From Formosa agariphila KMM 3901 (lineage in GTDB: Bacteria; Bacteroidota; Bacteroidia; Flavobacteriales; Flavobacteriaceae), in NCBI RefSeq assembly GCF_000723205.1, contig NZ_HG315671.1, positions 1,957,351 through 2,021,350 on the forward strand: 64,000 nucleotides of DNA, read 5' to 3'. Each line of letters opens with the position of its first letter. Position 1 is the first letter of the stretch. The position numbers and the translations under genes are program-made. The notes under the pieces are model-generated. The model worked only from the letters and a program-made list of their open reading frames with translations. It had not been told where the DNA came from and ran no database searches. Shown here one piece after another: positions 1-64,000 of this stretch.

Positions 1-1038
1 CATGATGTTAATTCCCTCACGTTCTGCAATTTCTTGTAAATATTCAGCTTTTTTATTACCATCAACAATATCGCCAAGATAGCCTCCGGTAAGCTTTCCG
101 TCTTTAATTTCTAATTGATTAGCATACACATAATCAATACCTAATTCTTTTTGTAAATAATGTCCGAAATAAGTAAACCCACCCGATAAAATAGCCGTTT
201 TAAATCCGTATTTTTTTAGTGTATTAATAAGACGTCTTGCACCTTTAGTAATTGGTAAATTTACAGCAACTTGTTGTAACACCTCTTCGCTTAATCCTTC
301 TAAAAGTTTCATTCGTTTTTTGAAACTTTCATTAAAATCGATTTCTCCTTGCATAGCAGATTCTGTAATGGCTTTAACTTCTGCACCAACACCTGCTAAT
401 TCTGCTAGCTCGTCGATGACTTCTGTTTGAATTAAAGTCGAATCCATATCAAAACACACTAAACGTCTATTACGTCTATATATATTGTCTTCTTGAAAAG
501 CGATATCGACATCTAACTTTCTAGAGATTTCCATAAACTTTTCAGTGAATTCCGATTTATTTTCAATTTTACCACGAATGGATAATTGAATTGAAGCTCT
601 AGGATACTCTTCTTCTTTTACTAATGATAAGCGTCCCGTAAGACGTTTAATAGCGTCTATGTTTAAATTCTTATCTGAAATGATTTTAGTGACTTCAGAA
701 ATTTGCTCAGCAGCTAATTTTTCACCTAAAATGGTAATGATATAGCGATTTTTTCCTTGAAGTGTTACCCAGTTTTCATAGTCGTCTAAAGTAATTGGTG
801 TAAACTTAGCATTGATTCCAAGTTCATACGATTTAAACAACAAATCCTTTAAAACTGAAGCCGATTTTTTCTTTGTCTTAACCTCAAACATGATACCTAA
901 AGAAAGTGTATCGTGAATATTTGCTTGTCCAATATCTAAAACTTTGGCGCCATACTCTGCTAAAACACCAGTTAAACTTGACGTTAATCCTGGTTTATCT
1001 TGTCCCGAAATGTTTAATAAGAAAATCTCCTTACCCAT
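1..1038 (-). CDS. serB: Phosphoserine phosphatase SerB, 3' end cut by window edge
   Basis: The frame is open from an ATG at 1038 to base 1, giving about 346 codons, so roughly the last 60 residues of a flavobacterial SerB lie outside the window. The N-terminal ~180 residues look like two ACT-type regulatory domains (the start reads MGKEIFLLNISGQDKPG). The HAD catalytic motif CFDMDSTL follows near residue 196, with the nucleophile and acid/base Asp pair. The SGGF motif is near 283 and a GDIVDGNKK segment near 325. The enzyme hydrolyses O-phosphoserine to serine, the last step of serine synthesis, in the cytoplasm. The ACT domains suggest amino-acid feedback. The identification is secure; only the C-terminus is unseen. 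Confidence 0.93.
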   Translation of the reverse strand, partial: MGKEIFLLNISGQDKPGLTSSLTGVLAEYGAKVLDIGQANIHDTLSLGIMFEVKTKKKSASVLKDLLFKSYELGINAKFTPITLDDYENWVTLQGKNRYIITILGEKLAAEQISEVTKIISDKNLNIDAIKRLTGRLSLVKEEEYPRASIQLSIRGKIENKSEFTEKFMEISRKLDVDIAFQEDNIYRRNRRLVCFDMDSTLIQTEVIDELAELAGVGAEVKAITESAMQGEIDFNESFKKRMKLLEGLSEEVLQQVAVNLPITKGARRLINTLKKYGFKTAILSGGFTYFGHYLQKELGIDYVYANQLEIKDGKLTGGYLGDIVDGNKKAEYLQEIAEREGINIM

Positions 1039-1162
1039 AATCGTTTTTGGTTTTTAAATTGAAAAAATTAAAGGCCTATTTGGTATAATGGCCTTGTTAA
1101 TGATTAGTATATGTGTGTTGAAAGTCATATTGGTAATATCTTCTTAAATCGTAGAATACCGT

Positions 1163-1648
1163 TTATTTAAGAAATCGATTATGCCAACTGTCGCTAGCAG
1201 GTACTTCCCAGTTTTCGTTATATTCGGCGATATTAGTCACTAAATTATTAAAAACTATCGTGTTTTTAGATACTGCCTTATCTTTTGCCATTTTTCTGAA
1301 TTCGGTTAACGTTTTATACGCCACAAATTCACCTTGTTTATAAGACACGTTCATCTTGTCTAATAAATCTACATTATAATCTTTTTCTAATTGTTGAATA
1401 AAATGTACCGAGGCATCTACCGAGCAACCTGTAGCATTATTCACTTCTTGATTTAAACCTAATACAATAAAACGTTTGTATTTAATCTCGTATCCAGCAC
1501 TTAAATCTGCACCATGAGCGGTCCAATTTTCAATAAAGACATCTATTTTAGATTTTATTTCTTCTAATTCTTGATCATTAAAAGAACGATTGGCTTGATA
1601 AATCCAAACTTTCGAAGTTTCGGGTAATGTATTAAAATCTACTAACAT
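1163..1648 (-). CDS. Conserved Bacteroidota protein of unknown function (161 aa)
   Basis: This is a soluble 161-aa protein with no signal peptide, no membrane segment and no Walker motif. Homologues in Flavobacteriia are often labelled 'ABC transporter ATPase', but nothing in this sequence supports ATP binding. The protein is acidic and Asn/Lys-rich, and Trp residues near both ends (VWIYQANR, NWEVPASDSW) look conserved. It follows the two Fe-S proteins on the same strand, 58 bp after the CCG-domain gene, and is probably their operon partner. Function unknown. Confidence 0.8.
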   Translation of the reverse strand: MLVDFNTLPETSKVWIYQANRSFNDQELEEIKSKIDVFIENWTAHGADLSAGYEIKYKRFIVLGLNQEVNNATGCSVDASVHFIQQLEKDYNVDLLDKMNVSYKQGEFVAYKTLTEFRKMAKDKAVSKNTIVFNNLVTNIAEYNENWEVPASDSWHNRFLK

Positions 1649-1706
1649 CTTTGTATTGTCTGTTTTTTAATCTATATAATATATTTCAGAATTCAGAATT
1701 GAATTC

Positions 1707-2498
1707 TTATAAATCTTGAGCGTTTGCTATCAGTTCGGCGATATCCATAACTTCTACTTCGGCTTCTTTATCTTTGGCTTTAACACCATCCGTCATCATG
1801 GTATTGCAAAACGGACAACCAGCTGCGATAATATCTGGTTTAACTTCTATGGCTTGTTCCGTACGCTCTACATTGACTTCTTTATCACCTTTTTCGGCAT
1901 CTTTAAACATTTGAGCGCCACCAGCACCACAACAAAGCCCTTTACTTTTACAGTTCTTCATTTCGACCAATTCGGCTTCTAACTTCTGAATTAAATCGCG
2001 AGGCGCTTCGTAAACATTATTGGCGCGCCCTAAATAACAAGGGTCGTGAAACGTTATACGTTTGCCTTTATATTGTCCACCTTCAATCGTTAGTTTCCCC
2101 TCGTCTAATAACGATTTTAAAAACTGTGTATGGTGCATTACTTCGTAATTACCACCTAATTGAGGATACTCGTTTTTAATGGTGTTAAAGCAGTGCGGAC
2201 AAGCTGTTACAATTTTTTTAACTTCGTAAGCATTTAGTACTTCTATATTAGTAACCGCTTGCATTTGAAATAAAAACTCATTCCCTGCACGCTTTGCGGG
2301 ATCACCAGTACAACTTTCTTCTGTACCTAAAACCGCGAAATCGACATTCGCTTTGTTTAATAATTTAACAAATGCTTTTGTTATTTTTTTTGCTCTATCA
2401 TCAAAACTTCCAGCACAACCAACCCAAAATAAAACGTCGGGTTGTTTTCCTTGAGCCATATATTCGGCCATTGTTGGCACTTTTATTTGTTCGCTCAT
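1707..2498 (-). CDS. (Fe-S)-binding protein with two CCG domains (HdrB/GlpC-like)
   Basis: The protein is 263 aa, soluble, and has two cysteine-rich CCG-type domains. The first has Cys in FWVGCAGS, ESCTGD and TACPHCFNT. The second has HDPCYLGR, GLCCGAGGAQMF and GCPFCNTMM. This pattern is that of heterodisulfide-reductase subunit B and of the iron-sulfur subunits of glycolate and glycerol-3-phosphate oxidases, which pass electrons to or from a partner flavoprotein or quinone. It lies 49 bp downstream of a membrane Fe-S protein with two 4Fe-4S motifs, so the two probably form one electron-transfer complex at the inner membrane. The electron donor is not identifiable from the window. Confidence 0.88.
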   Translation of the reverse strand: MSEQIKVPTMAEYMAQGKQPDVLFWVGCAGSFDDRAKKITKAFVKLLNKANVDFAVLGTEESCTGDPAKRAGNEFLFQMQAVTNIEVLNAYEVKKIVTACPHCFNTIKNEYPQLGGNYEVMHHTQFLKSLLDEGKLTIEGGQYKGKRITFHDPCYLGRANNVYEAPRDLIQKLEAELVEMKNCKSKGLCCGAGGAQMFKDAEKGDKEVNVERTEQAIEVKPDIIAAGCPFCNTMMTDGVKAKDKEAEVEVMDIAELIANAQDL

Positions 2499-2547
2499 TC
2501 TCTCTATTTTGATTTATTATTTTTATAAATTTTAAGCATATTAAAAC

Positions 2548-3855
2548 CTATTCGTCTTTCCAATTTAAACGATCCATTTGGTTGTAAGGCCAAGGCGCAC
2601 CGTTATTTTCTATATTTGTCATCATATTATTTAGTTCTGCAGGAGCAGCAGACTGTTCCATAACTAAATAACGTCTCATATCTATAATTATAGATAGCGG
2701 GTCTATACTCACAGGGCAAGCTTCTACACAAGCATTACATGAGGTACACGCCCAAAGTTCTTCGTTTGTAATGTAATCACCTAATAACTGCTTACCATCG
2801 TCGTTAAACACTCCATTATTTGCATCTATATTTTTACCAACTTCCTCTAAACGGTCTCTGGTATCCATCATGATTTTACGAGGCGACAATTTTTTTCCTG
2901 TTTGATTTGCAGGACACTCGCTAGTACATCGTCCACATTCGGTACATGTATAGGCATTTAGCAATTGTACCCAATTTAAATCCTGTACATCGCTAGCACC
3001 AAACTTAGCAACTTCTTCTTCGAAAGCATCTTCTGCAGGTGCTGCAAATGGATCGGCATTAGGATCCATCATCATCATCACTTCTGTAGTTACAGCTTCA
3101 AGATTATCTAACTGACCTTTAGGCCTAACTTTTCCGTAATATGTATTAGGGAATGCTAATAGAATATGTAAATGCTTTGAATAATATAGGTAGTTTAAGA
3201 AACATAATATTCCAATAATATGCAACCACCAAGCTCCTCTTTCAATAAGATGTAAAGTGCTTTCTGAAAAATTACTAAATAAAGGTGCAATGTATTGACT
3301 GATTACATTTCCGTTATTCATCTCTTGAAAATGAACATCTGTAGCATTCATAATTAAAAACAATACCATTAATACCATTTCGATATATAAAATGATATTT
3401 CCATCACTTTTTGGCCAACCTTTCATTTCTGATTTCCAAAATCTTTGAAGTTTAATTACATTTCTTCTAATCCAAAATATAATAACAGAAACAAAAACTA
3501 AAAATGCTAAAATCTCGAAAGTCCCAATTAAAACACCATACAAACTTCCTATTCCAGAGAAGATTCTGTGTGTTCCAAAAAGACCATCAATAATAATTTC
3601 TAAGACTTCAATATTTATAATAATAAATCCTACATATACAACAATGTGCAGTATACCTGCAATTGGTCGCTGTACCATTTTACTTTGCCCAAGTGCAATT
3701 CTGGTCATGTTTTTCCAACGTATAGCGGTATTATCACTCACGTCGACATCTTTACCGAGTTTTATATTGCGAACTAATTTTTTTACATTTCTAGCAAAGT
3801 AACCGATTCCGGCAACTAAAAGTATTGCAAATATTATGTTAGGAATTATATTCAT
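2548..3855 (-). CDS. Membrane-bound 4Fe-4S oxidoreductase (HdrC/NarI-like)
   Basis: The protein is 435 aa. The first ~240 residues hold about five hydrophobic segments (for example the N-terminal IIFAILLVAG stretch and a segment near residue 165), resembling a NarI-like cytochrome b domain. The C-terminal part has two ferredoxin-type cluster motifs, CTECGRCTSECP near 303 and CTSCNACVEACP near 367. The most likely role is transfer of electrons between the quinone pool and the CCG protein encoded next to it. It sits 3 bp downstream of the MCE-protein gene (stop of that gene at 3859), so the whole minus-strand block from the amidase onward may be one transcript. The physiological substrate is unknown; an ETF-quinone role is a guess. 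Confidence 0.87.
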   Translation of the reverse strand: MNIIPNIIFAILLVAGIGYFARNVKKLVRNIKLGKDVDVSDNTAIRWKNMTRIALGQSKMVQRPIAGILHIVVYVGFIIINIEVLEIIIDGLFGTHRIFSGIGSLYGVLIGTFEILAFLVFVSVIIFWIRRNVIKLQRFWKSEMKGWPKSDGNIILYIEMVLMVLFLIMNATDVHFQEMNNGNVISQYIAPLFSNFSESTLHLIERGAWWLHIIGILCFLNYLYYSKHLHILLAFPNTYYGKVRPKGQLDNLEAVTTEVMMMMDPNADPFAAPAEDAFEEEVAKFGASDVQDLNWVQLLNAYTCTECGRCTSECPANQTGKKLSPRKIMMDTRDRLEEVGKNIDANNGVFNDDGKQLLGDYITNEELWACTSCNACVEACPVSIDPLSIIIDMRRYLVMEQSAAPAELNNMMTNIENNGAPWPYNQMDRLNWKDE

Positions 3856-3858
3856 ATT

Positions 3859-4848
3859 CTAGTTAGTTGTTGTGTCCTGTAAGTCTACATTTAAACCATT
3901 ATCGTCGACTTGATTCTCTTCTGCATCAAAATCATTTGGTTTTTTTCCGAATAATGAAAAATGTACATAACGTTTCGGGTTTAATTTCATATCCTGAAGC
4001 AATTGCTCTAATTGAAGTGATGCGCCCTCTAAATTAGTATATAATTTATCGTCTGTTAATAATTTTCCTAGAGAACCTTCACCATTATTAACATCTGCTA
4101 ATACCCCATTAAAGCTTTCTAATGATTGCTCTAAATTAGACACAACAGCAGAGAAATTTGTAGCTGCTAACGAATCTGATATTTTAGAAATGTTTGTAGA
4201 TGCATTACTAAAATTAGATAAGGTTGTGTTTAAATTCTCCTTATTATCTTCTATTACGCCGTTTAAACTGTTAGACGTTTTTTGAAAAGACGAAATGGTT
4301 TGATCTAAAGATGTAATTGCATTTTTTAAACTTGCTTTAGTCTCTTCATCAAAAATACTATTTATATTTAGCATTAAAGAATCTGCATTATGCGTTAACG
4401 ATTCTATTTTTTCTTGCAAAGGCGCTAATTTTTCGCCAACAATATCTGTTAGTCCAGATTTTCTAGCAGCCAATAAATAATCGTTGTCTTTTGCTATTTC
4501 TGCATTATCTAGAGCAGGTACTATAGAAACGGCTTTTCCACCAATTAAACTGGTGTCGTATAATTCGGCTTTACTGTTTTTTGAAAACGTATACTCGTTA
4601 TTAATTATAAGTGTTACTAATAATTTAGCGTCTTCTTGTAAAGTGATTTCTTTTACATTACCCACCTGTAAGCCGCTTATGGTTACGGGGGTAGATGGTG
4701 TTAAACCTTCAACATTTTCGTAAACCACGTAGAATGTTCTAGAAGATGAAAATAAATTTTCTCCTTTAAGAAAATTGATTCCGAATATTAAAAATATAAT
4801 CCCAACAATAACTAGGATTGCGGTTTTGACTTCTCTTGATATCTTCAA
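3859..4848 (-). CDS. MlaD family (MCE domain) lipid-transport protein
   Basis: The protein is 329 aa with one N-terminal membrane anchor (about residues 8-26). An MCE domain follows (about 38-115) with the characteristic GLTPSTPVTISGLQVG and SLIGGKAVSI segments. The rest (about 130-300) is a long Ser/Asn-rich helical region like the coiled-coil tail that lengthens MCE tunnels. MCE proteins form hexameric rings that move phospholipids between inner and outer membranes. The matching permease and ATPase genes (mlaE/mlaF) are not in this window. The gene lies between an amidase and the Fe-S genes and next to divergent lptD, a neighbourhood consistent with envelope biogenesis. Confidence 0.92.
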   Translation of the reverse strand: MKISREVKTAILVIVGIIFLIFGINFLKGENLFSSSRTFYVVYENVEGLTPSTPVTISGLQVGNVKEITLQEDAKLLVTLIINNEYTFSKNSKAELYDTSLIGGKAVSIVPALDNAEIAKDNDYLLAARKSGLTDIVGEKLAPLQEKIESLTHNADSLMLNINSIFDEETKASLKNAITSLDQTISSFQKTSNSLNGVIEDNKENLNTTLSNFSNASTNISKISDSLAATNFSAVVSNLEQSLESFNGVLADVNNGEGSLGKLLTDDKLYTNLEGASLQLEQLLQDMKLNPKRYVHFSLFGKKPNDFDAEENQVDDNGLNVDLQDTTTN

Positions 4849-4901
4849 AGTAATGAATTTAGTTTATAAACAAAATTAGAAATAATAAAGTTAGAATACA
4901 C

Positions 4902-6041
4902 TTAATTTGATGTAGTTTTTAGCACTTTATCCAAATGAATTTGTGCTCCATCGCGAAAAGCTACGATAAAACTTGTGTCGAATCCTTTTGCTTTTGCTTG
5001 TAATAACAGGCTTTGTACTTCAGAATAATTAGATGTTGCTCCGTAGTAATATTTATAGATTTTCCCTACTTGATCTCTAGATACTGGACTTAATCCGTTA
5101 AAATTAAAAGGTTTTGTTTCTAGTTTCTTGGAACTTGCCGCAATTTGAATTTTAAATTCAACATCTGCATACACATCAGGATTATTAGTTTCATCTTCAA
5201 GATCATCCTCTTCATCTGTTATTATAGCTTGTACCCGAGCTGTACCAAGATTTTCACCAACATTTAAATCTAAAGATGTTTTATATTCTAAAATAGCGTC
5301 TTTTATTGCCGAAGAAATTTCTGTTTGTCCTTTGTTAGAGTTTAAGTAACGTCCTTCTTCTGTATTAGTAATAAACCCCGTTTCAATTAAAACACTTGGC
5401 ATATAAGTATTATGCATAACCCATAAACTGGCTTGTTTAACACCACGGCTTTTACGTTTTAATTTGTTCGCAAAATTATTTTCAATCATTCCCGCAAGCA
5501 TGATACTATAATCAATATAGTCTTCTTGCATTAATGTTAATCCGATTAACGATTCTGGAGCATTAGGATTAAACCCGTCGTAATGTGTCTCGTAATCGTC
5601 CTCTAAAAGAATTACTTCGTTTTCCAGTTTTGCAACATCAAAATTACGCTTGGTATTTGCAACCCCTACCACATAGGTTTCGGTTCCTGAAGCTTGTGAG
5701 TGGTGAGCATTACAATGTACCGATACAAACAAATCGGCATCTGCCTCGTTTGCTATTTTAGCACGCCCCCTTAACGTAACAAAGACATCTGTTTTACGCG
5801 TGTAAATTACTTTTATGTCTTTATTCTTTTCTAGTTCAGCTCCAATTTTTAAAACTATTTTTAAAGCAACTTCTTTTTCGGTAAAACCAAATTTTGTAGG
5901 TTTTCCGGGGTCATGACCACCATGACCAGCATCTAATACAACAACAAATTTACTCGTACTGAGTGGCTTATCATTGGTAAAAGAGGTTAGTAAAATTATT
6001 GAGATAAAAGAAAAGTAAATTAATATAGGTTTAGATTTCAT
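4902..6041 (-). CDS. N-acetylmuramoyl-L-alanine amidase (Amidase_3)
   Basis: The protein is 379 aa. An N-terminal hydrophobic segment (about 5-22) gives export to the periplasm. The zinc amidase domain spans about residues 30-250: the first metal His is in LDAGHGGHDPG, a metal Glu in FTEKEVALKI, a second His in FVSVHCNAH, and the catalytic Glu in VLIETGFITN. About 130 residues follow, including an Ile/Tyr-rich tail with a possible SPOR-like peptidoglycan-binding fold (not certain). The enzyme cleaves the amide between MurNAc and the stem peptide, typically at cell division. It is transcribed away from lptD. Confidence 0.94.
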   Translation of the reverse strand: MKSKPILIYFSFISIILLTSFTNDKPLSTSKFVVVLDAGHGGHDPGKPTKFGFTEKEVALKIVLKIGAELEKNKDIKVIYTRKTDVFVTLRGRAKIANEADADLFVSVHCNAHHSQASGTETYVVGVANTKRNFDVAKLENEVILLEDDYETHYDGFNPNAPESLIGLTLMQEDYIDYSIMLAGMIENNFANKLKRKSRGVKQASLWVMHNTYMPSVLIETGFITNTEEGRYLNSNKGQTEISSAIKDAILEYKTSLDLNVGENLGTARVQAIITDEEDDLEDETNNPDVYADVEFKIQIAASSKKLETKPFNFNGLSPVSRDQVGKIYKYYYGATSNYSEVQSLLLQAKAKGFDTSFIVAFRDGAQIHLDKVLKTTSN

Positions 6042-6116
6042 ATAGACTATAACACTTAAGGCCTCGGATTATTATTAAAATTTAGTGAATATTAATCAAT
6101 CACAAAAAAATATATG

Positions 6117-6124
6117 TAATTTTG
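6117..6124 (+). promoter_or_regulatory. Bacteroidota -7 promoter element for lptD
   Basis: The sequence TAATTTTG matches the Bacteroidota -7 consensus TAnnTTTG. It lies 49 bp before the TTG at 6173 and overlaps the more upstream TTG at 6122. Transcription should begin near 6128-6130, which excludes 6122 as the start codon if this site is used. No clear -33 TTG was seen. Confidence 0.5.
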
Positions 6125-6172
6125 GCGGATCATACACTAAAATATTACTTTACAAAAATACATTTAAAAGCA

Positions 6173-8899
6173 TTGCGTACAAACTACTTTCAAATACTTT
6201 TAACTTTAAGTTTTACAGTGCTTATCAACACGACTGTCTTCTCTCAAGATATACCTAAAGTCACTAAAGTCGCGATACCAGCTACACAAGGCCTGCCTAC
6301 ATATAGCCCAGAAATTACTGTAGACAGTTTAGCGATTAAAGAAATTTCAGAATCTGTACACGATACAATTAGACTTGATAGTGTAAAGCTTAAAAAAGAG
6401 TTCTTAACGGACATAGTTAAATATAACGCTAAAGACTACACGTCTTTTAATAGACTTGAGCAGAAATTATATTTATATAATGAAGCCGAAGTGGATTATC
6501 AAGACATGAATATTAAAGCAGGAGTCATTGTTATAGACTACACTAAAAATGAAGTTTACGCTGGACGAATAAAAGATTCTACAGGGACTTTAACTCAGAA
6601 ACCTGTATTTACTCAAGGCGCAAGTGTGGTAGAACCCGATTCTATTCGATTTAATTTTGATACCCAAAAAGCTTTAATTTTTAATTCCAAAACGGAACAA
6701 AGCGGATTTAATATTATTGCACCCATTGTAAAAAAGGAAAATGATTCTGTTGTTTTTATGGCAAAAGCCCGTTTTACAACTTCAGAAAATACCGAAGACC
6801 CCGATTATTATTTTAAAGCAAGTAAGATAAAATTTGTACCTGGTAAAAAGATTGTTGTAGGCCCTACACATATGGTTATTGCAAATGTGCCTACTCCTAT
6901 CGCCGTACCTTTTGGATTCTTTCCTTTAACAGACACTCAAACTTCTGGAATTATTATTCCAACGTTTGGAGAAGATAGTACTCGTGGTTATTTTTTACAA
7001 AATGCAGGATATTATTTTGCCATTAGTGACTACGTAGACTTAGCCGTTTTAGCAGATTATTACACTAACGGAAGTTATGGTTTTAGAGCCGAAAGCAATT
7101 ATGCGGTTAATTATAAGTTTAGAGGAAACGCCGCTTTTAGATACGAAAGTTTAATAAACAGTGAAAAAGGATTTCCAGATTATTCTAAATCTACAGTTTA
7201 TAATATCCGTTGGTCGCATAGCCAAGATTCTAAATCGAATCCTAATTCTAGTTTTTCTGCATCGGTAAACCTAGGTAGTAGTTCTTACTATCAACAATCT
7301 GTTAATCAAATCAATACAGGTAACTTCTTAAACAATACCTTATCATCATCTGTATCGTATTCAAAATCGTTTCCTGGAGAACCACAAGTAAATTTAAGTG
7401 TTACAGCAACGCACTCACAAAACACACAAACCGAACAAATAAACATGACTTTACCAACCTTTCAAGGAAGTGTAGGTAGAATATTTCCATTTGCTCCAAA
7501 GACGGGAACTAAGAAAGGAATTATTCATAATGTGAATTTACAATATTCAGTACGTGCAGAAAATCAAATACAAACTACAGACTCTTTATTCTTTAAACCA
7601 CAAATGTTTGAAGATGCTCGAGCTGGAGTTCAACATAGCATTCCGCTTAGTACAAACTTTAAATTGTTTAAGCACTTAAGTGTAACTGCAGGAACTAGTT
7701 TTCAAGAAAACTGGACATTTAAAACTATAGATCGTTATTACGACCAAGATTTAGATGAAGTTATAACAGAAACGGTAAATGGTTTCGACGCCTTTAGAAC
7801 CTATAATTTCAGTACTAGTATAGGAACAACTATTTATGGTATGTTCGACTTTAAGCGCGAGGGTAAGGATCCAAAAATTCAAGCCATTAGACATGTTATG
7901 AGGCCTTCTGTAAGCTATAATATTAATCCTTCTTTTGATCAATATTACGACACTTATGAAGTAATTTCTGCAGATGGAACCACTCAAGACACATACTCTA
8001 GGTTTGAGGAAACTCTTTTTGGATCGCCTAACCAAACCTTTTCATCGTCTGTAGGAATGTCGCTTTCTAATAACTTTGAAGCGAAAGTTAAAGACCGTGA
8101 TAGTACCGCAACCGAAGCTAAAAAAGTTACAATACTTAACAACTTAAACTTCTCGACGTCTTATAATATTGCGGGAGATTCTTTACAATGGAGTCCGGTT
8201 CGTGTTTCTGGTGGTACACAAATCTTAAACAACAAAATGAACATTAATTTTGGGGCAACTTTAGATCCATATGCACTGGATAACAATAACAATAAAATTG
8301 ATGTATATAACATTAACAATAATGGTAGTTTATTTAGATTAACTAGTGCAAACATGACGTTAAGCTATTCTTTATCAAGTAAAATGTTTGGTAGTAAAGC
8401 AGAAAGAGACAAAGAAGAAGAACGTGGTATTGAGGAAAACTTACGTGGAGGTGGACGTGATGATGATTTATTTGGAGTTGGACAAGATTTCTCTGATCAA
8501 AGTTTCTTTGATAATGATAAAGATGAAGACGATGAAGAAAAAAAGGACAATGAATTTTATAAATTTAAAATTCCCTGGACAGTTAACTTAGCGTATGCTG
8601 TTAATTATTCGAATACCCAGCGTCAAAACGAGATTTCATCACATTCTTTAATGTTCTCTGGAGATGTAACCCTTTCGCCACGTTGGAGTGTTGGTGCATC
8701 ATCTGGTTACGACTTTAAAGATATGGGATTCACTTATACACAATTGCGTTTAGAACGTGATTTAGAAAGTTGGAGAATGAATTTTAGTTGGGTACCTTTT
8801 AGCTCTAGAAAATCTTGGTACTTCTTTATAGGAATTAAATCAAGTATCTTAAGCGATCTTAAATACGATAAACGTTTACAACCCGATCAACAACTTTAA
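6173..8899 (+). CDS. lptD: LPS-assembly protein LptD
   Basis: This is the outer-membrane translocon that inserts lipopolysaccharide into the outer leaflet. The frame is open from a TTG at 6122 (925 aa). I prefer the TTG at 6173 (908 aa) because it gives a normal signal peptide (RTNYFQILLTLSF...VFSQD) and lies after a probable promoter. The N-terminal ~200 residues are the periplasmic OstA/LptA-like jellyroll (for example YNEAEVDYQDMNIKAG). The rest is a large barrel rich in alternating aromatic strands. The segment GFFPLTDTQTSGIIIPTFGE is typical of Bacteroidota LptD. A very acidic Asp/Glu-rich stretch sits near residues 760-810, probably an extra loop. ridA follows 10 bp later and is probably co-transcribed. 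Confidence 0.92.
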   Translation: MRTNYFQILLTLSFTVLINTTVFSQDIPKVTKVAIPATQGLPTYSPEITVDSLAIKEISESVHDTIRLDSVKLKKEFLTDIVKYNAKDYTSFNRLEQKLYLYNEAEVDYQDMNIKAGVIVIDYTKNEVYAGRIKDSTGTLTQKPVFTQGASVVEPDSIRFNFDTQKALIFNSKTEQSGFNIIAPIVKKENDSVVFMAKARFTTSENTEDPDYYFKASKIKFVPGKKIVVGPTHMVIANVPTPIAVPFGFFPLTDTQTSGIIIPTFGEDSTRGYFLQNAGYYFAISDYVDLAVLADYYTNGSYGFRAESNYAVNYKFRGNAAFRYESLINSEKGFPDYSKSTVYNIRWSHSQDSKSNPNSSFSASVNLGSSSYYQQSVNQINTGNFLNNTLSSSVSYSKSFPGEPQVNLSVTATHSQNTQTEQINMTLPTFQGSVGRIFPFAPKTGTKKGIIHNVNLQYSVRAENQIQTTDSLFFKPQMFEDARAGVQHSIPLSTNFKLFKHLSVTAGTSFQENWTFKTIDRYYDQDLDEVITETVNGFDAFRTYNFSTSIGTTIYGMFDFKREGKDPKIQAIRHVMRPSVSYNINPSFDQYYDTYEVISADGTTQDTYSRFEETLFGSPNQTFSSSVGMSLSNNFEAKVKDRDSTATEAKKVTILNNLNFSTSYNIAGDSLQWSPVRVSGGTQILNNKMNINFGATLDPYALDNNNNKIDVYNINNNGSLFRLTSANMTLSYSLSSKMFGSKAERDKEEERGIEENLRGGGRDDDLFGVGQDFSDQSFFDNDKDEDDEEKKDNEFYKFKIPWTVNLAYAVNYSNTQRQNEISSHSLMFSGDVTLSPRWSVGASSGYDFKDMGFTYTQLRLERDLESWRMNFSWVPFSSRKSWYFFIGIKSSILSDLKYDKRLQPDQQL

Positions 8900-8909
8900 T
8901 ATTATAGAT

Positions 8910-9290
8910 ATGAAAACAATAATTACAACACCTAATGCGCCTGCTCCTATTGGACCTTACAATCAGGCTGTTTTAAAGAATGGTATGTTATATGCTTCAG
9001 GTCAAATAGCAATTAATCCAGAAACTAGCGAATTGGTTTTAGACGACATTAAAACGGAAACCAAGCAAGTTATGGAAAACATAAATGCGATTTTAAAAGA
9101 AGCCAACATGACGTTCGAAGATATTATAAAAACATCTATTTTTATTAGCGACATGCATAACTTTGCCGATATAAATGAAGTATACGGTCAGTATTTCGAT
9201 GAAGCAACAGCACCAGCTAGAGAAACAGTTGAAGTTGCAAATTTACCTAAATTTGTAAATGTTGAAATCAGTTTTATAGCGTCTAAGTAA
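8910..9290 (+). CDS. ridA: RidA family enamine/imine deaminase
   Basis: At 126 aa this is the full family length. The N-terminal TPNAPAPIGPYNQAV and YASGQIAINPET motifs, the C-terminal PARETVEVANLP containing the key Arg, and VEISFIASK all match the YjgF/YER057c/UK114 family. RidA hydrolyses reactive 2-aminoacrylate and related enamines formed by PLP enzymes, protecting PLP-dependent enzymes in the cytoplasm. It starts 10 bp after lptD and is followed by a strong terminator, so it is the last gene of that unit. Confidence 0.95.
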   Translation: MKTIITTPNAPAPIGPYNQAVLKNGMLYASGQIAINPETSELVLDDIKTETKQVMENINAILKEANMTFEDIIKTSIFISDMHNFADINEVYGQYFDEATAPARETVEVANLPKFVNVEISFIASK

Positions 9291-9316
9291 GACGACTATA
9301 GTTTTAATAATTAGGT

Positions 9317-9360
9317 CCCCTTTTAATTAGCAATGTTAATTAAAAGGGGGCTATTTTTTT
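9317..9360 (+). terminator. Rho-independent terminator after ridA
   Basis: A 13-bp perfect stem (CCCCTTTTAATTA with its complement) has a 7-base loop and is followed by CTATTTTTTT. It ends the lptD-ridA unit. Confidence 0.9.
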
Positions 9361-9423
9361 AGAATCCTTTCCCTTTATTAAGACTTAAAAACGTATTTTT
9401 ATAATAACTCAAACCCCTTTACA

Positions 9424-10464
9424 ATGCGTATTGAAAATGAAATTAAATTAGGATTTAAAGATGTTATGATTCGTCCAAAACGATCAACCTTAAAAAGTCG
9501 TTCGCAAGTCAGTTTAGATCGTGAGTTTACTTTTTTACATAGTCAGACAAAATGGACTGGCGTACCTATAATGGCAGCAAATATGGATACTGTTGGTACA
9601 TTTTCTCTTGCTTTAGCATTGGCTAAGCATAATCTCTTTACAGCCATACATAAACATTATAGTTTTGAAGCATGGGATACTTTTCTACAAGAAGCTCCAG
9701 AACATATTGAAAATTATATTGCTGTTAGCACAGGAACTGGTTCTAAAGATGGAGAAAAATTAAAGTTGATTTTTGAAAAACATCCAAAACTAAGATTTAT
9801 ATGCATTGATGTGGCTAACGGCTATTCAGAACATTTTGTAAAATTTGTTGAAAAGACTAGAGCTCAATTTCCTGATAAAGTCATTATTGCAGGAAATGTT
9901 GTTACCGGAGAAATGGTTGAAGAATTATTATTGTCTGGTGCAGATATTGTTAAAGTAGGTATCGGCCCTGGTTCGGTGTGTACTACACGTGTTAAAACCG
10001 GTGTGGGTTATCCGCAACTCTCTGCTATCATCGAATGTGCAGATGCTGCTCATGGTTTAGGCGGACAAATAATTAGTGATGGTGGTTGTGCTGTTCCTGG
10101 AGATGTCTCTAAAGCCTTTGGGGCTGGAGCCGATTTTGTTATGCTAGGCGGCATGCTTGCAGGACATGAAGAAAGTGGCGGCGAATTGATTGAACATGAG
10201 GGAAAACAATTCAAGAAATTTTACGGTATGAGTAGTGAAACTGCTATGGATAAATATGTTGGTGGTGTTGCAGAGTACAGAGCTAGCGAAGGTAAAACTG
10301 TAGAAGTCCCTTTTAAAGGCGCTGTAGAAAATACATTACAAGATATTTTAGGCGGTATTCGAAGTACATGTACCTATGTGGGTGCTCAACGTTTAAAAGA
10401 GCTAACTAAACGAACTACGTTTATTAGAGTTGCCGAACAAGAAAACCAAGTTTACAATCCATAA
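9424..10464 (+). CDS. guaC: GMP reductase
   Basis: The protein is 346 aa, the usual length of GuaC, which converts GMP to IMP with NADPH and release of ammonia. It is an IMPDH-fold barrel without CBS domains. The catalytic Cys lies in [11 protein letters not shown] (about residue 186). The phosphate-binding region is [11 protein letters not shown]...[13 protein letters not shown], and FYGMSSE follows near residue 269. The opening ([16 protein letters not shown]) is that of GMP reductase, not IMP dehydrogenase. It stands alone between two terminators. This is a purine salvage enzyme of the cytoplasm. Confidence 0.96.
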
Positions 10465-10547
10465 TAACTATTATTAATTTATAACCAAATGATGTGGTAT
10501 GACTTGGTACTTAGAGGAAACAAATAAATCTATATCGGCTTGTATAA

Positions 10548-10589
10548 AAACAAAAACTCTCAAGAAGAATGTCTCGAGAGTTTTTGTTT
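10548..10589. terminator. Bidirectional terminator between guaC and the lysozyme-inhibitor gene
   Basis: A 14-bp stem (AAACAAAAACTCTC with its complement) with A-rich and T-rich flanks serves the convergent genes guaC (+) and the lipoprotein (-). Confidence 0.85.
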
Positions 10590-10608
10590 AAAGTTCTAAT
10601 AAATCAGA

Positions 10609-11859
10609 TTAATAATCCATAATCTTATCGGCGACCAATTGTTTCATCGCTTCTCCATCTTCTAAAACATATTGAATCTGTCTTGTTTTACCTGTTGGCT
10701 CATTGTTTTCGTAAAGCGGAAAGCGTTGAATAAGTGTTCCTTCTACCATAGCAAACTCATCGTGACCTGCATAACCTGAATTCGCTTCAGCATTTTCTGA
10801 AACTTTAGGAATATTAATGCCACTCATAGATTTTCCATCATTCACTGTAAATCCAAAAATTTCACCTGTATTATTCTCTCCAGATTTCGTATAAATTAAG
10901 AGTTCAGGAAACGTATCATTATTTAAATCATCTACTTCAACATTTGTTATTTCTGCTTGTATTGATACAATTTGCGGATTCTCATCCTCTGTTAATCCTA
11001 TTGGAGTAACTGTAACCTTACCACGCTGTTCTTCAATAAGAAATGAAAAGTCATTATAAGTAATAGATTTTGAATATCCCGTTTTATCGATTTGCTCAGC
11101 ATCTAATTCACCATTTAATTTAGAATATGTACCTGCTAAATTAGCACCTCCTGAACAAATATAAGACAGACCATCTTTATCCGATTCTGGAGTTGTAGTA
11201 ATCAATACTGTGTTATCCTTAAAAATAAATAATATGGTAATTCCGTTCTCGTAAATTGTTAATGTATTTTCGTCTGTTACGTTTCCAATAGTATCATAAG
11301 TACAAGTCGCTCTTTTTTTATCGCCTCGAGAACGTACAGAAATTTTAGCTTTAAACTTGTCAATAGGCTTGACAATAATAGCCACCCAATCGTTCCCTTC
11401 ATCCTTAGAAGTGTAAGCATCATCTACGTAATTTCCATAATGCGTTATATTGAATTCTGATTGTACCGGAGGTTTTTGGTCGCTAATCTCTGTGGTTTTT
11501 AATTGTCCTTTAGCAAGAACATCATCGTCTTTTCCCCAAGTAAAAGCACTCCCTTTCGTCCAAAGTGTATAGCCGTCTTCACTCTTATATTTAACACCAC
11601 TCGCACTTTCTACACGTTGTAAATAATAATCTGTATTGGCATTGGTATCGTGAACTGTAATTTTACCATCGTCGCTTCCTGGGTTGGCAATTACAATATA
11701 TTCGTTTTGATTATTGTTTGAAACAAAAATTGTAGAAGCACTAGATGCTGCCAGTTCTTCAACTACAGTGTTACTCTTTTTAACCTCATTACAAGATGTT
11801 ATACTTAATGAAACACATAGGAGACCAGCAATAAAATAGGGTTTGTGAAAACGAATCAT
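10609..11859 (-). CDS. Lipoprotein with MliC-like and PliI-like lysozyme-inhibitor domains
   Basis: The protein is 416 aa with a lipoprotein signal ending at Cys23 (SITSCNE). Three parts can be seen. Residues ~43-120 resemble MliC, the inhibitor of c-type lysozyme: SASGVKY (85-91) and LWTKGSAF (99-106) correspond to the SGxxY and WxKG segments that enter the lysozyme active site. Residues ~135-250 form an unassigned middle domain with a possible Cys pair (Cys186, Cys235). Residues ~268-416 resemble PliI, the inhibitor of invertebrate-type lysozyme: DLNNDTFPELLIY, GFTVNDGKSMS, GYAGHDEF, QRFPLY, PTGKTRQIQY. The role inferred is protection of peptidoglycan from host or predator lysozymes at the cell surface. 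It is monocistronic. The PliI match is the stronger of the two; the MliC match lacks the usual leading Cys. Confidence 0.72.
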   Translation of the reverse strand: MIRFHKPYFIAGLLCVSLSITSCNEVKKSNTVVEELAASSASTIFVSNNNQNEYIVIANPGSDDGKITVHDTNANTDYYLQRVESASGVKYKSEDGYTLWTKGSAFTWGKDDDVLAKGQLKTTEISDQKPPVQSEFNITHYGNYVDDAYTSKDEGNDWVAIIVKPIDKFKAKISVRSRGDKKRATCTYDTIGNVTDENTLTIYENGITILFIFKDNTVLITTTPESDKDGLSYICSGGANLAGTYSKLNGELDAEQIDKTGYSKSITYNDFSFLIEEQRGKVTVTPIGLTEDENPQIVSIQAEITNVEVDDLNNDTFPELLIYTKSGENNTGEIFGFTVNDGKSMSGINIPKVSENAEANSGYAGHDEFAMVEGTLIQRFPLYENNEPTGKTRQIQYVLEDGEAMKQLVADKIMDY

Positions 11860-12031
11860 ATGTATGCTTTTATAAAAATTTCAGAACTCAATTTAGTTAA
11901 AAATTAAATATTGAAGTTGAAAAAAATCAGAAGAATTTAAAAATATGGTCCTCTGAATTCTAATTTCACTAACACTTAATAGCTAATTCTAATGGTATTC
12001 AAACATGTACAGATAAATTGATTTTCTAAAA

Positions 12032-12682
12032 TCAAGGGGATAAACGCTCCTTTTTCCAGTCGTAATTATCTTGAAGTTTGTATCGAATACGATCGTGTAA
12101 ACGGTTTGGTCTGCCTTGCCAAAATTCTAATTCTACTGGTCTAACTATAAATCCGCCCCAATACTCTGGTCTCGGAATTTCTTTACCAACAAAAGATTCT
12201 TCTAAGGCTTTTAAATTCAGATCTAAAACATCGCGACTATCTACAACTTCACTCTGTTGCGATACAATAGCACCTAATTGACTTCCTCTAGGGCGAGATT
12301 CGAAATAACCATCGCTCATGTTCGCAGGAATTTTTTCTGCTTTCCCTTTTATAATAATTTGGCGTTCAGCTTTTGGCCAGAAAAATGACAAACACACATT
12401 AGGATTAGCAAGAATAGCTTTTCCTTTTTCACTTTCGTAATTGGTGTAAAAAATAAAACCTTCGTAAGTATACCGTTTTAACAACACCACCCTACTCTTT
12501 GGAAAACCATCTAAGCCTATGGTTGAAACCGTCATAGCATTGGTTTCATCTTCAAGAAAGTGTTGGTCGACTTCTAAAAACCAACTTCTAAATAACTCTA
12601 ACGGATTCTCTGGAGTATCTTCGGTAAGTAGCTCTCTTTTTTCGTAAACTTTTCTATAATTACTTAAATCTTGTTCTTCCAT
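12032..12682 (-). CDS. pdxH: Pyridoxine/pyridoxamine 5'-phosphate oxidase
   Basis: The protein is 216 aa, full length for PdxH, the FMN enzyme that oxidises PNP or PMP to the cofactor PLP. FMN- and substrate-binding segments are clear: SRVVLLKRYTYEGFIFYTNY, KGKAILANP, FFWPKAERQIIIKG, RGSQLGAIVSQQS and the C-terminal WQGRPNRLHDRIRY with its PLP-contacting Arg residues. It is the last gene of the pyrR-pyrB-STAS-rnz-pdxH operon, 19 bp after rnz. Supply of PLP links it only loosely to its neighbours. Confidence 0.96.
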   Translation of the reverse strand: MEEQDLSNYRKVYEKRELLTEDTPENPLELFRSWFLEVDQHFLEDETNAMTVSTIGLDGFPKSRVVLLKRYTYEGFIFYTNYESEKGKAILANPNVCLSFFWPKAERQIIIKGKAEKIPANMSDGYFESRPRGSQLGAIVSQQSEVVDSRDVLDLNLKALEESFVGKEIPRPEYWGGFIVRPVELEFWQGRPNRLHDRIRYKLQDNYDWKKERLSP

Positions 12683-12701
12683 AGTTTAATATAATTGTAG
12701 A

Positions 12702-13607
12702 TTATATTTTAAATACTTTACCTGCCCCAGCTAACGATACGGGTTCGTAAATTTCTTGAGCTTCGGTAATAAATTCATTTAAATCGTCGTAGCGCGTAGA
12801 AAAATGCCCTAAAATAAGTTGTTTAGCTTGTGCTTGTTTGGCTATACTTGCTGCTTGCTTAGCCGTACAATGCTTAGTAGGAAATGCATTTTTTTCGTGT
12901 TTTTCTAAAAAAGTAGATTCGTGATATAACATATCTACATCTTTAATAATAGGCACTATAGTTTCGTTATAAACCGTATCGCTACAAAATGCGTAACTTT
13001 TTGGTTTTACAGGAGCAGTAGTTACAGTTTCGTTTTTTATTAAATCTCCTTTTTCATTGATAACATCTCCACCTTGTTTTAATTTTCGGTAATAGGCAAC
13101 ATCAATGTCGTCGTTTAAAATTGCATTCATGTCTAACTTACGTTCTCCTGCTTTTTCTTTAAACAAAAACCCATTTGTGTAGACGCGGTGTTTAAGCGGA
13201 ATTGTATGTACTTCTACCGTTTCATCTTCATAAATTAATTCTGACTCTTTAGAGCTTAATTCATGAAAAATTAAGTTGAAGTTTGTCCAAGAGCCTCCTA
13301 ATTTCATTTGAAGCCTAATGACTTCTTCGAGTCCTTTTGGACCGTAAACATTTAAATCGGTTTCTCGAGTTAACAATCTAAATGTTGATATTAACCCAAT
13401 TAATCCGAAATAATGATCACCATGAAGATGCGATATGAAGATATGTTTAATGCGGTTAAATTTAACCTTATATTTTCTAAGTTGTACTTGTGTGCCTTCT
13501 CCACAATCAATTAAAAATACATGATTCTTAATTTCTAAAACCTGAGATGTTTGGTGTGCTGAAATTCGTGGTGTTGCACTATGACAACCTAGAATAGTTA
13601 ATTCCAT
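12702..13607 (-). CDS. rnz: Ribonuclease Z
   Basis: The protein is 301 aa, the short (bacterial) RNase Z length. This metallo-beta-lactamase-fold endonuclease trims tRNA 3' ends. The zinc motif HLHGDH is near residue 61. FCSDTVYNE, the downstream HES in LYHESTF and LGHFSTRY supply further metal ligands, and the exosite arm lies around 160-200. It starts 3 bp after the STAS-like gene and is followed by pdxH. Close spacing indicates translational coupling within the pyr operon. Confidence 0.95.
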   Translation of the reverse strand: MELTILGCHSATPRISAHQTSQVLEIKNHVFLIDCGEGTQVQLRKYKVKFNRIKHIFISHLHGDHYFGLIGLISTFRLLTRETDLNVYGPKGLEEVIRLQMKLGGSWTNFNLIFHELSSKESELIYEDETVEVHTIPLKHRVYTNGFLFKEKAGERKLDMNAILNDDIDVAYYRKLKQGGDVINEKGDLIKNETVTTAPVKPKSYAFCSDTVYNETIVPIIKDVDMLYHESTFLEKHEKNAFPTKHCTAKQAASIAKQAQAKQLILGHFSTRYDDLNEFITEAQEIYEPVSLAGAGKVFKI

Positions 13608-13610
13608 AAA

Positions 13611-13943
13611 TTAAAACCCTAAATCACGTTCCATTTCTTCCATCTCGATAATGTCGTAAGCTTCCTTTAGCGTAGGAACTACAACAATTTCTTCTGGAGT
13701 TTCACTTACATTTATTTTATCTGTAACAATAACAAACGAATGTTTTGCTTTTCTGTGCGTATTTGATATTTGAAGAAATTCAATAATATTTTCTAAAGTC
13801 ATTTTATTTAAAGACGATAGATTTACAATAACATTATCGTTTTTAAATTTCGGATACGACGCTTCAATTTTTTTAACAAGCTCTATCGATGTCGCATTTT
13901 CTTGAGTAATAATTGTGGTGTTACCTTCTGTATTTAAAATCAT
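13611..13943 (-). CDS. STAS-like small protein upstream of rnz
   Basis: The protein is 110 aa, soluble, with no signal. The pattern of beta strands and helices (an N-terminal strand, a helix ending in IEASYPKF, the NVIVNLSSLNKMTLENIIEF core, then SFVIVTDK) looks like a STAS/anti-sigma-antagonist fold, but no phosphorylatable DSS motif is present. It is wedged between pyrB (2 bp) and rnz (3 bp) and is conserved there in related bacteria as far as I know. The role is unknown; a regulatory partner for RNase Z is a guess. Confidence 0.8.
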   Translation of the reverse strand: MILNTEGNTTIITQENATSIELVKKIEASYPKFKNDNVIVNLSSLNKMTLENIIEFLQISNTHRKAKHSFVIVTDKINVSETPEEIVVVPTLKEAYDIIEMEEMERDLGF

Positions 13944-13945
13944 AA

Positions 13946-14875
13946 TTATTGTTTTATTTTTGAAGCTAATAAATATATTACAGCCATCCTAATTGCTACT
14001 CCATTTTGTACCTGATCTAAAATGATGGCTTGTTTAGAATCGGCGACATCGCTCGTAATTTCTACACCTCGATTTATAGGTCCAGGATGCATAATGGTAA
14101 TCTCTTTATCTAGACTATCTAGCATGGCTTTATTGACTCCAAATTGCTGCGTATATTCTCTAGTTGATGGAAAATAACTAATATCCATACGTTCGTTTTG
14201 TACACGAAGCATATTAGCTACATCGCACCATTCTAATGCTTTACGTAAATTTGTTTCAACCTTTACTCCAAGTTTATCTATATACTTAGGAATTAATGTT
14301 TTTGGTCCGCAAACCATAACTTTAGCACCTTGAAGTTGTAATGCATATATATTTGAAAGTGCTACTCTACTATGAAGTATATCGCCTACAATAACCACAT
14401 TTTTACCTTTCACTTCACCTAAACGTTCGCGAATAGAATACGAATCTAATAACGCTTGTGTTGGATGTTCGTGCGCACCATCGCCCGCATTAACAATACT
14501 TGCGTTAACGTGTTTAGATAGAAATACACCGGCTCCAGGATTTGGATGACGCATAACAACCATATCTACTTTCATAGATAAAATGTTGTTTACCGTATCG
14601 ATTAAAGTTTCACCTTTTTTAACTGAAGATTGTCCTGCTGAAAAATTAATAACATCTGCAGATAATCGTTTTTCGGCTAATTCGAAAGATAATTTCGTTC
14701 GTGTAGAATTTTCGAAAAATAGATTGGCAATGGTAATATCTCGAAGTGAAGGCACTTTTTTAATGGGCCTATTGATAACTTCTTTAAAATGATCGGCAGT
14801 TTCAAAAATTAACTGAATATCTTCTTTATTAAGATATTTAATACCTAGTAAGTGATTTACACTTAATTCGCTCAT
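13946..14875 (-). CDS. pyrB: Aspartate carbamoyltransferase, catalytic subunit
   Basis: The protein is 309 aa. The carbamoyl-phosphate site FFENSTRTKLSFE is near residue 53, HPTQALLDSYSIRE near 137, the 80s-loop GQSSVKKGE near 80, and the aspartate-binding HPGPINRGVE near 268. It catalyses the committed step of pyrimidine synthesis. No pyrI regulatory gene is adjacent. pyrR lies 6 bp upstream, which implies control by PyrR or UMP. A dihydroorotase-like pseudoenzyme at 41881-43140 could be a partner, as PyrC' is in Pseudomonas. Confidence 0.96.
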   Translation of the reverse strand: MSELSVNHLLGIKYLNKEDIQLIFETADHFKEVINRPIKKVPSLRDITIANLFFENSTRTKLSFELAEKRLSADVINFSAGQSSVKKGETLIDTVNNILSMKVDMVVMRHPNPGAGVFLSKHVNASIVNAGDGAHEHPTQALLDSYSIRERLGEVKGKNVVIVGDILHSRVALSNIYALQLQGAKVMVCGPKTLIPKYIDKLGVKVETNLRKALEWCDVANMLRVQNERMDISYFPSTREYTQQFGVNKAMLDSLDKEITIMHPGPINRGVEITSDVADSKQAIILDQVQNGVAIRMAVIYLLASKIKQ

Positions 14876-14881
14876 CTTAGT

Positions 14882-15421
14882 CTAATTATTTATTAAGTAC
14901 ACAGCATCCTCCTCACCTTGTTCCTGCCATTGTACTATTACTTTTTCCTTGTTAATTGCATCTACTTGTCGGCCACGATAATTGGGCTGTATAGGTAAAT
15001 GTCTGCTAAAACGTCTATCTATCAACGTTAGTAATTCTATTTCTTCCGGTCTTCCAAAAGATTGAATTGCAGTAAGCGCAGCACGAATACTACGTCCTGT
15101 ATATAAAACGTCGTCTATAAAAACGACATTTTTATTTTCTACTACAAAATTAATTTCAGTGGTATTGGCTTCCAGAGGTTTGTCGCTTCTTCTAAAATCA
15201 TCACGATAAAACGTAATATCTAAAAGTCCCAATTTAAGGTCTTTAATTTTATACTCTTCTTTTAGAATTTTGGCTATCCGTTGTGCTAAATATTTCCCTC
15301 TGGGCTGTAATCCAACCAAAACGGTATTTGAAAAATCGTTATGTTTTTCAATAAGTTGACAAGCCAATCGATGAAGAATGATATTTACCTCTGTTGCATT
15401 AAGTAATACTTTTTGACTCAT
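14882..15421 (-). CDS. pyrR: Bifunctional PyrR: pyr regulator / uracil phosphoribosyltransferase
   Basis: The protein is 179 aa, the usual PyrR length. The PRPP-binding signature VVFIDDVLYTGRS is near residue 95, and GLQPRGKYLAQRI near 41 is the other conserved segment. PyrR senses UMP and binds pyr mRNA in many bacteria. I saw no anti-terminator/terminator pair in the short 5' region (131 bp to rpsA), so RNA attenuation at its own leader is not evident. It is the first gene of the pyrB-STAS-rnz-pdxH operon. Confidence 0.95.
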   Translation of the reverse strand: MSQKVLLNATEVNIILHRLACQLIEKHNDFSNTVLVGLQPRGKYLAQRIAKILKEEYKIKDLKLGLLDITFYRDDFRRSDKPLEANTTEINFVVENKNVVFIDDVLYTGRSIRAALTAIQSFGRPEEIELLTLIDRRFSRHLPIQPNYRGRQVDAINKEKVIVQWQEQGEEDAVYLINN

Positions 15422-15446
15422 ATTGTTTCCAAACGTATGTGGTAAA

Positions 15447-15454
15447 CAAAGGTA
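15447..15454 (-). promoter_or_regulatory. -7 promoter element for pyrR operon
   Basis: On the minus strand this reads TACCTTTG, a match to TAnnTTTG, 25 bp before the pyrR ATG. It predicts a leader of about 20 nt. No -33 TTG is obvious. Confidence 0.5.
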
Positions 15455-15496
15455 ATGTAAAATTTTAATAATTAAGATTGCCTTTAATACAAAACA

Positions 15497-15530
15497 TAAA
15501 AAAAGCCTTCCAAAAATTGGAAGGCTTTTA
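15497..15530 (-). terminator. Terminator after rpsA
   Basis: A 13-bp stem (AAAAGCCTTCCAA with its complement) has a 3-base loop and, on the minus strand, a T-rich tail. It lies directly downstream of the rpsA stop. Confidence 0.88.
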
Positions 15531-15552
15531 AATTATAAACAGTTAGAAAAAA

Positions 15553-17382
15553 TTATTTTCCTTCCATTTTGTCTTTAAGAGCTTGTAAAGCATCGTTAGC
15601 ATCACCTAAAGTTGGTTTAGCTTCAGAAGCTTGAGCTGTTTGTTTTTTAACAGCAGCTTTTACATTTGCAATCTCTTCTTCTTTAAAAATAGCAGTATGC
15701 GAAGCAACTACTCTTTTAAATTCTTTGTTAAATTCAATGATTTTGAATTCAGCAGAATCTCCTTTACCAAGTTTCTTACCATCTTCCTGCTCTAAGTGAC
15801 GAGAAGGAACAAAAGCAACGATATCTTCGTTAAAGTCGATTGTAGCACCTTTATCTACAACTTCTGCAATAGCAGCAGTGTGAACAGTTCCTACAGCGAA
15901 TTCAGTTTCATACTTATCCCAAGGATTAGGAGTAGTTTGTTTGTGACCTAAAGATAATTTACGTCCTTCAACATCTAACTCAAGTACAACAACTTCTAAT
16001 TTGTCTCCAACAGCACAGAACTCAGATGGGTGTTTGATTTTCTTAGTCCAAGATAAATCAGAGATGTAAATTAATCCATCGATACCTTCTTCTAATTCAA
16101 CAAATACACCAAAGTTTGTGAAGTTACGTACAATACCTGTATGCGTAGAGCTTAACGGGTATTTAGTAGTAATATCTGTCCATGGATCTGGAGTTAATTG
16201 CTTAATTCCAAGAGACATTTTACGCTCTTCTCTATCTAAAGTTAAGATAACTGCTTCAACTTCGTCTCCAACAGATACGAAATCTTGAGCTGAACGTAAG
16301 TGCGTAGACCAAGACATTTCAGAAACGTGAACTAAACCTTCAACACCTTCTGCAACTTCGATAAATGCACCGTAATCTGCGATTACAACAACTTTACCTT
16401 TAACTTTGTCTCCAACTTTAACTTCTTCACCTAAAGCATCCCATGGGTGCTTAGATAATTGCTTAAGACCTAATTGGATTCTTGATTTATCTTCATCGAA
16501 GTCAAGAATAACAACGTTTAATTTTTGATCTAACTCAACGATTTCGTTAGGGTGATTAATTCTAGACCAAGAAAGATCTGTAATGTGAATTAATCCGTCT
16601 ACGCCACCAAGGTCGATGAATACACCGTAAGAAGTAATGTTTTTAACAACACCTTCTAATACTTGACCTTTTTCTAATTGACCAATAATTTCTTTTTTCT
16701 GTTCTTCAATATCAGCTTCAATAAGCGCTTTATGAGACACAACAACGTTTTTAAATTCGTGGTTGATTTTCACAACTTTGAATTCCATTGTTTTGTTTAC
16801 ATACTGATCGTAATCTCTAATTGGCTTAACATCGATTTGAGAACCTGGTAAGAATGCTTCAATACCAAATACGTCAACGATCATACCACCCTTAGTTCTA
16901 CACTTAACAAAACCGTTAACGATTTCACCAGTATCATGAGCATTATTTACGCGATCCCATGCTTTAATTACACGAGCTTTTCTGTGAGATAATACTAATT
17001 GACCAGTTGCGTCTTCACGAACATCAATTAATACTTCTACTTTGTCACCAACTGCTAAGTTAGGGTTGTAACGAAATTCGTTTAACGAAATTACACCTTC
17101 AGATTTAGCGTTAATGTCAATAATAGCATCACGGTCAGAAATATGTACTACAGTTCCTTCTACTACTTCGTCGTTTAATGTGTCAACGAAATTTTCTGCT
17201 ACTAATTTTTCAAATTCTTTTAATTGAGAATCTTCAACTTCATCAATACCTTCTTGGTAGTTGTGCCAGTTAAAGTCTGCTAAGAATTTTTCAGGGTTTG
17301 CTTGAGCTTCAGATACTTTTGGAGCTTCTACAGATTGTGCTTCAGTTGCTTCAACTTCAGCTTGTTTTGCTTTTTCAGCCAT
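15553..17382 (-). CDS. rpsA: 30S ribosomal protein S1
   Basis: The protein is 609 aa, slightly longer than E. coli S1. Six S1 RNA-binding repeats can be followed, with recurring motifs such as GVFIDLGGVDGLIHITDLSW, GAFIEVAEGVEGLVHVSEMSW and GVFVELEEGIDGLIYISDLSW. An Ala/Glu-rich N-terminal extension (first ~35 residues) and a Lys/Ala-rich tail flank them. S1 binds mRNA on the 30S subunit; in Bacteroidota, where Shine-Dalgarno sites are rare, it is thought to matter for start-site selection on A/T-rich leaders. It has a long leader with its own promoter near 17549. Confidence 0.97.
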   Translation of the reverse strand: MAEKAKQAEVEATEAQSVEAPKVSEAQANPEKFLADFNWHNYQEGIDEVEDSQLKEFEKLVAENFVDTLNDEVVEGTVVHISDRDAIIDINAKSEGVISLNEFRYNPNLAVGDKVEVLIDVREDATGQLVLSHRKARVIKAWDRVNNAHDTGEIVNGFVKCRTKGGMIVDVFGIEAFLPGSQIDVKPIRDYDQYVNKTMEFKVVKINHEFKNVVVSHKALIEADIEEQKKEIIGQLEKGQVLEGVVKNITSYGVFIDLGGVDGLIHITDLSWSRINHPNEIVELDQKLNVVILDFDEDKSRIQLGLKQLSKHPWDALGEEVKVGDKVKGKVVVIADYGAFIEVAEGVEGLVHVSEMSWSTHLRSAQDFVSVGDEVEAVILTLDREERKMSLGIKQLTPDPWTDITTKYPLSSTHTGIVRNFTNFGVFVELEEGIDGLIYISDLSWTKKIKHPSEFCAVGDKLEVVVLELDVEGRKLSLGHKQTTPNPWDKYETEFAVGTVHTAAIAEVVDKGATIDFNEDIVAFVPSRHLEQEDGKKLGKGDSAEFKIIEFNKEFKRVVASHTAIFKEEEIANVKAAVKKQTAQASEAKPTLGDANDALQALKDKMEGK

Positions 17383-17548
17383 TTAAAAATAAATTAATAA
17401 TGTACTTGTTTTTTGCTTTCGCGTAAACTCGCTACATTACATCTTGTATCCTATATGTTCTTGGAAGATTTAAACGACAAACACATAGAAGTGTTATATA
17501 TAATTTTTTCAGTTCCTCTTATCTTTCCAACTGTCGCTAAAAGGAGTG

Positions 17549-17556
17549 CAAAATTA
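17549..17556 (-). promoter_or_regulatory. -7 promoter element for rpsA
   Basis: Minus strand TAATTTTG followed by CACTCC, a good match to the Bacteroidota -7 element. It implies a long (~160 nt) rpsA leader, long enough for S1 autoregulation. Confidence 0.5.
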
Positions 17557-17646
17557 ATTATTATTTTTAAAATAGCCTAATAAATATTATTTAAATTAAA
17601 ATACTGAATATTAAGGTTTTATTCTTATTCTCGAAATGTTTTAAAA

Positions 17647-17679
17647 TTGACAACTATTTTAAAGAAAATTAATATCTTG
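17647..17679 (+). promoter_or_regulatory. Promoter for the BON/LysM gene
   Basis: A -33-like TTG (17647-17649) is followed after 23 bp by TATCTTG (17673-17679), close to TAnnTTTG with one T fewer. The ATG at 17704 is 24 bp further on. Confidence 0.4.
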
Positions 17680-17703
17680 TAATCATAAAAAATCAATTTA
17701 ATT

Positions 17704-18084
17704 ATGGCAGTAAAAGCAAAATATCAAGACGTACTTGATTTAGGAGAATCACTTAATATTCAAGACGGAAATGTAACTGAAGAAAATGGCGTATTAAAAG
17801 TTAAAGGTACAGCGCAAACTCAGTACGAAAAAAATATAATGTGGGATAAAATTAAAGCTATTGGAGGTGAAAACCCAACCGATATCTTAGCGAACATAAC
17901 TGTGGCAGACACTAGCGTTTTTCATAGACATACTGTAAAGAGCGGAGATACTTTAGGAAAAATAGCTAAACAATATTATGGTGAAGCTTCTAAATACAAA
18001 GAGATTTTTGAAGCAAATACTGATATTCTTAAGAATCCAGATGTCATTCACCCAGATCAAGTATTAGTTATTCCTAACTTATAA
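17704..18084 (+). CDS. BON/LysM protein (Kbp/YgaU-like)
   Basis: The protein is 126 aa. An N-terminal BON-like domain (about residues 10-68, VKVKGTAQTQYEKN style; here GVLKVKGTAQTQ) is followed by one LysM domain (about 76-124, HTVKSGDTLGKIAKQYYG ... HPDQVLVIP). This is the layout of the E. coli potassium-binding protein Kbp. No signal peptide is visible, so it may act in the cytoplasm as Kbp does. LysM otherwise suggests peptidoglycan contact. It is monocistronic with its own terminator. Confidence 0.9.
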   Translation: MAVKAKYQDVLDLGESLNIQDGNVTEENGVLKVKGTAQTQYEKNIMWDKIKAIGGENPTDILANITVADTSVFHRHTVKSGDTLGKIAKQYYGEASKYKEIFEANTDILKNPDVIHPDQVLVIPNL

Positions 18085-18107
18085 TTGATATATCTTTTTT
18101 TAAATTT

Positions 18108-18140
18108 AAAGGAGCAACTTAACAAGTAGCTCCTTTTTTT
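18108..18140. terminator. Terminator after LysM gene, shared with cmk
   Basis: An 8-bp outer stem (AAAGGAGC with GCTCCTTT) has an inner ACTT/AAGT pairing and is followed by a T7 run. It overlaps the end of cmk on the other strand, just before its stop at 18139. Confidence 0.8.
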
Positions 18141-18828
18141 ATGCGTTTAAAACTGAATTTACAAGTTTTAGTATATTCTGAAATTGCTCTTCGATAGTAA
18201 CATTAGAGTTATCGACTTCAATTGCATCTTCTGCTTTTAATAAAGGAGAGTCTTTTCGTGTGCTATCTAAATGGTCTCGTTTTTGCACATTTTCAAGTAT
18301 TGCTTCTAAAGTTATATCTTCGCCATTATTTTTAATTTCGTTATAACGTCTTAAGGCACGTGTTTCTGCGGAAGCAGTCATAAATATTTTAAGTTCGGCA
18401 TCCGGAAACACTACCGTGCCAATATCACGGCCATCCATAACTACAGCTTTATGTTTTCCTATTGCTTTTTGTATTTTAACCAATTGTGCTCTCACTTCTG
18501 GAACTGCAGCAACAATACTCACTAAATTAGAAACTTCTAATGTACGGATGTTCTTTTCAATATTTTCATCGTTTAAATACACTTCAGCAAACCCCAAGTC
18601 GCTATTAAATTTAAAGGATACATGTGCATTTGGTAAAGCAGATATTAAAGCTTCTCTATCAAAATATTCTGTAGTAATCAGTCCTTTTTTCATGGCGAAA
18701 AAAGTGATAGCACGATACATAGCACCAGAATCTACATACACGTAACCTAACGCTTTGGCTAATAATTTAGCAATTGTGCTTTTTCCTGTCGATGAAAATC
18801 CGTCGATAGCAATGGTAATATCTTTCAT
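18139..18828 (-). CDS. cmk: Cytidylate kinase
   Basis: The protein is 229 aa. It phosphorylates CMP and dCMP with ATP. The P-loop IDGFSSTGKSTIAK lies at residues 7-21, the CMP-binding YVDSGAMYRA near 32, and the NMP-lid region MDGRDIGTVVFPDAELKIF near 130. Its ATG shares one base with the stop of porQ (18828), so the two are co-translated. The porQ-cmk pair is common in Bacteroidota. Confidence 0.96.
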   Translation of the reverse strand: MKDITIAIDGFSSTGKSTIAKLLAKALGYVYVDSGAMYRAITFFAMKKGLITTEYFDREALISALPNAHVSFKFNSDLGFAEVYLNDENIEKNIRTLEVSNLVSIVAAVPEVRAQLVKIQKAIGKHKAVVMDGRDIGTVVFPDAELKIFMTASAETRALRRYNEIKNNGEDITLEAILENVQKRDHLDSTRKDSPLLKAEDAIEVDNSNVTIEEQFQNILKLVNSVLNA

Positions 18829-19847
18829 TATAGTAAGTCTATATTTAATCCAAAAAAACTTGAACTCGCCGAGCTTGAATATCGGGCATAAGTGTAACTA
18901 AATCGTACGCGATTCATTTTAATTCCGATACCAGCAGAAAGTCCCGAGAAATTTCGTTCATCTATAATACGTAACTCTTCTCCCCTTCTAAAACTATATC
19001 CTACACGAATATTGAATCCGCTATCTGGAAATAATTCTGCACCAATAATGGTATGGCGTATAACATTAGATAAAAAGCTTACATCTTCCGGGGTTTGATT
19101 CCCTTCTAAATCGCTTGTAACACGTGCTGGATTTGCCACAGCAATGGGCCATTCCTGTAAATTTTCTAAAGTAATATGCCAACGAATAGGAACATTTTCT
19201 AATTTTTGCGAAAATCCTAAATCAATTTCTAAAGGTAAGGGTTCGTATTGCCCTGCATATGTTTTGATTTGCGTTCCTAAATTACGAACCACCAAAGCGG
19301 CATTAAAATTTATTTTTTCATTTATGTAAATCGCGCCAAAATCTACAGCAGCACCAAAAGACGAATACTGCTCTAATTTAGAAGTGATTAATTTTAGGTT
19401 AGCACCTATATAAATATCAGAGCGTCCTAAGCGGGTAGCGTACCCTAAAGATAAAGCCGATTCGCCACCACTAAAATTACCGGTTGCATTCCCATCTTCG
19501 TCATAACCATCGAATTCTCCGTAATTAACATAGGTAATACCGGCGTGAAAGGTTTGTCTACGTCTGTCGTAAGTATACGCATATGCCGCAGTACCATAAC
19601 TAACTACACCTAAATGGCTGGTATAATTTAAAGCCAACTGATTATCCATTTCGGAGTTAATAGTTGCCGGGTTATAAAGTGCCTGGGTGACATCGTAATC
19701 GACATTTGTAATAACTTTTCCTCCTAAAGCTGCTTGGCGAGGCGAAGACACTAAATTTAAAAATTGGTAAGTTGTCTCACCACCCAATTGAGCGGATGCA
19801 ACATAACTACAACAACCAATAAAAAATAATGCTAATTTTTGCCTCAT
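18828..19847 (-). CDS. porQ: Type IX secretion system protein PorQ
   Basis: The open frame starts at 19895, but the ATG at 19847 gives a proper signal peptide (MRQKLALFFIGCCSYVASAQ), so I use it: 339 aa. The segment LGGETTYQFLNLVSSPRQAALGG is diagnostic of PorQ. The rest is an outer-membrane barrel of the PorV/PorQ (FadL-like) type, including GASNPATI-like ALYNPATIN. PorQ is an accessory T9SS outer-membrane protein, linked in Porphyromonas to the attachment complex with PorU, PorV and PorZ. A TAATTTG element ends 7 bp before the ATG, suggesting an almost leaderless mRNA. cmk follows with a one-base overlap. Confidence 0.9.
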   Translation of the reverse strand: MRQKLALFFIGCCSYVASAQLGGETTYQFLNLVSSPRQAALGGKVITNVDYDVTQALYNPATINSEMDNQLALNYTSHLGVVSYGTAAYAYTYDRRRQTFHAGITYVNYGEFDGYDEDGNATGNFSGGESALSLGYATRLGRSDIYIGANLKLITSKLEQYSSFGAAVDFGAIYINEKINFNAALVVRNLGTQIKTYAGQYEPLPLEIDLGFSQKLENVPIRWHITLENLQEWPIAVANPARVTSDLEGNQTPEDVSFLSNVIRHTIIGAELFPDSGFNIRVGYSFRRGEELRIIDERNFSGLSAGIGIKMNRVRFSYTYARYSSSASSSFFGLNIDLL

Positions 19848-19854
19848 ACGGGTG

Positions 19855-19861
19855 CAAATTA
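19855..19861 (-). promoter_or_regulatory. -7-like promoter element for porQ
   Basis: Minus strand TTTAATTTGCACCC; TAATTTG is one T short of TAnnTTTG. The ATG is only 7 bp downstream, which predicts a leader of 0-4 nt and supports the 19847 start. Confidence 0.4.
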
Positions 19862-19965
19862 AATAAATCTTAGATTTAAAACGCGCATTTATCAATTATA
19901 TTTTCATAGTTAATCAATGTTTTTAAACTTTTTACACGCTATCGGATTAAATGGTTTTTTAACAT

Positions 19966-20005
19966 AAAAAAGCATCCAAAACACTAATGTTAATGGATGC
20001 TTTTT
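19966..20005 (-). terminator. Terminator after lon
   Basis: A 12-bp stem (TGGATGCTTTTT on the plus strand pairing with AAAAAGCATCCA) has a T-rich tail on the minus strand, 34 bp beyond the lon stop. Confidence 0.87.
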
Positions 20006-20039
20006 AAATAATTTATAAGTGAATACTCTGCGTACTAAA

Positions 20040-22490
20040 TTATAAAGTTTTTGCGTTTTTTACTTTTTCATCTATAATTGCGACTTTTAAAACCTCGCTC
20101 ATTTCAGACACATAATGGAATGTTAATCCTTTTAAATACTCTTGCTTAATCTCTTCTATATCACGTCTGTTTTCTTCGCATAACATGATTTCTTTAATTT
20201 TAGCACGTTTAGCTGCAAGAATTTTTTCTTTAATTCCTCCAACAGGTAGAACTTTTCCACGTAATGTAATTTCACCAGTCATGGCTAAACTACTTTTTAC
20301 TTTACGTTGTGTAAATAAAGACACTAACGATGTTAACATGGTAACACCTGCACTAGGTCCGTCTTTAGGTGTTGCACCTTCTGGTACGTGAATGTGTACA
20401 TTATACTTATCGAAAATATCTGAATCTAATCCTAATTCTTCTGCATTTGCTTTAATATACTCCATAGCAATAGTTGCAGATTCTTTCATTACTTTTCCTA
20501 AATTCCCAGTAATGGTTAAATTTCCTTTTCCTTTAGATAAAATAGATTCAATAAACAGAATATCTCCCCCCACACGTGTCCAAGCTAATCCTGTAACCAC
20601 ACCTGCAACGTTATTATTTTCGTATTTATCGCGTTCTAATTTAGGTCCACCAAGTACAGAAATAATATCTTCATTAGAAATTTTTACATTGTACTCGTCT
20701 TCCATAGCAATATTTTTGGCAGCGTAACGTACCATTTTTGCAATTTGCTTTTCAAGTCCACGAACACCAGATTCTCTAGTATACCCTTCAACTATTTTTT
20801 CTAATTGAGGTTTTCCTATTTTAATATCCTTATCGGTTAAACCGTGTTCTTTAATTTGCTTTGGAAGTAAATGACGTTTTGCAATCTCTACCTTCTCCTC
20901 GATAGTATATCCCGTAACGTTAATAATTTCCATTCGGTCTAATAAAGCTGGCTGAATGGTATTTAAACTGTTTGAAGTTGCTACAAACATTACTTTAGAT
21001 AAGTCGTAACCTAACTCTAAGAAATTATCGTGAAATGCACTATTTTGCTCCGGATCTAGTACTTCTAATAACGCTGAAGATGGATCACCTTGATGTGAAT
21101 TTGATAGTTTATCAATTTCATCTAATACAAAAACAGGATTCGAAGTTCCAGCTTTTTTAAGGCCTTGAATAATACGTCCAGACATGGCTCCGATATACGT
21201 TTTTCTATGTCCGCGTATTTCAGCCTCATCGCGTAAGCCTCCTAAAGATACACGCACATATTCTCGTCCTAAAGCTTCGGCTATAGATTTCCCTAAAGAC
21301 GTTTTACCAACTCCTGGAGGTCCATAAAGACATAAAATTGGAGATTTCATATCGTTACGTAACTTTAAAACTGCTAGATATTCAATAATACGACGTTTTA
21401 CATCTTCTAAACCATAATGATCACGGTCTAAAATACGTTGCGCACGTTTTAAGTCGAATTTATCTTTACTGAACTCCTCCCAAGGTAAATCTAGAAATAA
21501 ATCTAAATAATTGCGTTGTATAGAATACTCTGCAACTTGCGGATTCATACGTTGCATTTTAGCTAATTCCTTTTCGAAATGCTTAGCAATGTCTTCATTC
21601 CATTTTTTCTTTTTTGAGCGCAGTCTCATTTCTTCGAACTCCTCCTCGTAACTCACACCACCTAATTCTTCTTGAATGGTTTTCATTTGCTGATGTAAGA
21701 AATATTCACGCTGTTGCTGATTCATATCACTCTGAACTTTTAACTGTATATCGTTTTTAAGTTCTAGTTTCTGAAATTCAACATTCATATAGCGCAATGT
21801 TTCTAAAGCGCGTTCTTTAAGCGAATTGTTTTCTAAAAGACTTTGTTTCTCTTGAACCGTTAAGTTCATGTTAGAAGATACAAAATTGATTAAAAACGAA
21901 TTGCTCTCTATATTTTTTATGGCAAAAGATGCTTCGCTAGGAATACTTGGACTTTCCTTAATAATTTGAAGCGACAATTCTTTAATAGAATCTATAATTG
22001 CAGCAAACTCTTTATTCTTATTTGCAGGTTTTTCTTCAGGAACTTCAGAAATTGTAGCCGTTAAATAAGGCTCTTCTGTAGTCACTTCGTTTATTTTGAA
22101 ACGTTTTTTACCCTGAATAATAACAGTTGTATTACCGTCAGGCATTTTTAAAACACGTAAAATACGTGCAACTGTTCCTGTTTCAAAAATATCTTTAGCG
22201 GTTGGATCTTCAATGCTTTCATCTTTTTGAGAGACTACACCAATAACTTTTCCGCCTTTATTAGCATCGTTAATTAATTTGATTGATTTGTCTCTACCTG
22301 CAGTAATAGGAATAACAACACCAGGAAATAACACCGTATTTCTTAAAGATAATATAGGTAAAGTATCCGGAAGCTCCTCGTTATTTATTTTCTCTTCATC
22401 TTCCGGAGTCATTAAAGGAATTAATTCTGAATTCTCATCAAACTCTTGAAGTGACATATTGTCTAGAGTTAAAAAATTAGCTTTTTTCAT
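20040..22490 (-). CDS. lon: ATP-dependent protease Lon
   Basis: The protein is 816 aa, full length. The N-terminal LAN domain spans about residues 45-240 ([19 protein letters not shown]), then a coiled helical region, then AAA+ ATPase with Walker [14 protein letters not shown] near 391 and Walker [11 protein letters not shown]. The protease domain has the catalytic Ser in [10 protein letters not shown] near 711 and Lys in [13 protein letters not shown] near 754. It degrades misfolded and regulatory proteins in the cytoplasm. It is monocistronic and divergent from the ECF sigma operon. No heat-shock operator (CIRCE) was seen upstream. Confidence 0.97.
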
Positions 22491-22726
22491 ATATATATTT
22501 AGGTCAATCTGTCATAATAAATTTAAAATTACAGATTGTTTTGATTTAAAAATTCTTCAATAAATCTATTAGACTATTCAAAATTAGCTTTTTACAGTCA
22601 TATTTTTCCAAATAGCTAACATATATTTTTCAATTAATATGCCAAGCTAACTGTATTTCGAAAAACTTTTATGATACAAAGTGTAACAATAAAGTGATAA
22701 CTTCATCCTTATAATAAACCAATAGA

Positions 22727-22734
22727 TATTTTTG
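22727..22734 (+). promoter_or_regulatory. -7 element of the ECF sigma operon
   Basis: TATTTTTG matches TAnnTTTG. Only three bases separate it from the TTG start at 22738, so transcription probably begins at or next to the start codon (leaderless). No -33 TTG was seen. Confidence 0.45.
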
Positions 22735-22737
22735 TAG

Positions 22738-23292
22738 TTGTCACTAACCAACCAACATATAGACACACTTATAGCACGCTGTAAAACTGGAGACCAATCG
22801 GCACAATTAGAAGTTTATAACAGATACTATAAAGCCATGTATAATACGTCTTTCAGAATTGTAAAAAACAGTTTTGAGGCCGAAGATATAATGCAAGATT
22901 CGTTTTTAACAGCTTTTACAAAATTAGAAACTCTAAAGGATATTAAAACCTTTGGAGGCTGGTTAAAACGTATTGTGGTTAATAACAGTATTCAACATTT
23001 TAATAAAAACAGTAAATATGAAGATGTTCCGTTTGATGCGGTAATGTACAAAGTTGAAGATACACATGTAGATTCTACACAAGATGATAATGCAAGTGCA
23101 CAAGCTAAATTTGTATTACAAACCATGAATACATTAAAAGACAATTATAGAATTGCACTCACTTTACATTTAATTGAAGGTTACGATTATGAAGAAATAT
23201 CGAGCATTATGAATGTGAGTTACGCCAATTGCAGAACAACCATTTCTAGAGCAAAAGAAAGTTTAAGACAAAAATTACAACACGTCGTTTAA
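22738..23292 (+). CDS. RNA polymerase ECF-type sigma factor
   Basis: The protein is 184 aa. Region 2 (about 24-90) contains the core-binding and -10 recognition segment FEAEDIMQDSFLTAFTKLE. Region 4 (about 128-178) is a helix-turn-helix with YDYEEISSIMNVSYANCRTTISRAKE. The only in-frame start with the full N-terminus is TTG at 22738, next to a -7 element; the first in-frame ATG is inside region 2 and too late. The gene begins an operon with an anti-sigma-like membrane protein (11 bp on) and two exported repeat proteins, which are the likely targets or co-regulated products. Confidence 0.93.
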   Translation: MSLTNQHIDTLIARCKTGDQSAQLEVYNRYYKAMYNTSFRIVKNSFEAEDIMQDSFLTAFTKLETLKDIKTFGGWLKRIVVNNSIQHFNKNSKYEDVPFDAVMYKVEDTHVDSTQDDNASAQAKFVLQTMNTLKDNYRIALTLHLIEGYDYEEISSIMNVSYANCRTTISRAKESLRQKLQHVV

Positions 23293-23302
23293 AATAAAGA
23301 TT

Positions 23303-23869
23303 ATGAAATCAGAAGATCATTTAGACCATCTTTTTAAAACGTTACAAAACGATTTTGATGTTGAAACGCCAAATGCACATCACGAAGATCGGTTTTTAGC
23401 GAAATTAAAAAATAATAAAACAACAGTTAAGCCTACTAAAAAAACATATCCGTTTTTAAAGCCCTTACTTGCTGTAGCCGCAACTGTGGTTTTACTTATA
23501 ACCTTAACATTTACAATTAAAACCCAAAAAAATAACACAGCAGATTTAGCAAGTGTATCTCCAGAAATGGCGAAAACACAAAGTTTTTTTACAGCTACCA
23601 TTGCTCAAGAATTAAAACAATTAAAAAAAGAAAATGCACCAGAAGTGCAACCCTTAATACAAGATGCTTTAAAACAACTCAATGTACTTGAAGCTAATTA
23701 CGAAAAATTAAAATTAGACTTAACCAAAAGTGGTAACGATAAACGCGTAATCTATGCCATGATTGCAAATTTTCAGAGTCGAATTGAAATTTTAGAAAGT
23801 GTTATGGAAACTATAGACAATGTAAAACAATTAAAATATATTTCTCATGAAAATAAAAACATCATATAA
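23303..23869 (+). CDS. Probable membrane anti-sigma factor
   Basis: The protein is 188 aa: an N-terminal cytoplasmic segment of about 45 residues, one membrane helix (about 49-68, LKPLLAVAATVVLLITLTF) and a periplasmic helical C-terminus (about 90-185) rich in Lys, Glu and Leu. This layout, and its place 11 bp after an ECF sigma gene, make it the likely anti-sigma factor that holds the sigma at the membrane. It lacks a recognisable zinc-binding HxxxCxxC motif. Its 3' end overlaps the next gene by 23 bp. Confidence 0.75.
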   Translation: MKSEDHLDHLFKTLQNDFDVETPNAHHEDRFLAKLKNNKTTVKPTKKTYPFLKPLLAVAATVVLLITLTFTIKTQKNNTADLASVSPEMAKTQSFFTATIAQELKQLKKENAPEVQPLIQDALKQLNVLEANYEKLKLDLTKSGNDKRVIYAMIANFQSRIEILESVMETIDNVKQLKYISHENKNII

Positions 23870-24932
23870 CATCACATTTCTGCTCTTGCTCCTGCCTTTT
23901 ATAGCGCTAGCAAAAAACCCTATTAAAGAAAAACATACAGAAGAACGTGTTATTAAAAAAGAATTTTCTGTAAACAGCAATGCCACGTTAAGCATTAATA
24001 ATAGCTACGGGAATTTAGATATTATTACTTGGAATGAAAACCGTATTGTTTTTGAAATTACCATAACTACTAATGGTAAAAATTCGGAAACTGTGCAGAA
24101 CAAACTAAAAGATATAACTGTAGAATTTAGCGGATCACCTAATCATGTTTCTGCAAAAACCATTTTCAGTAAAACGAAATCGAAATGGTGGGATTGGAAT
24201 GGTGCCGATAATGTAAATATGAAAATAAATTACATCGTAAAAATGCCAATCACCAATAACGTCGATTTAACTAATGATTACGGCGCGATTAATTTAGATA
24301 AATTAGAAGGTCATGCAAAAATTAATTGCGATTACGGAAAGATTACAACCAAAGAATTAATGGCCGATAATAACGATATTGAGTTTGATTATACTTCTAA
24401 TTCGTATTTTGAATATATTAAAAGTGGAACAATAAATGCCGATTATAGTGGATTTACAGTCGCTAAAACAAAAAAACTTTTTATTGAAGCAGATTATACC
24501 AATAGTAAAGTAGAAATTGGTGAAAATGTCGACTACAATTGCGATTACGGTAGTATAACTGTAGATAAAGTAAACTATTTTAAAGGCGATGGAGATTACT
24601 TAACTGTAGTAATTGGCGATGTGTATAAATCGGTAGATATTACAGCCGATTATGGTTCTATTAAAATAAAGAACATGACAGCCAATGCCAATAATGTAAA
24701 CATCGATTCCGATTATGTGGGAATTAAAATTGGCTACGACCCTAATTATCATTTTAACTTCGAATTAGATTTAGATTACGCCGATTTAAGAGATCAAGAC
24801 GATTTTGAATTCAGTACAAAACGTATAGAATCTAGCGACAAATATTATAAAGGTTTTTATGGAAGTGCTAATACACCTAACACCATAAAAATTAATTCAG
24901 ATTACGGAAGCGTATCATTTATAAAAAATTAA
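23847..24932 (+). CDS. Exported DUF4097-like protein with DYG repeats
   Basis: The protein is 361 aa with an N-terminal signal peptide ending near ALA (about residue 23). The rest is a series of short beta repeats with the motif (N/C/A/S)DYG: NDYGAINL, CDYGKITT, ADYSGFTV, CDYGSITV, ADYGSIKI, SDYVGIKI, SDYGSVSF. This is the look of a right-handed beta-helix (DUF4097/adhesin-like family) secreted or bound at the surface. It overlaps the anti-sigma gene by 23 bp, so the two are translationally coupled. Function unknown; it might sense or respond to envelope stress controlled by the sigma factor. Confidence 0.8.
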   Translation: MKIKTSYNITFLLLLLPFIALAKNPIKEKHTEERVIKKEFSVNSNATLSINNSYGNLDIITWNENRIVFEITITTNGKNSETVQNKLKDITVEFSGSPNHVSAKTIFSKTKSKWWDWNGADNVNMKINYIVKMPITNNVDLTNDYGAINLDKLEGHAKINCDYGKITTKELMADNNDIEFDYTSNSYFEYIKSGTINADYSGFTVAKTKKLFIEADYTNSKVEIGENVDYNCDYGSITVDKVNYFKGDGDYLTVVIGDVYKSVDITADYGSIKIKNMTANANNVNIDSDYVGIKIGYDPNYHFNFELDLDYADLRDQDDFEFSTKRIESSDKYYKGFYGSANTPNTIKINSDYGSVSFIKN

Positions 24933-24953
24933 CCACAAATACTTACTCAACAT

Positions 24954-25688
24954 ATGAAAAGCATTATTTTAAAAAAAGCCAGTTTACTAATCCTTGCCCT
25001 TATAAGTTTAAATTCTTGTGTTAGCATCAACAAAGGAATTCAAGGTAATGGTGAATTCATTACCGACAAAAGATCAACCTCTAGCTACGACAATATAAGT
25101 TGTACAGGGTCTATGAATTATATTTTAATAAAAGGTACTGAAGGACAAATTACTGTTGAAGGAGAATCTAACTTAGTCCCATATATATTAACAGAAGTTC
25201 AAGGCAATACGTTAACAGTAAAAACTGAAGACGGTGTAAACTTAAACCCAAGTAATAATCGAGATATAATTATTACCATTCCTTTTGAAGATATTTCTAA
25301 AGTCTCATTAACGGGTTCTGGAGATTTAATGAATAAAAATCTTATATCGTCTAAAAATTTAAGTGTAGGTATTACAGGTTCTGGTGATATTATTTTAGAT
25401 ATTGAAACCGTATCTGTAAAAGGTAGTGTTACAGGCTCAGGCGATTTAACACTAAAAGGTAAAACGGAACAATTAAATGTTGAAGTCACAGGGTCAGGAG
25501 ATTTTCATGGCTTTGGTTTAAAGGCTAAAAACACCGATGCTTCTGTTACAGGTTCTGGAGATGCAGAAGTTGTAAGTACTGAAATGTTTAAAGGTCGAGT
25601 ATCTGGCTCTGGAGATATAAATTACAAAGGAAACCCTAAAAAAGAGGACATTAAAGTGTCGGGTTCAGGAAGTATAGAAATGGAATAG
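24954..25688 (+). CDS. Head GIN domain lipoprotein (DUF2807)
   Basis: The protein is 244 aa with a lipoprotein signal (LNSC, Cys at 22). The mature part is a beta-helix with the repeat GSGD at residues ~121, 142, 161, 180, 200 and 218, spaced about 19-21 apart, ending SGSGSIEME. This is the auto-transporter-adhesin-head-like 'head GIN' domain family (DUF2807), common in Bacteroidota lipoproteins beside ECF sigma genes. It is 21 bp after the DYG-repeat gene and followed by a terminator. It is probably anchored in the outer membrane. No biochemical function is known to me. Confidence 0.85.
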   Translation: MKSIILKKASLLILALISLNSCVSINKGIQGNGEFITDKRSTSSYDNISCTGSMNYILIKGTEGQITVEGESNLVPYILTEVQGNTLTVKTEDGVNLNPSNNRDIIITIPFEDISKVSLTGSGDLMNKNLISSKNLSVGITGSGDIILDIETVSVKGSVTGSGDLTLKGKTEQLNVEVTGSGDFHGFGLKAKNTDASVTGSGDAEVVSTEMFKGRVSGSGDINYKGNPKKEDIKVSGSGSIEME

Positions 25689-25706
25689 AATGTACAACGT
25701 AAAACT

Positions 25707-25734
25707 AAAAAGCATCCATAGTAGGATGCTTTTT
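25707..25734. terminator. Bidirectional terminator after the ECF operon
   Basis: An 11-bp stem (AAAAAGCATCC with its complement) has a 6-base loop and a T-run; it lies between the convergent ECF operon (+) and the MFS gene (-). Confidence 0.85.
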
Positions 25735-25741
25735 TTATGCT

Positions 25742-27067
25742 TTAAAGTTGCTGTGCTTCATCTTTAGGAACTCTGTACAACAGTATAATTCCGATGAGAA
25801 AAAAGATAAATAAGAACAATATAGAGTTTCGCATACTTCCTGTAATTTGATCGATACTTCCATAAATCACCATTCCAATCACAATACCAATTTTTTCAGC
25901 AACATCGTAAAAACTAAAATATGAAGTTGTATCGTCTGTATTTGGTAAAAATTTAGAATATGTTGATCGAGACAAGGCTTGAATACCGCCCATAACTAAT
26001 CCAACAAACATTGCCGTAATATAAAACTGCGTTGGTGTTTCTACAAAATACCCATAGAAACATAAACACATCCATATAAAATTAATAACAATAAGTGTCC
26101 TAATGTTTCCAAATTTCTCTGATGCTCTAGAGGTTAAAAACGCACCTAATATAGCTACGATTTGGATTACTAAAATACTCACAATAAGTCCCATGGTTTT
26201 TTCTTGTTCGCCGCCCCACTCTACTTCTTGTTCTCCAAAATATGTTGCGACTAGCATAATGGTTTGTACCGCCATGCTGTACACAAAAAACGCTCTTAAA
26301 TATCGTTTTAATCTTATGTTTTCTTTAATATCAGCAAAAACTAATTTTAATTCTTTAAACCCGTTAAAAACCACATCTTTAGTCACTTTATGCCCCGTTT
26401 TTATGCCTTTAGGTAAAATATAATAGGTATACTGACTAAAAACTATCCACCAGATTCCTACCATAATAAACGAATACCGCATGGCTTTCATGGCCGCTTC
26501 ACCTTCAGTTCCTGTAATACCAAAAAGATCTGGTTTCATTACCATAGCTAAATTTACTATCAGTAATAAAACACTCCCAATATAGCCTAACGAAAAGCCT
26601 TTGGCACTAATTCTATCTTGTTGTTCTGGAAACGCAATGTCTGGTAAATAAGAATTGTAAAAGACTAAGCTTCCCCAATACCCTATTAATCCAAGAAAAT
26701 AAAATGTTAAACTTATATAAATATAATCGAGACTAAACCAGTTTAAACCAATACACGCTAAAGCACCTGTATAACAGAAGAATTTCATAAACACTTTTTT
26801 ATTTCCAATATAATCGGCGATACCAGATAAAATTGGAGACATAAAAGCAATCACTAAAAACGCAAAAGCAGTAACAAACGAAATCAGTGCTGTGTTTTTT
26901 ATATCAATTTCAAAAACATGCACCTGTTTATTATCGGTTAGAAAAAGAGCACCATAAAAAATGGGAAATATAGTGGAGGCAATAGTTAATGTGTACACAG
27001 AATTTGCCCAATCGTAAAACGCCCAAGCATTTAAGAGTTTTTTACTCCCTTTTGGATATATTTTCAT
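25742..27067 (-). CDS. MFS transporter (UMF1/Atg22-like)
   Basis: The protein is 441 aa with about 12 hydrophobic segments. The N-terminal NAWAFYDWANSVYTLTIASTIFPIFY is the signature of the UMF1/Vps-Atg22-like family of the major facilitator superfamily. The internal GGIQALSRSTYSKFLP is another family motif. The substrate in bacteria is unknown (yeast Atg22 exports vacuolar amino acids). It is monocistronic. Confidence 0.88.
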   Translation of the reverse strand: MKIYPKGSKKLLNAWAFYDWANSVYTLTIASTIFPIFYGALFLTDNKQVHVFEIDIKNTALISFVTAFAFLVIAFMSPILSGIADYIGNKKVFMKFFCYTGALACIGLNWFSLDYIYISLTFYFLGLIGYWGSLVFYNSYLPDIAFPEQQDRISAKGFSLGYIGSVLLLIVNLAMVMKPDLFGITGTEGEAAMKAMRYSFIMVGIWWIVFSQYTYYILPKGIKTGHKVTKDVVFNGFKELKLVFADIKENIRLKRYLRAFFVYSMAVQTIMLVATYFGEQEVEWGGEQEKTMGLIVSILVIQIVAILGAFLTSRASEKFGNIRTLIVINFIWMCLCFYGYFVETPTQFYITAMFVGLVMGGIQALSRSTYSKFLPNTDDTTSYFSFYDVAEKIGIVIGMVIYGSIDQITGSMRNSILFLFIFFLIGIILLYRVPKDEAQQL

Positions 27068-27132
27068 TCTTGAAAAATAAGAATTTTAAATGTGTTAAAA
27101 TTCAGAATTAAATTAAAAAATAGTTATTAGAA

Positions 27133-27930
27133 TTATTCAGTAAACGTAGTTACGCCAAACTTTTTAGCTTCTGCTCTGGCGTTAGGCACTAAAGCACTTA
27201 ATTCGGCAATTCTACTAGCGTTTGCAGGGTGTGTACTTAAAAGTTCAGGAGTGTTACCAGACTCCATTCGAGTCCATAATGCTGGTGCTGCAGCAGGATT
27301 ATACCCTGCAATAGCCATTAAAATAATTCCTATTCTATCGGCTTCAGACTCATGACTTCTACTAAATGGTAACATGCCTCCAACTTCAGATCCAATACCA
27401 TAATATTGGTTAAACATATCTCGGCTCTGCTCGTCTGTAATGGCTACATTTCCAGCAATAGCAATACCTTGTTGAATATATGCAGCACTCATACGCTGTT
27501 GTCCGTGATTTGCTAAAGCATGTGCAACTTCATGCCCCATAATTGCGGCAATTCCAGCATCGCTTTCTGCAATAGGTAAAATACCCGTGTAAAACACAAT
27601 TTTACCACCAGGCATACACCACGCATTTTTTTGTTCGTCTTCTATTAAATGATACTCCCATTTATAACCATCTAAATAGCCCACATAGCCATTAGCGTTT
27701 AAATATGTTTCTGAAGCTTTAGCAATACGTTGACCAATACGTTTAATACGGGCTGCGGAAGTGCCTTCAACAACCTTATTAGATTTTAAAAATTCGTTAT
27801 ATTGTTGGAATGATGTCGGAAATAATTGATCATTAGAAACCAGTGCCATGGTTTGTTTACCTGTAAACGGATTGGTTGCACACCCATAACACATTAATAT
27901 AGATAAGAGTATACCTAATTTTAATCTCAT
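27133..27930 (-). CDS. M48 family metallopeptidase lipoprotein
   Basis: The protein is 265 aa. The signal has a lipobox near CYGC (Cys17), so it is probably an outer-membrane-attached lipoprotein like LoiP and BepA. The zinc site is HEVAHALANHG near residue 133; the third ligand Glu is in HESEADRIGI near 193. Residues 205-250 include TRMESGNTPELLSTHPA, the usual M48 end. These proteases process or degrade misassembled outer-membrane proteins. It is a single gene upstream of divergent msrB. Confidence 0.93.
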   Translation of the reverse strand: MRLKLGILLSILMCYGCATNPFTGKQTMALVSNDQLFPTSFQQYNEFLKSNKVVEGTSAARIKRIGQRIAKASETYLNANGYVGYLDGYKWEYHLIEDEQKNAWCMPGGKIVFYTGILPIAESDAGIAAIMGHEVAHALANHGQQRMSAAYIQQGIAIAGNVAITDEQSRDMFNQYYGIGSEVGGMLPFSRSHESEADRIGIILMAIAGYNPAAAPALWTRMESGNTPELLSTHPANASRIAELSALVPNARAEAKKFGVTTFTE

Positions 27931-28054
27931 AATTATTTTTTAATTTTTAAAGCAATTTAAAAAAACACAATAAATGACTTTAACTCAAATCAAATTATTT
28001 TTAATGTGTAAGTATAATCATATAAAACGACAATTTAAATAAAACAAATAAATT

Positions 28055-28534
28055 ATGAAACCTATTTTATTATTATGCCTTGCTTTTAGTTTATTTTCTT
28101 GTCAAGGCTTTTCTCAAAAAAAAGACTCTAAAGACCAAACAACTTTTGAAGTAACAAAAACTGAAGCAGAATGGAAAGCTCAACTTACACCTACTGAATA
28201 TCGTGTTTTACGCCAAGAAGGGACTGAACGTCCTTTTTCTAGTCCATTAGACAAAAATTATGAACCAGGAACGTATGTTTGTGCTGCTTGCGAAACCCCT
28301 TTATTTAAAAGTGAAGATAAATTTGACTCCGGTACAGGTTGGCCAAGTTTCGATAAATTTATTCCGGGTAGCGTATTAACATCACCTGGTGGTGGTGGTA
28401 TGTATGGTATGGAAGAACATTGTGCTACTTGTGGCGGCCACTTAGGGCATGTTTTTAACGACGGTCCAAGAGACACTACAGGTAAAAGACATTGTATAAA
28501 TGGCGTGGCTTTAAAATTTATCCCAAAATCTTAA
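28055..28534 (+). CDS. msrB: Peptide-methionine (R)-S-oxide reductase, exported
   Basis: The protein is 159 aa with a lipoprotein-like signal (LFSCQG), so the enzyme acts in the periplasm or on the membrane. It reduces Met-R-sulfoxide in proteins. The MsrB core has two zinc Cys pairs, CAACETPLF and CATCGGHLGHVF, and the catalytic Cys in RHCINGVALKF. A substrate-binding GTGWPSFDKF is present. It is single; the NDH-2 gene ends one base after its stop on the other strand. Confidence 0.95.
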   Translation: MKPILLLCLAFSLFSCQGFSQKKDSKDQTTFEVTKTEAEWKAQLTPTEYRVLRQEGTERPFSSPLDKNYEPGTYVCAACETPLFKSEDKFDSGTGWPSFDKFIPGSVLTSPGGGGMYGMEEHCATCGGHLGHVFNDGPRDTTGKRHCINGVALKFIPKS

Positions 28535-29824
28535 TTAGCTATCGGATTTTAGTTTCTTCTTAAACGGACGAATAATTAATCGGGCTTCTCTATCGAATCG
28601 GATGTAATTGTATACCCAATTTACAAATACAATCATCCGATTTCTAAATCCGATTAAAAAGAACAAGTGCACAAACATCCAAACAAACCAAGCAAAAACA
28701 CCTTGAAATTTAAAGTTTGGCATATCTACTACCGCTTTATTTCTTCCAACAGTTGCCATAGCACCTTTATCTTTATATGTAAAAGGCTGCATGGGTTGGT
28801 TTGCTAGCAAACGTTCTAAATTGTAACCTAGCTGCTTACCTTGTTGTATGGCTGGTTGGGCCATCATAGGATAGCCATACGGATGCGCTTCTGTTTCAAT
28901 TTGCGCAACATCGCCAATGGCAAAAATATTCGGGTACGTTTTTAATTGATTAAATTCGTTAACAATGATTCTATTACTTCTAGATACTAAATCTTCACCA
29001 GCAATACCTTTTATATTAGCCCCTTTTACTCCTGCTGCCCAAATCATGGTAGCGGTTTCAAAAACAACATCAGAATTTGTGGTCACTATTTTTCCGTCGT
29101 AATTAGAAACACGTAAATTTTTCCAAACGTTAACACCTAAATCCTCTAAAAAGGCTTCTGCTTTTTCAGAAGCTTTCTCACTCATCTCTTTTAAAATCCG
29201 GTTTCCAGACTGTACCAAATGGATCTGCGCCAAACGTGTATCTAAATCTGGATAATCTTTAGGAAGAATCCCTTTTTTAATTTCGGCTAATGCGCCTGCA
29301 AGCTCTACTCCAGTTGGTCCTGCTCCTACAATTACAAAGTTCATTAACGCATTACGTTCATCTAAATCGGTTGTTAATAAGGCCTCTTCAAAATTCTCTA
29401 GAATTAAACTTCTTAAATCTAACGCCTGCGGAATGGTTTTCATGGCCATACTATGTGCTTCAATAGACTTATTCCCGAAATAATTCGTTTCAGAACCTGA
29501 AGCAATCACCAAATAATCAAATTTAAGTGTTCCAATATCTGTAATTACAGAATTTTGTTCTGGACTAATTTCTAGAACTTTAGCTAATCTAAATTGAAAA
29601 TTGTCATAATCTTTTAAGATTTTTCGAATGGGATATGCAATAGAATCGGGCTCTAAACCACCTGTAGAAACCTGATATAGTAAGGGTTGGAAATTATGAT
29701 AATTATGTTGATCCAAAAGAACGACTTGTACTTCTTGTTTAGATAATTGTTTTGCTAGAGAAACACCTGCAAAACCACCGCCAACAATGACAATGCGTGG
29801 ATTACTCGTTCTGTTTATATTCAT
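28535..29824 (-). CDS. Type II NADH dehydrogenase (NDH-2)
   Basis: The frame opens at 29845, but the ATG at 29824 places the FAD-binding motif close to the N-terminus as is normal; I use it (429 aa). FAD motif IVIVGGGFAGVSLAKQL begins at residue 11 and the NADH-binding VIVGAGPTGVELAGALAE lies near 159. The ATG...IFAIGDVAQIE motif near 301 completes the FAD site, and the C-terminal amphipathic region (RMIVFVNWVYNYIRFD) attaches it to the inner membrane. It feeds NADH electrons to quinone without pumping protons. Its 3' end abuts msrB tail-to-tail. Confidence 0.93.
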   Translation of the reverse strand: MNINRTSNPRIVIVGGGFAGVSLAKQLSKQEVQVVLLDQHNYHNFQPLLYQVSTGGLEPDSIAYPIRKILKDYDNFQFRLAKVLEISPEQNSVITDIGTLKFDYLVIASGSETNYFGNKSIEAHSMAMKTIPQALDLRSLILENFEEALLTTDLDERNALMNFVIVGAGPTGVELAGALAEIKKGILPKDYPDLDTRLAQIHLVQSGNRILKEMSEKASEKAEAFLEDLGVNVWKNLRVSNYDGKIVTTNSDVVFETATMIWAAGVKGANIKGIAGEDLVSRSNRIIVNEFNQLKTYPNIFAIGDVAQIETEAHPYGYPMMAQPAIQQGKQLGYNLERLLANQPMQPFTYKDKGAMATVGRNKAVVDMPNFKFQGVFAWFVWMFVHLFFLIGFRNRMIVFVNWVYNYIRFDREARLIIRPFKKKLKSDS

Positions 29825-29939
29825 ATATAGTAAGTTACAAAACAAAGGTAATAAAAGATAGATTTTTTATACGCTCTAAATTTATTATTTGAAATAGGTT
29901 TCGTAAATTCGTAGCTGTAAACGATTTAAAGAATTAATC

Positions 29940-31316
29940 ATGAGTAAATACGATATTATTGTTCTTGGAAGTGGTCCTGGAGGCTACGTAACCGCTATTA
30001 GAGCGTCTCAATTAGGGTTTAAAACTGCTATAGTAGAAAAAGAAAACTTAGGTGGTGTTTGTCTTAATTGGGGATGTATTCCTACCAAGGCCCTTTTAAA
30101 ATCAGCGCAGGTATTCGAATATTTAAAACATGCAGACGACTACGGTTTATCTGTTAAAGAATTTGATAAAGACTTTGGTGCTGTTGTAAAACGTAGCCGT
30201 GGTGTTGCTGATGGAATGAGCAAGGGTATTCAATTTTTAATGAAAAAAAATAAAATTGATGTTATTGAAGGTTACGGTACTTTAAAAACTGGTAAGAAAA
30301 TTGATGTTGATGGTACTGAATACAGTGCAGATCATATTATTGTTGCTACTGGAGCACGTTCTCGTGAATTACCTAATTTACCTCAAGACGGTAAAAAAGT
30401 AATTGGTTACCGTGAAGCAATGACATTACCTGAACAACCTAAGAAAATGATTGTTGTAGGTTCTGGAGCAATTGGAGTTGAATTTGCTTACTTCTACAAC
30501 TCTATGGGTACAGATGTTACTATTGTTGAATATTTACCAAACGTAGTACCTGTTGAAGATGAAGACGTTTCTAAACAATTAGAGCGTTCTTTCAAAAAAA
30601 TCGGAATCAAAGTTATGACATCTGCAGAAGTAACAACTATCGATACATCTGGGGAAGGTGTTAAAGCCACAGTTAAAACGGCTAAAGGTGAAGAAGTTCT
30701 TGAAGCTGATATTATTCTTTCTGCCGTTGGAATTAAAACAAACATTGAAAACATCGGATTAGAAGATGTTGGAATTGCTGTTGATCGCGATAAGATTTTA
30801 GTAAACGATTTCTACCAAACTAATGTTCCTGGATATTACGCAATTGGAGATGTTACTCCTGGGCAAGCTTTAGCTCACGTAGCTTCTGCTGAAGGAATTT
30901 TATGTGTTGAAAAAATTGCAGGAATGCACGTTGAACCAATCGACTACGGAAACATCCCTGGTTGTACTTATGCATCTCCAGAGATTGCAAGTGTTGGTTT
31001 AACAGAAAAGCAAGCTAAAGAAAAAGGTTACGAATTAAAAATTGGTAAATTCCCATTCTCTGCTTCTGGTAAAGCAAGTGCTGCAGGAAACAAAGATGGT
31101 TTTGTAAAAGTAATTTTCGATGCTAAATATGGCGAATGGTTAGGATGCCACATGATTGGTGCTGGTGTTACCGATATGATTGCTGAAGCTGTTTTAGGTA
31201 GAAAACTTGAAACTACAGGTCATGAAGTTTTAAAAACGATTCACCCTCACCCAACAATGAGTGAAGCGGTAATGGAAGCTGTTGCAGCGGCTTATGACGA
31301 AGTAATTCACATCTAA
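29940..31316 (+). CDS. lpdA: Dihydrolipoyl dehydrogenase
   Basis: The protein is 458 aa. This flavoprotein is the E3 component of pyruvate, 2-oxoglutarate and branched-chain dehydrogenase complexes and reoxidises lipoamide with NAD+. FAD motif IIVLGSGPGGYVTAIRA, redox disulfide GGVCLNWGCIPTK (Cys41 and Cys46), NAD motif VVGSGAIGVEFAYF near 176, and the active-site His in HPHPTMSEAV near 440 are all present. It is monocistronic, with a terminator 30 bp downstream. Which complex it serves cannot be told here. Confidence 0.96.
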   Translation: MSKYDIIVLGSGPGGYVTAIRASQLGFKTAIVEKENLGGVCLNWGCIPTKALLKSAQVFEYLKHADDYGLSVKEFDKDFGAVVKRSRGVADGMSKGIQFLMKKNKIDVIEGYGTLKTGKKIDVDGTEYSADHIIVATGARSRELPNLPQDGKKVIGYREAMTLPEQPKKMIVVGSGAIGVEFAYFYNSMGTDVTIVEYLPNVVPVEDEDVSKQLERSFKKIGIKVMTSAEVTTIDTSGEGVKATVKTAKGEEVLEADIILSAVGIKTNIENIGLEDVGIAVDRDKILVNDFYQTNVPGYYAIGDVTPGQALAHVASAEGILCVEKIAGMHVEPIDYGNIPGCTYASPEIASVGLTEKQAKEKGYELKIGKFPFSASGKASAAGNKDGFVKVIFDAKYGEWLGCHMIGAGVTDMIAEAVLGRKLETTGHEVLKTIHPHPTMSEAVMEAVAAAYDEVIHI

Positions 31317-31344
31317 TAAAACTCAAATTTTATTACAATATATT

Positions 31345-31375
31345 AAGGAGATTCAATTTGAATCTCCTTTTTTTG
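31345..31375 (+). terminator. Terminator after lpdA
   Basis: Stem AAGGAGATTC / GAATCTCCTT with a 5-base AATTT loop, followed by T7. Confidence 0.88.
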
Positions 31376-31434
31376 TGCTATTTACATTTGTACATAAATG
31401 GAATCATTCTCAAAAGTTGTTATCATGGTGATTT

Positions 31435-31551
31435 TCGACTTCGCTCTAATGCCGTTTAAATTCTTAAAATTTAATCTTTTAACAACTCTTCTAGATTGTA
31501 TTTTAAATAGTGAAAATCCCATATTTTCTATGGTGTTCGAGTGGAGTCGAG
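31435..31551. repeat. Degenerate inverted pair of REP-like palindromes
   Basis: The left copy has TTTTCGACTTCGCTCTAA, the right copy the inverted TTCGAGTGGAGTCGAGAA. The central TTCTCGACT/AGTCGAGAA arms are recognisable although the match is imperfect. This resembles the dispersed TCGAG...CTCGA palindromes common in flavobacterial intergenic regions. I cannot count genome copies. Confidence 0.4.
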
Positions 31552-31703
31552 AACATAAAAAATTACAATCGCTCATAATCTAATTTAGAGGTTTAAGAAA
31601 CCTAGATTTTTTCTTTTATAGACTAATTACCATTTTTGCATAAACACTACAATGGCGCTTAATCTCATAAACGTAATCAATTAGAAAACTTTAAAGCATA
31701 AAA

Positions 31704-31732
31704 AAAGGTCTCAGAACTTATCTGAGACCTTT
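31704..31732 (-). terminator. Terminator of outer-membrane protein gene at 31755
   Basis: A 12-bp perfect stem (AAAGGTCTCAGA with its complement) is followed on the minus strand by a T-rich tail TTTTTTATGC. Confidence 0.88.
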
Positions 31733-31754
31733 AATATGTTATCAGAATTGGGGT

Positions 31755-32393
31755 TTAGAACATATAACCTACTCCAAACTGCCAAACATCATTTTTACCA
31801 TCTACATTTTCAAAAACAGTATCGTCTTCAAATATATTGGTTAATCCTAAAGTGTATCGTGCACTTAAAAATAAACCACCATCAAATTTATAAGATGTAC
31901 CAAACGCTAAACTCGTATCGAAATCTTTAACATAAGAATCATCAGTATCGATTTCAAAATCACCAGCATCAGAATTTGGTTCTGAGTCAAATTCTTCATG
32001 TACTTTAAATCCAAATTGTGGACCCACTTCTACACTTAATCCTTTAACTAAATACGCTTTTAGTAATAGTGGTACTTGAATATAATCTAATTGATACTCT
32101 AAGTTCTGATCTGTATCGAAAATATTATCCTGATCTATTTCTAAGACATCAAAGCCTTGACCAGAGTAAAAAACCTCAGGTTGAAAAGAGAAACGTTCTG
32201 AAATAGGAATTTCGGCAAGTACACCGGCATTAAAACTAGTTCTTGAATCTACATCATTAAAATCATCTCCACTAAGCTTAGAAATATTAACTCCTGCTTT
32301 AGCACCAAATTGAACGGCTTTAGAATCTGATTGCGCATAAACCGATGTTAATGTAAATAATAATACTCCTGTAAATACAATTAATTTTTTCAT
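31755..32393 (-). CDS. Outer-membrane beta-barrel protein (PorT-like)
   Basis: The frame opens at 32441, but the ATG at 32393 gives the signal peptide MKKLIVFTGVLLFTLTSVYAQ, so I use it (212 aa). The mature part is a small 8-strand barrel of the 'porin family / outer membrane protein beta-barrel' type: FGAKAGVNISKLSGDDF near the start, then alternating strands, ending VWQFGVGYMF with the terminal Phe typical of barrels. Acidic Asp/Glu-rich loops are frequent. Substrate unknown. Confidence 0.85.
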   Translation of the reverse strand: MKKLIVFTGVLLFTLTSVYAQSDSKAVQFGAKAGVNISKLSGDDFNDVDSRTSFNAGVLAEIPISERFSFQPEVFYSGQGFDVLEIDQDNIFDTDQNLEYQLDYIQVPLLLKAYLVKGLSVEVGPQFGFKVHEEFDSEPNSDAGDFEIDTDDSYVKDFDTSLAFGTSYKFDGGLFLSARYTLGLTNIFEDDTVFENVDGKNDVWQFGVGYMF

Positions 32394-32780
32394 GATTTTT
32401 ATTGATTTTTTATTGATTATTGAGACAAATCTAAAGGCCATGAATCAACTGACAATAGGGCTTAACAGCATATTAACAAGATTATTCTTTCTTCCAAAAA
32501 TCAATCGGAATTAATAGAATTATTGGTCAACTCTATCAAATAAATTGTTAACTCCTTTGTAATAATTTCTAAAAAACGAACGTAAATCAGGACTAATCTT
32601 AAAAGCATCTCAAAGAGAAAAAACGTTATATAAACCCTAAATTAATGACCAAAACTTTTAAAATCCCACAACCTAAATTGTATTAAAAGGGGGATTCAGA
32701 TTTTTCTTTTTATATGATATTTTATCAAAAAATGTAATTATAAGCCACTCTATTCTTACTTTTGAAAAAAAAGAACATTC
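32394..32780. other. Intergenic region between divergent OM barrel and nitroreductase genes
   Basis: About 387 bp, AT-rich, with no ORF worth calling. It contains the -7 element TACTTTTG for the nitroreductase at 32757. No other structure was seen apart from A/T-rich runs. Confidence 0.6.
32757..32764 (+). promoter_or_regulatory. -7 promoter element for nitroreductase gene
   Basis: TACTTTTG matches TAnnTTTG; 16 bp lie between it and the ATG at 32781. Confidence 0.55.
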
Positions 32781-33335
32781 ATGGAATTAAAAGACCTAAT
32801 AAAAAACAGACGCTCAGTTTTTCCAGATCAATATAACTCTACCCCTATTTCTGAAGACCTAATTAAACAACTTTTAGAAGCTGCTAATTGGGCACCAACA
32901 CATAAACGTACAGAACCTTGGCGATTTAAAGTTTTACAAGGAGAATCTAAAATAGAGTTAGGTGTATTTTTATCGGAGAAATTTAAAGCGACCGCGGATA
33001 AGTTTTCAGAATTTAAGTATAACAAAATTCAAAGAAACACTAAAAATGCAGGTGCTATTATTGCCATTTGCATGGAAAGAGATCTAGACGAAAGCATACC
33101 TGAATGGGAAGAAGTGGCGGCTACAGCCATGGCGGTGCAAAATATGTGGCTTACTGCTACACATTTAGGACTTGGTGCCTATTGGAGTTCTCCAGGATTA
33201 ATTTCGACTATGGACGAATTTTTCGACTTAAAACCTAATGAAAAATGTTTAGGTTTTTTCTATTTAGGTTATTACGATACAGCTGCACCAGAACGTACTC
33301 CTAGCTCTATTGAAAGCAAAGTAGAATGGTTATAA
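32781..33335 (+). CDS. Nitroreductase family protein
   Basis: The protein is 184 aa, the short nitroreductase fold that binds FMN. The FMN-contacting RRSVFPDQY near the N-terminus, AANWAPTHKRTEPWRF at 35-50, and GLGAYWSSPG in the C-terminal half are visible. It may use NAD(P)H to reduce quinones or nitro compounds; the true substrate is not known. Single gene with own promoter. Confidence 0.9.
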   Translation: MELKDLIKNRRSVFPDQYNSTPISEDLIKQLLEAANWAPTHKRTEPWRFKVLQGESKIELGVFLSEKFKATADKFSEFKYNKIQRNTKNAGAIIAICMERDLDESIPEWEEVAATAMAVQNMWLTATHLGLGAYWSSPGLISTMDEFFDLKPNEKCLGFFYLGYYDTAAPERTPSSIESKVEWL

Positions 33336-33356
33336 GTTTAGATTACTAATAAAACG

Positions 33357-33387
33357 AAAAAAGAGCACCAATAAAGTGCTCTTTTTT
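33357..33387. terminator. Bidirectional terminator between nitroreductase and aroQ
   Basis: A 12-bp stem (AAAAAAGAGCAC / GTGCTCTTTTTT) with a 7-base loop between convergent genes. Confidence 0.88.
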
Positions 33388-33410
33388 AATATATACGATA
33401 TGCTTGTATG

Positions 33411-33827
33411 TTATAAAAAACTGGTGATGGCCAATTCGTAACTTTGTAAACCAAAACCAAGAATTACACCTTTAGCATTTGGTGAAATAAAAGATTGATG
33501 TCTAAATTCTTCTCTAGAAAATGTATTCGAAATATGCACTTCTACGACTGGAGTTTCTATAGCTTTAACAGCGTCACCTATAGCTACAGACGTATGTGTA
33601 TATGCCGCAGCGTTTAATACAATACCATCAAAACTAAACCCCACTTCGTGCATTTTATCTATAATTTCGCCCTCTACATTCGATTGAAAATAAGATAACT
33701 CTACCGTTTTATAGCGTTCTTTAACAGTTTCAAAAAATTCTGTAAACGTTAAACTACCATAAATAGCAGGTTCTCGTTTTCCTAATAAATTTAAATTAGG
33801 ACCATTTATTATTAAAATTTTCTTCAT
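33411..33827 (-). CDS. aroQ: 3-dehydroquinate dehydratase, type II
   Basis: The protein is 138 aa, full length for the dodecameric type II enzyme of the shikimate pathway. The GPNLNLLGKREPAIYG motif contains the catalytic Tyr/Arg, NAAAYTHTSVAIGDAV holds the anion site, and EVHISNTFSREEFRHQSF contains the catalytic His region. It converts 3-dehydroquinate to 3-dehydroshikimate in the cytoplasm. It is a stand-alone gene here. Confidence 0.96.
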   Translation of the reverse strand: MKKILIINGPNLNLLGKREPAIYGSLTFTEFFETVKERYKTVELSYFQSNVEGEIIDKMHEVGFSFDGIVLNAAAYTHTSVAIGDAVKAIETPVVEVHISNTFSREEFRHQSFISPNAKGVILGFGLQSYELAITSFL

Positions 33828-33852
33828 AAAGTAAAAGTATAAAACTTTAAGG

Positions 33853-33885
33853 CATAAAAAAAGAGCGATTGTAAAAATCGCTCTT
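33853..33885 (-). terminator. Terminator of 33912 outer-membrane gene
   Basis: Stem AAGAGCGATT / AATCGCTCTT with a T-rich tail on the minus strand. Confidence 0.85.
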
Positions 33886-33911
33886 CAAAATATATTGTAA
33901 TACGGTTATTC

Positions 33912-34484
33912 TTAGTTCAAGTTGAACATTACACCAAAGTTTAATGTAGACCAAGTTACCCAACTATTGTTATTGTTAACTCCTGTATAAGAAAAGTTTA
34001 ATTGCACCATTTCTGTTAAGTTAAAAGCGATAACTGGTCTGTAGTAAAATCCACCATCAAAACCATTGCTTACCCCAATAGCATATCCTAAATCTGCTCC
34101 AAACTCAACTTTTTCGGTAGGTACATAACGTGTTGCTACAGAAACTGGAATATATTGAAAGTCTTCTCCCTCGTATTCAAAAATAGGTCCTTGATAATCA
34201 TCTCCAAAAACAACAGCATAACCAGAAGCAATACCCATATTTAACATAGGCGCGATTGGATATAAATAATTAATATCTAAAGCCACACCTGCAGATGAGT
34301 AATCTGATAAATCTGCGATTGGTAGCATAAAGCTTGCTCCAACATTTAATCCATCATGACCGTTTGGTAACGCTCTGTAAACAGTTTGTTGATTGCTAGT
34401 AGTAGTTGTACGCACTACAGTTTGTGCAACTGCACCTAAAGACATTAGTACTGTAAACACAGCAGCAAAGTAAATTTTTTTCAT
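33912..34484 (-). CDS. Outer-membrane beta-barrel protein, paralogue 1
   Basis: The protein is 190 aa with signal peptide (MKKIYFAAVFTVLMSLGAVAQ) and an eight-strand-like barrel ending in FGVMFNLN. It is clearly related to the next gene: both share GLNVGASF/INVGLSL, IPVSVATRY/IPVAGAVRY, ADLGYAIG/GDLGYAFG and the tail LNFGVMFNLN/VNIGCTFNLN. Function unknown; a small porin or structural OMP is likely. Confidence 0.82.
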   Translation of the reverse strand: MKKIYFAAVFTVLMSLGAVAQTVVRTTTTSNQQTVYRALPNGHDGLNVGASFMLPIADLSDYSSAGVALDINYLYPIAPMLNMGIASGYAVVFGDDYQGPIFEYEGEDFQYIPVSVATRYVPTEKVEFGADLGYAIGVSNGFDGGFYYRPVIAFNLTEMVQLNFSYTGVNNNNSWVTWSTLNFGVMFNLN

Positions 34485-34633
34485 AATAAATAATTTATCG
34501 ATTAATAATTAAACATTTAAAATTATTAGGTTCATTAAATGTCATTAACGCAACAAAAATAGTGTATTTTAAATAAATAGCTATTTTTTATTCATTTTTT
34601 AAACCCTATCGATAATGCTTGTCTGATAATCAG

Positions 34634-35224
34634 TTATTTATTTAAATTAAAAGTACAGCCAATATTTACGGCAGACCATGTCCAACTTTTAGAAATACTT
34701 GTATAAGAGACATTTAGTTGTGTGATCTCGGATATATTAAAACCAAATATTGGTCTTATATATAATCCACCATCCCAATTACTATGAAGTCCAAAAGCAT
34801 AGCCTAAATCGCCGCCAAAAACTATACCATTTTCTAAAGCGTATCGTACTGCTCCAGCAACAGGAATATATCTAAATTCGGCTTCCTTATTTATAGGTCC
34901 CCAATGATCGTTATTATCCTCTCCAAAATACGAACCATATCCAGTAGCGAATCCGAAGGCCATAATTCTACGTGTTTGATGTAAATAATTGGCATCTAAC
35001 ATAAAACCAAACGGGACTACTTTATTAGCACTATTTACAGGTGTCGATAAACTGAGACCTACATTTATACCATCTTGAACATTTGTGCCTCCAAATATAC
35101 CGGGCACTGCTCTGGTTTTCCATTCATCAAAACTGAATGTTGCATTATCGAAAGCCAATGGTTGTGCGTTAATATTAAAAACAATAAACAGCAAAAGAAT
35201 TGCATTGAAAATAGTTCTTTTCAT
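34634..35224 (-). CDS. Outer-membrane beta-barrel protein, paralogue 2
   Basis: The protein is 196 aa with a signal peptide ending at INAQ (about residue 20). It is the tandem paralogue of the gene at 33912, which starts 149 bp downstream; the barrel strands and terminal FNLN(K) match. A tandem duplication followed by divergence is the simplest explanation. The separation and own leader suggest separate promoters. Function unknown. Confidence 0.82.
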   Translation of the reverse strand: MKRTIFNAILLLFIVFNINAQPLAFDNATFSFDEWKTRAVPGIFGGTNVQDGINVGLSLSTPVNSANKVVPFGFMLDANYLHQTRRIMAFGFATGYGSYFGEDNNDHWGPINKEAEFRYIPVAGAVRYALENGIVFGGDLGYAFGLHSNWDGGLYIRPIFGFNISEITQLNVSYTSISKSWTWSAVNIGCTFNLNK

Positions 35225-35342
35225 GACATGTAAGTGTTAATTAATAAATTTGGGACGATTAAAGTACGAAATTATCGATAAACTGCAATAAAATTATGAG
35301 ATTAATAATCAACAGTTGTGCTATTTATTCTATTTTTAAACA

Positions 35343-36239
35343 ATGAAATGGGAAAATGCTTTAAAAGATTACGGTTTATTTTTAAAAATTGAACGCGGAT
35401 TATCGTCAAATTCGGTAAGCAGTTATACTTTAGATGTTAAGAAGCTTATTTTATTTTTAGAAACTCAAAACATTAGCATCTCTCCTATTTTAATTTCTTC
35501 TGAAGTTATTCAGCAATTTATTTATGAAGCGGCTAAATCATTAAACACCCGATCTCAAGCACGTTTAATCTCAGGCTTACGCAGTTTTTTCGATTATCTT
35601 ATTTTTGAAGATTATAGAGCAGACAATCCTTTAGAGTTAATTGAATCTCCTAAAATAGGTAGAAAATTACCAGATACTTTAAGCGAAGAAGACATAGACC
35701 AATTAATAGGTGCCATAGATTTATCGACGAACGAAGGCGAACGAAACCGAGCAATGTTAGAAACTTTATATAGTTGTGGCCTACGTGTAAGTGAATTAAC
35801 CAACTTAAAAATTTCTGACTTGTATTTCGATGAAGGTTTTATTAATGTAACAGGTAAAGGTGATAAACAACGTTTTGTACCTATTGTTGCATCTACTATA
35901 AAATATATAACCATTTATTTAGAACAGATAAGACCTCATTTAAATATTCAACCCGGACATGAAGACACTGTATTTTTAAATCGGCGTGGAAGACAACTTA
36001 CGCGTGCCATGATTTTTACCATTATAAAACAATTAGCAGTAAAAATTGATTTAAATAAAAAAATATCACCGCATACCTTTAGACATTCATTTGCGACACA
36101 CTTACTACAGAATAATGCCGACTTAAGGTCTATACAATTGCTATTAGGCCATGAGAGTATTACCACAACCGAAATTTATGTGCATTTAGATAAGAAACAC
36201 TTAACCGAGGTGGTCGAAAAATTTCATCCTAGAAAATAA
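35343..36239 (+). CDS. xerD: Site-specific tyrosine recombinase XerD
   Basis: The protein is 298 aa, the usual XerC/D length. The N-terminal SAM-like DNA-binding domain covers about 1-90. The catalytic domain has Arg in SCGLRVSELT near 142, Lys in GKGDKQRFVPI, HTFRHSFATHLL (His and Arg) near 241, LLGHESITTTEIYVHL with the His and the nucleophile Tyr near 277. It resolves chromosome dimers at dif with its partner. XerC and XerD cannot be told apart with certainty by motifs. No dif-like site was recognised in the window. Confidence 0.92.
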   Translation: MKWENALKDYGLFLKIERGLSSNSVSSYTLDVKKLILFLETQNISISPILISSEVIQQFIYEAAKSLNTRSQARLISGLRSFFDYLIFEDYRADNPLELIESPKIGRKLPDTLSEEDIDQLIGAIDLSTNEGERNRAMLETLYSCGLRVSELTNLKISDLYFDEGFINVTGKGDKQRFVPIVASTIKYITIYLEQIRPHLNIQPGHEDTVFLNRRGRQLTRAMIFTIIKQLAVKIDLNKKISPHTFRHSFATHLLQNNADLRSIQLLLGHESITTTEIYVHLDKKHLTEVVEKFHPRK

Positions 36240-36486
36240 TTAATAGGACATTTAATGTTTTCTGTAAATGTGATTGCACACGTTTATAATTGATTTAGAT
36301 TAAAACTATCAGTAGAAATTCACAATATTGTACAATCTGTACTCGAGTAATTCATTATAACCTATTTTGAAGCATATTCTAATTATAGTATCTTCAGTCA
36401 ATGAGTTTTTCTTAAGCACTTAATTTGTAGTCATCCTTTTTATCGGATTTAAATGATAGTAATTACGCTCAATACAAATTCCAATT

Positions 36487-37794
36487 ATGAAAAAAATAAT
36501 ATTCTTTCTTAAAAAATTGAAATCCACATTTTGGTTTATTCCTGTTTTGATTATCTTAATAACCATTCTTATATCCATCGGTCTCGTATCATTAGATCAA
36601 GTTATTAGTTTACCAAAAGAGGGTCTTGCTCGTTTCTTTTTTGTTAACAGTGCCGATTCTGCACGTAGTATTCTATCTACTATTTCTGGGGCTATGATAG
36701 GTGTTGCGGGAACCGTTTTTTCAATAACATTGGTGGCACTAACATTGGCTTCTACGCAATTTGGTCCAAGGCTAATTCGTAATTTTATGTACGTCAGGCT
36801 CAATCAGGTTGTATTAGGCTCGTATGTTTCAACATACTTATATTGCCTATTTGTATTAAATGCCATTAAAGAAACCGACGGATATACGTTCATGCCATCT
36901 TTATCTATACTTGTGGCCATAATTGCTGCTTTTGTAAATATTATTTTGCTCATTGTATTTATACATCAAATCGCAACTAGTATTCAGGCAGATAAAGTGA
37001 TTTCGGATATTTCTGCAATCATCTCTAAACAATTTAAAACATTATACCCTGAGAAGATGGGTGATGAACTGGATGATAAATACACGATAAATGCCGATTT
37101 TATAAAGTCGAAGTACAAGATTAAAAAAAGTATAAAATCGAATACAAACGGATATGCACAATATATAGATAATGAGGCACTTTTAGAGACAATAAGTGAG
37201 TTAAACGGATTGCTTGTTTTAGACTTTAAACCTGGTGACCATATGGTTGAGGGCCTTGAAATTGGTCAGTTATTTACGAATGAAACTATAAGTGAAGAAC
37301 AACTTGAAGATATTACAGATCAATTTGTATTTGGAAAAACTAAGAATGCACAACAGGATCTTGAGTTTTCAATTTTACAAATGGTTGAAATTGCATCGAG
37401 AGCATTATCGCCCGGAGTTAATGATCCATTTACTGCAATTACATGTATAGATAATTTAACTGCTACGATGTGTAGACTTTCGCAAGTTACATTTCCTTCG
37501 AACTACAGATTAGATGATGATAATCACTTAAGAATAATAACAGAAAATTTAACATTTGAAGACTTTCTAGATTCATCCTTTAATCAGATTCGTCAATATT
37601 CTGCTGGGTGTACGTCTGTCATTCTAAAATTAATGGATGCTTTAATCACTATTGATAAATTCGCCAAAAAAGAAGCTCACAAACACGCTATAAATAAACA
37701 TGCTAAAATGATTATAAACGTTGGGAAAGCATCTTTAAATGAAGAAAACGATTTAAACTTACTACTAGAACGTTCTAAAAACATTATCCCTTAA
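36487..37794 (+). CDS. DUF2254 membrane protein
   Basis: The protein is 435 aa. The first ~165 residues hold four membrane segments; the middle contains STISGAMIGVAGTVFSITLVALTLASTQFGPRLIRNFM, the signature of the DUF2254 family. The C-terminal half is soluble and helical, with EIASRALSPGVNDPFTAITC near 300 as another family mark. It has an inner-membrane topology. No function is known to me. Monocistronic. Confidence 0.87.
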   Translation: MKKIIFFLKKLKSTFWFIPVLIILITILISIGLVSLDQVISLPKEGLARFFFVNSADSARSILSTISGAMIGVAGTVFSITLVALTLASTQFGPRLIRNFMYVRLNQVVLGSYVSTYLYCLFVLNAIKETDGYTFMPSLSILVAIIAAFVNIILLIVFIHQIATSIQADKVISDISAIISKQFKTLYPEKMGDELDDKYTINADFIKSKYKIKKSIKSNTNGYAQYIDNEALLETISELNGLLVLDFKPGDHMVEGLEIGQLFTNETISEEQLEDITDQFVFGKTKNAQQDLEFSILQMVEIASRALSPGVNDPFTAITCIDNLTATMCRLSQVTFPSNYRLDDDNHLRIITENLTFEDFLDSSFNQIRQYSAGCTSVILKLMDALITIDKFAKKEAHKHAINKHAKMIINVGKASLNEENDLNLLLERSKNIIP

Positions 37795-37828
37795 AAAATA
37801 AGGTTCAGAATAATCTGAACCTTATTTT
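37795..37828. terminator. Bidirectional terminator between DUF2254 and M61 genes
   Basis: A 15-bp perfect stem (AAAATAAGGTTCAGA / TCTGAACCTTATTTT) with a 4-base loop. Confidence 0.9.
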
Positions 37829-37882
37829 ACATGATTTATGATGTATAAAAGATACGCTTTTAGTATCTCATAAATCAATAAT

Positions 37883-39778
37883 TTATCCTTTTAACCAAGC
37901 TTTACGCAACTCGTTTTGTTTTGCTGTCGCTTCAGGATTTAATTGTAACACCTTTCCTGTAGTATAGGTTTTAGTTAATTTAGTTTTAACTATAACTTCT
38001 TCTCCATCTCTATCTAAAACAACTTCTATATCTTGACCAGGCTGAATAGCTATTAATTTTTGTAGCATATCGTTTGCATTTAAAATGGTCATCTCTTCAC
38101 CATTTACACGTTTAATAACATCGTTAGGTAGCACACCATTATCTTTCCAGAAACTGTTATCTAAAACTAAATCACTGAAAAATATTGTTTTCTGAATAGG
38201 ATCTCCGCCTAAAATTAAATTTCCATTATTAAGTAAAATATTTGTTTCTACTTTAGCTTCAGCCTCCATTAATCCCACTTTTTCAAAATACATGTTATAA
38301 TCTATTGGAGTTGTTCCTTCTACATGAGTCTTTAAAAATTCGCCAACAGCAGGATACGTCATCGTTGTAATTTCATCTATAATGGTATCGTCGTCGAATG
38401 GTTTATTAATTCCGTACTTAGTCGATAATTCTTTCATTAAAGATAAAACGCCACGCTGATTATTACTTTCTTCACGCATAATAATATCTAGACACATGCC
38501 TATTAAAGCACCTTTTTGATACACATTATAATAGTTAGAAGCATACGGTTCGTCGATAACATTTTCACTCATTTTAGTAAAACTCATGCTATCATCCATA
38601 CGCATAGATAAGTTAATCTTATCCATGATTGTAGAATAGAATTTATCTTCTGTAACTAAATCTTGATTTACTTGAAACAAGGTTGCAAAGTATTCAGTAA
38701 CCCCTTCGTACATCCATAAATGCTTAGAAAATGTAGGTTGATTGTAATCGAAATAATGAACATCTGCAGAGTGTACACTTAATGGCGTTACAATATGAAA
38801 GAATTCGTGAGACACTACATCTATCATACTTTCGTCTAAATCTTCTTCTGATGAAGACTCTTGAAGCACCACTACTGTAGAAGTATTATGCTCTAAAGCA
38901 CCAAAACCTTTAGGTTGATCTTCACCTTCTCCAGCTAAATATAAATAGATATCGTATCGTGGTGTTGTATTAATATCGCCTAAATATGTTTTTTGCGCTT
39001 GCATCATTTTCTCCATAGTCTGACGTAATCTTTTAGCATTGTGAGCTTTTGTAGGAGAGTATACACTTAAAACAATTTTAATATCACCAACTTGAAACTC
39101 TTCAACGTCTAGATCGCCATACATCATTGGGTTATCTGTAATATCGAAGTAACGGGGAGCTACATAACTTGTTGTAATAACTTTGCCATCTTCACTTTTA
39201 GTTTCTTTTACATTTTGTAAAGCAGATGTACGTTTAAAACGTTCTGGAGCCGTAACATCTAAAGTATATTGATTGTTTTTTAAAGAATCGAAATAACCAA
39301 TAAATCCATGTAAATTCAATACATAATTATCAGGTTCTATATTGGTACCTGCTGGAGAAAAAGGTTGCTCGCCTCCTATTCCGCCTTCTTCCTCAATATC
39401 AAACGTATCGTTAACATTATAAGTAATATAATCTAAATTTGTAGCATTAGCTATGCTCCAAGAGTTAACGTCTAATTTAGTTGTAGCGATTTCTTCACCA
39501 TTATAATCGAAGGCTTTAAAATTATCTACATATTTTCCAAAATCACTAACAGAATAGGTACCTTGAATAACACGTGGCAATCTATATGTTACTGTGTCTT
39601 GAGTAAATCGACCAGGGTTTATAGTTACAGGAGCTTTGTCGTTTACAACTTTTGTTAAATTAATAGATGTTGCAATAGGTGTAGTTGATGCCGAATCATC
39701 TTTAGAAACGGTTTTGGTAGAGCCACAACCTACAAGTACAACACTTGTAAATGCCAAGGCTAGAAATTGATTTCTCAT
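37883..39778 (-). CDS. M61 family metallopeptidase with PDZ domain (lipoprotein)
   Basis: The protein is 631 aa, with a lipoprotein signal (SVVLVGCGST, Cys18). The N-terminal ~270 residues are the M61 beta domain, then the zinc site HEFFHIVTPLSVH near 327 (HExxH) and the downstream Glu in LWMYEGVTEYFATLF. A PDZ domain covers about 530-620 (DNGVLPNDVIKRVNGEEMT). M61 proteins are glycyl aminopeptidases. The lipid anchor puts it in the periplasm or on the outer surface. Monocistronic, minus strand. Confidence 0.93.
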   Translation of the reverse strand: MRNQFLALAFTSVVLVGCGSTKTVSKDDSASTTPIATSINLTKVVNDKAPVTINPGRFTQDTVTYRLPRVIQGTYSVSDFGKYVDNFKAFDYNGEEIATTKLDVNSWSIANATNLDYITYNVNDTFDIEEEGGIGGEQPFSPAGTNIEPDNYVLNLHGFIGYFDSLKNNQYTLDVTAPERFKRTSALQNVKETKSEDGKVITTSYVAPRYFDITDNPMMYGDLDVEEFQVGDIKIVLSVYSPTKAHNAKRLRQTMEKMMQAQKTYLGDINTTPRYDIYLYLAGEGEDQPKGFGALEHNTSTVVVLQESSSEEDLDESMIDVVSHEFFHIVTPLSVHSADVHYFDYNQPTFSKHLWMYEGVTEYFATLFQVNQDLVTEDKFYSTIMDKINLSMRMDDSMSFTKMSENVIDEPYASNYYNVYQKGALIGMCLDIIMREESNNQRGVLSLMKELSTKYGINKPFDDDTIIDEITTMTYPAVGEFLKTHVEGTTPIDYNMYFEKVGLMEAEAKVETNILLNNGNLILGGDPIQKTIFFSDLVLDNSFWKDNGVLPNDVIKRVNGEEMTILNANDMLQKLIAIQPGQDIEVVLDRDGEEVIVKTKLTKTYTTGKVLQLNPEATAKQNELRKAWLKG

Positions 39779-39933
39779 GAATTAATTTTTGGTTTTCTAT
39801 TTGTACTTCAAATTTACAATCTGTTACAAAAAATGAATATAAGATTATGTTAAAAGAATTCCAATAGATTATAAACCGATTTAATATTTTAACCAATTTT
39901 TAAAATTTTATTATTAAATCTGCATGCAATTCT

Positions 39934-39941
39934 TATCTTTG
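39934..39941 (+). promoter_or_regulatory. -7 promoter element for the BatA-like operon
   Basis: TATCTTTG matches TAnnTTTG. The ATG of the first gene is 17 bp downstream. Confidence 0.55.
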
Positions 39942-39958
39942 ACAAACATATTTTAGGA

Positions 39959-41884
39959 ATGCAGTTTAAACACCCCGAACTTCTTTACACTCTATTTTTA
40001 TTACTCATTCCAATAATTATTCACTTATTTCAGTTACGTCGTTTTAAGAAAGAAGCCTTTACCAATGTTGCTATTTTAAAAACAGTATCTCAGCAAACTC
40101 GTAAAAGTTCTCAAATAAAAAAATGGCTTACACTGTTAACTCGTTTATTACTTTTAGGGTGTATAATTTTAGCCTTTGCTCAGCCATTTACTACCAAGAA
40201 AAACATCCAAGACGCACCTCAAGAAACTGTTGTTTTTTTAGATAATTCTTTTAGTTTACAACAAAAAGGTGCTCAAGGAGAACTTTTAAAACGCGCTGTT
40301 CAAGATTTAATTTCTGAAATCGATTTTGAAAAAAACATATCTATAGTTACGCACGATGCCGTTTTTAAAAACACTACTATTAAAGCTATTAAAAACGAGC
40401 TACTACAACTGCCATATACGTCTAATCCGTTATCTTATAATGCTGCGGTTTTAAAAAGTAGATCGTTGTTTAATTCGAATTCGGATGCACATAAACAACT
40501 TGTGTTTATTTCAGATTTTCAAGAACAAGAAACTCCGTTTTCGATTGAAAAAGATTCTTTAATACAAGTAAACCTTGTTAAACTAAAACCTGCCAACACC
40601 AACAATATCGCTTTAGACAGTGTATATATTTCTAAAGTAAATCCAACACAAACCGAATTAACACTTACTCTAAAAAACTCTGGTCAGGCTGTAGATAATC
40701 TTTCCATAGCTTTACATAACAACAACAAACTCATTGCTAAATCGGCAGTTTCTATTACAGATAAAGCAGAAGTACTATTCACAATTCCTAGTCAGGATAT
40801 TATTAACGGAACCTTTAGTATTGAAGATGCCGCGTTGCAATTCGACAATACATTGTATTTTAATATCAATACACCATCAAAAATTAATGTGCTAAGTATT
40901 TCGGATAATGACGATACTTTTTTAAGAAAAATTTATACTGAAGACGAGTTTATATTCACCTCTGTGTCTGCAAATCAATTAGATTATAACATCATTGAAA
41001 ATCAGAATACCATTGTTTTAAACGCATTAAAAGACATTCCTATTACTTTAATACATACGCTAAAATCGTTTACAGACCAAGGCGGTACTTTAATAATTAT
41101 TCCATCGGAAGAATCGAATATTAACGCTTATAATAGTTTACTACTTAACTACAATAGTAAATTGGGGCAACTCGTCCAATCTGATAAACGTATTACAATG
41201 ATTAATTATTCGCATCCTATTTACCAAGATGATGTATTTGAAAAACAAGTTCAAAATTTTCAATATCCAAAAGTGAATCAACATTTTAATTTGACTGGAA
41301 ATTCGGGCAGTTCTGCACTGAGTTTTGAAGATGGAAAATCCTTTTTATCACAATTTTCAAATGTATTTTTATTTTCATCACCTATAAATTCTGAAGGCTC
41401 AAATTTTAAAAGCTGGGCGTTAATTGTACCTACTTTTTATAAAATGGCAGTACAGAGTTTACAGCATCCAAAACTCTATTACACTATAGGAACACAAAAT
41501 ACATTTGATATTGATATATCTTTAAATCAAGACGATATTATTTCAATAAAAAACGAACAAGAACAATTTATTCCACAGCAACAGTATTTCAATAATAAGG
41601 TTAGCGTTATTACAACAGACAGACCAGAAACCTCAGGAATATTTTCAATTGAAAACAAGTTAAAACCCATTAAAAATATCAGTTATAATTATAATAGATC
41701 CGAAAGTGATTTGATGTATCAAGACCTTTCACCCCTTAAAAATGTAACTATCAGCGATTCCATACCGAGTCTTTTCGACACTTTAAAAAGTAATACAAAA
41801 ATTAATGAGCTATGGAAATGGTTTACTATTTTTGCATTAGCCTTTTTGATTATTGAAATGCTCATCTTAAAATTTTTTAAATGA
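39959..41884 (+). CDS. BatA-like membrane protein
   Basis: The protein is 641 aa with N-terminal membrane segments (about 10-24 and 58-75) and the signature MQFKHPELLYTLFLLLIPIIIHLFQLRRFKK-like start (shown in part) of the BatA N-terminal domain, then a large soluble part and a C-terminal membrane helix (about 622-640). The soluble region contains VVFLDNSFSLQQKG, a degenerate VWA-like metal site. Partial membrane-anchored BatA homologues without a full VWA domain are common in Bacteroidota next to pyrimidine-like genes. The stop overlaps the next gene (ATGA). Confidence 0.87.
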   Translation: MQFKHPELLYTLFLLLIPIIIHLFQLRRFKKEAFTNVAILKTVSQQTRKSSQIKKWLTLLTRLLLLGCIILAFAQPFTTKKNIQDAPQETVVFLDNSFSLQQKGAQGELLKRAVQDLISEIDFEKNISIVTHDAVFKNTTIKAIKNELLQLPYTSNPLSYNAAVLKSRSLFNSNSDAHKQLVFISDFQEQETPFSIEKDSLIQVNLVKLKPANTNNIALDSVYISKVNPTQTELTLTLKNSGQAVDNLSIALHNNNKLIAKSAVSITDKAEVLFTIPSQDIINGTFSIEDAALQFDNTLYFNINTPSKINVLSISDNDDTFLRKIYTEDEFIFTSVSANQLDYNIIENQNTIVLNALKDIPITLIHTLKSFTDQGGTLIIIPSEESNINAYNSLLLNYNSKLGQLVQSDKRITMINYSHPIYQDDVFEKQVQNFQYPKVNQHFNLTGNSGSSALSFEDGKSFLSQFSNVFLFSSPINSEGSNFKSWALIVPTFYKMAVQSLQHPKLYYTIGTQNTFDIDISLNQDDIISIKNEQEQFIPQQQYFNNKVSVITTDRPETSGIFSIENKLKPIKNISYNYNRSESDLMYQDLSPLKNVTISDSIPSLFDTLKSNTKINELWKWFTIFALAFLIIEMLILKFFK

Positions 41885-43140
41885 ACGTACTTATAAAATC
41901 TGCGACTATTATTGATACTAAAAGTGAGTTTCATAACCAAACTCTCGATATTTTAGTAGAAAAAGGCAGTATTTCCAACATCGGAAAATCTTTAGAAAAC
42001 CCAAATAAATACGATGAAATTACACTAGACAATCTGCATGTCTCTCAAGGCTGGTTTGATAGTAGTGTAAGTTTTGGTGAGCCGGGTTTAGAAGAACGTG
42101 ATACTATTACAAATGGTTTAAAAACGGCAGCTTATTCAGGGTTTACAACCGTTGCTTTAAATGCAAATAGTCACCCTGTAATCGATACCAATAGCAACAT
42201 TACTTTTGTAACGAGTAAATCTTTTAATAATGCAGTAAAATTGTTACCTATTGGTGCCTTAACTCGCGAAAGTAAAGGTGTAGATTTAGCCGAATTATAC
42301 GACATGAAAAGCGCTGGTGCCGTGGCATTTTACGATTATATGAAACCCATTGAAAACACCAACTTAATGAAAATTGCTTTGCAATATGCAAGTAATTTTG
42401 ACGGCTTGGTATGTTCGTTTCCTCAGGACAATAAAATTGCTGGTAAAGGTGTCATGAACGAACACATTACAAGTACAACTTTAGGTTTAAAAGGAATTCC
42501 TGCTTTAGCGGAAGAATTACAAATTGCACGCGATATATTTTTATTAGAATATACTGGAGGAAAACTTCATATTCCTACCATATCTACTGCCAAATCTGTA
42601 CAATTAATTCGCGAAGCTAAATCTAAAAAATTAGATATTAGCTGTAGTGTAACAATTCATAATTTATTTTTTGACGACAGTGTTTTAGACGACTTCAATA
42701 CGCATTTTAAAGTCTTACCTCCGTTACGTACTAAAACAGATATAGAAGCTTTAATAGAGGGAGTAAAAGATGGTACTATAGATATGGTAACCAGCGACCA
42801 TAATCCGTTTAATATTGAAGAAAAGAAAGTAGAATTCGATTATGCTGCCTACGGAACTATTGGTTTAGAAAGTGCATTTGGTGCATTACAAACCCTATTT
42901 TCGTTAAAGAAAACAATAGATATTTTAACTAAAGGAAAACTACGGTTTGGAGCAGAAAACAATCCTATAAACATTGGAAATTCTGCGAATATAACGCTGT
43001 TTAATCCAGATTCTAAATACACTTTTGAAAGAGAACATATGCTGTCTCTATCTAAAAATGCCATTTTTGAAGGTGCTACATTAAAAGGAAAAACCTATGG
43101 TATTTTAAATAATAATCAACTTATTTTAAATCAAAATTAA
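41881..43140 (+). CDS. Dihydroorotase-like protein lacking catalytic metal ligands
   Basis: The protein is 419 aa. The fold is that of dihydroorotase/cyclic amidohydrolases: N-terminal beta domain, then GWFDSSVSFGEPGLEERDT near 57, GFTTVALNANSHPVID near 87, and TSDHNPF near 305. The metal motif DxHxH is replaced by D60-S-S-V-S64 (both His are Ser), and the later APH motif reads NPF. An active dihydroorotase needs these ligands. It is therefore probably a non-catalytic homologue, like PyrC' in Pseudomonas, which is needed for aspartate carbamoyltransferase assembly. The start overlaps BatA by four bases, and the next gene overlaps its stop. Confidence 0.88.
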   Translation: MNVLIKSATIIDTKSEFHNQTLDILVEKGSISNIGKSLENPNKYDEITLDNLHVSQGWFDSSVSFGEPGLEERDTITNGLKTAAYSGFTTVALNANSHPVIDTNSNITFVTSKSFNNAVKLLPIGALTRESKGVDLAELYDMKSAGAVAFYDYMKPIENTNLMKIALQYASNFDGLVCSFPQDNKIAGKGVMNEHITSTTLGLKGIPALAEELQIARDIFLLEYTGGKLHIPTISTAKSVQLIREAKSKKLDISCSVTIHNLFFDDSVLDDFNTHFKVLPPLRTKTDIEALIEGVKDGTIDMVTSDHNPFNIEEKKVEFDYAAYGTIGLESAFGALQTLFSLKKTIDILTKGKLRFGAENNPINIGNSANITLFNPDSKYTFEREHMLSLSKNAIFEGATLKGKTYGILNNNQLILNQN

Positions 43141-43466
43141 TGATAAACCAAACTGTCCAAGAAGGTAAAACTTTAGCTATTGTATGTTATTTAACTTTTA
43201 TCGGATTAATTATAGCCGTAATAATGAATCTTGAAAAACGTAATCCGTTTACGACTTTTCATATCAGACAAATGTTAGGGTTACTAATTATGTTATTAGT
43301 ATCAAACTTAATTGAAGAATATTTAAACAGCTGGGTTGGTACACTGTGCTGGATGGCTACTGCATTCTGTTGGTTCTATGCCTTTTTTCATGTTATTAAA
43401 GGTGAGGCAAAACTGGTTCCCTATGTAGGAGAACATTTTCAAGAATGGTTTAAAAACGTTAGATAA
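43140..43466 (+). CDS. Small membrane protein, DUF4870/Tic20-like
   Basis: The protein is 108 aa with three membrane segments (about 11-28, 44-60, 64-88). The start EGKTLAIVCYLTFIGLIIAVIMN and the motif NPFTTFHIRQMLGLL are typical of the DUF4870 family, which also contains Tic20-like proteins. It overlaps the dihydroorotase-like gene (TAATG) and abuts the esterase gene. Function unknown. Confidence 0.8.
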   Translation: MINQTVQEGKTLAIVCYLTFIGLIIAVIMNLEKRNPFTTFHIRQMLGLLIMLLVSNLIEEYLNSWVGTLCWMATAFCWFYAFFHVIKGEAKLVPYVGEHFQEWFKNVR

Positions 43467-44117
43467 ATGAAAGACTTAAGTTTATATCATATTACAAGAC
43501 CTTCAACGCTGAAGGAAAATGCACCATTATTAATCATGTTTCATGGGTATGGTAGCGACGAAAACGATTTGTTTTCATTTGCATCAGAATTACCTGAAGA
43601 ATTATTCGTCCTTTCTGTACGCGCTCCTTTTGCTATGCAACCTTATGGCAATGCATGGTATGCCATTAATTTTGATGAAGAAAATGGTAAATGGAGCGAT
43701 GACGACCAAGCACGTACATCTCGAGATTTAATTTCAAAATTTATAGATGAAGCTGTAGACAGTTATCCAGTTAATAAAGACAATGTTACACTGTTAGGAT
43801 TTAGTCAAGGTAGTATTTTAAGTTATGCAGTAGCGTTAACATATCCAGAAAAAGTAAATAATATTATCGCTTTAAGCGGATATATTAACACCGAATTATT
43901 ACCTAAAAATAATAATTTAGAAGATTATAAACATCTAAATTTCTTCTGTTCTCACGGTAGTGTGGATCAAGTAATTCCTGTAGATTGGGCTAGAAAAACC
44001 CCTGGAATATTAAAAGGTTTAAACATTAAACACGAATACCATGAATATCCTGTAGGACATGGAGTTGCACCTCAGAATTTTTACGATTTAAAAACGTGGT
44101 TATCTAAATTGATTTAA
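43467..44117 (+). CDS. Alpha/beta hydrolase (phospholipase/carboxylesterase family)
   Basis: The protein is 216 aa. The nucleophile Ser lies in LLGFSQGSILSY near 114, the Asp in HGSVDQVIP near 170, and the His in EYPVGHGVAPQ near 195; the oxyanion segment is IMFHGYGSDENDL. It is similar in layout to the YpfH/carboxylesterase 2 group of serine esterases acting on short acyl esters. It is the last gene of the four-gene overlapping operon, with a terminator just after. Confidence 0.9.
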   Translation: MKDLSLYHITRPSTLKENAPLLIMFHGYGSDENDLFSFASELPEELFVLSVRAPFAMQPYGNAWYAINFDEENGKWSDDDQARTSRDLISKFIDEAVDSYPVNKDNVTLLGFSQGSILSYAVALTYPEKVNNIIALSGYINTELLPKNNNLEDYKHLNFFCSHGSVDQVIPVDWARKTPGILKGLNIKHEYHEYPVGHGVAPQNFYDLKTWLSKLI

Positions 44118-44135
44118 TTCCAAACGTTTACTCAT

Positions 44136-44183
44136 AAAAAAAGTGTCTTAAACTAGAAATATTTTTGTTTAAGACACTTTTTT
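44136..44183. terminator. Bidirectional terminator after the esterase gene
   Basis: A 17-bp stem (AAAAAAGTGTCTTAAAC / GTTTAAGACACTTTTTT) with a 13-base loop, between convergent genes. Confidence 0.9.
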
Positions 44184-44197
44184 ATTTAAACCACTTT

Positions 44198-44698
44198 TTA
44201 CTGCATTGGGTATAATAAAGAATCTATAACTTCAAAAGTCACTTCATTCTGATTAATGACTTCATAACGCACTAAAATTTCTCCCCAGAATACGCCATCA
44301 GAAAAATCTGTAATTAACCATTTATGATTCAATATTTTTATAGAATTCACCAACATCGATCGTCCTTCATTTGCTGCATACGGAATTAGAGGGTTCCCGC
44401 CTTTTACAGTATTTTGTTTATAAATTTCATCTTTAATAAACGGAATTAAAGCAGGTACATCTAAACCTTTATTCTCAAAATAAGTATATGCATCTTCGTT
44501 ATGTTCTATATTAAAGTACGATAAGTCTAAATTCTTATCATTTAAAACAGCAATAGAATCGGTTAGCATTTCAACCTTAGCTTTACTTTTCTCAATAGTT
44601 CTAATATCATCTTCAAAGACATTTTTTGCATTTACATATTGAAATATGATTAAGAGTAATGAAAAAATAAACAGGTACATAAAAATTTTCTGCTTCAT
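44198..44698 (-). CDS. Small membrane-anchored protein of unknown function
   Basis: The protein is 166 aa with one N-terminal membrane helix (about 6-22) and an Asn/Glu-rich soluble part with a helical segment (about 30-55). The C-terminal half reads as a small beta fold (LITDFSDGVFWGEILVRYEV). Its start ATG at 44698 shares one base with the stop of the MBL gene, so the two are co-translated. No family recognised by eye. Confidence 0.8.
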   Translation of the reverse strand: MKQKIFMYLFIFSLLLIIFQYVNAKNVFEDDIRTIEKSKAKVEMLTDSIAVLNDKNLDLSYFNIEHNEDAYTYFENKGLDVPALIPFIKDEIYKQNTVKGGNPLIPYAANEGRSMLVNSIKILNHKWLITDFSDGVFWGEILVRYEVINQNEVTFEVIDSLLYPMQ

Positions 44699-45459
44699 TA
44701 TATTGTAATTTGGAGATTATCGTATGCTAAAAATACGTTGTTAGGTAATTGGTTTTGTACAGTTTCATGAAAGCCAAGTAAATGACTTATATGGGTTAAA
44801 TAGGCACGTTCTGGTTTAACTTTATTTATAAATTCTAGCGCTTCATCTAAACTAAAATGAGAAATATGAGGTTCTACTCTAAGGGCATTTACAACTAATA
44901 CTTTTACGCCTTTTAATTTTTCAATTTCAGTATCTTCAACAGTTTTCATATCTGTTAAATAAGCGAAATCTTTAAATCTAAATCCGAAAACCTGTAATTT
45001 AAAATGCATACCATTAATAGGCATCAATTCTAAATTACCTATTGTAAATGGTGCGTTTTGTATGGTGTTAGACTCTACACTTGGAGCACCAGGATATTTA
45101 TCTTCGGTTGTAAAAATATAATCAAATCGTTTAGACAACGAAGCCAAAACTCGTTCATGGCCATAAATGCTTATATCACCTTGACGGAAAAAAAACGGAC
45201 GAATATCGTCTAAGCCAGCCGTGTGATCTGCATGTTCGTGAGTAAACAATATACCATCTAGTTTATCAACAGGATTACTTAACATTTGTTGTCTAAAATC
45301 GGGACCACAATCTACTACATAACAATACTTATCCCATTCTATTAAAACAGAAACACGTAGTCTTTTGTCCTTGGGGTCCTTACTTAAACAAACGGGGTGT
45401 GTACTCCCTATAATTGGGATACCCTGAGATGTTCCAGTACCTAAAAAAGTAATTTTCAA
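44698..45459 (-). CDS. MBL-fold metallohydrolase (PhnP-like)
   Basis: The protein is 253 aa. The metal motif FTHEHADHTAGL near 75 (HxHxDH), FLGTGTSQGIP at the start, and YLTHISHLLGFH near 220 match the PhnP/RNase-Z-like branch of metallo-beta-lactamases. The fold suggests a phosphodiesterase. A Cys and Gly at the start (ISGSTHPVCLSKDP region) also match that branch. It begins a two-gene unit. Confidence 0.9.
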   Translation of the reverse strand: MKITFLGTGTSQGIPIIGSTHPVCLSKDPKDKRLRVSVLIEWDKYCYVVDCGPDFRQQMLSNPVDKLDGILFTHEHADHTAGLDDIRPFFFRQGDISIYGHERVLASLSKRFDYIFTTEDKYPGAPSVESNTIQNAPFTIGNLELMPINGMHFKLQVFGFRFKDFAYLTDMKTVEDTEIEKLKGVKVLVVNALRVEPHISHFSLDEALEFINKVKPERAYLTHISHLLGFHETVQNQLPNNVFLAYDNLQITI

Positions 45460-45495
45460 AAGCGTAAAGATTTAATACAAAAATATGGTTATTTT

Positions 45496-45525
45496 TTTGT
45501 TAAGTAGGCTATTTTAATATCTTTG
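45496..45525 (+). promoter_or_regulatory. Full promoter for the 487-aa gene
   Basis: A -33 TTTG (45496-45499), 18 bp spacer and TATCTTTG (45518-45525) match the Bacteroidota consensus well. The ATG at 45554 is 28 bp downstream. This is the best promoter in the window. Confidence 0.65.
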
Positions 45526-45553
45526 TTAAACACATACAAATCTACATTTAAAC

Positions 45554-47017
45554 ATGGATATCACCCTAAAAGGAGACAAAAAAATTGATGACATTCCGTC
45601 GTTAAAAACGAAAGCACTTCGAATTAATCTAAACGAAAACATTTACGGTACATTTGCCGAGATTGGTGCAGGACAGGAAACAGTTCGTCATTTTTTTAGG
45701 GCCGGTGGGGCTTCAGGAACTATAGCAAAAGCGATGTCTGCTTACGACAAATCGTTTAGTGATGCCGTTTATGGGGTTGAAAAAGATGGTAGATATGTAA
45801 CCGAAGCACGTTTATTAAAAATGCTTAAGTACGAGATTAGCTTAATTGAAGAGCGTATTACTCGTGATAAGCACCCTAATAAAATGTTCTTTTCTTTTGC
45901 AAATACTGTAACAACTATAGATTTTGCAAAGCAATTTAAAGGTCACGGATGGGTTGGATTACGCTATCAAGTAGAACCCGATCAAGATTATAATGAAATT
46001 ACACTCCATTTAAGATTTAAAGAAACCGATGCAAGATTACAGCAAGAAACACTTGGAGTACTAGGTACCAATCTTATTTATGGTGCATTTTATAAGTATA
46101 ACGAGCCTAAAAAATTATTACGTTATTTATACGACCACTTAGATAAAGACCAAATTGAAATTGATACAATAAATTTCTCTGGACCAATCTTCGAAAATGT
46201 AGACAACAGATTAATGAGTTTACAGTTGGTTAAAAATGGAATGACCGATGCGGTAATGTTTGATCCAGACGGAAACAACGTGTTACCTGCTCGTGTGTTA
46301 TACAAGAAAAACATTTTAGCTTTACGCGGAAGTTATAGACCGGTTACTAAGGTAAATATGGACATGTTCCATAAATCTTACGACATGTTTATAAAGGAAA
46401 ATAAAGTCGATGAAAATAACACAAAAGTAATCTTCGAAATTACCTTGTCTAACTTACGTGCCCAAGGTGAAATTGATGAACAAGATTTCTTAGATCGTGC
46501 CAAGCTACTGTGTTCTCTAGGACAAACAGTATTGATATCTAATTTCCAGGAATATTATAAACTAGTTGAATATTTCTCTCAATATACTAAGAACCGTATG
46601 GGATTAGCTATGGGGGTAAATAATTTAGTAGATATCTTCGATGAGAAATACTACCGTCATTTAAGTGGTGGAATTTTAGAAGCCTTCGGAAAATTATTCT
46701 TTAAAGATCTTCGTGTGTATTTATACCCAATGACTAATGAAAACGGACTTTTAATGGATAGTGAAAACTTAAAAGTTCACCCACGAATGAAAGAACTTTA
46801 CAAATTCTTTAAATACAACGGAAAAGTAGTAGACATTACAGATTACGATCAAACAATTTTGTCTGTATTCTCTAGAGAAGTGCTTAGAATGATTGCTAAT
46901 AACGAACCTGGATGGGAAACCATGCTACCAGAAGGTGTCTCTAACTTAATTAAGCAAAAATGCTTATTCAGTTGTGTATCTGATCAAAGTGTAGAAGAAC
47001 CTAAAAAAATAAATTAA
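45554..47017 (+). CDS. Conserved 487-aa cytoplasmic protein of unknown function
   Basis: The protein is 487 aa, soluble, without signal or membrane segments. Homologues in Bacteroidota and cyanobacteria carry misleading labels such as nicotinate-nucleotide adenylyltransferase or TonB-dependent receptor; neither fits (no HxGH motif, no barrel). Well-conserved-looking stretches include GAGQETVRHFFRAGGASGTIAKAMSA near 38 and the Glu/Arg-rich YGVEKDGRYVTEARL. It has its own promoter and terminator and sits alone. Function unknown. Confidence 0.82.
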   Translation: MDITLKGDKKIDDIPSLKTKALRINLNENIYGTFAEIGAGQETVRHFFRAGGASGTIAKAMSAYDKSFSDAVYGVEKDGRYVTEARLLKMLKYEISLIEERITRDKHPNKMFFSFANTVTTIDFAKQFKGHGWVGLRYQVEPDQDYNEITLHLRFKETDARLQQETLGVLGTNLIYGAFYKYNEPKKLLRYLYDHLDKDQIEIDTINFSGPIFENVDNRLMSLQLVKNGMTDAVMFDPDGNNVLPARVLYKKNILALRGSYRPVTKVNMDMFHKSYDMFIKENKVDENNTKVIFEITLSNLRAQGEIDEQDFLDRAKLLCSLGQTVLISNFQEYYKLVEYFSQYTKNRMGLAMGVNNLVDIFDEKYYRHLSGGILEAFGKLFFKDLRVYLYPMTNENGLLMDSENLKVHPRMKELYKFFKYNGKVVDITDYDQTILSVFSREVLRMIANNEPGWETMLPEGVSNLIKQKCLFSCVSDQSVEEPKKIN

Positions 47018-47032
47018 TCTATTTTAAATATA

Positions 47033-47069
47033 AAAAGCGACCATATTTTATCTAAATATGGTCGCTTTT
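47033..47069 (+). terminator. Terminator after 487-aa gene
   Basis: A 15-bp stem (AAAAGCGACCATATT with AATATGGTCGCTTTT) with a short loop. The minus-strand BLUF gene ends about 60 bp downstream. Confidence 0.85.
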
Positions 47070-47126
47070 CATTTTAACAAACTAAATAAAAAGAATCAGA
47101 TAGATTCAGTGTGTAGATGTATTACC

Positions 47127-47561
47127 TTAAACATTTTCAAGTTCTTGTTTAGATCCCGATTCTAATACTCTACGCACATGTCCCCAAAAACTCATTAAAG
47201 ATCCAGAAGATTTTTCTGAAAAAGCAGATAACAATAATAGATTATCTACAAATTGAGTAGCAAATTGGTCATTAGGCTTATAATACGCCATATCCCATTT
47301 TTTAAAATATCTTTTATCTACATGATTTTCCCACAACAGATGAATAGAATGGTGGCGGTCATCGGTTTTAATTTTTTCAAATATTTCTAAAACATCTTTC
47401 TTTTCGCCTTCTAAAATTTGAACAAAACTATTATTGTGGTATATAAGACAACCTGAAATGGATTTTTTAGCATTCACAGAAACAGCTGTTTCTAATATAT
47501 TATCTAAATGCTCCAGAGATAAACCTGGTTGCGATTTAGAGTAGTAATTTAATTGATACAT
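47127..47561 (-). CDS. BLUF domain blue-light sensor
   Basis: The protein is 144 aa. The BLUF flavin-binding domain (about 1-95) has the key Tyr in LNYYS (Tyr6), Asn30 (SVNAK) and Gln48 in SFVQILEG, which form the photoactive network, and DRHHSIHLLWE near 70. The remaining ~50 residues are a short C-terminal helical tail with no effector domain, so it is a stand-alone sensor that acts through partner proteins. Flanked by terminator and intergenic region with a palindrome. Confidence 0.9.
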   Translation of the reverse strand: MYQLNYYSKSQPGLSLEHLDNILETAVSVNAKKSISGCLIYHNNSFVQILEGEKKDVLEIFEKIKTDDRHHSIHLLWENHVDKRYFKKWDMAYYKPNDQFATQFVDNLLLLSAFSEKSSGSLMSFWGHVRRVLESGSKQELENV

Positions 47562-47700
47562 AGAACTAATTTAATATAACTTCAAAAAATATAACTTAAA
47601 GATTTCTCGACCTTATCAAAGTATCATTTTAAGTCTAAAGCACAAAACAATTATAGAAGTTATTTCTTTTAAATTACAAAACGTATTACTGCTGTAAGTT

Positions 47701-47722
47701 TGTCATGAAGGATTTCATGACA
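47701..47722. promoter_or_regulatory. 22-bp palindrome, possible operator
   Basis: TGTCATGAA-GGAT-TTCATGACA is a perfect inverted repeat with 9-bp arms and a 4-bp centre. It lies 140 bp upstream of the BLUF gene and 178 bp upstream of the TlpA-like gene. The symmetry suggests a dimeric regulator. A Crp/Fnr-family site is possible. Confidence 0.45.
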
Positions 47723-47814
47723 TCTTAATCGATTTCAAAACATGAATAATCCATTATTACAATTCGCGTATCCATTATGTCTAGACCTATTAATTTTCAA
47801 TATATTTAAATATT

Positions 47815-47856
47815 CAAGAAGGTTAAAAAAAATAAATCTAATTTTAAACCTTCTTT
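47815..47856. other. Stem-loop upstream of the TlpA-like gene
   Basis: AAGAAGGTT...AACCTTCTT, 9-bp stem with a long A/T-rich loop. It is not followed by a T-run on the plus strand. It may be a weak terminator or leader structure; uncertain. Confidence 0.3.
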
Positions 47857-47899
47857 ATATTTAATAGTCTAATTCTTCAAAAGTCGCAATAGAGCATTT

Positions 47900-48427
47900 A
47901 TGACACTACCAAAGAGATTTTTAATGATACTGATTTGCATGGCTCCGATAATCATTGGATGTGTAGATAAAAAGAAAGAACCACAAACTCCCCAACAACT
48001 ATCGGTAAACGATACTATCCCTGTTTATAATTTTGAAGCATTTGAACCACTACTCTATACCGAAAGTGATAAAATTCATATTGTAAATTTTTGGGCCATG
48101 TGGTGTGCTCCTTGTGTTAAAGAGCTTCCAATTATTCAAGAGTTTGCAAAAAACAATCCTGATGTAGATGTTGTTTTAGTCAGTCTTGATTTTCCAAAAG
48201 ATATGGAAACTAAAATTAAACCTTTTATAAAAGATAAAGGCATACACTCTAAAGTTGTATTGTTAGACGACCCCGACTCTAACACTTGGATCGACAAGAT
48301 TAACCCCGATTGGTCAGGCTCGATTCCTTTTACAATAATATTTAATAATGCAAAGCGTTCGTTTCATGAGCGCGAGTTTAAAAACCTTAAAGATTTAGAA
48401 ACTGAAGTATATAACACCTTTAATTAA
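47900..48427 (+). CDS. TlpA-family thioredoxin lipoprotein
   Basis: The protein is 175 aa, lipoprotein signal (IIGC, Cys21). The thioredoxin motif is WCAPC (68-72) in FWAMWCAPCVKELP. The cis-Pro segment is SGSIPFTIIFN near 145. The domain layout matches TlpA/ResA-type periplasmic disulfide reductases. It is followed after 5 bp by another thioredoxin-fold lipoprotein, so the two form an operon. Confidence 0.92.
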   Translation: MTLPKRFLMILICMAPIIIGCVDKKKEPQTPQQLSVNDTIPVYNFEAFEPLLYTESDKIHIVNFWAMWCAPCVKELPIIQEFAKNNPDVDVVLVSLDFPKDMETKIKPFIKDKGIHSKVVLLDDPDSNTWIDKINPDWSGSIPFTIIFNNAKRSFHEREFKNLKDLETEVYNTFN

Positions 48428-48432
48428 TTAAA

Positions 48433-49191
48433 ATGAAAAAAATAAATATCGTTTTAGCAGCTATGGTTTTAATAGCTGGAACATTAACATCTTGTAAAAA
48501 CAAATCTGAAACTCCTGAAGAAGCAAACTTAACAGAACACCATTCTGAAAAGCCTGATCATCCAAGACCAGAGCATCCTCCATTAGGTAAAGGTGATAGA
48601 AAAGGGCCTCCTCCTGGTGGTGGTCATGATCCTGTACAATCTAAAAGTTTAGAAGAAATAGGTGGTTACAAAATTGGAGATGTTGCTACAGACTTCAAAC
48701 TTAAAAATGTGGATGGTAACATGTTCTCTTTATCTGATATTAAAGATGCTAAAGGTTATATTGTTGTATTTACATGCAATGAATGTCCGTTTTCTAAAAT
48801 GTACGAAGATCGTCTAATAGACTTACACAATACCTATGCTCCAAAAGGATATTCGGTTGTAGCCATTAATCCAAATTATACAGAAAGTAATCCTAAAGAA
48901 AACTTTGAAGCCATTAAAACACGTGCAGAAGAGAAAGCATTTCCTTTTGTGTATTTAGCAGATGAAGGTCAGAAGATTTTTCCTCAGTATGGAGCGGTAA
49001 GAACGCCTCATGTGTTTTTACTTGATCAAGACAAAAAAGTACAATATATTGGTACAATTGATGATAATGCCAAATCTGCTGAAGACGTTAAAATCAAGTA
49101 TGTTGAAGATGCTATTGCTGCGTTAGAAAATGGTACAAAACCAAACCCTAACTTTACCAAGGCTATTGGTTGTCCTGTAAAAAAGATGTAG
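48433..49191 (+). CDS. Thioredoxin-fold lipoprotein with His/Pro-rich linker
   Basis: The protein is 252 aa, lipoprotein (LTSC, Cys21). A His/Pro/Gly-rich segment (about 35-66, with many His) separates it from a redoxin/AhpC-like domain (about 80-235). The active-site pair is CNEC (115-118) in VVFTCNECPFSKMY. The cis-Pro segment is RTPHVFLLD near 195. The His-rich linker might bind metal ions such as copper or zinc; this is inference. It is second in the operon with the TlpA-like gene. Confidence 0.88.
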   Translation: MKKINIVLAAMVLIAGTLTSCKNKSETPEEANLTEHHSEKPDHPRPEHPPLGKGDRKGPPPGGGHDPVQSKSLEEIGGYKIGDVATDFKLKNVDGNMFSLSDIKDAKGYIVVFTCNECPFSKMYEDRLIDLHNTYAPKGYSVVAINPNYTESNPKENFEAIKTRAEEKAFPFVYLADEGQKIFPQYGAVRTPHVFLLDQDKKVQYIGTIDDNAKSAEDVKIKYVEDAIAALENGTKPNPNFTKAIGCPVKKM

Positions 49192-49215
49192 ATATATCAC
49201 TTTAAGTATAAAATC

Positions 49216-49253
49216 AAAATAGCGGTTAAGTTGTAATACTTAACCGCTATTTT
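49216..49253. terminator. Bidirectional terminator after the thioredoxin operon
   Basis: A 15-bp stem (AAAATAGCGGTTAAG / CTTAACCGCTATTTT) with an 8-base loop, between convergent units. Confidence 0.9.
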
Positions 49254-49319
49254 AGTTTTTAAATTTAGAATAAATGGAAATAATTATAGTAAAACAGTAG
49301 CTCTAAATTCTATCTTAAC

Positions 49320-50480
49320 CTAAGCGACCTTCTCTTTATGTCTATTAATTTTCAGCTTCAATAATATAAACGATAAGCCTGCAAAAATCGCAGCTAGAAT
49401 CATCATGGCTTTTATTTGTGGCATTAAATCTGAAAGATTCGCATGGTATAACATCAATTTTCTTAAACCTTCTAAAAAGTGTGTAAGCGGAATCGTATTT
49501 GCAAATGCCACCACATACTCTGGCATCTGACTCAGCGGCCAAGTAAATCCGCTTACCACAAAACTAGGCGTGGCAATAACCATTAAAACTTCGGTGGCTT
49601 TTAACTGACTAGGAATAGCAACACTAAACAATACACCTAAGAAACTTACCGAAACGACCAAGGCTGTTATTAGAGCTACAGCTGCTACTGGATTAATATC
49701 GAATGGTATTCGGAATAGCGTAAACATACCGCGAATCAATGCTAAAATAACAATGCCCATAATCCAAAACGGAATGGTTTTTAAAAACATGGCATTCACT
49801 ACATTCTTAGCCTTTGGCATAAACTCGGTGAAAAAGGTATGTTCTTCAAATTCTCGAGCAAAGCTTAAGGCTAAAGCTAGCATAAAAACTTGTTGCACAA
49901 TAACACCTATCATTCCAGGCCATAAAAACTCCATATAATTGGCAGAAGCATTAAAGAATTTCACATAACTCACGCCAAAAGACTCGTATTGAGTACTAGC
50001 TGTAATAGCTGGCACGCCCTGTTTTTTTAAACCTTCTATTTCTATCCCTGCATTGAGTGTTCCTAACACCACTTGAATGGCTTTAGAGGCATAATTTGCT
50101 GTAAGAATATTGGCTGTATTAACTTCAACCTGTACTTCTGGATGGCGTTTTTGAATGATATCGGCTTCAAAACGTTCAGGAATCGTAAGGATCGTACTGT
50201 ATTCTGTATCGATAACTAATTGCCTAATATTGTTCTGATTGTGTACTACATTTGGCACCACCACTTCATTGTCGTCCAACATATCAATTAGATTATGACT
50301 CATAGGTGTATTATCTAAATCGATTACCAAAATGGGTAAATTATCGACTTTACCTTTTTTATAAACGGCACCAAATAGTAAACCGTAAGCTAAAGGCGCT
50401 CCTATAAATATGGCCATAATTACCGAGTTGCTCGAAAACAAACGGAATTCTCTTTTAAGTAATGAAATCCAATTTTTCAT
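49320..50480 (-). CDS. ABC-2 type transporter permease (YbhR/YhhJ-like)
   Basis: The protein is 386 aa. One N-terminal membrane helix (about 21-40), a large periplasmic domain (about 45-180) with VLVIDLDNTPMSHNLIDML-like segment, then about five helices (200-375), including MLVIATPSFVVSGFTWPLSQMP as in the ABC-2 family. The gene is 9 bp downstream of an HlyD-like gene and last of the cassette. It lacks an ATPase domain, and no ATPase gene is in the cassette. Confidence 0.9.
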   Translation of the reverse strand: MKNWISLLKREFRLFSSNSVIMAIFIGAPLAYGLLFGAVYKKGKVDNLPILVIDLDNTPMSHNLIDMLDDNEVVVPNVVHNQNNIRQLVIDTEYSTILTIPERFEADIIQKRHPEVQVEVNTANILTANYASKAIQVVLGTLNAGIEIEGLKKQGVPAITASTQYESFGVSYVKFFNASANYMEFLWPGMIGVIVQQVFMLALALSFAREFEEHTFFTEFMPKAKNVVNAMFLKTIPFWIMGIVILALIRGMFTLFRIPFDINPVAAVALITALVVSVSFLGVLFSVAIPSQLKATEVLMVIATPSFVVSGFTWPLSQMPEYVVAFANTIPLTHFLEGLRKLMLYHANLSDLMPQIKAMMILAAIFAGLSFILLKLKINRHKEKVA

Positions 50481-50489
50481 ATCAATTAT

Positions 50490-51443
50490 TTACGGTAAGA
50501 TCACTGTAATGTTCGCGTACAAATCGTTAGCCGATGTGCCTTCAGGAACAATTTTAAGTTCGTAAGTGGCTTCACCTAATTCGTAATCCGGAAATGCTGA
50601 AGTGATGTCGGCATAGTGTGTTAATTGTTTTATAGACACTAATTTCCCTTGATACGATGTGTCTGTAAATGGGGAATCAACCGTATACGTCTCTCCTATT
50701 TTGTAATTATTAATTTTACTTTCTGGAACTGTAAACCTAAAGAATGTGCTATTTAACTGATACCCTGTAAAAATCCCGTATCCAGGCAACGCTAACTCTC
50801 CATCTTTAAGCGCAATGGTTTCTATAGTCATGTTTTGAGGTGCAACAATATAGCGCTCCTTGTAGGCGACATTAGCTTCTTGCAAAGCCCCTTGCGCGCG
50901 CTCGTAAGTTCCGAGAGCCATTTTTATTTTTTCATTTCTCACTCCTTTTTTTACTTCATCATACTTAGCTTTTACACCAACATACTGTGCTTTGGCTCCT
51001 TGATATTTCATATAAATCTCGTCATGACTTTGATCAGACACCAAACTGTCTTGATGCATGGCATTAACACGATTATACGATTTTTCGGCAAATTCGTATT
51101 GCTCGGTTACCGCATCTAGTTTCGCACTAATTTGCGCCAATTGGTCTGAAGACGCACCATTTAAAGCCAAATCGTACTGGGCTCTAGCGGCATCTACTGC
51201 TCCTTGAGCTTGTTGCATTTTGGCTTCTACTTCAGGAACTTCTAACATGGCTAAAGTATCGCCTTTAATTACTTGCGCTCCCTCTTCGACATAATGTTCT
51301 AAGATTCGACCTGGATATTTACTGACTACAGTTAATGCATTACGTTTTGCTTTTCCTTTTACGCCTTCTAATTTTGTAGACGAATTACAGGCAGTTAATG
51401 AAACAATGGCTAGACCTGCAATAATAATGTTTCTTGTTTTCAT
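50490..51443 (-). CDS. HlyD-family membrane fusion lipoprotein
   Basis: The frame opens at 51461, but the ATG at 51443 gives the lipoprotein signal MKTRNIIIAGLAIVSLTACNSS; I use it (317 aa). Biotinyl-like lipoyl segments flank a coiled-coil hairpin (about 70-200, Gln/Ala/Glu-rich). The GRILEHYVEEGAQVIKGD segment is typical. It connects the ABC permease to a TolC-type channel. The upstream tolC-like gene overlaps or abuts its start, indicating co-translation. Confidence 0.9.
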   Translation of the reverse strand: MKTRNIIIAGLAIVSLTACNSSTKLEGVKGKAKRNALTVVSKYPGRILEHYVEEGAQVIKGDTLAMLEVPEVEAKMQQAQGAVDAARAQYDLALNGASSDQLAQISAKLDAVTEQYEFAEKSYNRVNAMHQDSLVSDQSHDEIYMKYQGAKAQYVGVKAKYDEVKKGVRNEKIKMALGTYERAQGALQEANVAYKERYIVAPQNMTIETIALKDGELALPGYGIFTGYQLNSTFFRFTVPESKINNYKIGETYTVDSPFTDTSYQGKLVSIKQLTHYADITSAFPDYELGEATYELKIVPEGTSANDLYANITVILP

Positions 51444-51447
51444 AAAA

Positions 51448-52869
51448 TTAAAGTTTCTCAATTTGTAAGCTACCTGTAGCTTTTAATAATTCTAATGCGC
51501 TATTTCTTTGGTCGCAAACCGTTTTATAGTACTCTAAAGTAGTGGTTGTGTATTCAGATTGTGCCTCTAAATAATCTGAGACATCGACCAAACCATTTTT
51601 ATATTCTTTATAACTGATTTCTAAAGACTCTTTAGACGACTCCATTTGCTTTGCTTTCAGTTCGGTTTGGGCGGTAAGATTTGCATATTGAGAGACGCAA
51701 TTTCTATAATTCAGTTCTAATAATTCGGTCACCTCTTCTTTACGGTTCTGAGTTTGTTGCATCTCTATTTTTATTTTCTGACGTTCGTCTCGGGTATGAA
51801 ATCCATCGAAAATTTCCCATTTCATACCAACACCAACCATATTTAATGGGTAGCCGCTAATTTCATTAAATCCGAATCCTGCAGCTTGTCCATTAGTCAA
51901 TCCTAAATATTGATGAGAAGCAAAAGCTTGTACTTTAGGAAGGTAACCACTTATTTCAGATTTGTATTTGAATTCGCTAGCAAGAACAGACTCGTCTAAG
52001 GCTAATAATTCCGGGCGGTCTAAAAAGCTTTTGTTAGAAGTTTCACTTTCTAAACGGATTTCAATATCCACTTCAATAGTTTCTAATTCTGCGATCTCTA
52101 CTCCCGTTAACTGATGCAGTTTTAAATACAACAATTCTTTAGCGCCTTCAAATTCTAATATTTTAGACGCAATATTTAATTGAGCAATCTCTATTTTCTG
52201 ATATTCATGTTTGGTAATCAGTCCCAATCCTAATGCTTTGGTAGCCGTTTCGTTTTCTTTTTCTAAACGTTTCGATTGAATATCTAACACGTTTTGGGTC
52301 TGTGCTAAAAGCGCTATTTTGTCGTAAAGCGCCGCAATTTCACTAATTAAATCGGCTTCTTCTTGAGTAAACATGTGTTTTTGTGCCTCAATTTTATGCG
52401 TCATGGCCTTAGACAAATTGCTTGCTTTAAACCCCGTGAATATGGTCCACTTAGCTGTTATTCCAGCAATCCACAAATTCCCATCAAAATCTAAAGTTTG
52501 ATCTATCGCGGGAATAGTCACCGGAAAACCAGGAATAGTAAAAACGGGCAACGCAGGAATACTCGTAGGAAGTGAAATACCAGGAAATTCTAGACTTGCC
52601 GATTGGGTATCGATATTAAATTTCCCTGCAGTATAAGCAAATTTCCCATCGGCTTCTAAGGTTGGTAAAAACGTATTATTGATTTGAGATTTTGTTTTCT
52701 CGCTTTTCTCGATTTCTAGCTGAGCATTTTTTAATCCCGTGTTTTTGTGCATCGCTTTATACACTAGAGCTTGTAAACTCAACGAATCGCTTTCCGTTTG
52801 TGCCAAGCCAAATAATGGCAATACGAGTAAACTCCAAACGACCAAGGCTTGTTTTTTCATTTTTATCAT
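51448..52869 (-). CDS. TolC-family outer-membrane efflux protein
   Basis: The frame opens at 52914 inside the tetR gene, but the ATG at 52869, one base after the tetR stop, gives MIKMKKQALVVWSLLVLPLFGLAQ (a good signal peptide); the ATG at 52860 is an alternative. It is about 473 aa. Two long helical repeats typical of TolC alternate with beta segments. A proline-rich hydrophobic segment near residues 85-110 (PGISLPTSIPALPV) is unusual. Together with HlyD and permease it makes a tripartite exporter. It ends a few bases beyond the HlyD start. Confidence 0.9.
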   Translation of the reverse strand: MIKMKKQALVVWSLLVLPLFGLAQTESDSLSLQALVYKAMHKNTGLKNAQLEIEKSEKTKSQINNTFLPTLEADGKFAYTAGKFNIDTQSASLEFPGISLPTSIPALPVFTIPGFPVTIPAIDQTLDFDGNLWIAGITAKWTIFTGFKASNLSKAMTHKIEAQKHMFTQEEADLISEIAALYDKIALLAQTQNVLDIQSKRLEKENETATKALGLGLITKHEYQKIEIAQLNIASKILEFEGAKELLYLKLHQLTGVEIAELETIEVDIEIRLESETSNKSFLDRPELLALDESVLASEFKYKSEISGYLPKVQAFASHQYLGLTNGQAAGFGFNEISGYPLNMVGVGMKWEIFDGFHTRDERQKIKIEMQQTQNRKEEVTELLELNYRNCVSQYANLTAQTELKAKQMESSKESLEISYKEYKNGLVDVSDYLEAQSEYTTTTLEYYKTVCDQRNSALELLKATGSLQIEKL

Positions 52870-52870
52870 A

Positions 52871-53467
52871 TTATAATTTAATAGCATCCCAACAGGCTTG
52901 TGCATACGCTTCAATTTCTGTGTCGGTAATTGTTAATCGGCCATAATTTGCCATTCTTACTATGGAGGTAATAGGACTGTGAGACAGTGCTATTAATGCG
53001 GCATTAGAAAGATTTTTTATAACCCCATCTTCTTTAGCACGTGTAAATATTTCTTGAATAGGCTCTAACAACTCCTCTGCCTGATTATCTGCTTGAGAAA
53101 TAATATATGGAGAATAGGTAAACTGAGTTACAAATTCTGGCTTACGCGGATCGTTTATGTAAAATTTTAATATCGCTTTCCAGATATTGAAAAAGTCTTC
53201 TTCAAAGGGAATATTACTGTTATGCGTGGCATTTATAAGTGTGTTTATTTCGTTACCAATGTGTAAATAAAGTTCTTTTATAACTTCTTCTTTGTTTTCA
53301 AAATGGTTATAAATACTTCCGGCCGAAACTTGAGCAGATGCAGCAATCCTTTTAATACTTGTATCATGAAAACCATACATAGTAATTTGTCCGAGAGCAG
53401 CATTTAAAATGGCACTATGCTTTGCTGCCTTTTTTAACTTTCTTGATGATGTTACTTCCTTTTGCAT
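52871..53467 (-). CDS. TetR/AcrR-family transcriptional regulator
   Basis: The protein is 198 aa. The DNA-binding helix-turn-helix lies at about 15-60 (GFHDTSIKRIAASAQVSAGSIYNHFENKEEVI). The ligand domain is helical. It is the first gene of the efflux cassette and is probably autoregulated: a perfect 26-bp palindrome lies between its -33 and -7 promoter elements. The inducer is unknown. The ATG starts 4 bp after the -7 element, so the mRNA may be leaderless. Confidence 0.92.
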   Translation of the reverse strand: MQKEVTSSRKLKKAAKHSAILNAALGQITMYGFHDTSIKRIAASAQVSAGSIYNHFENKEEVIKELYLHIGNEINTLINATHNSNIPFEEDFFNIWKAILKFYINDPRKPEFVTQFTYSPYIISQADNQAEELLEPIQEIFTRAKEDGVIKNLSNAALIALSHSPITSIVRMANYGRLTITDTEIEAYAQACWDAIKL

Positions 53468-53471
53468 AATA

Positions 53472-53506
53472 CAAAGTTATGCAATTTGAATGAACGTTCA
53501 TTCAAA
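53472..53506 (-). promoter_or_regulatory. Promoter of the tetR-efflux operon
   Basis: On the minus strand TTTG (53503-53506), 23 bp, then TAACTTTG (53472-53479): both Bacteroidota elements. The ATG at 53467 is only 4 bp further on. Confidence 0.6.
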
Positions 53507-53508
53507 TT
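53483..53508. promoter_or_regulatory. Perfect 26-bp palindrome, TetR operator
   Basis: AATTTGAATGAAC/GTTCATTCAAATT is a perfect inverted repeat. The core TGAATGAACGTTCATTCA resembles operators of TetR/AcrR regulators. It overlaps the -33 element and the spacer before the -7 element of the regulator's own promoter, so bound repressor would block RNA polymerase. Confidence 0.85.
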
Positions 53509-53691
53509 ATATAAAAAATTAAAAAATAATAAGTGGTTAATACTTACCCTACACCTATTTAACATCAAGAGTGTTAATGAATACTCAAATTAAAATATAA
53601 GGCAATGCATAAAATTGTAGTGTAACATTCATTACAAAACAGAAATAATTATAGTTATACTTTTACAAAACAAATTTAAACTCTATATAAG

Positions 53692-53805
53692 ATGAGAGAC
53701 GGAAATAATACTATGATTTACATCATCGCTGGTGTGGTTATTCTTCATTTTGTAATAGGTTTTGCTTGGTTGATTTATAAACTGAATGAGAAAAAAGAAG
53801 AGTAA
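53692..53805 (+). CDS. Small single-pass membrane protein (37 aa)
   Basis: ATG at 53692 to TAA at 53805 gives MRDGNNTMIYIIAGVV... with one hydrophobic helix (about 9-28) and a charged tail (KLNEKKEE). A candidate -7-like TACTTTTA lies upstream. The size and charge pattern are typical of a real small membrane protein; no family was recognised. Stands alone between the tetR promoter and a broken rhodanese gene. Confidence 0.5.
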   Translation: MRDGNNTMIYIIAGVVILHFVIGFAWLIYKLNEKKEE

Positions 53806-54012
53806 TAGCAACATCTTCTAAACTAACGTTTTGAAACTATTAGATTTACATTCAAAATTCTAAATAAGGGGTCGGAACACACAGATAAGCACTTTTAGAG
53901 AAGTTGAAAACAATTAAGCTAAAAGAATAAATGAAACAGTACTAAGCATGGTGAAATTAGATTAAAACCTTACACCTATAAATAAATCACTTACTTTAAA
54001 CACATTATAATC

Positions 54013-54354
54013 ATGTCAATATTAAGTTCACTTTTCGGAATAAACACAGCAACAGACGACGCCATTACAGTTTTAAATGCAAATCAATTTAGAACGGCTG
54101 TACAGCATAAAAACGTTCAACTTGTAGATGTTCGTACGGCAAGAGAGTAAGAAACAGGTCACATAAAAAATGCAAAAAACATTGATTTCTTTTCTTCTAA
54201 CTTCACGAATGAAATAAGTAAATTAGACAAGAATAAAGCGATTTATGTGTATTGCAGAAGCGGCGCGCGAAGCAAACAGAGCAGTAAAAAACTATCGGCT
54301 TTAGGTTTTACTGAGATTTACGATTTAAAAAACGGCTTTATGGGCTATAACTAA
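54013..54354 (+). pseudogene. Rhodanese-like gene interrupted by an in-frame stop
   Basis: The frame from ATG 54013 to TAA 54352-54354 encodes a 113-codon rhodanese domain, with the active Cys in YVYCRSGARSK, but codon 46 is TAA (54148-54150) right after LVDVRTARE, where related proteins have an aromatic residue before ETGHI. One substitution would explain it. Rhodanese enzymes transfer sulfane sulfur. A programmed readthrough is unlikely. Its neighbours are also damaged, so decay is the best explanation. Confidence 0.82.
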
Positions 54355-54362
54355 ATTAGGTT

Positions 54363-54943
54363 ATGAAATTTTCTGAAACGTTTTGGAACGAGAAATATAA
54401 AAACAACGACATAGGTTGGGATCTGGGTACAGTCTCGCCGCCCCTAAAATCGTATTTCGATCAACTAACAAATAAAGATTTAAAAATTTTAATTCCTGGT
54501 GGCGGACATGCTCATGAAGCAGAATATTTACACCAAAACGGTTATAAAATGTATATGTTGTGGATGTTTCTAAAATTGCATTAGAACATTTCAAACATCG
54601 TGTACCTACGTTTCCAAAGGCTCATCTCATGCATAAGAACTTTTTTGACTTAGATTTAATTTTCGATTTAATAATTGAACAAACGTTTTTCTGTGCCATA
54701 ACGCCTAGTTTAAGACCCGAATACGCAAAAAAAGTAAATGCATTATTAAAGCCTAAAGGGAAGGTTGTCGGTCTCCTTTTTAATGTGCCCTTACACAAAG
54801 ACCGTCCACCATTTGGCGGACATAGAGCAGAATATTATTCTTATTTTGAAAATAACTTTAATATTAAATTGATGGAATCGTCTTATAATTCTCATCCATC
54901 TAGATCAGGAAAAGAACTATTTTTTAAAATTCAGAAACACTAA
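54363..54943 (+). pseudogene. TPMT-like methyltransferase with a frameshift
   Basis: Two overlapping pieces together read as one SAM-dependent methyltransferase of the thiopurine methyltransferase type. The first (54363-54584) has FWNEKYKNNDIGWDLG, SPPLKSYFDQL and the SAM motif LIPGGGHAHEAEYL. The second, in another frame (from about 54560), continues with DVSKIALEHFKHR and ends FFKIQKH. Adding one A in the run TATAAAATG near 54548 would restore the reading frame as NGYKNVYVVDVS. It begins 8 bp after the rhodanese remnant. Confidence 0.85.
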
Positions 54944-55002
54944 TTGTATTTCTATTTGACTGAAATAGATATACCATACATCCATAAATTTAAGCGCTGT
55001 AA

Positions 55003-55164
55003 TTTTTATTTATTTTAAGCGTTATGCTTACTGTTTACATGAACGAAAATTTGATATGGTTTACCCTATTTATTGGCGTAAACTTAATCCAATTGGCCTT
55101 CACAAAATGGTGTTTATTAGAGATGATTTTAAAGAAATTATGTATAAAATATCACTTTACATAA
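55003..55164 (+). pseudogene. C-terminal remnant of a DUF2892 (YgaP-like) membrane protein
   Basis: After a stop at 55000-55002, the frame reads FLFILSVMLTVYMNEN, then LIWFTLFIGVNLIQLAFTKW and CLLEMILKKLCIK. This matches the last ~45 residues of the DUF2892 membrane protein often paired with rhodanese genes. The first ATG in frame is at 55024. The N-terminus expected upstream is missing or in another frame. The fragment follows the other two damaged genes. Confidence 0.6.
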
Positions 55165-55370
55165 ATCACTTTAAAACACTGTATTTATATAGATTAACAC
55201 ACATTGTAAAAATCAAAAAATTCTTAATATCAAAACGTAGATTAACAAAAAATAGAAATAATTTATACAATAACATAAGATTAGATTTATCTTTAAAATC
55301 AGAATGAAGAGATAATTCGTAATCATCGCTTTTTAACAGATAAAACTCTGAAGATATTCCTTTAAAATCT

Positions 55371-57179
55371 ATGCCTAAAAAGTCTAAAGACACTTCCAGT
55401 ATAAGTTTGTTTCAGCTATTTAAAAAGTTGTTAAACTATATAAAACCTTACAAGTTTTTAGTAATCGGGACACTCGTTTTAACACTTGTTGGAGCATTTC
55501 TTGCTCAAGTGAATGCCTTGGTTTTAAGATACACTGTAGACGAACTTACCGTATTAAAAGACAGTAACAAAACCTTACAGGACGGTGCATCTTTATTGAT
55601 ATTGATTAGTGTGATTTTATTGTCGAAAGAATTGTTTTATGGACTCATTCAATTTGGGCAAAAGTATTATGGCGAAAAAATGAAAATCTATATCTCACGG
55701 GATTTTGCGCAACAAGTGGTCGATAAAATACTGACTTATAAAATGGCATTTTACAGCTCGTCTGAGAATGAAAGCGGAAAATTACAAACCCGAATTGATT
55801 TAGGGGTTTCTAGTTTAACCCAATTAATAAAGAATTTTTTCATCGATATACTGCCGCTATTTACAACGGCAATTATAGCGCTATTTTTCATGTTTCAAGC
55901 CAATGTTTACGTGGGGTTAGTCAGTCTAGGTATTATTCCTATTTTCTTTTACATAAGCAGTTTACAAGCAAAAAAACTTCATGGTTTTAGACGTAAAATG
56001 AGAGGTTTTAGAGAAGCGAGAAACAATGGTATTATTGATTTAATAAATTCTATAACCGTTATAAAATCGTTTACCAGAGAAGATTTAGAAAGCAAAAAAC
56101 ACCAAGCCATACAACTTGATATGACAGAAAACCAAATGAAAACGCGACAGTTAAGTTTTTTATTTGATAGTGTTAAAACCTTTATCGAACAATTTGGGGT
56201 TGTAATAATTATTGTATTAACCGCATACTTTGTATTAAATGGCAGCATGAGTATTGGCGCCATCATGTTTCATATTTTATTGTTTAATAATGTCTCTGCT
56301 CCTATTCGTCAATTACATAGAATTTATGATGAAGTGAATGATGCCTTGATTTATTCCGAAGCATTTTTCGACATTTTAGATGCTGATGAAACTGAATCTA
56401 CCGGAACCTATAGTCCTGAAAAGGTAATTGGAAATTTTGAGATAAAACATGTAGATTTTGCGTATCCAAATGGTACCAGTGCTTTAACCGATGTATCTAT
56501 GACTATTAAACCCAATACCATAAATGCATTAGTCGGATTAAGTGGTGCGGGAAAGAGTACTGTAGTTAATTTATTGGATAAATTTTATGCACCATCCGCT
56601 GGAATCATATATTTAGATGGTGTCGACTTGCAAGAATACGACACACTTTGGTTGAGAGACCACATCGGTTTAGTCTTACAGAAAAACCATATTTTCAATG
56701 GTACTATAGCCGAAAACATTTTATATGGAAAAGAACATGCTACACACGAAGAAATAGTGGAAGCAGCCAAAAAAGCCCATATCCACGAACAGATTATAGA
56801 ATTACCAGATGGCTACAATTCTAAGGCGACTTTATTATCTGGCGGACAAAAACAACGTGTTTCTATTGCACGCTTATTTCTAAAAAATCCACCTATTATT
56901 TTTCTTGACGAACCCACGGCAAGCTTAGATGCCATTTCGACAGAACAAATTAAGAAAAGTTTAGATTCAATAAAAAAAGGACGCACTGTGATTATAATAT
57001 CTCATAGTATATCACAAATTATAGATGCCGAAAATGTAATTGTCATGGAAAAAGGAAAGGTTATAGAACAAGGCACTCATGAGGATTTATACGATAATGA
57101 AAGTGTGTATTACGATATCTTTAATGCCATGGCCAATAGTCTTAACCTCAACAAAATTACCGATACTATGCATGATTAA
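55371..57179 (+). CDS. ABC exporter, fused permease and ATPase
   Basis: The protein is 602 aa. Six membrane segments fill residues ~20-310, then the ATPase domain: Walker A GLSGAGKSTVVNL near 390, Q-loop VLQKNHIFNGT, signature LLSGGQKQRVSIARLF near 489, Walker B IIFLDEPTASLD. This half-transporter type (MsbA/BmrA-like) acts as a homodimer exporting lipids, peptides or drugs. Substrate unknown. It is preceded by a 206-bp region without any obvious feature. Confidence 0.93.
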   Translation: MPKKSKDTSSISLFQLFKKLLNYIKPYKFLVIGTLVLTLVGAFLAQVNALVLRYTVDELTVLKDSNKTLQDGASLLILISVILLSKELFYGLIQFGQKYYGEKMKIYISRDFAQQVVDKILTYKMAFYSSSENESGKLQTRIDLGVSSLTQLIKNFFIDILPLFTTAIIALFFMFQANVYVGLVSLGIIPIFFYISSLQAKKLHGFRRKMRGFREARNNGIIDLINSITVIKSFTREDLESKKHQAIQLDMTENQMKTRQLSFLFDSVKTFIEQFGVVIIIVLTAYFVLNGSMSIGAIMFHILLFNNVSAPIRQLHRIYDEVNDALIYSEAFFDILDADETESTGTYSPEKVIGNFEIKHVDFAYPNGTSALTDVSMTIKPNTINALVGLSGAGKSTVVNLLDKFYAPSAGIIYLDGVDLQEYDTLWLRDHIGLVLQKNHIFNGTIAENILYGKEHATHEEIVEAAKKAHIHEQIIELPDGYNSKATLLSGGQKQRVSIARLFLKNPPIIFLDEPTASLDAISTEQIKKSLDSIKKGRTVIIISHSISQIIDAENVIVMEKGKVIEQGTHEDLYDNESVYYDIFNAMANSLNLNKITDTMHD

Positions 57180-57361
57180 CCTACGCTATATTTTTTATAT
57201 TTGTAAAAATTTAAAACTCATCATAATACATATATAATCCATAAAAAATAGTGCGGTTATTGTTTCAACATCTCGTTAAATAAAAAAACTCACACCACAA
57301 TATAAACACTACAGGTATTTCTACTAAAAATCTTAAAACGTTACCTCACTGAGATTACAAC

Positions 57362-57421
57362 ATGTATAACCTTAAAAATAAGGCTTCTGAATACTATGTT
57401 ATGCCTCAAAATATAAAATGA
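57362..57421 (+). other. Short uORF overlapping the membrane-pair start (19 codons)
   Basis: ATG at 57362 opens a 19-codon frame ending at TGA 57419-57421, which overlaps the ATG of the next gene as ATGA. It might be a leader peptide, but no family or bias supports it. Confidence 0.25.
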
Positions 57422-58032
57422 AAAATAAAGATAAAACTCCAAAGACAAAAACCATTCAGAAAACACACAAAGCAGTACAAGTGTTTTCGAAATTGGCCAT
57501 CATGGGTGTATTAACTATATTTTCTATAATGATGGTTTTAGAAAAATACGAAACACAAGCTGTTCATTCAGGGATTATTATTTTAGTCATTACCGGCATC
57601 ATGTGGTTAGGGTATAAATATTTAGATCTTCATCAAGACGATTATACTTACGAAGAACTTTTAGTCGTTATCTGGGTACCTATTGGAGCGATTGTATGTT
57701 ATGCCTTAAATATGTATGCTAATTTAGGAGGAGTATTATCTACTGCAATCACTGGTACGGCTGCGTCTTTTATTCCGCTATTAAATAAAAAATCTGAATA
57801 TTTAAAGAAACTTCCTCCAGCTATATATTGTGGCTCGTTTGTAGGCATGTCTAGTGTAGAAATTGCTCCTTCAATTAATTTTGTTATCGTAGCAGGAATC
57901 TTAGCCGGTGGTTTTTTACTGTTATCTAAAAACATTTTCATGGGTATTGGTGGTAAACTTGGTATGGTTGCTTTTGGCGGTGTGCTTATGGTATCTTTTG
58001 TATATTGGTGTTATGTATGGTTGGGATTATGA
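57418..58032 (+). CDS. Membrane protein of unknown family, paralogue A of a pair
   Basis: The protein is 204 aa, with five to six hydrophobic segments. The last third contains CGSFVGMSS (about 139-146) and KNIFMGIGGKLGMVAFGG (about 171-188). The same two blocks, FVGM and GGALGTSA, recur in the next gene, so the two proteins are paralogues. The ATG of gene 2 overlaps the TGA of this gene (ATGA). No family recognised by eye. A two-subunit membrane transporter is a guess. Confidence 0.8.
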   Translation: MKNKDKTPKTKTIQKTHKAVQVFSKLAIMGVLTIFSIMMVLEKYETQAVHSGIIILVITGIMWLGYKYLDLHQDDYTYEELLVVIWVPIGAIVCYALNMYANLGGVLSTAITGTAASFIPLLNKKSEYLKKLPPAIYCGSFVGMSSVEIAPSINFVIVAGILAGGFLLLSKNIFMGIGGKLGMVAFGGVLMVSFVYWCYVWLGL

Positions 58033-58469
58033 ACAGTTTAATTATAATTTTAACCGGAGTCTTGGGTGCCACCTCAACCTTTTACGTAAACGAAAATCTA
58101 AAGCAAGGAGCCGTTAGAGCTTCAGCCTTGTTATCTTTACTGGTTAGTTTATTTTTTTATTGCTTTCCAGACCTTTTAAATCCATATTTAACACAAAACA
58201 TCCCGACAGCTTTTATTGGAGCTTCTTTTGTTGGTATGGTATCTTCTAAAGCCATATCGCATTACAGCTGGTTAATAATTGCTGGTATTATATTCAGTAT
58301 TATTTATATTAATAAAAGTTTGTTTTTTAGAGGTTATGGAGGCGCACTAGGAACTTCTGCTTTTATAGCCATTTTAGCAACTATGGCTATACCCGTGGTG
58401 TTTTCAAAAAAGAAAAAAATCACCAACGGATTTCTAATTTTCAGAAAATGGTTGTTTAGAGATAAGTAA
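58029..58469 (+). CDS. Membrane protein of unknown family, paralogue B of a pair
   Basis: The frame opens at 58005, but the ATG at 58029 overlaps the previous stop (ATGA) and is the best start: 146 aa. It has about four hydrophobic segments. IGASFVGMVSS (64-73) and LFFRGYGGALGTSA (98-111) match the blocks of paralogue A. It is shorter, lacking the extra N-terminal ~75 residues of A. The two probably form one hetero-oligomeric membrane complex. Confidence 0.8.
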   Translation: MNSLIIILTGVLGATSTFYVNENLKQGAVRASALLSLLVSLFFYCFPDLLNPYLTQNIPTAFIGASFVGMVSSKAISHYSWLIIAGIIFSIIYINKSLFFRGYGGALGTSAFIAILATMAIPVVFSKKKKITNGFLIFRKWLFRDK

Positions 58470-58576
58470 ATCTACAATCTCACAAATCCAAAAATTGCAG
58501 TCTTACTTTAGTAACTATTTCCCTACACTGTTACAATTGATTATATTTGAATTCTCACATCACTTAATTCAAATAC

Positions 58577-60955
58577 ATGCATAAAAAAATTCTCCTAGGC
58601 CTAATCGTATTAGGCAGCTTCTTCTATTCTAAAGCACAAAACAATAATACCTCCACACTTAGCATTAAACAAATAATGCAAGGCGATGATTATATTGGTC
58701 ATTTACCATCAGGCGCACATTGGTCTGAAAATGGTAATACAATTTACTTCAACTGGAATCCTGAAAAAGCCTTTAGCGATTCTCTATATGCTTTTAATAC
58801 CCATACAAAAGATATTAAGAAAGTTGATTTTGAAACGGCCTATCATTTACCTGCGGCTCGTGGAACCTATAATACCAACAAGACCAAAAAAATATACAGC
58901 AAACATGGCGATGTGTTTTTAATGGATATTGCTTCAGAAAAAATTACTCAAATTACAAATACAAAAGCAACAGAACGCAATGTTCATTTTACACATAATG
59001 AGCAACAAATTGCATATGTGCTAAATGATAATCTTTATACTTGGGATATAAGCTCGGGTGTAACAAAACAGCTAACCGACTTCACAAATAAAAAAGTTAA
59101 AGATGACAAACGAAGTGATAAAGATGAATGGCTGTATCAAGATCAGTTGGGACTATTTGAAGTTTTAAAAACACGTAAAGCAAAACAAGACCAAAAAGAG
59201 CACTTTAATGATAAAGAAGATTTAAACAAGCCACTTCCTATATATGTAAAAGGAAAATCTGTATACAACCAGCAAGTAAGTCCGAACGGTAAATACGTTA
59301 CTTATCTCACGGTTAAACGAGAAGATAATAAAGGCACCATTACACCGCATTATGTTACAGAGTCGGGATATACCGAAGACCAAAACACACGTTCTAAAGT
59401 TGGGGATACGCCAGACACCTATGAATTATATATATATGATATTGCCAATAGAAAGACCTATCCTGTAGTATTAGATAATTTAGAAGGCCTAGATTACATT
59501 CCAGAATACACCAAAGCGTATCCCGACAAAGACTATAAAAACGACAATAGAATTGGTTACATAAGCGGCCCCATTTGGAATGCAGATGGTTCTAAAGCCG
59601 TATTAGACATAAATGCTAACGATTATAAAGACCGCTGGATTGTTTTATTACACGCAGAAGATGGAACTGTAACCCATTTAGATCATCAGCATAATGCGGC
59701 ATGGATTGCAGGACCTGGAATTGGTGGATATCGTGGTGGTGCTTTAGGTTGGATGCCAGATCAGAAAAGCATTTGGTATCAATCGGAAGCTTCTGGATAT
59801 TCGCATTTATACACTTTAAATACGTCATCTAAAAAAGCAAAAGCACTGACTTCTGGAAATTTCGAAATTTATAATCCTTTTATTTCTAACGATAAAAAGC
59901 ATTGGTATTTAACAGCCAATAAAAATCATCCTGGAGACCGTCAGTTTTATAGTATGCCTATTAACGGTGGTCAACTTAAACAACTCACTACTGATGTTGG
60001 AGGAAACGATGTAACGCTTTCTCCAGATGAGACCCAAATGGCCATTCTCTACTCTTATTCGAATAAACCTACAGAATTATTTTTGAAAGACAATCCTCTA
60101 TTTAGTAAAACAAATTCTAAAGCCACACAACTCACCCATTCCACTACCGATGCATTTAACACTTACAACTGGAGAGCAGCAGAAGTCATTACCTTTAAGG
60201 CAGAAGATGGTGCAGAAGTACATGCAAGGCTATATAATCCGTCGCCTGATGTAAAAAACAAAGCTGCGGCTATTTTTGTACATGGCGCTGGATATCTTCA
60301 AAACGCTCATAAATGGTGGAGTTCATACTTCCGTGAATATATGTTTCATAATTTATTAGTAGATAATGGATATACAGTTTTAGATATCGATTACCGCGGT
60401 AGTGCAGGATATGGTAGTGAATGGCGAACAGGAATATACCGCCATATGGGAGGAAAAGATTTGAGTGATCAAGTGGATGGTGCCCAATATTTAATAAATG
60501 AACTTGGAATTGATAAAAATAAAGTTGGAATCTACGGTGGTTCTTATGGCGGATTTATAACGTTAATGGGTATGTTTAACGAAGCTGATACGTTTAAAGC
60601 CGGTGCTGCAATCCGTTCTGTTGGAGATTGGGCTGCTTATAACCACGGGTATACTGCTCGTATATTAAATACACCTGTAACAGATAGTCTAGCGTATAGA
60701 AGAAGTTCTCCTATTTATTTTGCAGATGGCTTAAAAGGAGATTTATTAATTCTTCATGGTATGGTAGATGACAATGTTCATTTTCAAGACATGGTACGTT
60801 TATCGCAACGTTTAATTGAATTAGAAAAAACAAATTGGGAAATGGCCGTATATCCTGTAGAGCGTCATGGTTTTGTAGAGCCTAGTAGTTGGATAGACGA
60901 ATACAGTAGAATATTCAAACTATTCAATACAAGTTTATTGGGACTGAAAGATTAG
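58577..60955 (+). CDS. S9 family peptidase (dipeptidyl peptidase IV type)
   Basis: The protein is 792 aa with a signal peptide ending KAQ (about residue 20). The N-terminal half is a beta-propeller of WD-like repeats; the C-terminal half is an alpha/beta hydrolase with catalytic Ser in GGSYGGFITL near 657, Asp in MVDDNVHFQ near 730 and His in VERHGFVEP near 764. It releases dipeptides or short peptides from proteins in the periplasm. Single gene, own terminator region downstream. Confidence 0.95.
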   Translation: MHKKILLGLIVLGSFFYSKAQNNNTSTLSIKQIMQGDDYIGHLPSGAHWSENGNTIYFNWNPEKAFSDSLYAFNTHTKDIKKVDFETAYHLPAARGTYNTNKTKKIYSKHGDVFLMDIASEKITQITNTKATERNVHFTHNEQQIAYVLNDNLYTWDISSGVTKQLTDFTNKKVKDDKRSDKDEWLYQDQLGLFEVLKTRKAKQDQKEHFNDKEDLNKPLPIYVKGKSVYNQQVSPNGKYVTYLTVKREDNKGTITPHYVTESGYTEDQNTRSKVGDTPDTYELYIYDIANRKTYPVVLDNLEGLDYIPEYTKAYPDKDYKNDNRIGYISGPIWNADGSKAVLDINANDYKDRWIVLLHAEDGTVTHLDHQHNAAWIAGPGIGGYRGGALGWMPDQKSIWYQSEASGYSHLYTLNTSSKKAKALTSGNFEIYNPFISNDKKHWYLTANKNHPGDRQFYSMPINGGQLKQLTTDVGGNDVTLSPDETQMAILYSYSNKPTELFLKDNPLFSKTNSKATQLTHSTTDAFNTYNWRAAEVITFKAEDGAEVHARLYNPSPDVKNKAAAIFVHGAGYLQNAHKWWSSYFREYMFHNLLVDNGYTVLDIDYRGSAGYGSEWRTGIYRHMGGKDLSDQVDGAQYLINELGIDKNKVGIYGGSYGGFITLMGMFNEADTFKAGAAIRSVGDWAAYNHGYTARILNTPVTDSLAYRRSSPIYFADGLKGDLLILHGMVDDNVHFQDMVRLSQRLIELEKTNWEMAVYPVERHGFVEPSSWIDEYSRIFKLFNTSLLGLKD

Positions 60956-60976
60956 GTCCATTTATCCCTCATAAAA

Positions 60977-61027
60977 AAAACGATTCAAATCAAGTCTCTT
61001 TAAAACACACTTGACTTGAATCGTTTT
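60977..61027. terminator. Bidirectional terminator after the S9 gene
   Basis: A 12-bp stem (AAAACGATTCAA / TTGAATCGTTTT) is extended by a 6-bp inner stem TCAAGT / ACTTGA after one mismatch, between the S9 peptidase gene (+) and the convergent ASST-like gene (-). Confidence 0.85.
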
Positions 61028-61051
61028 ATTTTTTATTCACTTTGAAGTTAA

Positions 61052-62085
61052 CTAATAACTAGAGTCCTTACGCACTTTAAAAATTTCAGACTTTTTATTT
61101 GTAGTTTGTGGCGTAAAATCCCAAACCTCATCGTCTGTTCTGTAACCTCTATAAAACGTCCTTCTACTCCAGAACAGATTAAGGTATGCCCAGACTCCAA
61201 TCGCTGTGCTCCCGAAATATGGTCGGAATAAAAAGTGTTTGAATACGACCAAACCACTTCATCAGTCAGCGTGATTTCTAAAACCGCAGATGTATTGGTA
61301 CCGGCTTCATTATTAAAAACAAGGAGGTTTCCATTATCTAAAAAAGTCGCATCATGCTGTCCCGATAAAGCCCCAGAAGCCGTAATAGTTTGCGTAATGC
61401 TTTTACTGTCTTTATTTACAACATATAATGTATTCTGACCTCTTGAACTTATAAGAATGTTCCCATCTTTATAGTCAACCGAATTAAAATGTAAATAGTC
61501 TGCTTTGTTGGTGTTATTAGGAACAATGTTTCCGTCGTCCATTGCACTCCATTCCCAAAGTACAGCGTTATCCGTTTTATCGATTATAACCACAACTTCG
61601 TTCCAATAATCCGAATTATTATATTCGCGAAGTTGCCAAGTTAGTGCAATGATAGTGGTATCATCTATTTGTTTAAAATCATGATGAAACGTTGCTTCGT
61701 CGCTAGTTCTTTCAATAGACCAAATCACTTGACTGTCGTCGTCTAATTCTTCAATTCTTCCGGCAACTAAACCACCTGTAGCGAATGAACTATTATTTAC
61801 AAGTGGGGATTTAGCCATACGTAATAAAGTATTGTTTTCCGACAAATAACTACCTCCTGAAGATGTGTATTCTGACGACCATGTTTTTACATCTACTCCC
61901 AAAGAATCGATAAGATGCGTTGTACTGTCTCCAATATAGGAAAACAACACATAACCGTCTGTTATACTCGATGATGATTCCGTATCAATTTCCGTTTCTG
62001 TAGGTCCTACCTCATCCGATTCGCAGGCGCTCACTAAAAACAGCAATACAAGTAGTAATGATATATTAAGGTAGTTGATTTTCAT
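61052..62085 (-). pseudogene. Arylsulfotransferase-like lipoprotein with a late frameshift
   Basis: The frame from ATG 62085 begins with a lipoprotein signal (FLVSACESD, Cys21) and reads as a beta-propeller of the arylsulfotransferase type: FHHDFKQIDDTTIIALTW, YLHFNSVDYKDGNILISSRG, QHDATFLDNGNLLVFNN and AQRLESGHTLICSG. Near 61135-61140 the frame changes: the 345-aa frame goes off into unrelated sequence, while another frame continues as TDDEVWDFTPQTTNKK...VRKDSSY, a plausible end. One added A in GAACAG would join them. The last ~28 residues are displaced. It could be a sequence error or a real mutation. Confidence 0.8.
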
Positions 62086-62190
62086 TGGTATCTTTTTTAA
62101 AATGTTTTATTATTAAGTACTGTTGATGTTAATATATTCCTGAATCACTTACTAACATTCTCTTGAGGTAAATCAAGTTTTGATATCCTA

Positions 62191-63429
62191 TTAATTCGTG
62201 TCTCTCACACATCTTATAAAGTTATACACCTTTCGAATATCGCCTTGCGGACCAAAGGTATCGGGAAAATTATCTGTACTACCCGCTTTAGGGTCGTTAC
62301 GCTGTGCTCCTGCTCCATGTACATCTAATAACTGACCGTTCATTAAGCCTTCGGCTTCTCCAAAACAAAAATAGACCGCATCGGTATAAGGCGTTGGTCC
62401 GTCTTGCAAAGGAGAACTTGACCAATAGTAACCGTATTGCCCAGGATTACCGTTATAATCTAAAATTGATGTGCAGGTAAATAAGGGGGCTATCGCAGGA
62501 GAATTTGTGGTTTGTGGCGAACGTGTATAATCTACTATACTTTGTAGTTCTTTGGCATTTGGCATTCTCCAGTCGCTGTGACCTCCAAGCGTTAATGATT
62601 CGGCATAGGCTAAGGCATGTTCCCAGTCATAGTTTTCTCCATTATCGGCTTGTTGCCACATTAAGCCTGTAGCGTGGTCTGTAATTGTTCCATTACCATT
62701 ATCTGTAAAATCGTTTTCCCCATAAGCTGTATTTCCTCTTACCATTCTAAAGTACATGGTATTTGGTGCTCCAGTAGCAGGACTGTATTTAGGATAACTT
62801 TTCAAGCGTCCGTCGACAAAATTAAACCCAAAAACGGCTTCATCTCCATTCATTACGCGTCCAACATATTCTGTGATTGACCATGTTTGTCCGTCAATTT
62901 CTCGTTCACCAATAGATTCGTCACCAATAGGCTGGTCGAAATAATCGACATCGATAAACATATCTACAGCATCATCTCCGAAACAACGACCGGTAAAATT
63001 AGATAGCGAATACAATTCTTTAATTGTAGGAATTCTCCAATCTGAATAACCTCCTAAATTGAACGTTTCAACAAATGCAACAGCATCGGCGTACGACATT
63101 TTATCGCCCATATTTTGTTGCCATATTAATCCCGTAACATTATCGGTCACTGTACCATCGCCGTTATCTGTATACGATGGCTGATTCCCCATATATGTAG
63201 CATCTTGTCCATAAAAAGCATCGCCAACACCTGATGCCGTAATTATGGCATCGTTATCATAAAAATCTAATACACCCGTATCTACAATCTCGTAACTCAA
63301 CCCTGTAAATCCGATTTCTCCTCCGCCGTCTTCGCCATTATCAGCAGTATCGATAGTATCGTCTCCACAAGACATTATAGAGCATACAGCAAGTAAACTG
63401 AATGTTGTTTTTAAATATTCAAAATTCAT
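62191..63429 (-). CDS. DUF1566 (Lcl C-terminal) lipoprotein, two repeats
   Basis: The protein is 412 aa with a lipoprotein signal (SIMSCGDD, Cys21). It contains two copies of the DUF1566/Lcl domain: the first at about 85-235 (DNGDGTVTDNVTGLIWQQ, GGYSDWRIPTIKEL), the second at about 240-410 (DNGNGTITDHATGLMWQQ, GGHSDWRMPNAKEL) ending FIRCVRDTN. Such lectin-like C-type folds are surface exposed and may bind sugars or proteins. It sits downstream of another DUF1566 gene, so the two may form an operon. Confidence 0.9.
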   Translation of the reverse strand: MNFEYLKTTFSLLAVCSIMSCGDDTIDTADNGEDGGGEIGFTGLSYEIVDTGVLDFYDNDAIITASGVGDAFYGQDATYMGNQPSYTDNGDGTVTDNVTGLIWQQNMGDKMSYADAVAFVETFNLGGYSDWRIPTIKELYSLSNFTGRCFGDDAVDMFIDVDYFDQPIGDESIGEREIDGQTWSITEYVGRVMNGDEAVFGFNFVDGRLKSYPKYSPATGAPNTMYFRMVRGNTAYGENDFTDNGNGTITDHATGLMWQQADNGENYDWEHALAYAESLTLGGHSDWRMPNAKELQSIVDYTRSPQTTNSPAIAPLFTCTSILDYNGNPGQYGYYWSSSPLQDGPTPYTDAVYFCFGEAEGLMNGQLLDVHGAGAQRNDPKAGSTDNFPDTFGPQGDIRKVYNFIRCVRDTN

Positions 63430-63571
63430 TTTGTTTTGTTTTTTGGTATTGATAAATTAAAGGTCTTTAATACCCAAGTTTAATGAAAACGCTATCAATA
63501 GAATCGTGCATTGAATCAATGAAAAAAGAATCAGACTAACCCGCTTCATCTTAGATAAGCGTTAGCAAAAT

Positions 63572-64000
63572 TTACATCTCGATGGTCCGTACGCTTCGTA
63601 CATAATTGTATACATAACGCACATCGCCTTGAGGTCCGAAATACGTTGGATATTTATTTTTACTACCACTTTTCGGGTCACTTCTTTGGCATCCTGCACC
63701 GTGCACATCCATAAGCTGATTTCTCATTTTCCCTTGACCTTCGCCAAAGGCAATATACACCGCACTAGAAGTTGGATTTACACCATCTAAATGTGTAGTA
63801 CTGGTCCAAAAGAATGGATATTGCCCAGAGTTCCCTTCGGGGTCTTTAATTTCTGAAGTCGAAAATACAGGATTTATAGCTGGTGAATTTGTGGTTTGTG
63901 GCGACCTAGAATAATCTACTATGCTTTGTAATTCTTTGGCATTTGGTAAACGCCAATCGGAATAACCAGCAAGTTCTAAATGTTCTGAATACGCTAAAGA
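63572..64000 (-). CDS. DUF1566 (Lcl C-terminal) protein, start beyond window edge
   Basis: The frame is open from base 64000 to a TAA at 63572-63574, giving 142 codons; the 5' part is outside the window. It reads SLAYSEHLELAGYSDWRLP, ELQSIVDYSRSPQTTNSPAI, FFWTSTTHLDG and ends YNYVRSVRTIEM. These match the second domain of the gene at 62191-63429. It is a tandem paralogue, with 142 bp between the two genes. Whether it has a lipoprotein signal cannot be seen. Confidence 0.9.
   Translation of the reverse strand, partial: SLAYSEHLELAGYSDWRLPNAKELQSIVDYSRSPQTTNSPAINPVFSTSEIKDPEGNSGQYPFFWTSTTHLDGVNPTSSAVYIAFGEGQGKMRNQLMDVHGAGCQRSDPKSGSKNKYPTYFGPQGDVRYVYNYVRSVRTIEM

Follow-up and report, generated by a model that had tools for sequence, protein, structure and literature searches.

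A stretch of 64,000 nucleotides from Formosa agariphila KMM 3901 (hereafter the window) was found to encode a predicted lipoprotein in which an MliC domain, an unnamed middle domain and a relative of the PliI lysozyme inhibitor are joined in one chain, with the MliC signature intact and the PliI inhibitory loop lost. All parts of this protein except the middle domain come from known families. The three-domain form is uncommon, and no description of the fusion was found in the literature searched, which leaves out most subscription journals; the lysozyme inhibitors found there belong to families with one target class each. With one loop intact and one lost, the protein provides a testable case of how anti-lysozyme modules are assembled and retired. 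The hypothesis that we favour, and hold with evenly balanced confidence, is that it sits in the envelope as a lipoprotein and protects peptidoglycan against foreign muramidases by means of three small beta-barrel or beta-sheet domains on one lipid anchor, comprising an intact MliC key, a lost i-type key and a possible third binding surface. The gene, its signal sequence and the adjoining hairpin lie at the following positions.

10609..11859, minus strand: three-domain lipoprotein gene (open reading frame list and translation; orthologues in 6/6 genus genomes)
11791..11859, minus strand: signal peptide and lipobox, residues 1-23, ITS-C23 (translation)
10548..10589, both strands: hairpin between the lipoprotein gene and the convergent guaC-like gene (folding energy)

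The initial annotation had read this gene as encoding a lipoprotein, and the reading is sound: positions 10609-11859 (minus strand) form a single uninterrupted frame of 416 codons with an ATG start, and the position of the lipobox cysteine matches in more than 90% of 71 aligned relatives. Full-length orthologues without internal stops (45-70% identity) are present in all five other genus members searched; counting its own genome, the 416-residue protein is conserved in all six genomes of the genus that were searched and is therefore kept by selection. In the tree the window protein clusters with Formosa proteins. The genome that carries it, one contig of 4,228,350 bases, holds a single copy each of the middle domain and the PliI-like domain. 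The neighbours at the locus are guaC-, pdxH- and rnz-like housekeeping genes, which reappear near the orthologues L104, L111, L116, L117, L002 and L006. The lipoprotein gene is convergent with the guaC-like gene, and the hairpin between them (-22.9 kcal/mol, z -5.9 on the minus strand; -19.6, z -5.0 on the plus strand), which is not among the matches of a simple terminator scan, is a probable terminator common to both; given so strong a hairpin between convergent genes, the lipoprotein gene is probably the last in its transcript. A promoter scan at the locus gave a score no better than that of shuffled sequences.

The first of the three domains is the one for which the inhibitor signature is complete.

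11497..11736, minus strand: MliC domain, residues 42-121 (PF09864 match; eight strands in the AlphaFold2 model)
11587..11607, minus strand: MliC motif 1, SASGVKY, residues 85-91, loop between strands 4 and 5 (match to SxSGAxY, A to V)
11551..11571, minus strand: MliC motif 2, YTLWTKG, residues 97-103, strand 6 (exact match to YxxxTKG)

An MliC-like domain had been proposed from the SASGVKY and WTKGSAF motifs, and the proposal survives its own check, since the Pfam profile PF09864 does match the window protein (27.2 bits, E 3.9e-6, residues 75-112) above its curated cut-off of 22, with higher scores still for the orthologues L002 (31.4 bits) and L005 (30.1 bits). In the full-length AlphaFold2 model (71 aligned sequences, mean pLDDT 90) residues 42-120 are predicted to form a barrel of eight strands. 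In the MliC/PliC family, SxSGAxY is located in loop 4 and YxxxTKG on strand 6 (PMC5507604), and the modelled places of both motifs are those in the solved proteins: SASGVKY, in which the A to V change is conservative, is flanked by strands 76-83 and 89-92, and YTLWTKG overlaps strand 97-102. Residues 42-121 thus resemble P. aeruginosa MliC (3F6Z) and E. coli MliC in exceeding the Pfam cut-off, in both motifs, in the predicted eight-stranded barrel and in the lipoprotein anchor, but form one of three domains rather than a stand-alone protein, and their motif is variable within the genus. They also contain no cysteine, so that the beta1-beta8 disulphide shared by the solved members (PMC5507604) is absent, although this is an accessory feature that the PF09864 profile does not require. 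Among seven aligned Formosa-clade proteins, residue 87 is serine in three, asparagine in two and aspartate in two, and L111 has N in place of K102; both motifs are complete in the window protein and L002. At E<=0.001, PF09864 had no match in three of the six genus genomes. We count the variation at S87 and K102, the MliC misses in these three genomes and the missing disulphide against the envelope-inhibitor explanation, and the loop-insertion inhibition established for the known group (PMC7677548) in its favour. From its sequence, the MliC module of the window protein probably works against c-type lysozyme. Elsewhere in the same family, genome G018 encodes a lipoprotein of 269 aa in which three MliC domains follow one another in tandem (L010:1024-1830, minus strand; PF09864 87.8 bits in total over three stretches, with an ASG(I/F)WY motif in each).

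The C-terminal domain presents the opposite case, that of a scaffold retained and a key lost.

10612..11091, minus strand: PliI-like domain, residues 257-416 (homology through relatives)
10900..10932, minus strand: DDLNNDTFPEL, residues 310-320, acidic FG-GAP/Ca-loop-like motif conserved with PliI (aligns to DLNGDKQPEL of 3od9)
10861..10890, minus strand: PliI inhibitory-loop site, residues 324-333, TKSGENNTGE, without SGSY (alignment columns of 71 proteins)

A second domain had been placed some 170 residues beyond the SASG motif, which is indeed where the C-terminal domain starts, and had been described as strongly PliI-like. The ancestry stands, through relatives, but the strength does not, the window protein being unmatched by the PliI profile PF16743 even at E<=10. 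At E<=0.001 this profile matched neither the window genome nor any of 39 genomes of relatives and 14 controls, and since it matched nowhere in these genomes that negative alone says little. PF16743 is matched at E<=0.1 by 44 of the 71 aligned proteins (best 8.6e-9), and L044, from an uncultured Draconibacterium, reaches 32.3 bits, above the cut-off of 27. A profile built from 60 of the PliI-like domains matches the solved PliI 3od9 at E 1.2e-4 (4pj2 has the same sequence), in an alignment that spans DLNxDxxPEL and then SAGSGSY. Judged by these profile matches, the C-terminal domain is of PliI ancestry, visible only through relatives. With PliI-Ah of Aeromonas hydrophila (PF16743; 3OD9/4PJ2) it shares the core with DLNxDxxPEL and the next hairpin, but it lies below Pfam detection on its own, is devoid of the SAGSGSY active-site loop, and its C-terminal part is longer and includes a conserved GYxGxDEF...FPxY segment. 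Pfam matches of the window protein to FG-GAP (16.8 bits) and to eIF2A were rejected as below cut-off.

In PliI the loop inserts into the active site of i-type lysozyme, where S104 contacts the catalytic glutamate E18 (PMC10933484). The SAGSGSY of PliI-Ah (3od9) corresponds to SGENNTG in the window protein, with both serines and the tyrosine lost; the loop is one residue shorter across every Formosa-clade protein, and SGSY is missing from all seven. Of the 58 relatives that are complete, 23 have SGSY, including the three-domain proteins L044 and L102. The initial annotation had suggested that a single protein might block two lysozyme classes, and of this proposal the c-type half retains its signature intact whereas the i-type loop SAGSGSY is absent. 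A true dual inhibitor, in which the MliC domain blocks c-type lysozyme and the PliI-like domain blocks i-type lysozyme despite its changed loop, would fit the two ancestries, both of which hold, the retention of both motifs in L044 and L102, and the conservation of the PliI-like domain, which among genus members exceeds that of the other two domains (mean pairwise identity 0.59, versus 0.54 for MliC). Set against the lost loop residues, the shortened loop and the failure of the window protein to reach PF16743, however, we regard this as quite improbable for the Formosa protein. The lysozyme-inhibiting reading is accordingly half supported, the MliC side being backed by sequence and the i-type side not. 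The better candidates for dual c- and i-type inhibition, by their motifs, are L044 and L102, both from uncultured organisms, which retain SGSY and the MliC motifs; L044 is above the Pfam cut-off for MliC and PliI, and L102 for MliC only.

Alternatively, the protein may confer immunity to effectors that rival bacteria inject and that cut peptidoglycan, in the manner of XAC2610 and Tsi1, and not against animal lysozyme. PliI, XAC2610 and Tsi1 have a common topology and loop-insertion mechanism (PMC10933484). To these likenesses may be added the acidic Ca-loop-like motif and, for XAC2610, the lipoprotein nature. The NCBIfam model XAC2610_fam is matched weakly by 15 of 71 relatives (best E 0.0054), and many of the host bacteria are free-living or from sediment. 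Against this explanation, no cognate effector gene adjoins the lipoprotein gene, the housekeeping neighbours including no effector-like gene, and across genera no effector-like neighbour recurs; the T6SS component VipB was unmatched in the genome, in a search that a divergent Bacteroidota T6SS could escape. An orphan immunity gene is possible, and on balance we consider the immunity explanation unlikely, if somewhat less so than dual inhibition. Stand-alone PliI-like proteins of about 195 aa were also observed in other Bacteroidota (L021, L022 and L036); they have neither the lipobox cysteine nor the SGSY loop and are likely to form a further PliI-like subfamily with another target.

Between the two inhibitor-related domains lies a domain with its own pattern of conservation.

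11092..11442, minus strand: middle domain, residues 140-256, calycin-like barrel in the AlphaFold2 model (no Pfam/NCBIfam family)
11293..11334, minus strand: near-invariant loop 1, RSRxDKKxxTCTxD, residues 176-189 (64-protein conservation)
11125..11157, minus strand: near-invariant loop 2, CSGGANLAGTY, residues 235-245 (64-protein conservation)

This domain had been left without assignment, rightly so, as residues 140-256 matched no Pfam or NCBIfam family; its profile gave nothing meaningful against the PDB, where no solved sequence matched, and no relation to the PliI-like domains was detectable by profile. Modelled alone from 59 aligned sequences (pLDDT 90), the domain has as its nearest structure the barrel domain of the D-aminopeptidase 1ei5 (VIA comparison; Z 10.2, rmsd 2.0 over 80 residues, 12% identity); FABP- and lipocalin-like barrels come next, at Z about 7. 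Since none of the Foldseek matches was significant (best E 0.046), we assign the predicted fold tentatively as a calycin-like barrel. The model superposes on the accessory barrel of D-aminopeptidase DAP (1EI5) and on calycins/FABP, yet the domain differs from them in having no peptidase domain attached and in its own near-invariant RSRxDKKxxTC and CSGG loops. The only matches of the full-length model, to beta-propeller stretches (Foldseek and VIA, TM about 0.2), were not used for domain assignment, as they are no evidence for or against PliI or MliC folds.

Across 64 proteins, R176, S177, R178, D180, K182 and D189 of loop 1 are each conserved at 98% and C186 at 100%, while in loop 2 C235, G237 and Y245 are conserved at 100% and G238 at 98%. 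Because both cysteines are fully conserved, a C186-C235 disulphide probably joins the two loops. In the model, loop 1 is mostly coil and is flanked by two strands, one on each side. In bacterial lysozyme inhibitors a loop between antiparallel strands enters the active site of the enzyme (PMC7677548), and the near-invariant hairpin loop of the middle domain, given its near-constant fusion to inhibitor-like domains, is by analogy a reasonable candidate for an inhibitory key. The domain, which occurs in many marine Bacteroidota and stands by itself in some bacteria, is nominated as a candidate new inhibitor family. A more far-reaching version of this idea is that it represents a third family of lysozyme or muramidase inhibitors, so far undescribed, whose key is formed by the RSRxDKKxxTC and CSGG loops and their disulphide tie, that three-domain proteins are modular 'combination locks' which add and retire modules, that L044 and L102 are natural dual c-plus-i inhibitors, and that Formosa has shifted to c-type inhibition plus the new module; we put this forward as a speculation with perhaps a modest chance of being correct, doubtful as it stands.

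The same structural likeness can be turned the other way. In Formosa the inherited scaffold might regulate or protect the cell's own peptidoglycan enzymes, or bind some other ligand, and not act as an inhibitor: key residues vary in its MliC domain and have gone from its PliI-like domain, and both ligand-binding calycin barrels and the D-aminopeptidase accessory barrel are similar in structure to the middle domain. A common fold proves no function, however, no conserved link to cell-wall genes was found, and the completeness of the MliC motif pair in the window protein and L002 argues against such a role, which we think no more probable than dual inhibition.

The envelope-inhibitor explanation starts from what was observed directly, namely the gene, the lipoprotein signal, the ancestry of the domains, the state of the motifs and their conservation across the genus. 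Under this hypothesis, the SASG loop and K102 of the MliC domain would enter the active cleft of a c-type or c-like lysozyme, as in MliC. The C-terminal PliI-like domain would have kept its scaffold and lost the key to i-type lysozyme, and in Formosa may now bind another target via the changed loop or merely support the protein. The middle domain would add a third binding surface through its two conserved loops, tied by C186-C235. Such an arrangement could distribute binding sites over several muramidases and need not amount to dual inhibition of c- and i-type enzymes. Possible targets are an animal lysozyme, a bacterial effector or a protist enzyme. Formosa are marine Flavobacteriaceae known mainly from seaweeds and seawater. 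The earlier suggestion of a symbiont or prey of marine invertebrates gains no support here, since neither the locus nor the sequence shows any sign of an animal partner.

A scan of 84,980 species genomes found the middle domain at 78 loci, a lower bound because the scan ran on two peptide patterns. It nearly always adjoins a PliI-like domain, directly before it, and the commonest architecture is a two-domain lipoprotein of about 330 residues consisting of the middle and PliI-like domains; the middle domain occurs alone at a few loci, and eight proteins of the scan (405-417 residues) have three domains. Once genus orthologues are added, eleven distinct three-domain proteins are known. Of 395 genomes sampled from the phylum, 20 have the PliI-like domain and 4 have the middle domain. 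We rejected one common origin for the three-domain proteins, as the tree shows 4 changes and the AU test excludes a clade made up of the 11 rows (p 3e-92); this comparison does not distinguish repeated gain of MliC from repeated loss. As the three-domain proteins do not form one clade, and L044 is placed in the tree among two-domain proteins, MliC has been gained, or lost, more than once in proteins with the middle and PliI-like domains. Viral contigs yielded nothing related to the stretch formed by the middle and C-terminal domains.

A divergent two-domain protein, with middle and C-terminal domains, is encoded by Malaciobacter halophilus (Campylobacterota; L110:111-1010, plus strand), which suggests transfer between phyla. 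Lone middle domains were found in short lipoproteins of 158-164 aa (L099:345-836 and L114:3902-4375, both plus strand) in two MAGs labelled Neisseriaceae, which lie outside Bacteroidota and for which a binning error is possible. In six Tenacibaculum genomes a small lipoprotein, which we take to be META/HslJ-like, is encoded near the gene for the middle and PliI-like domains (for example, L061:4885-5310, plus strand).
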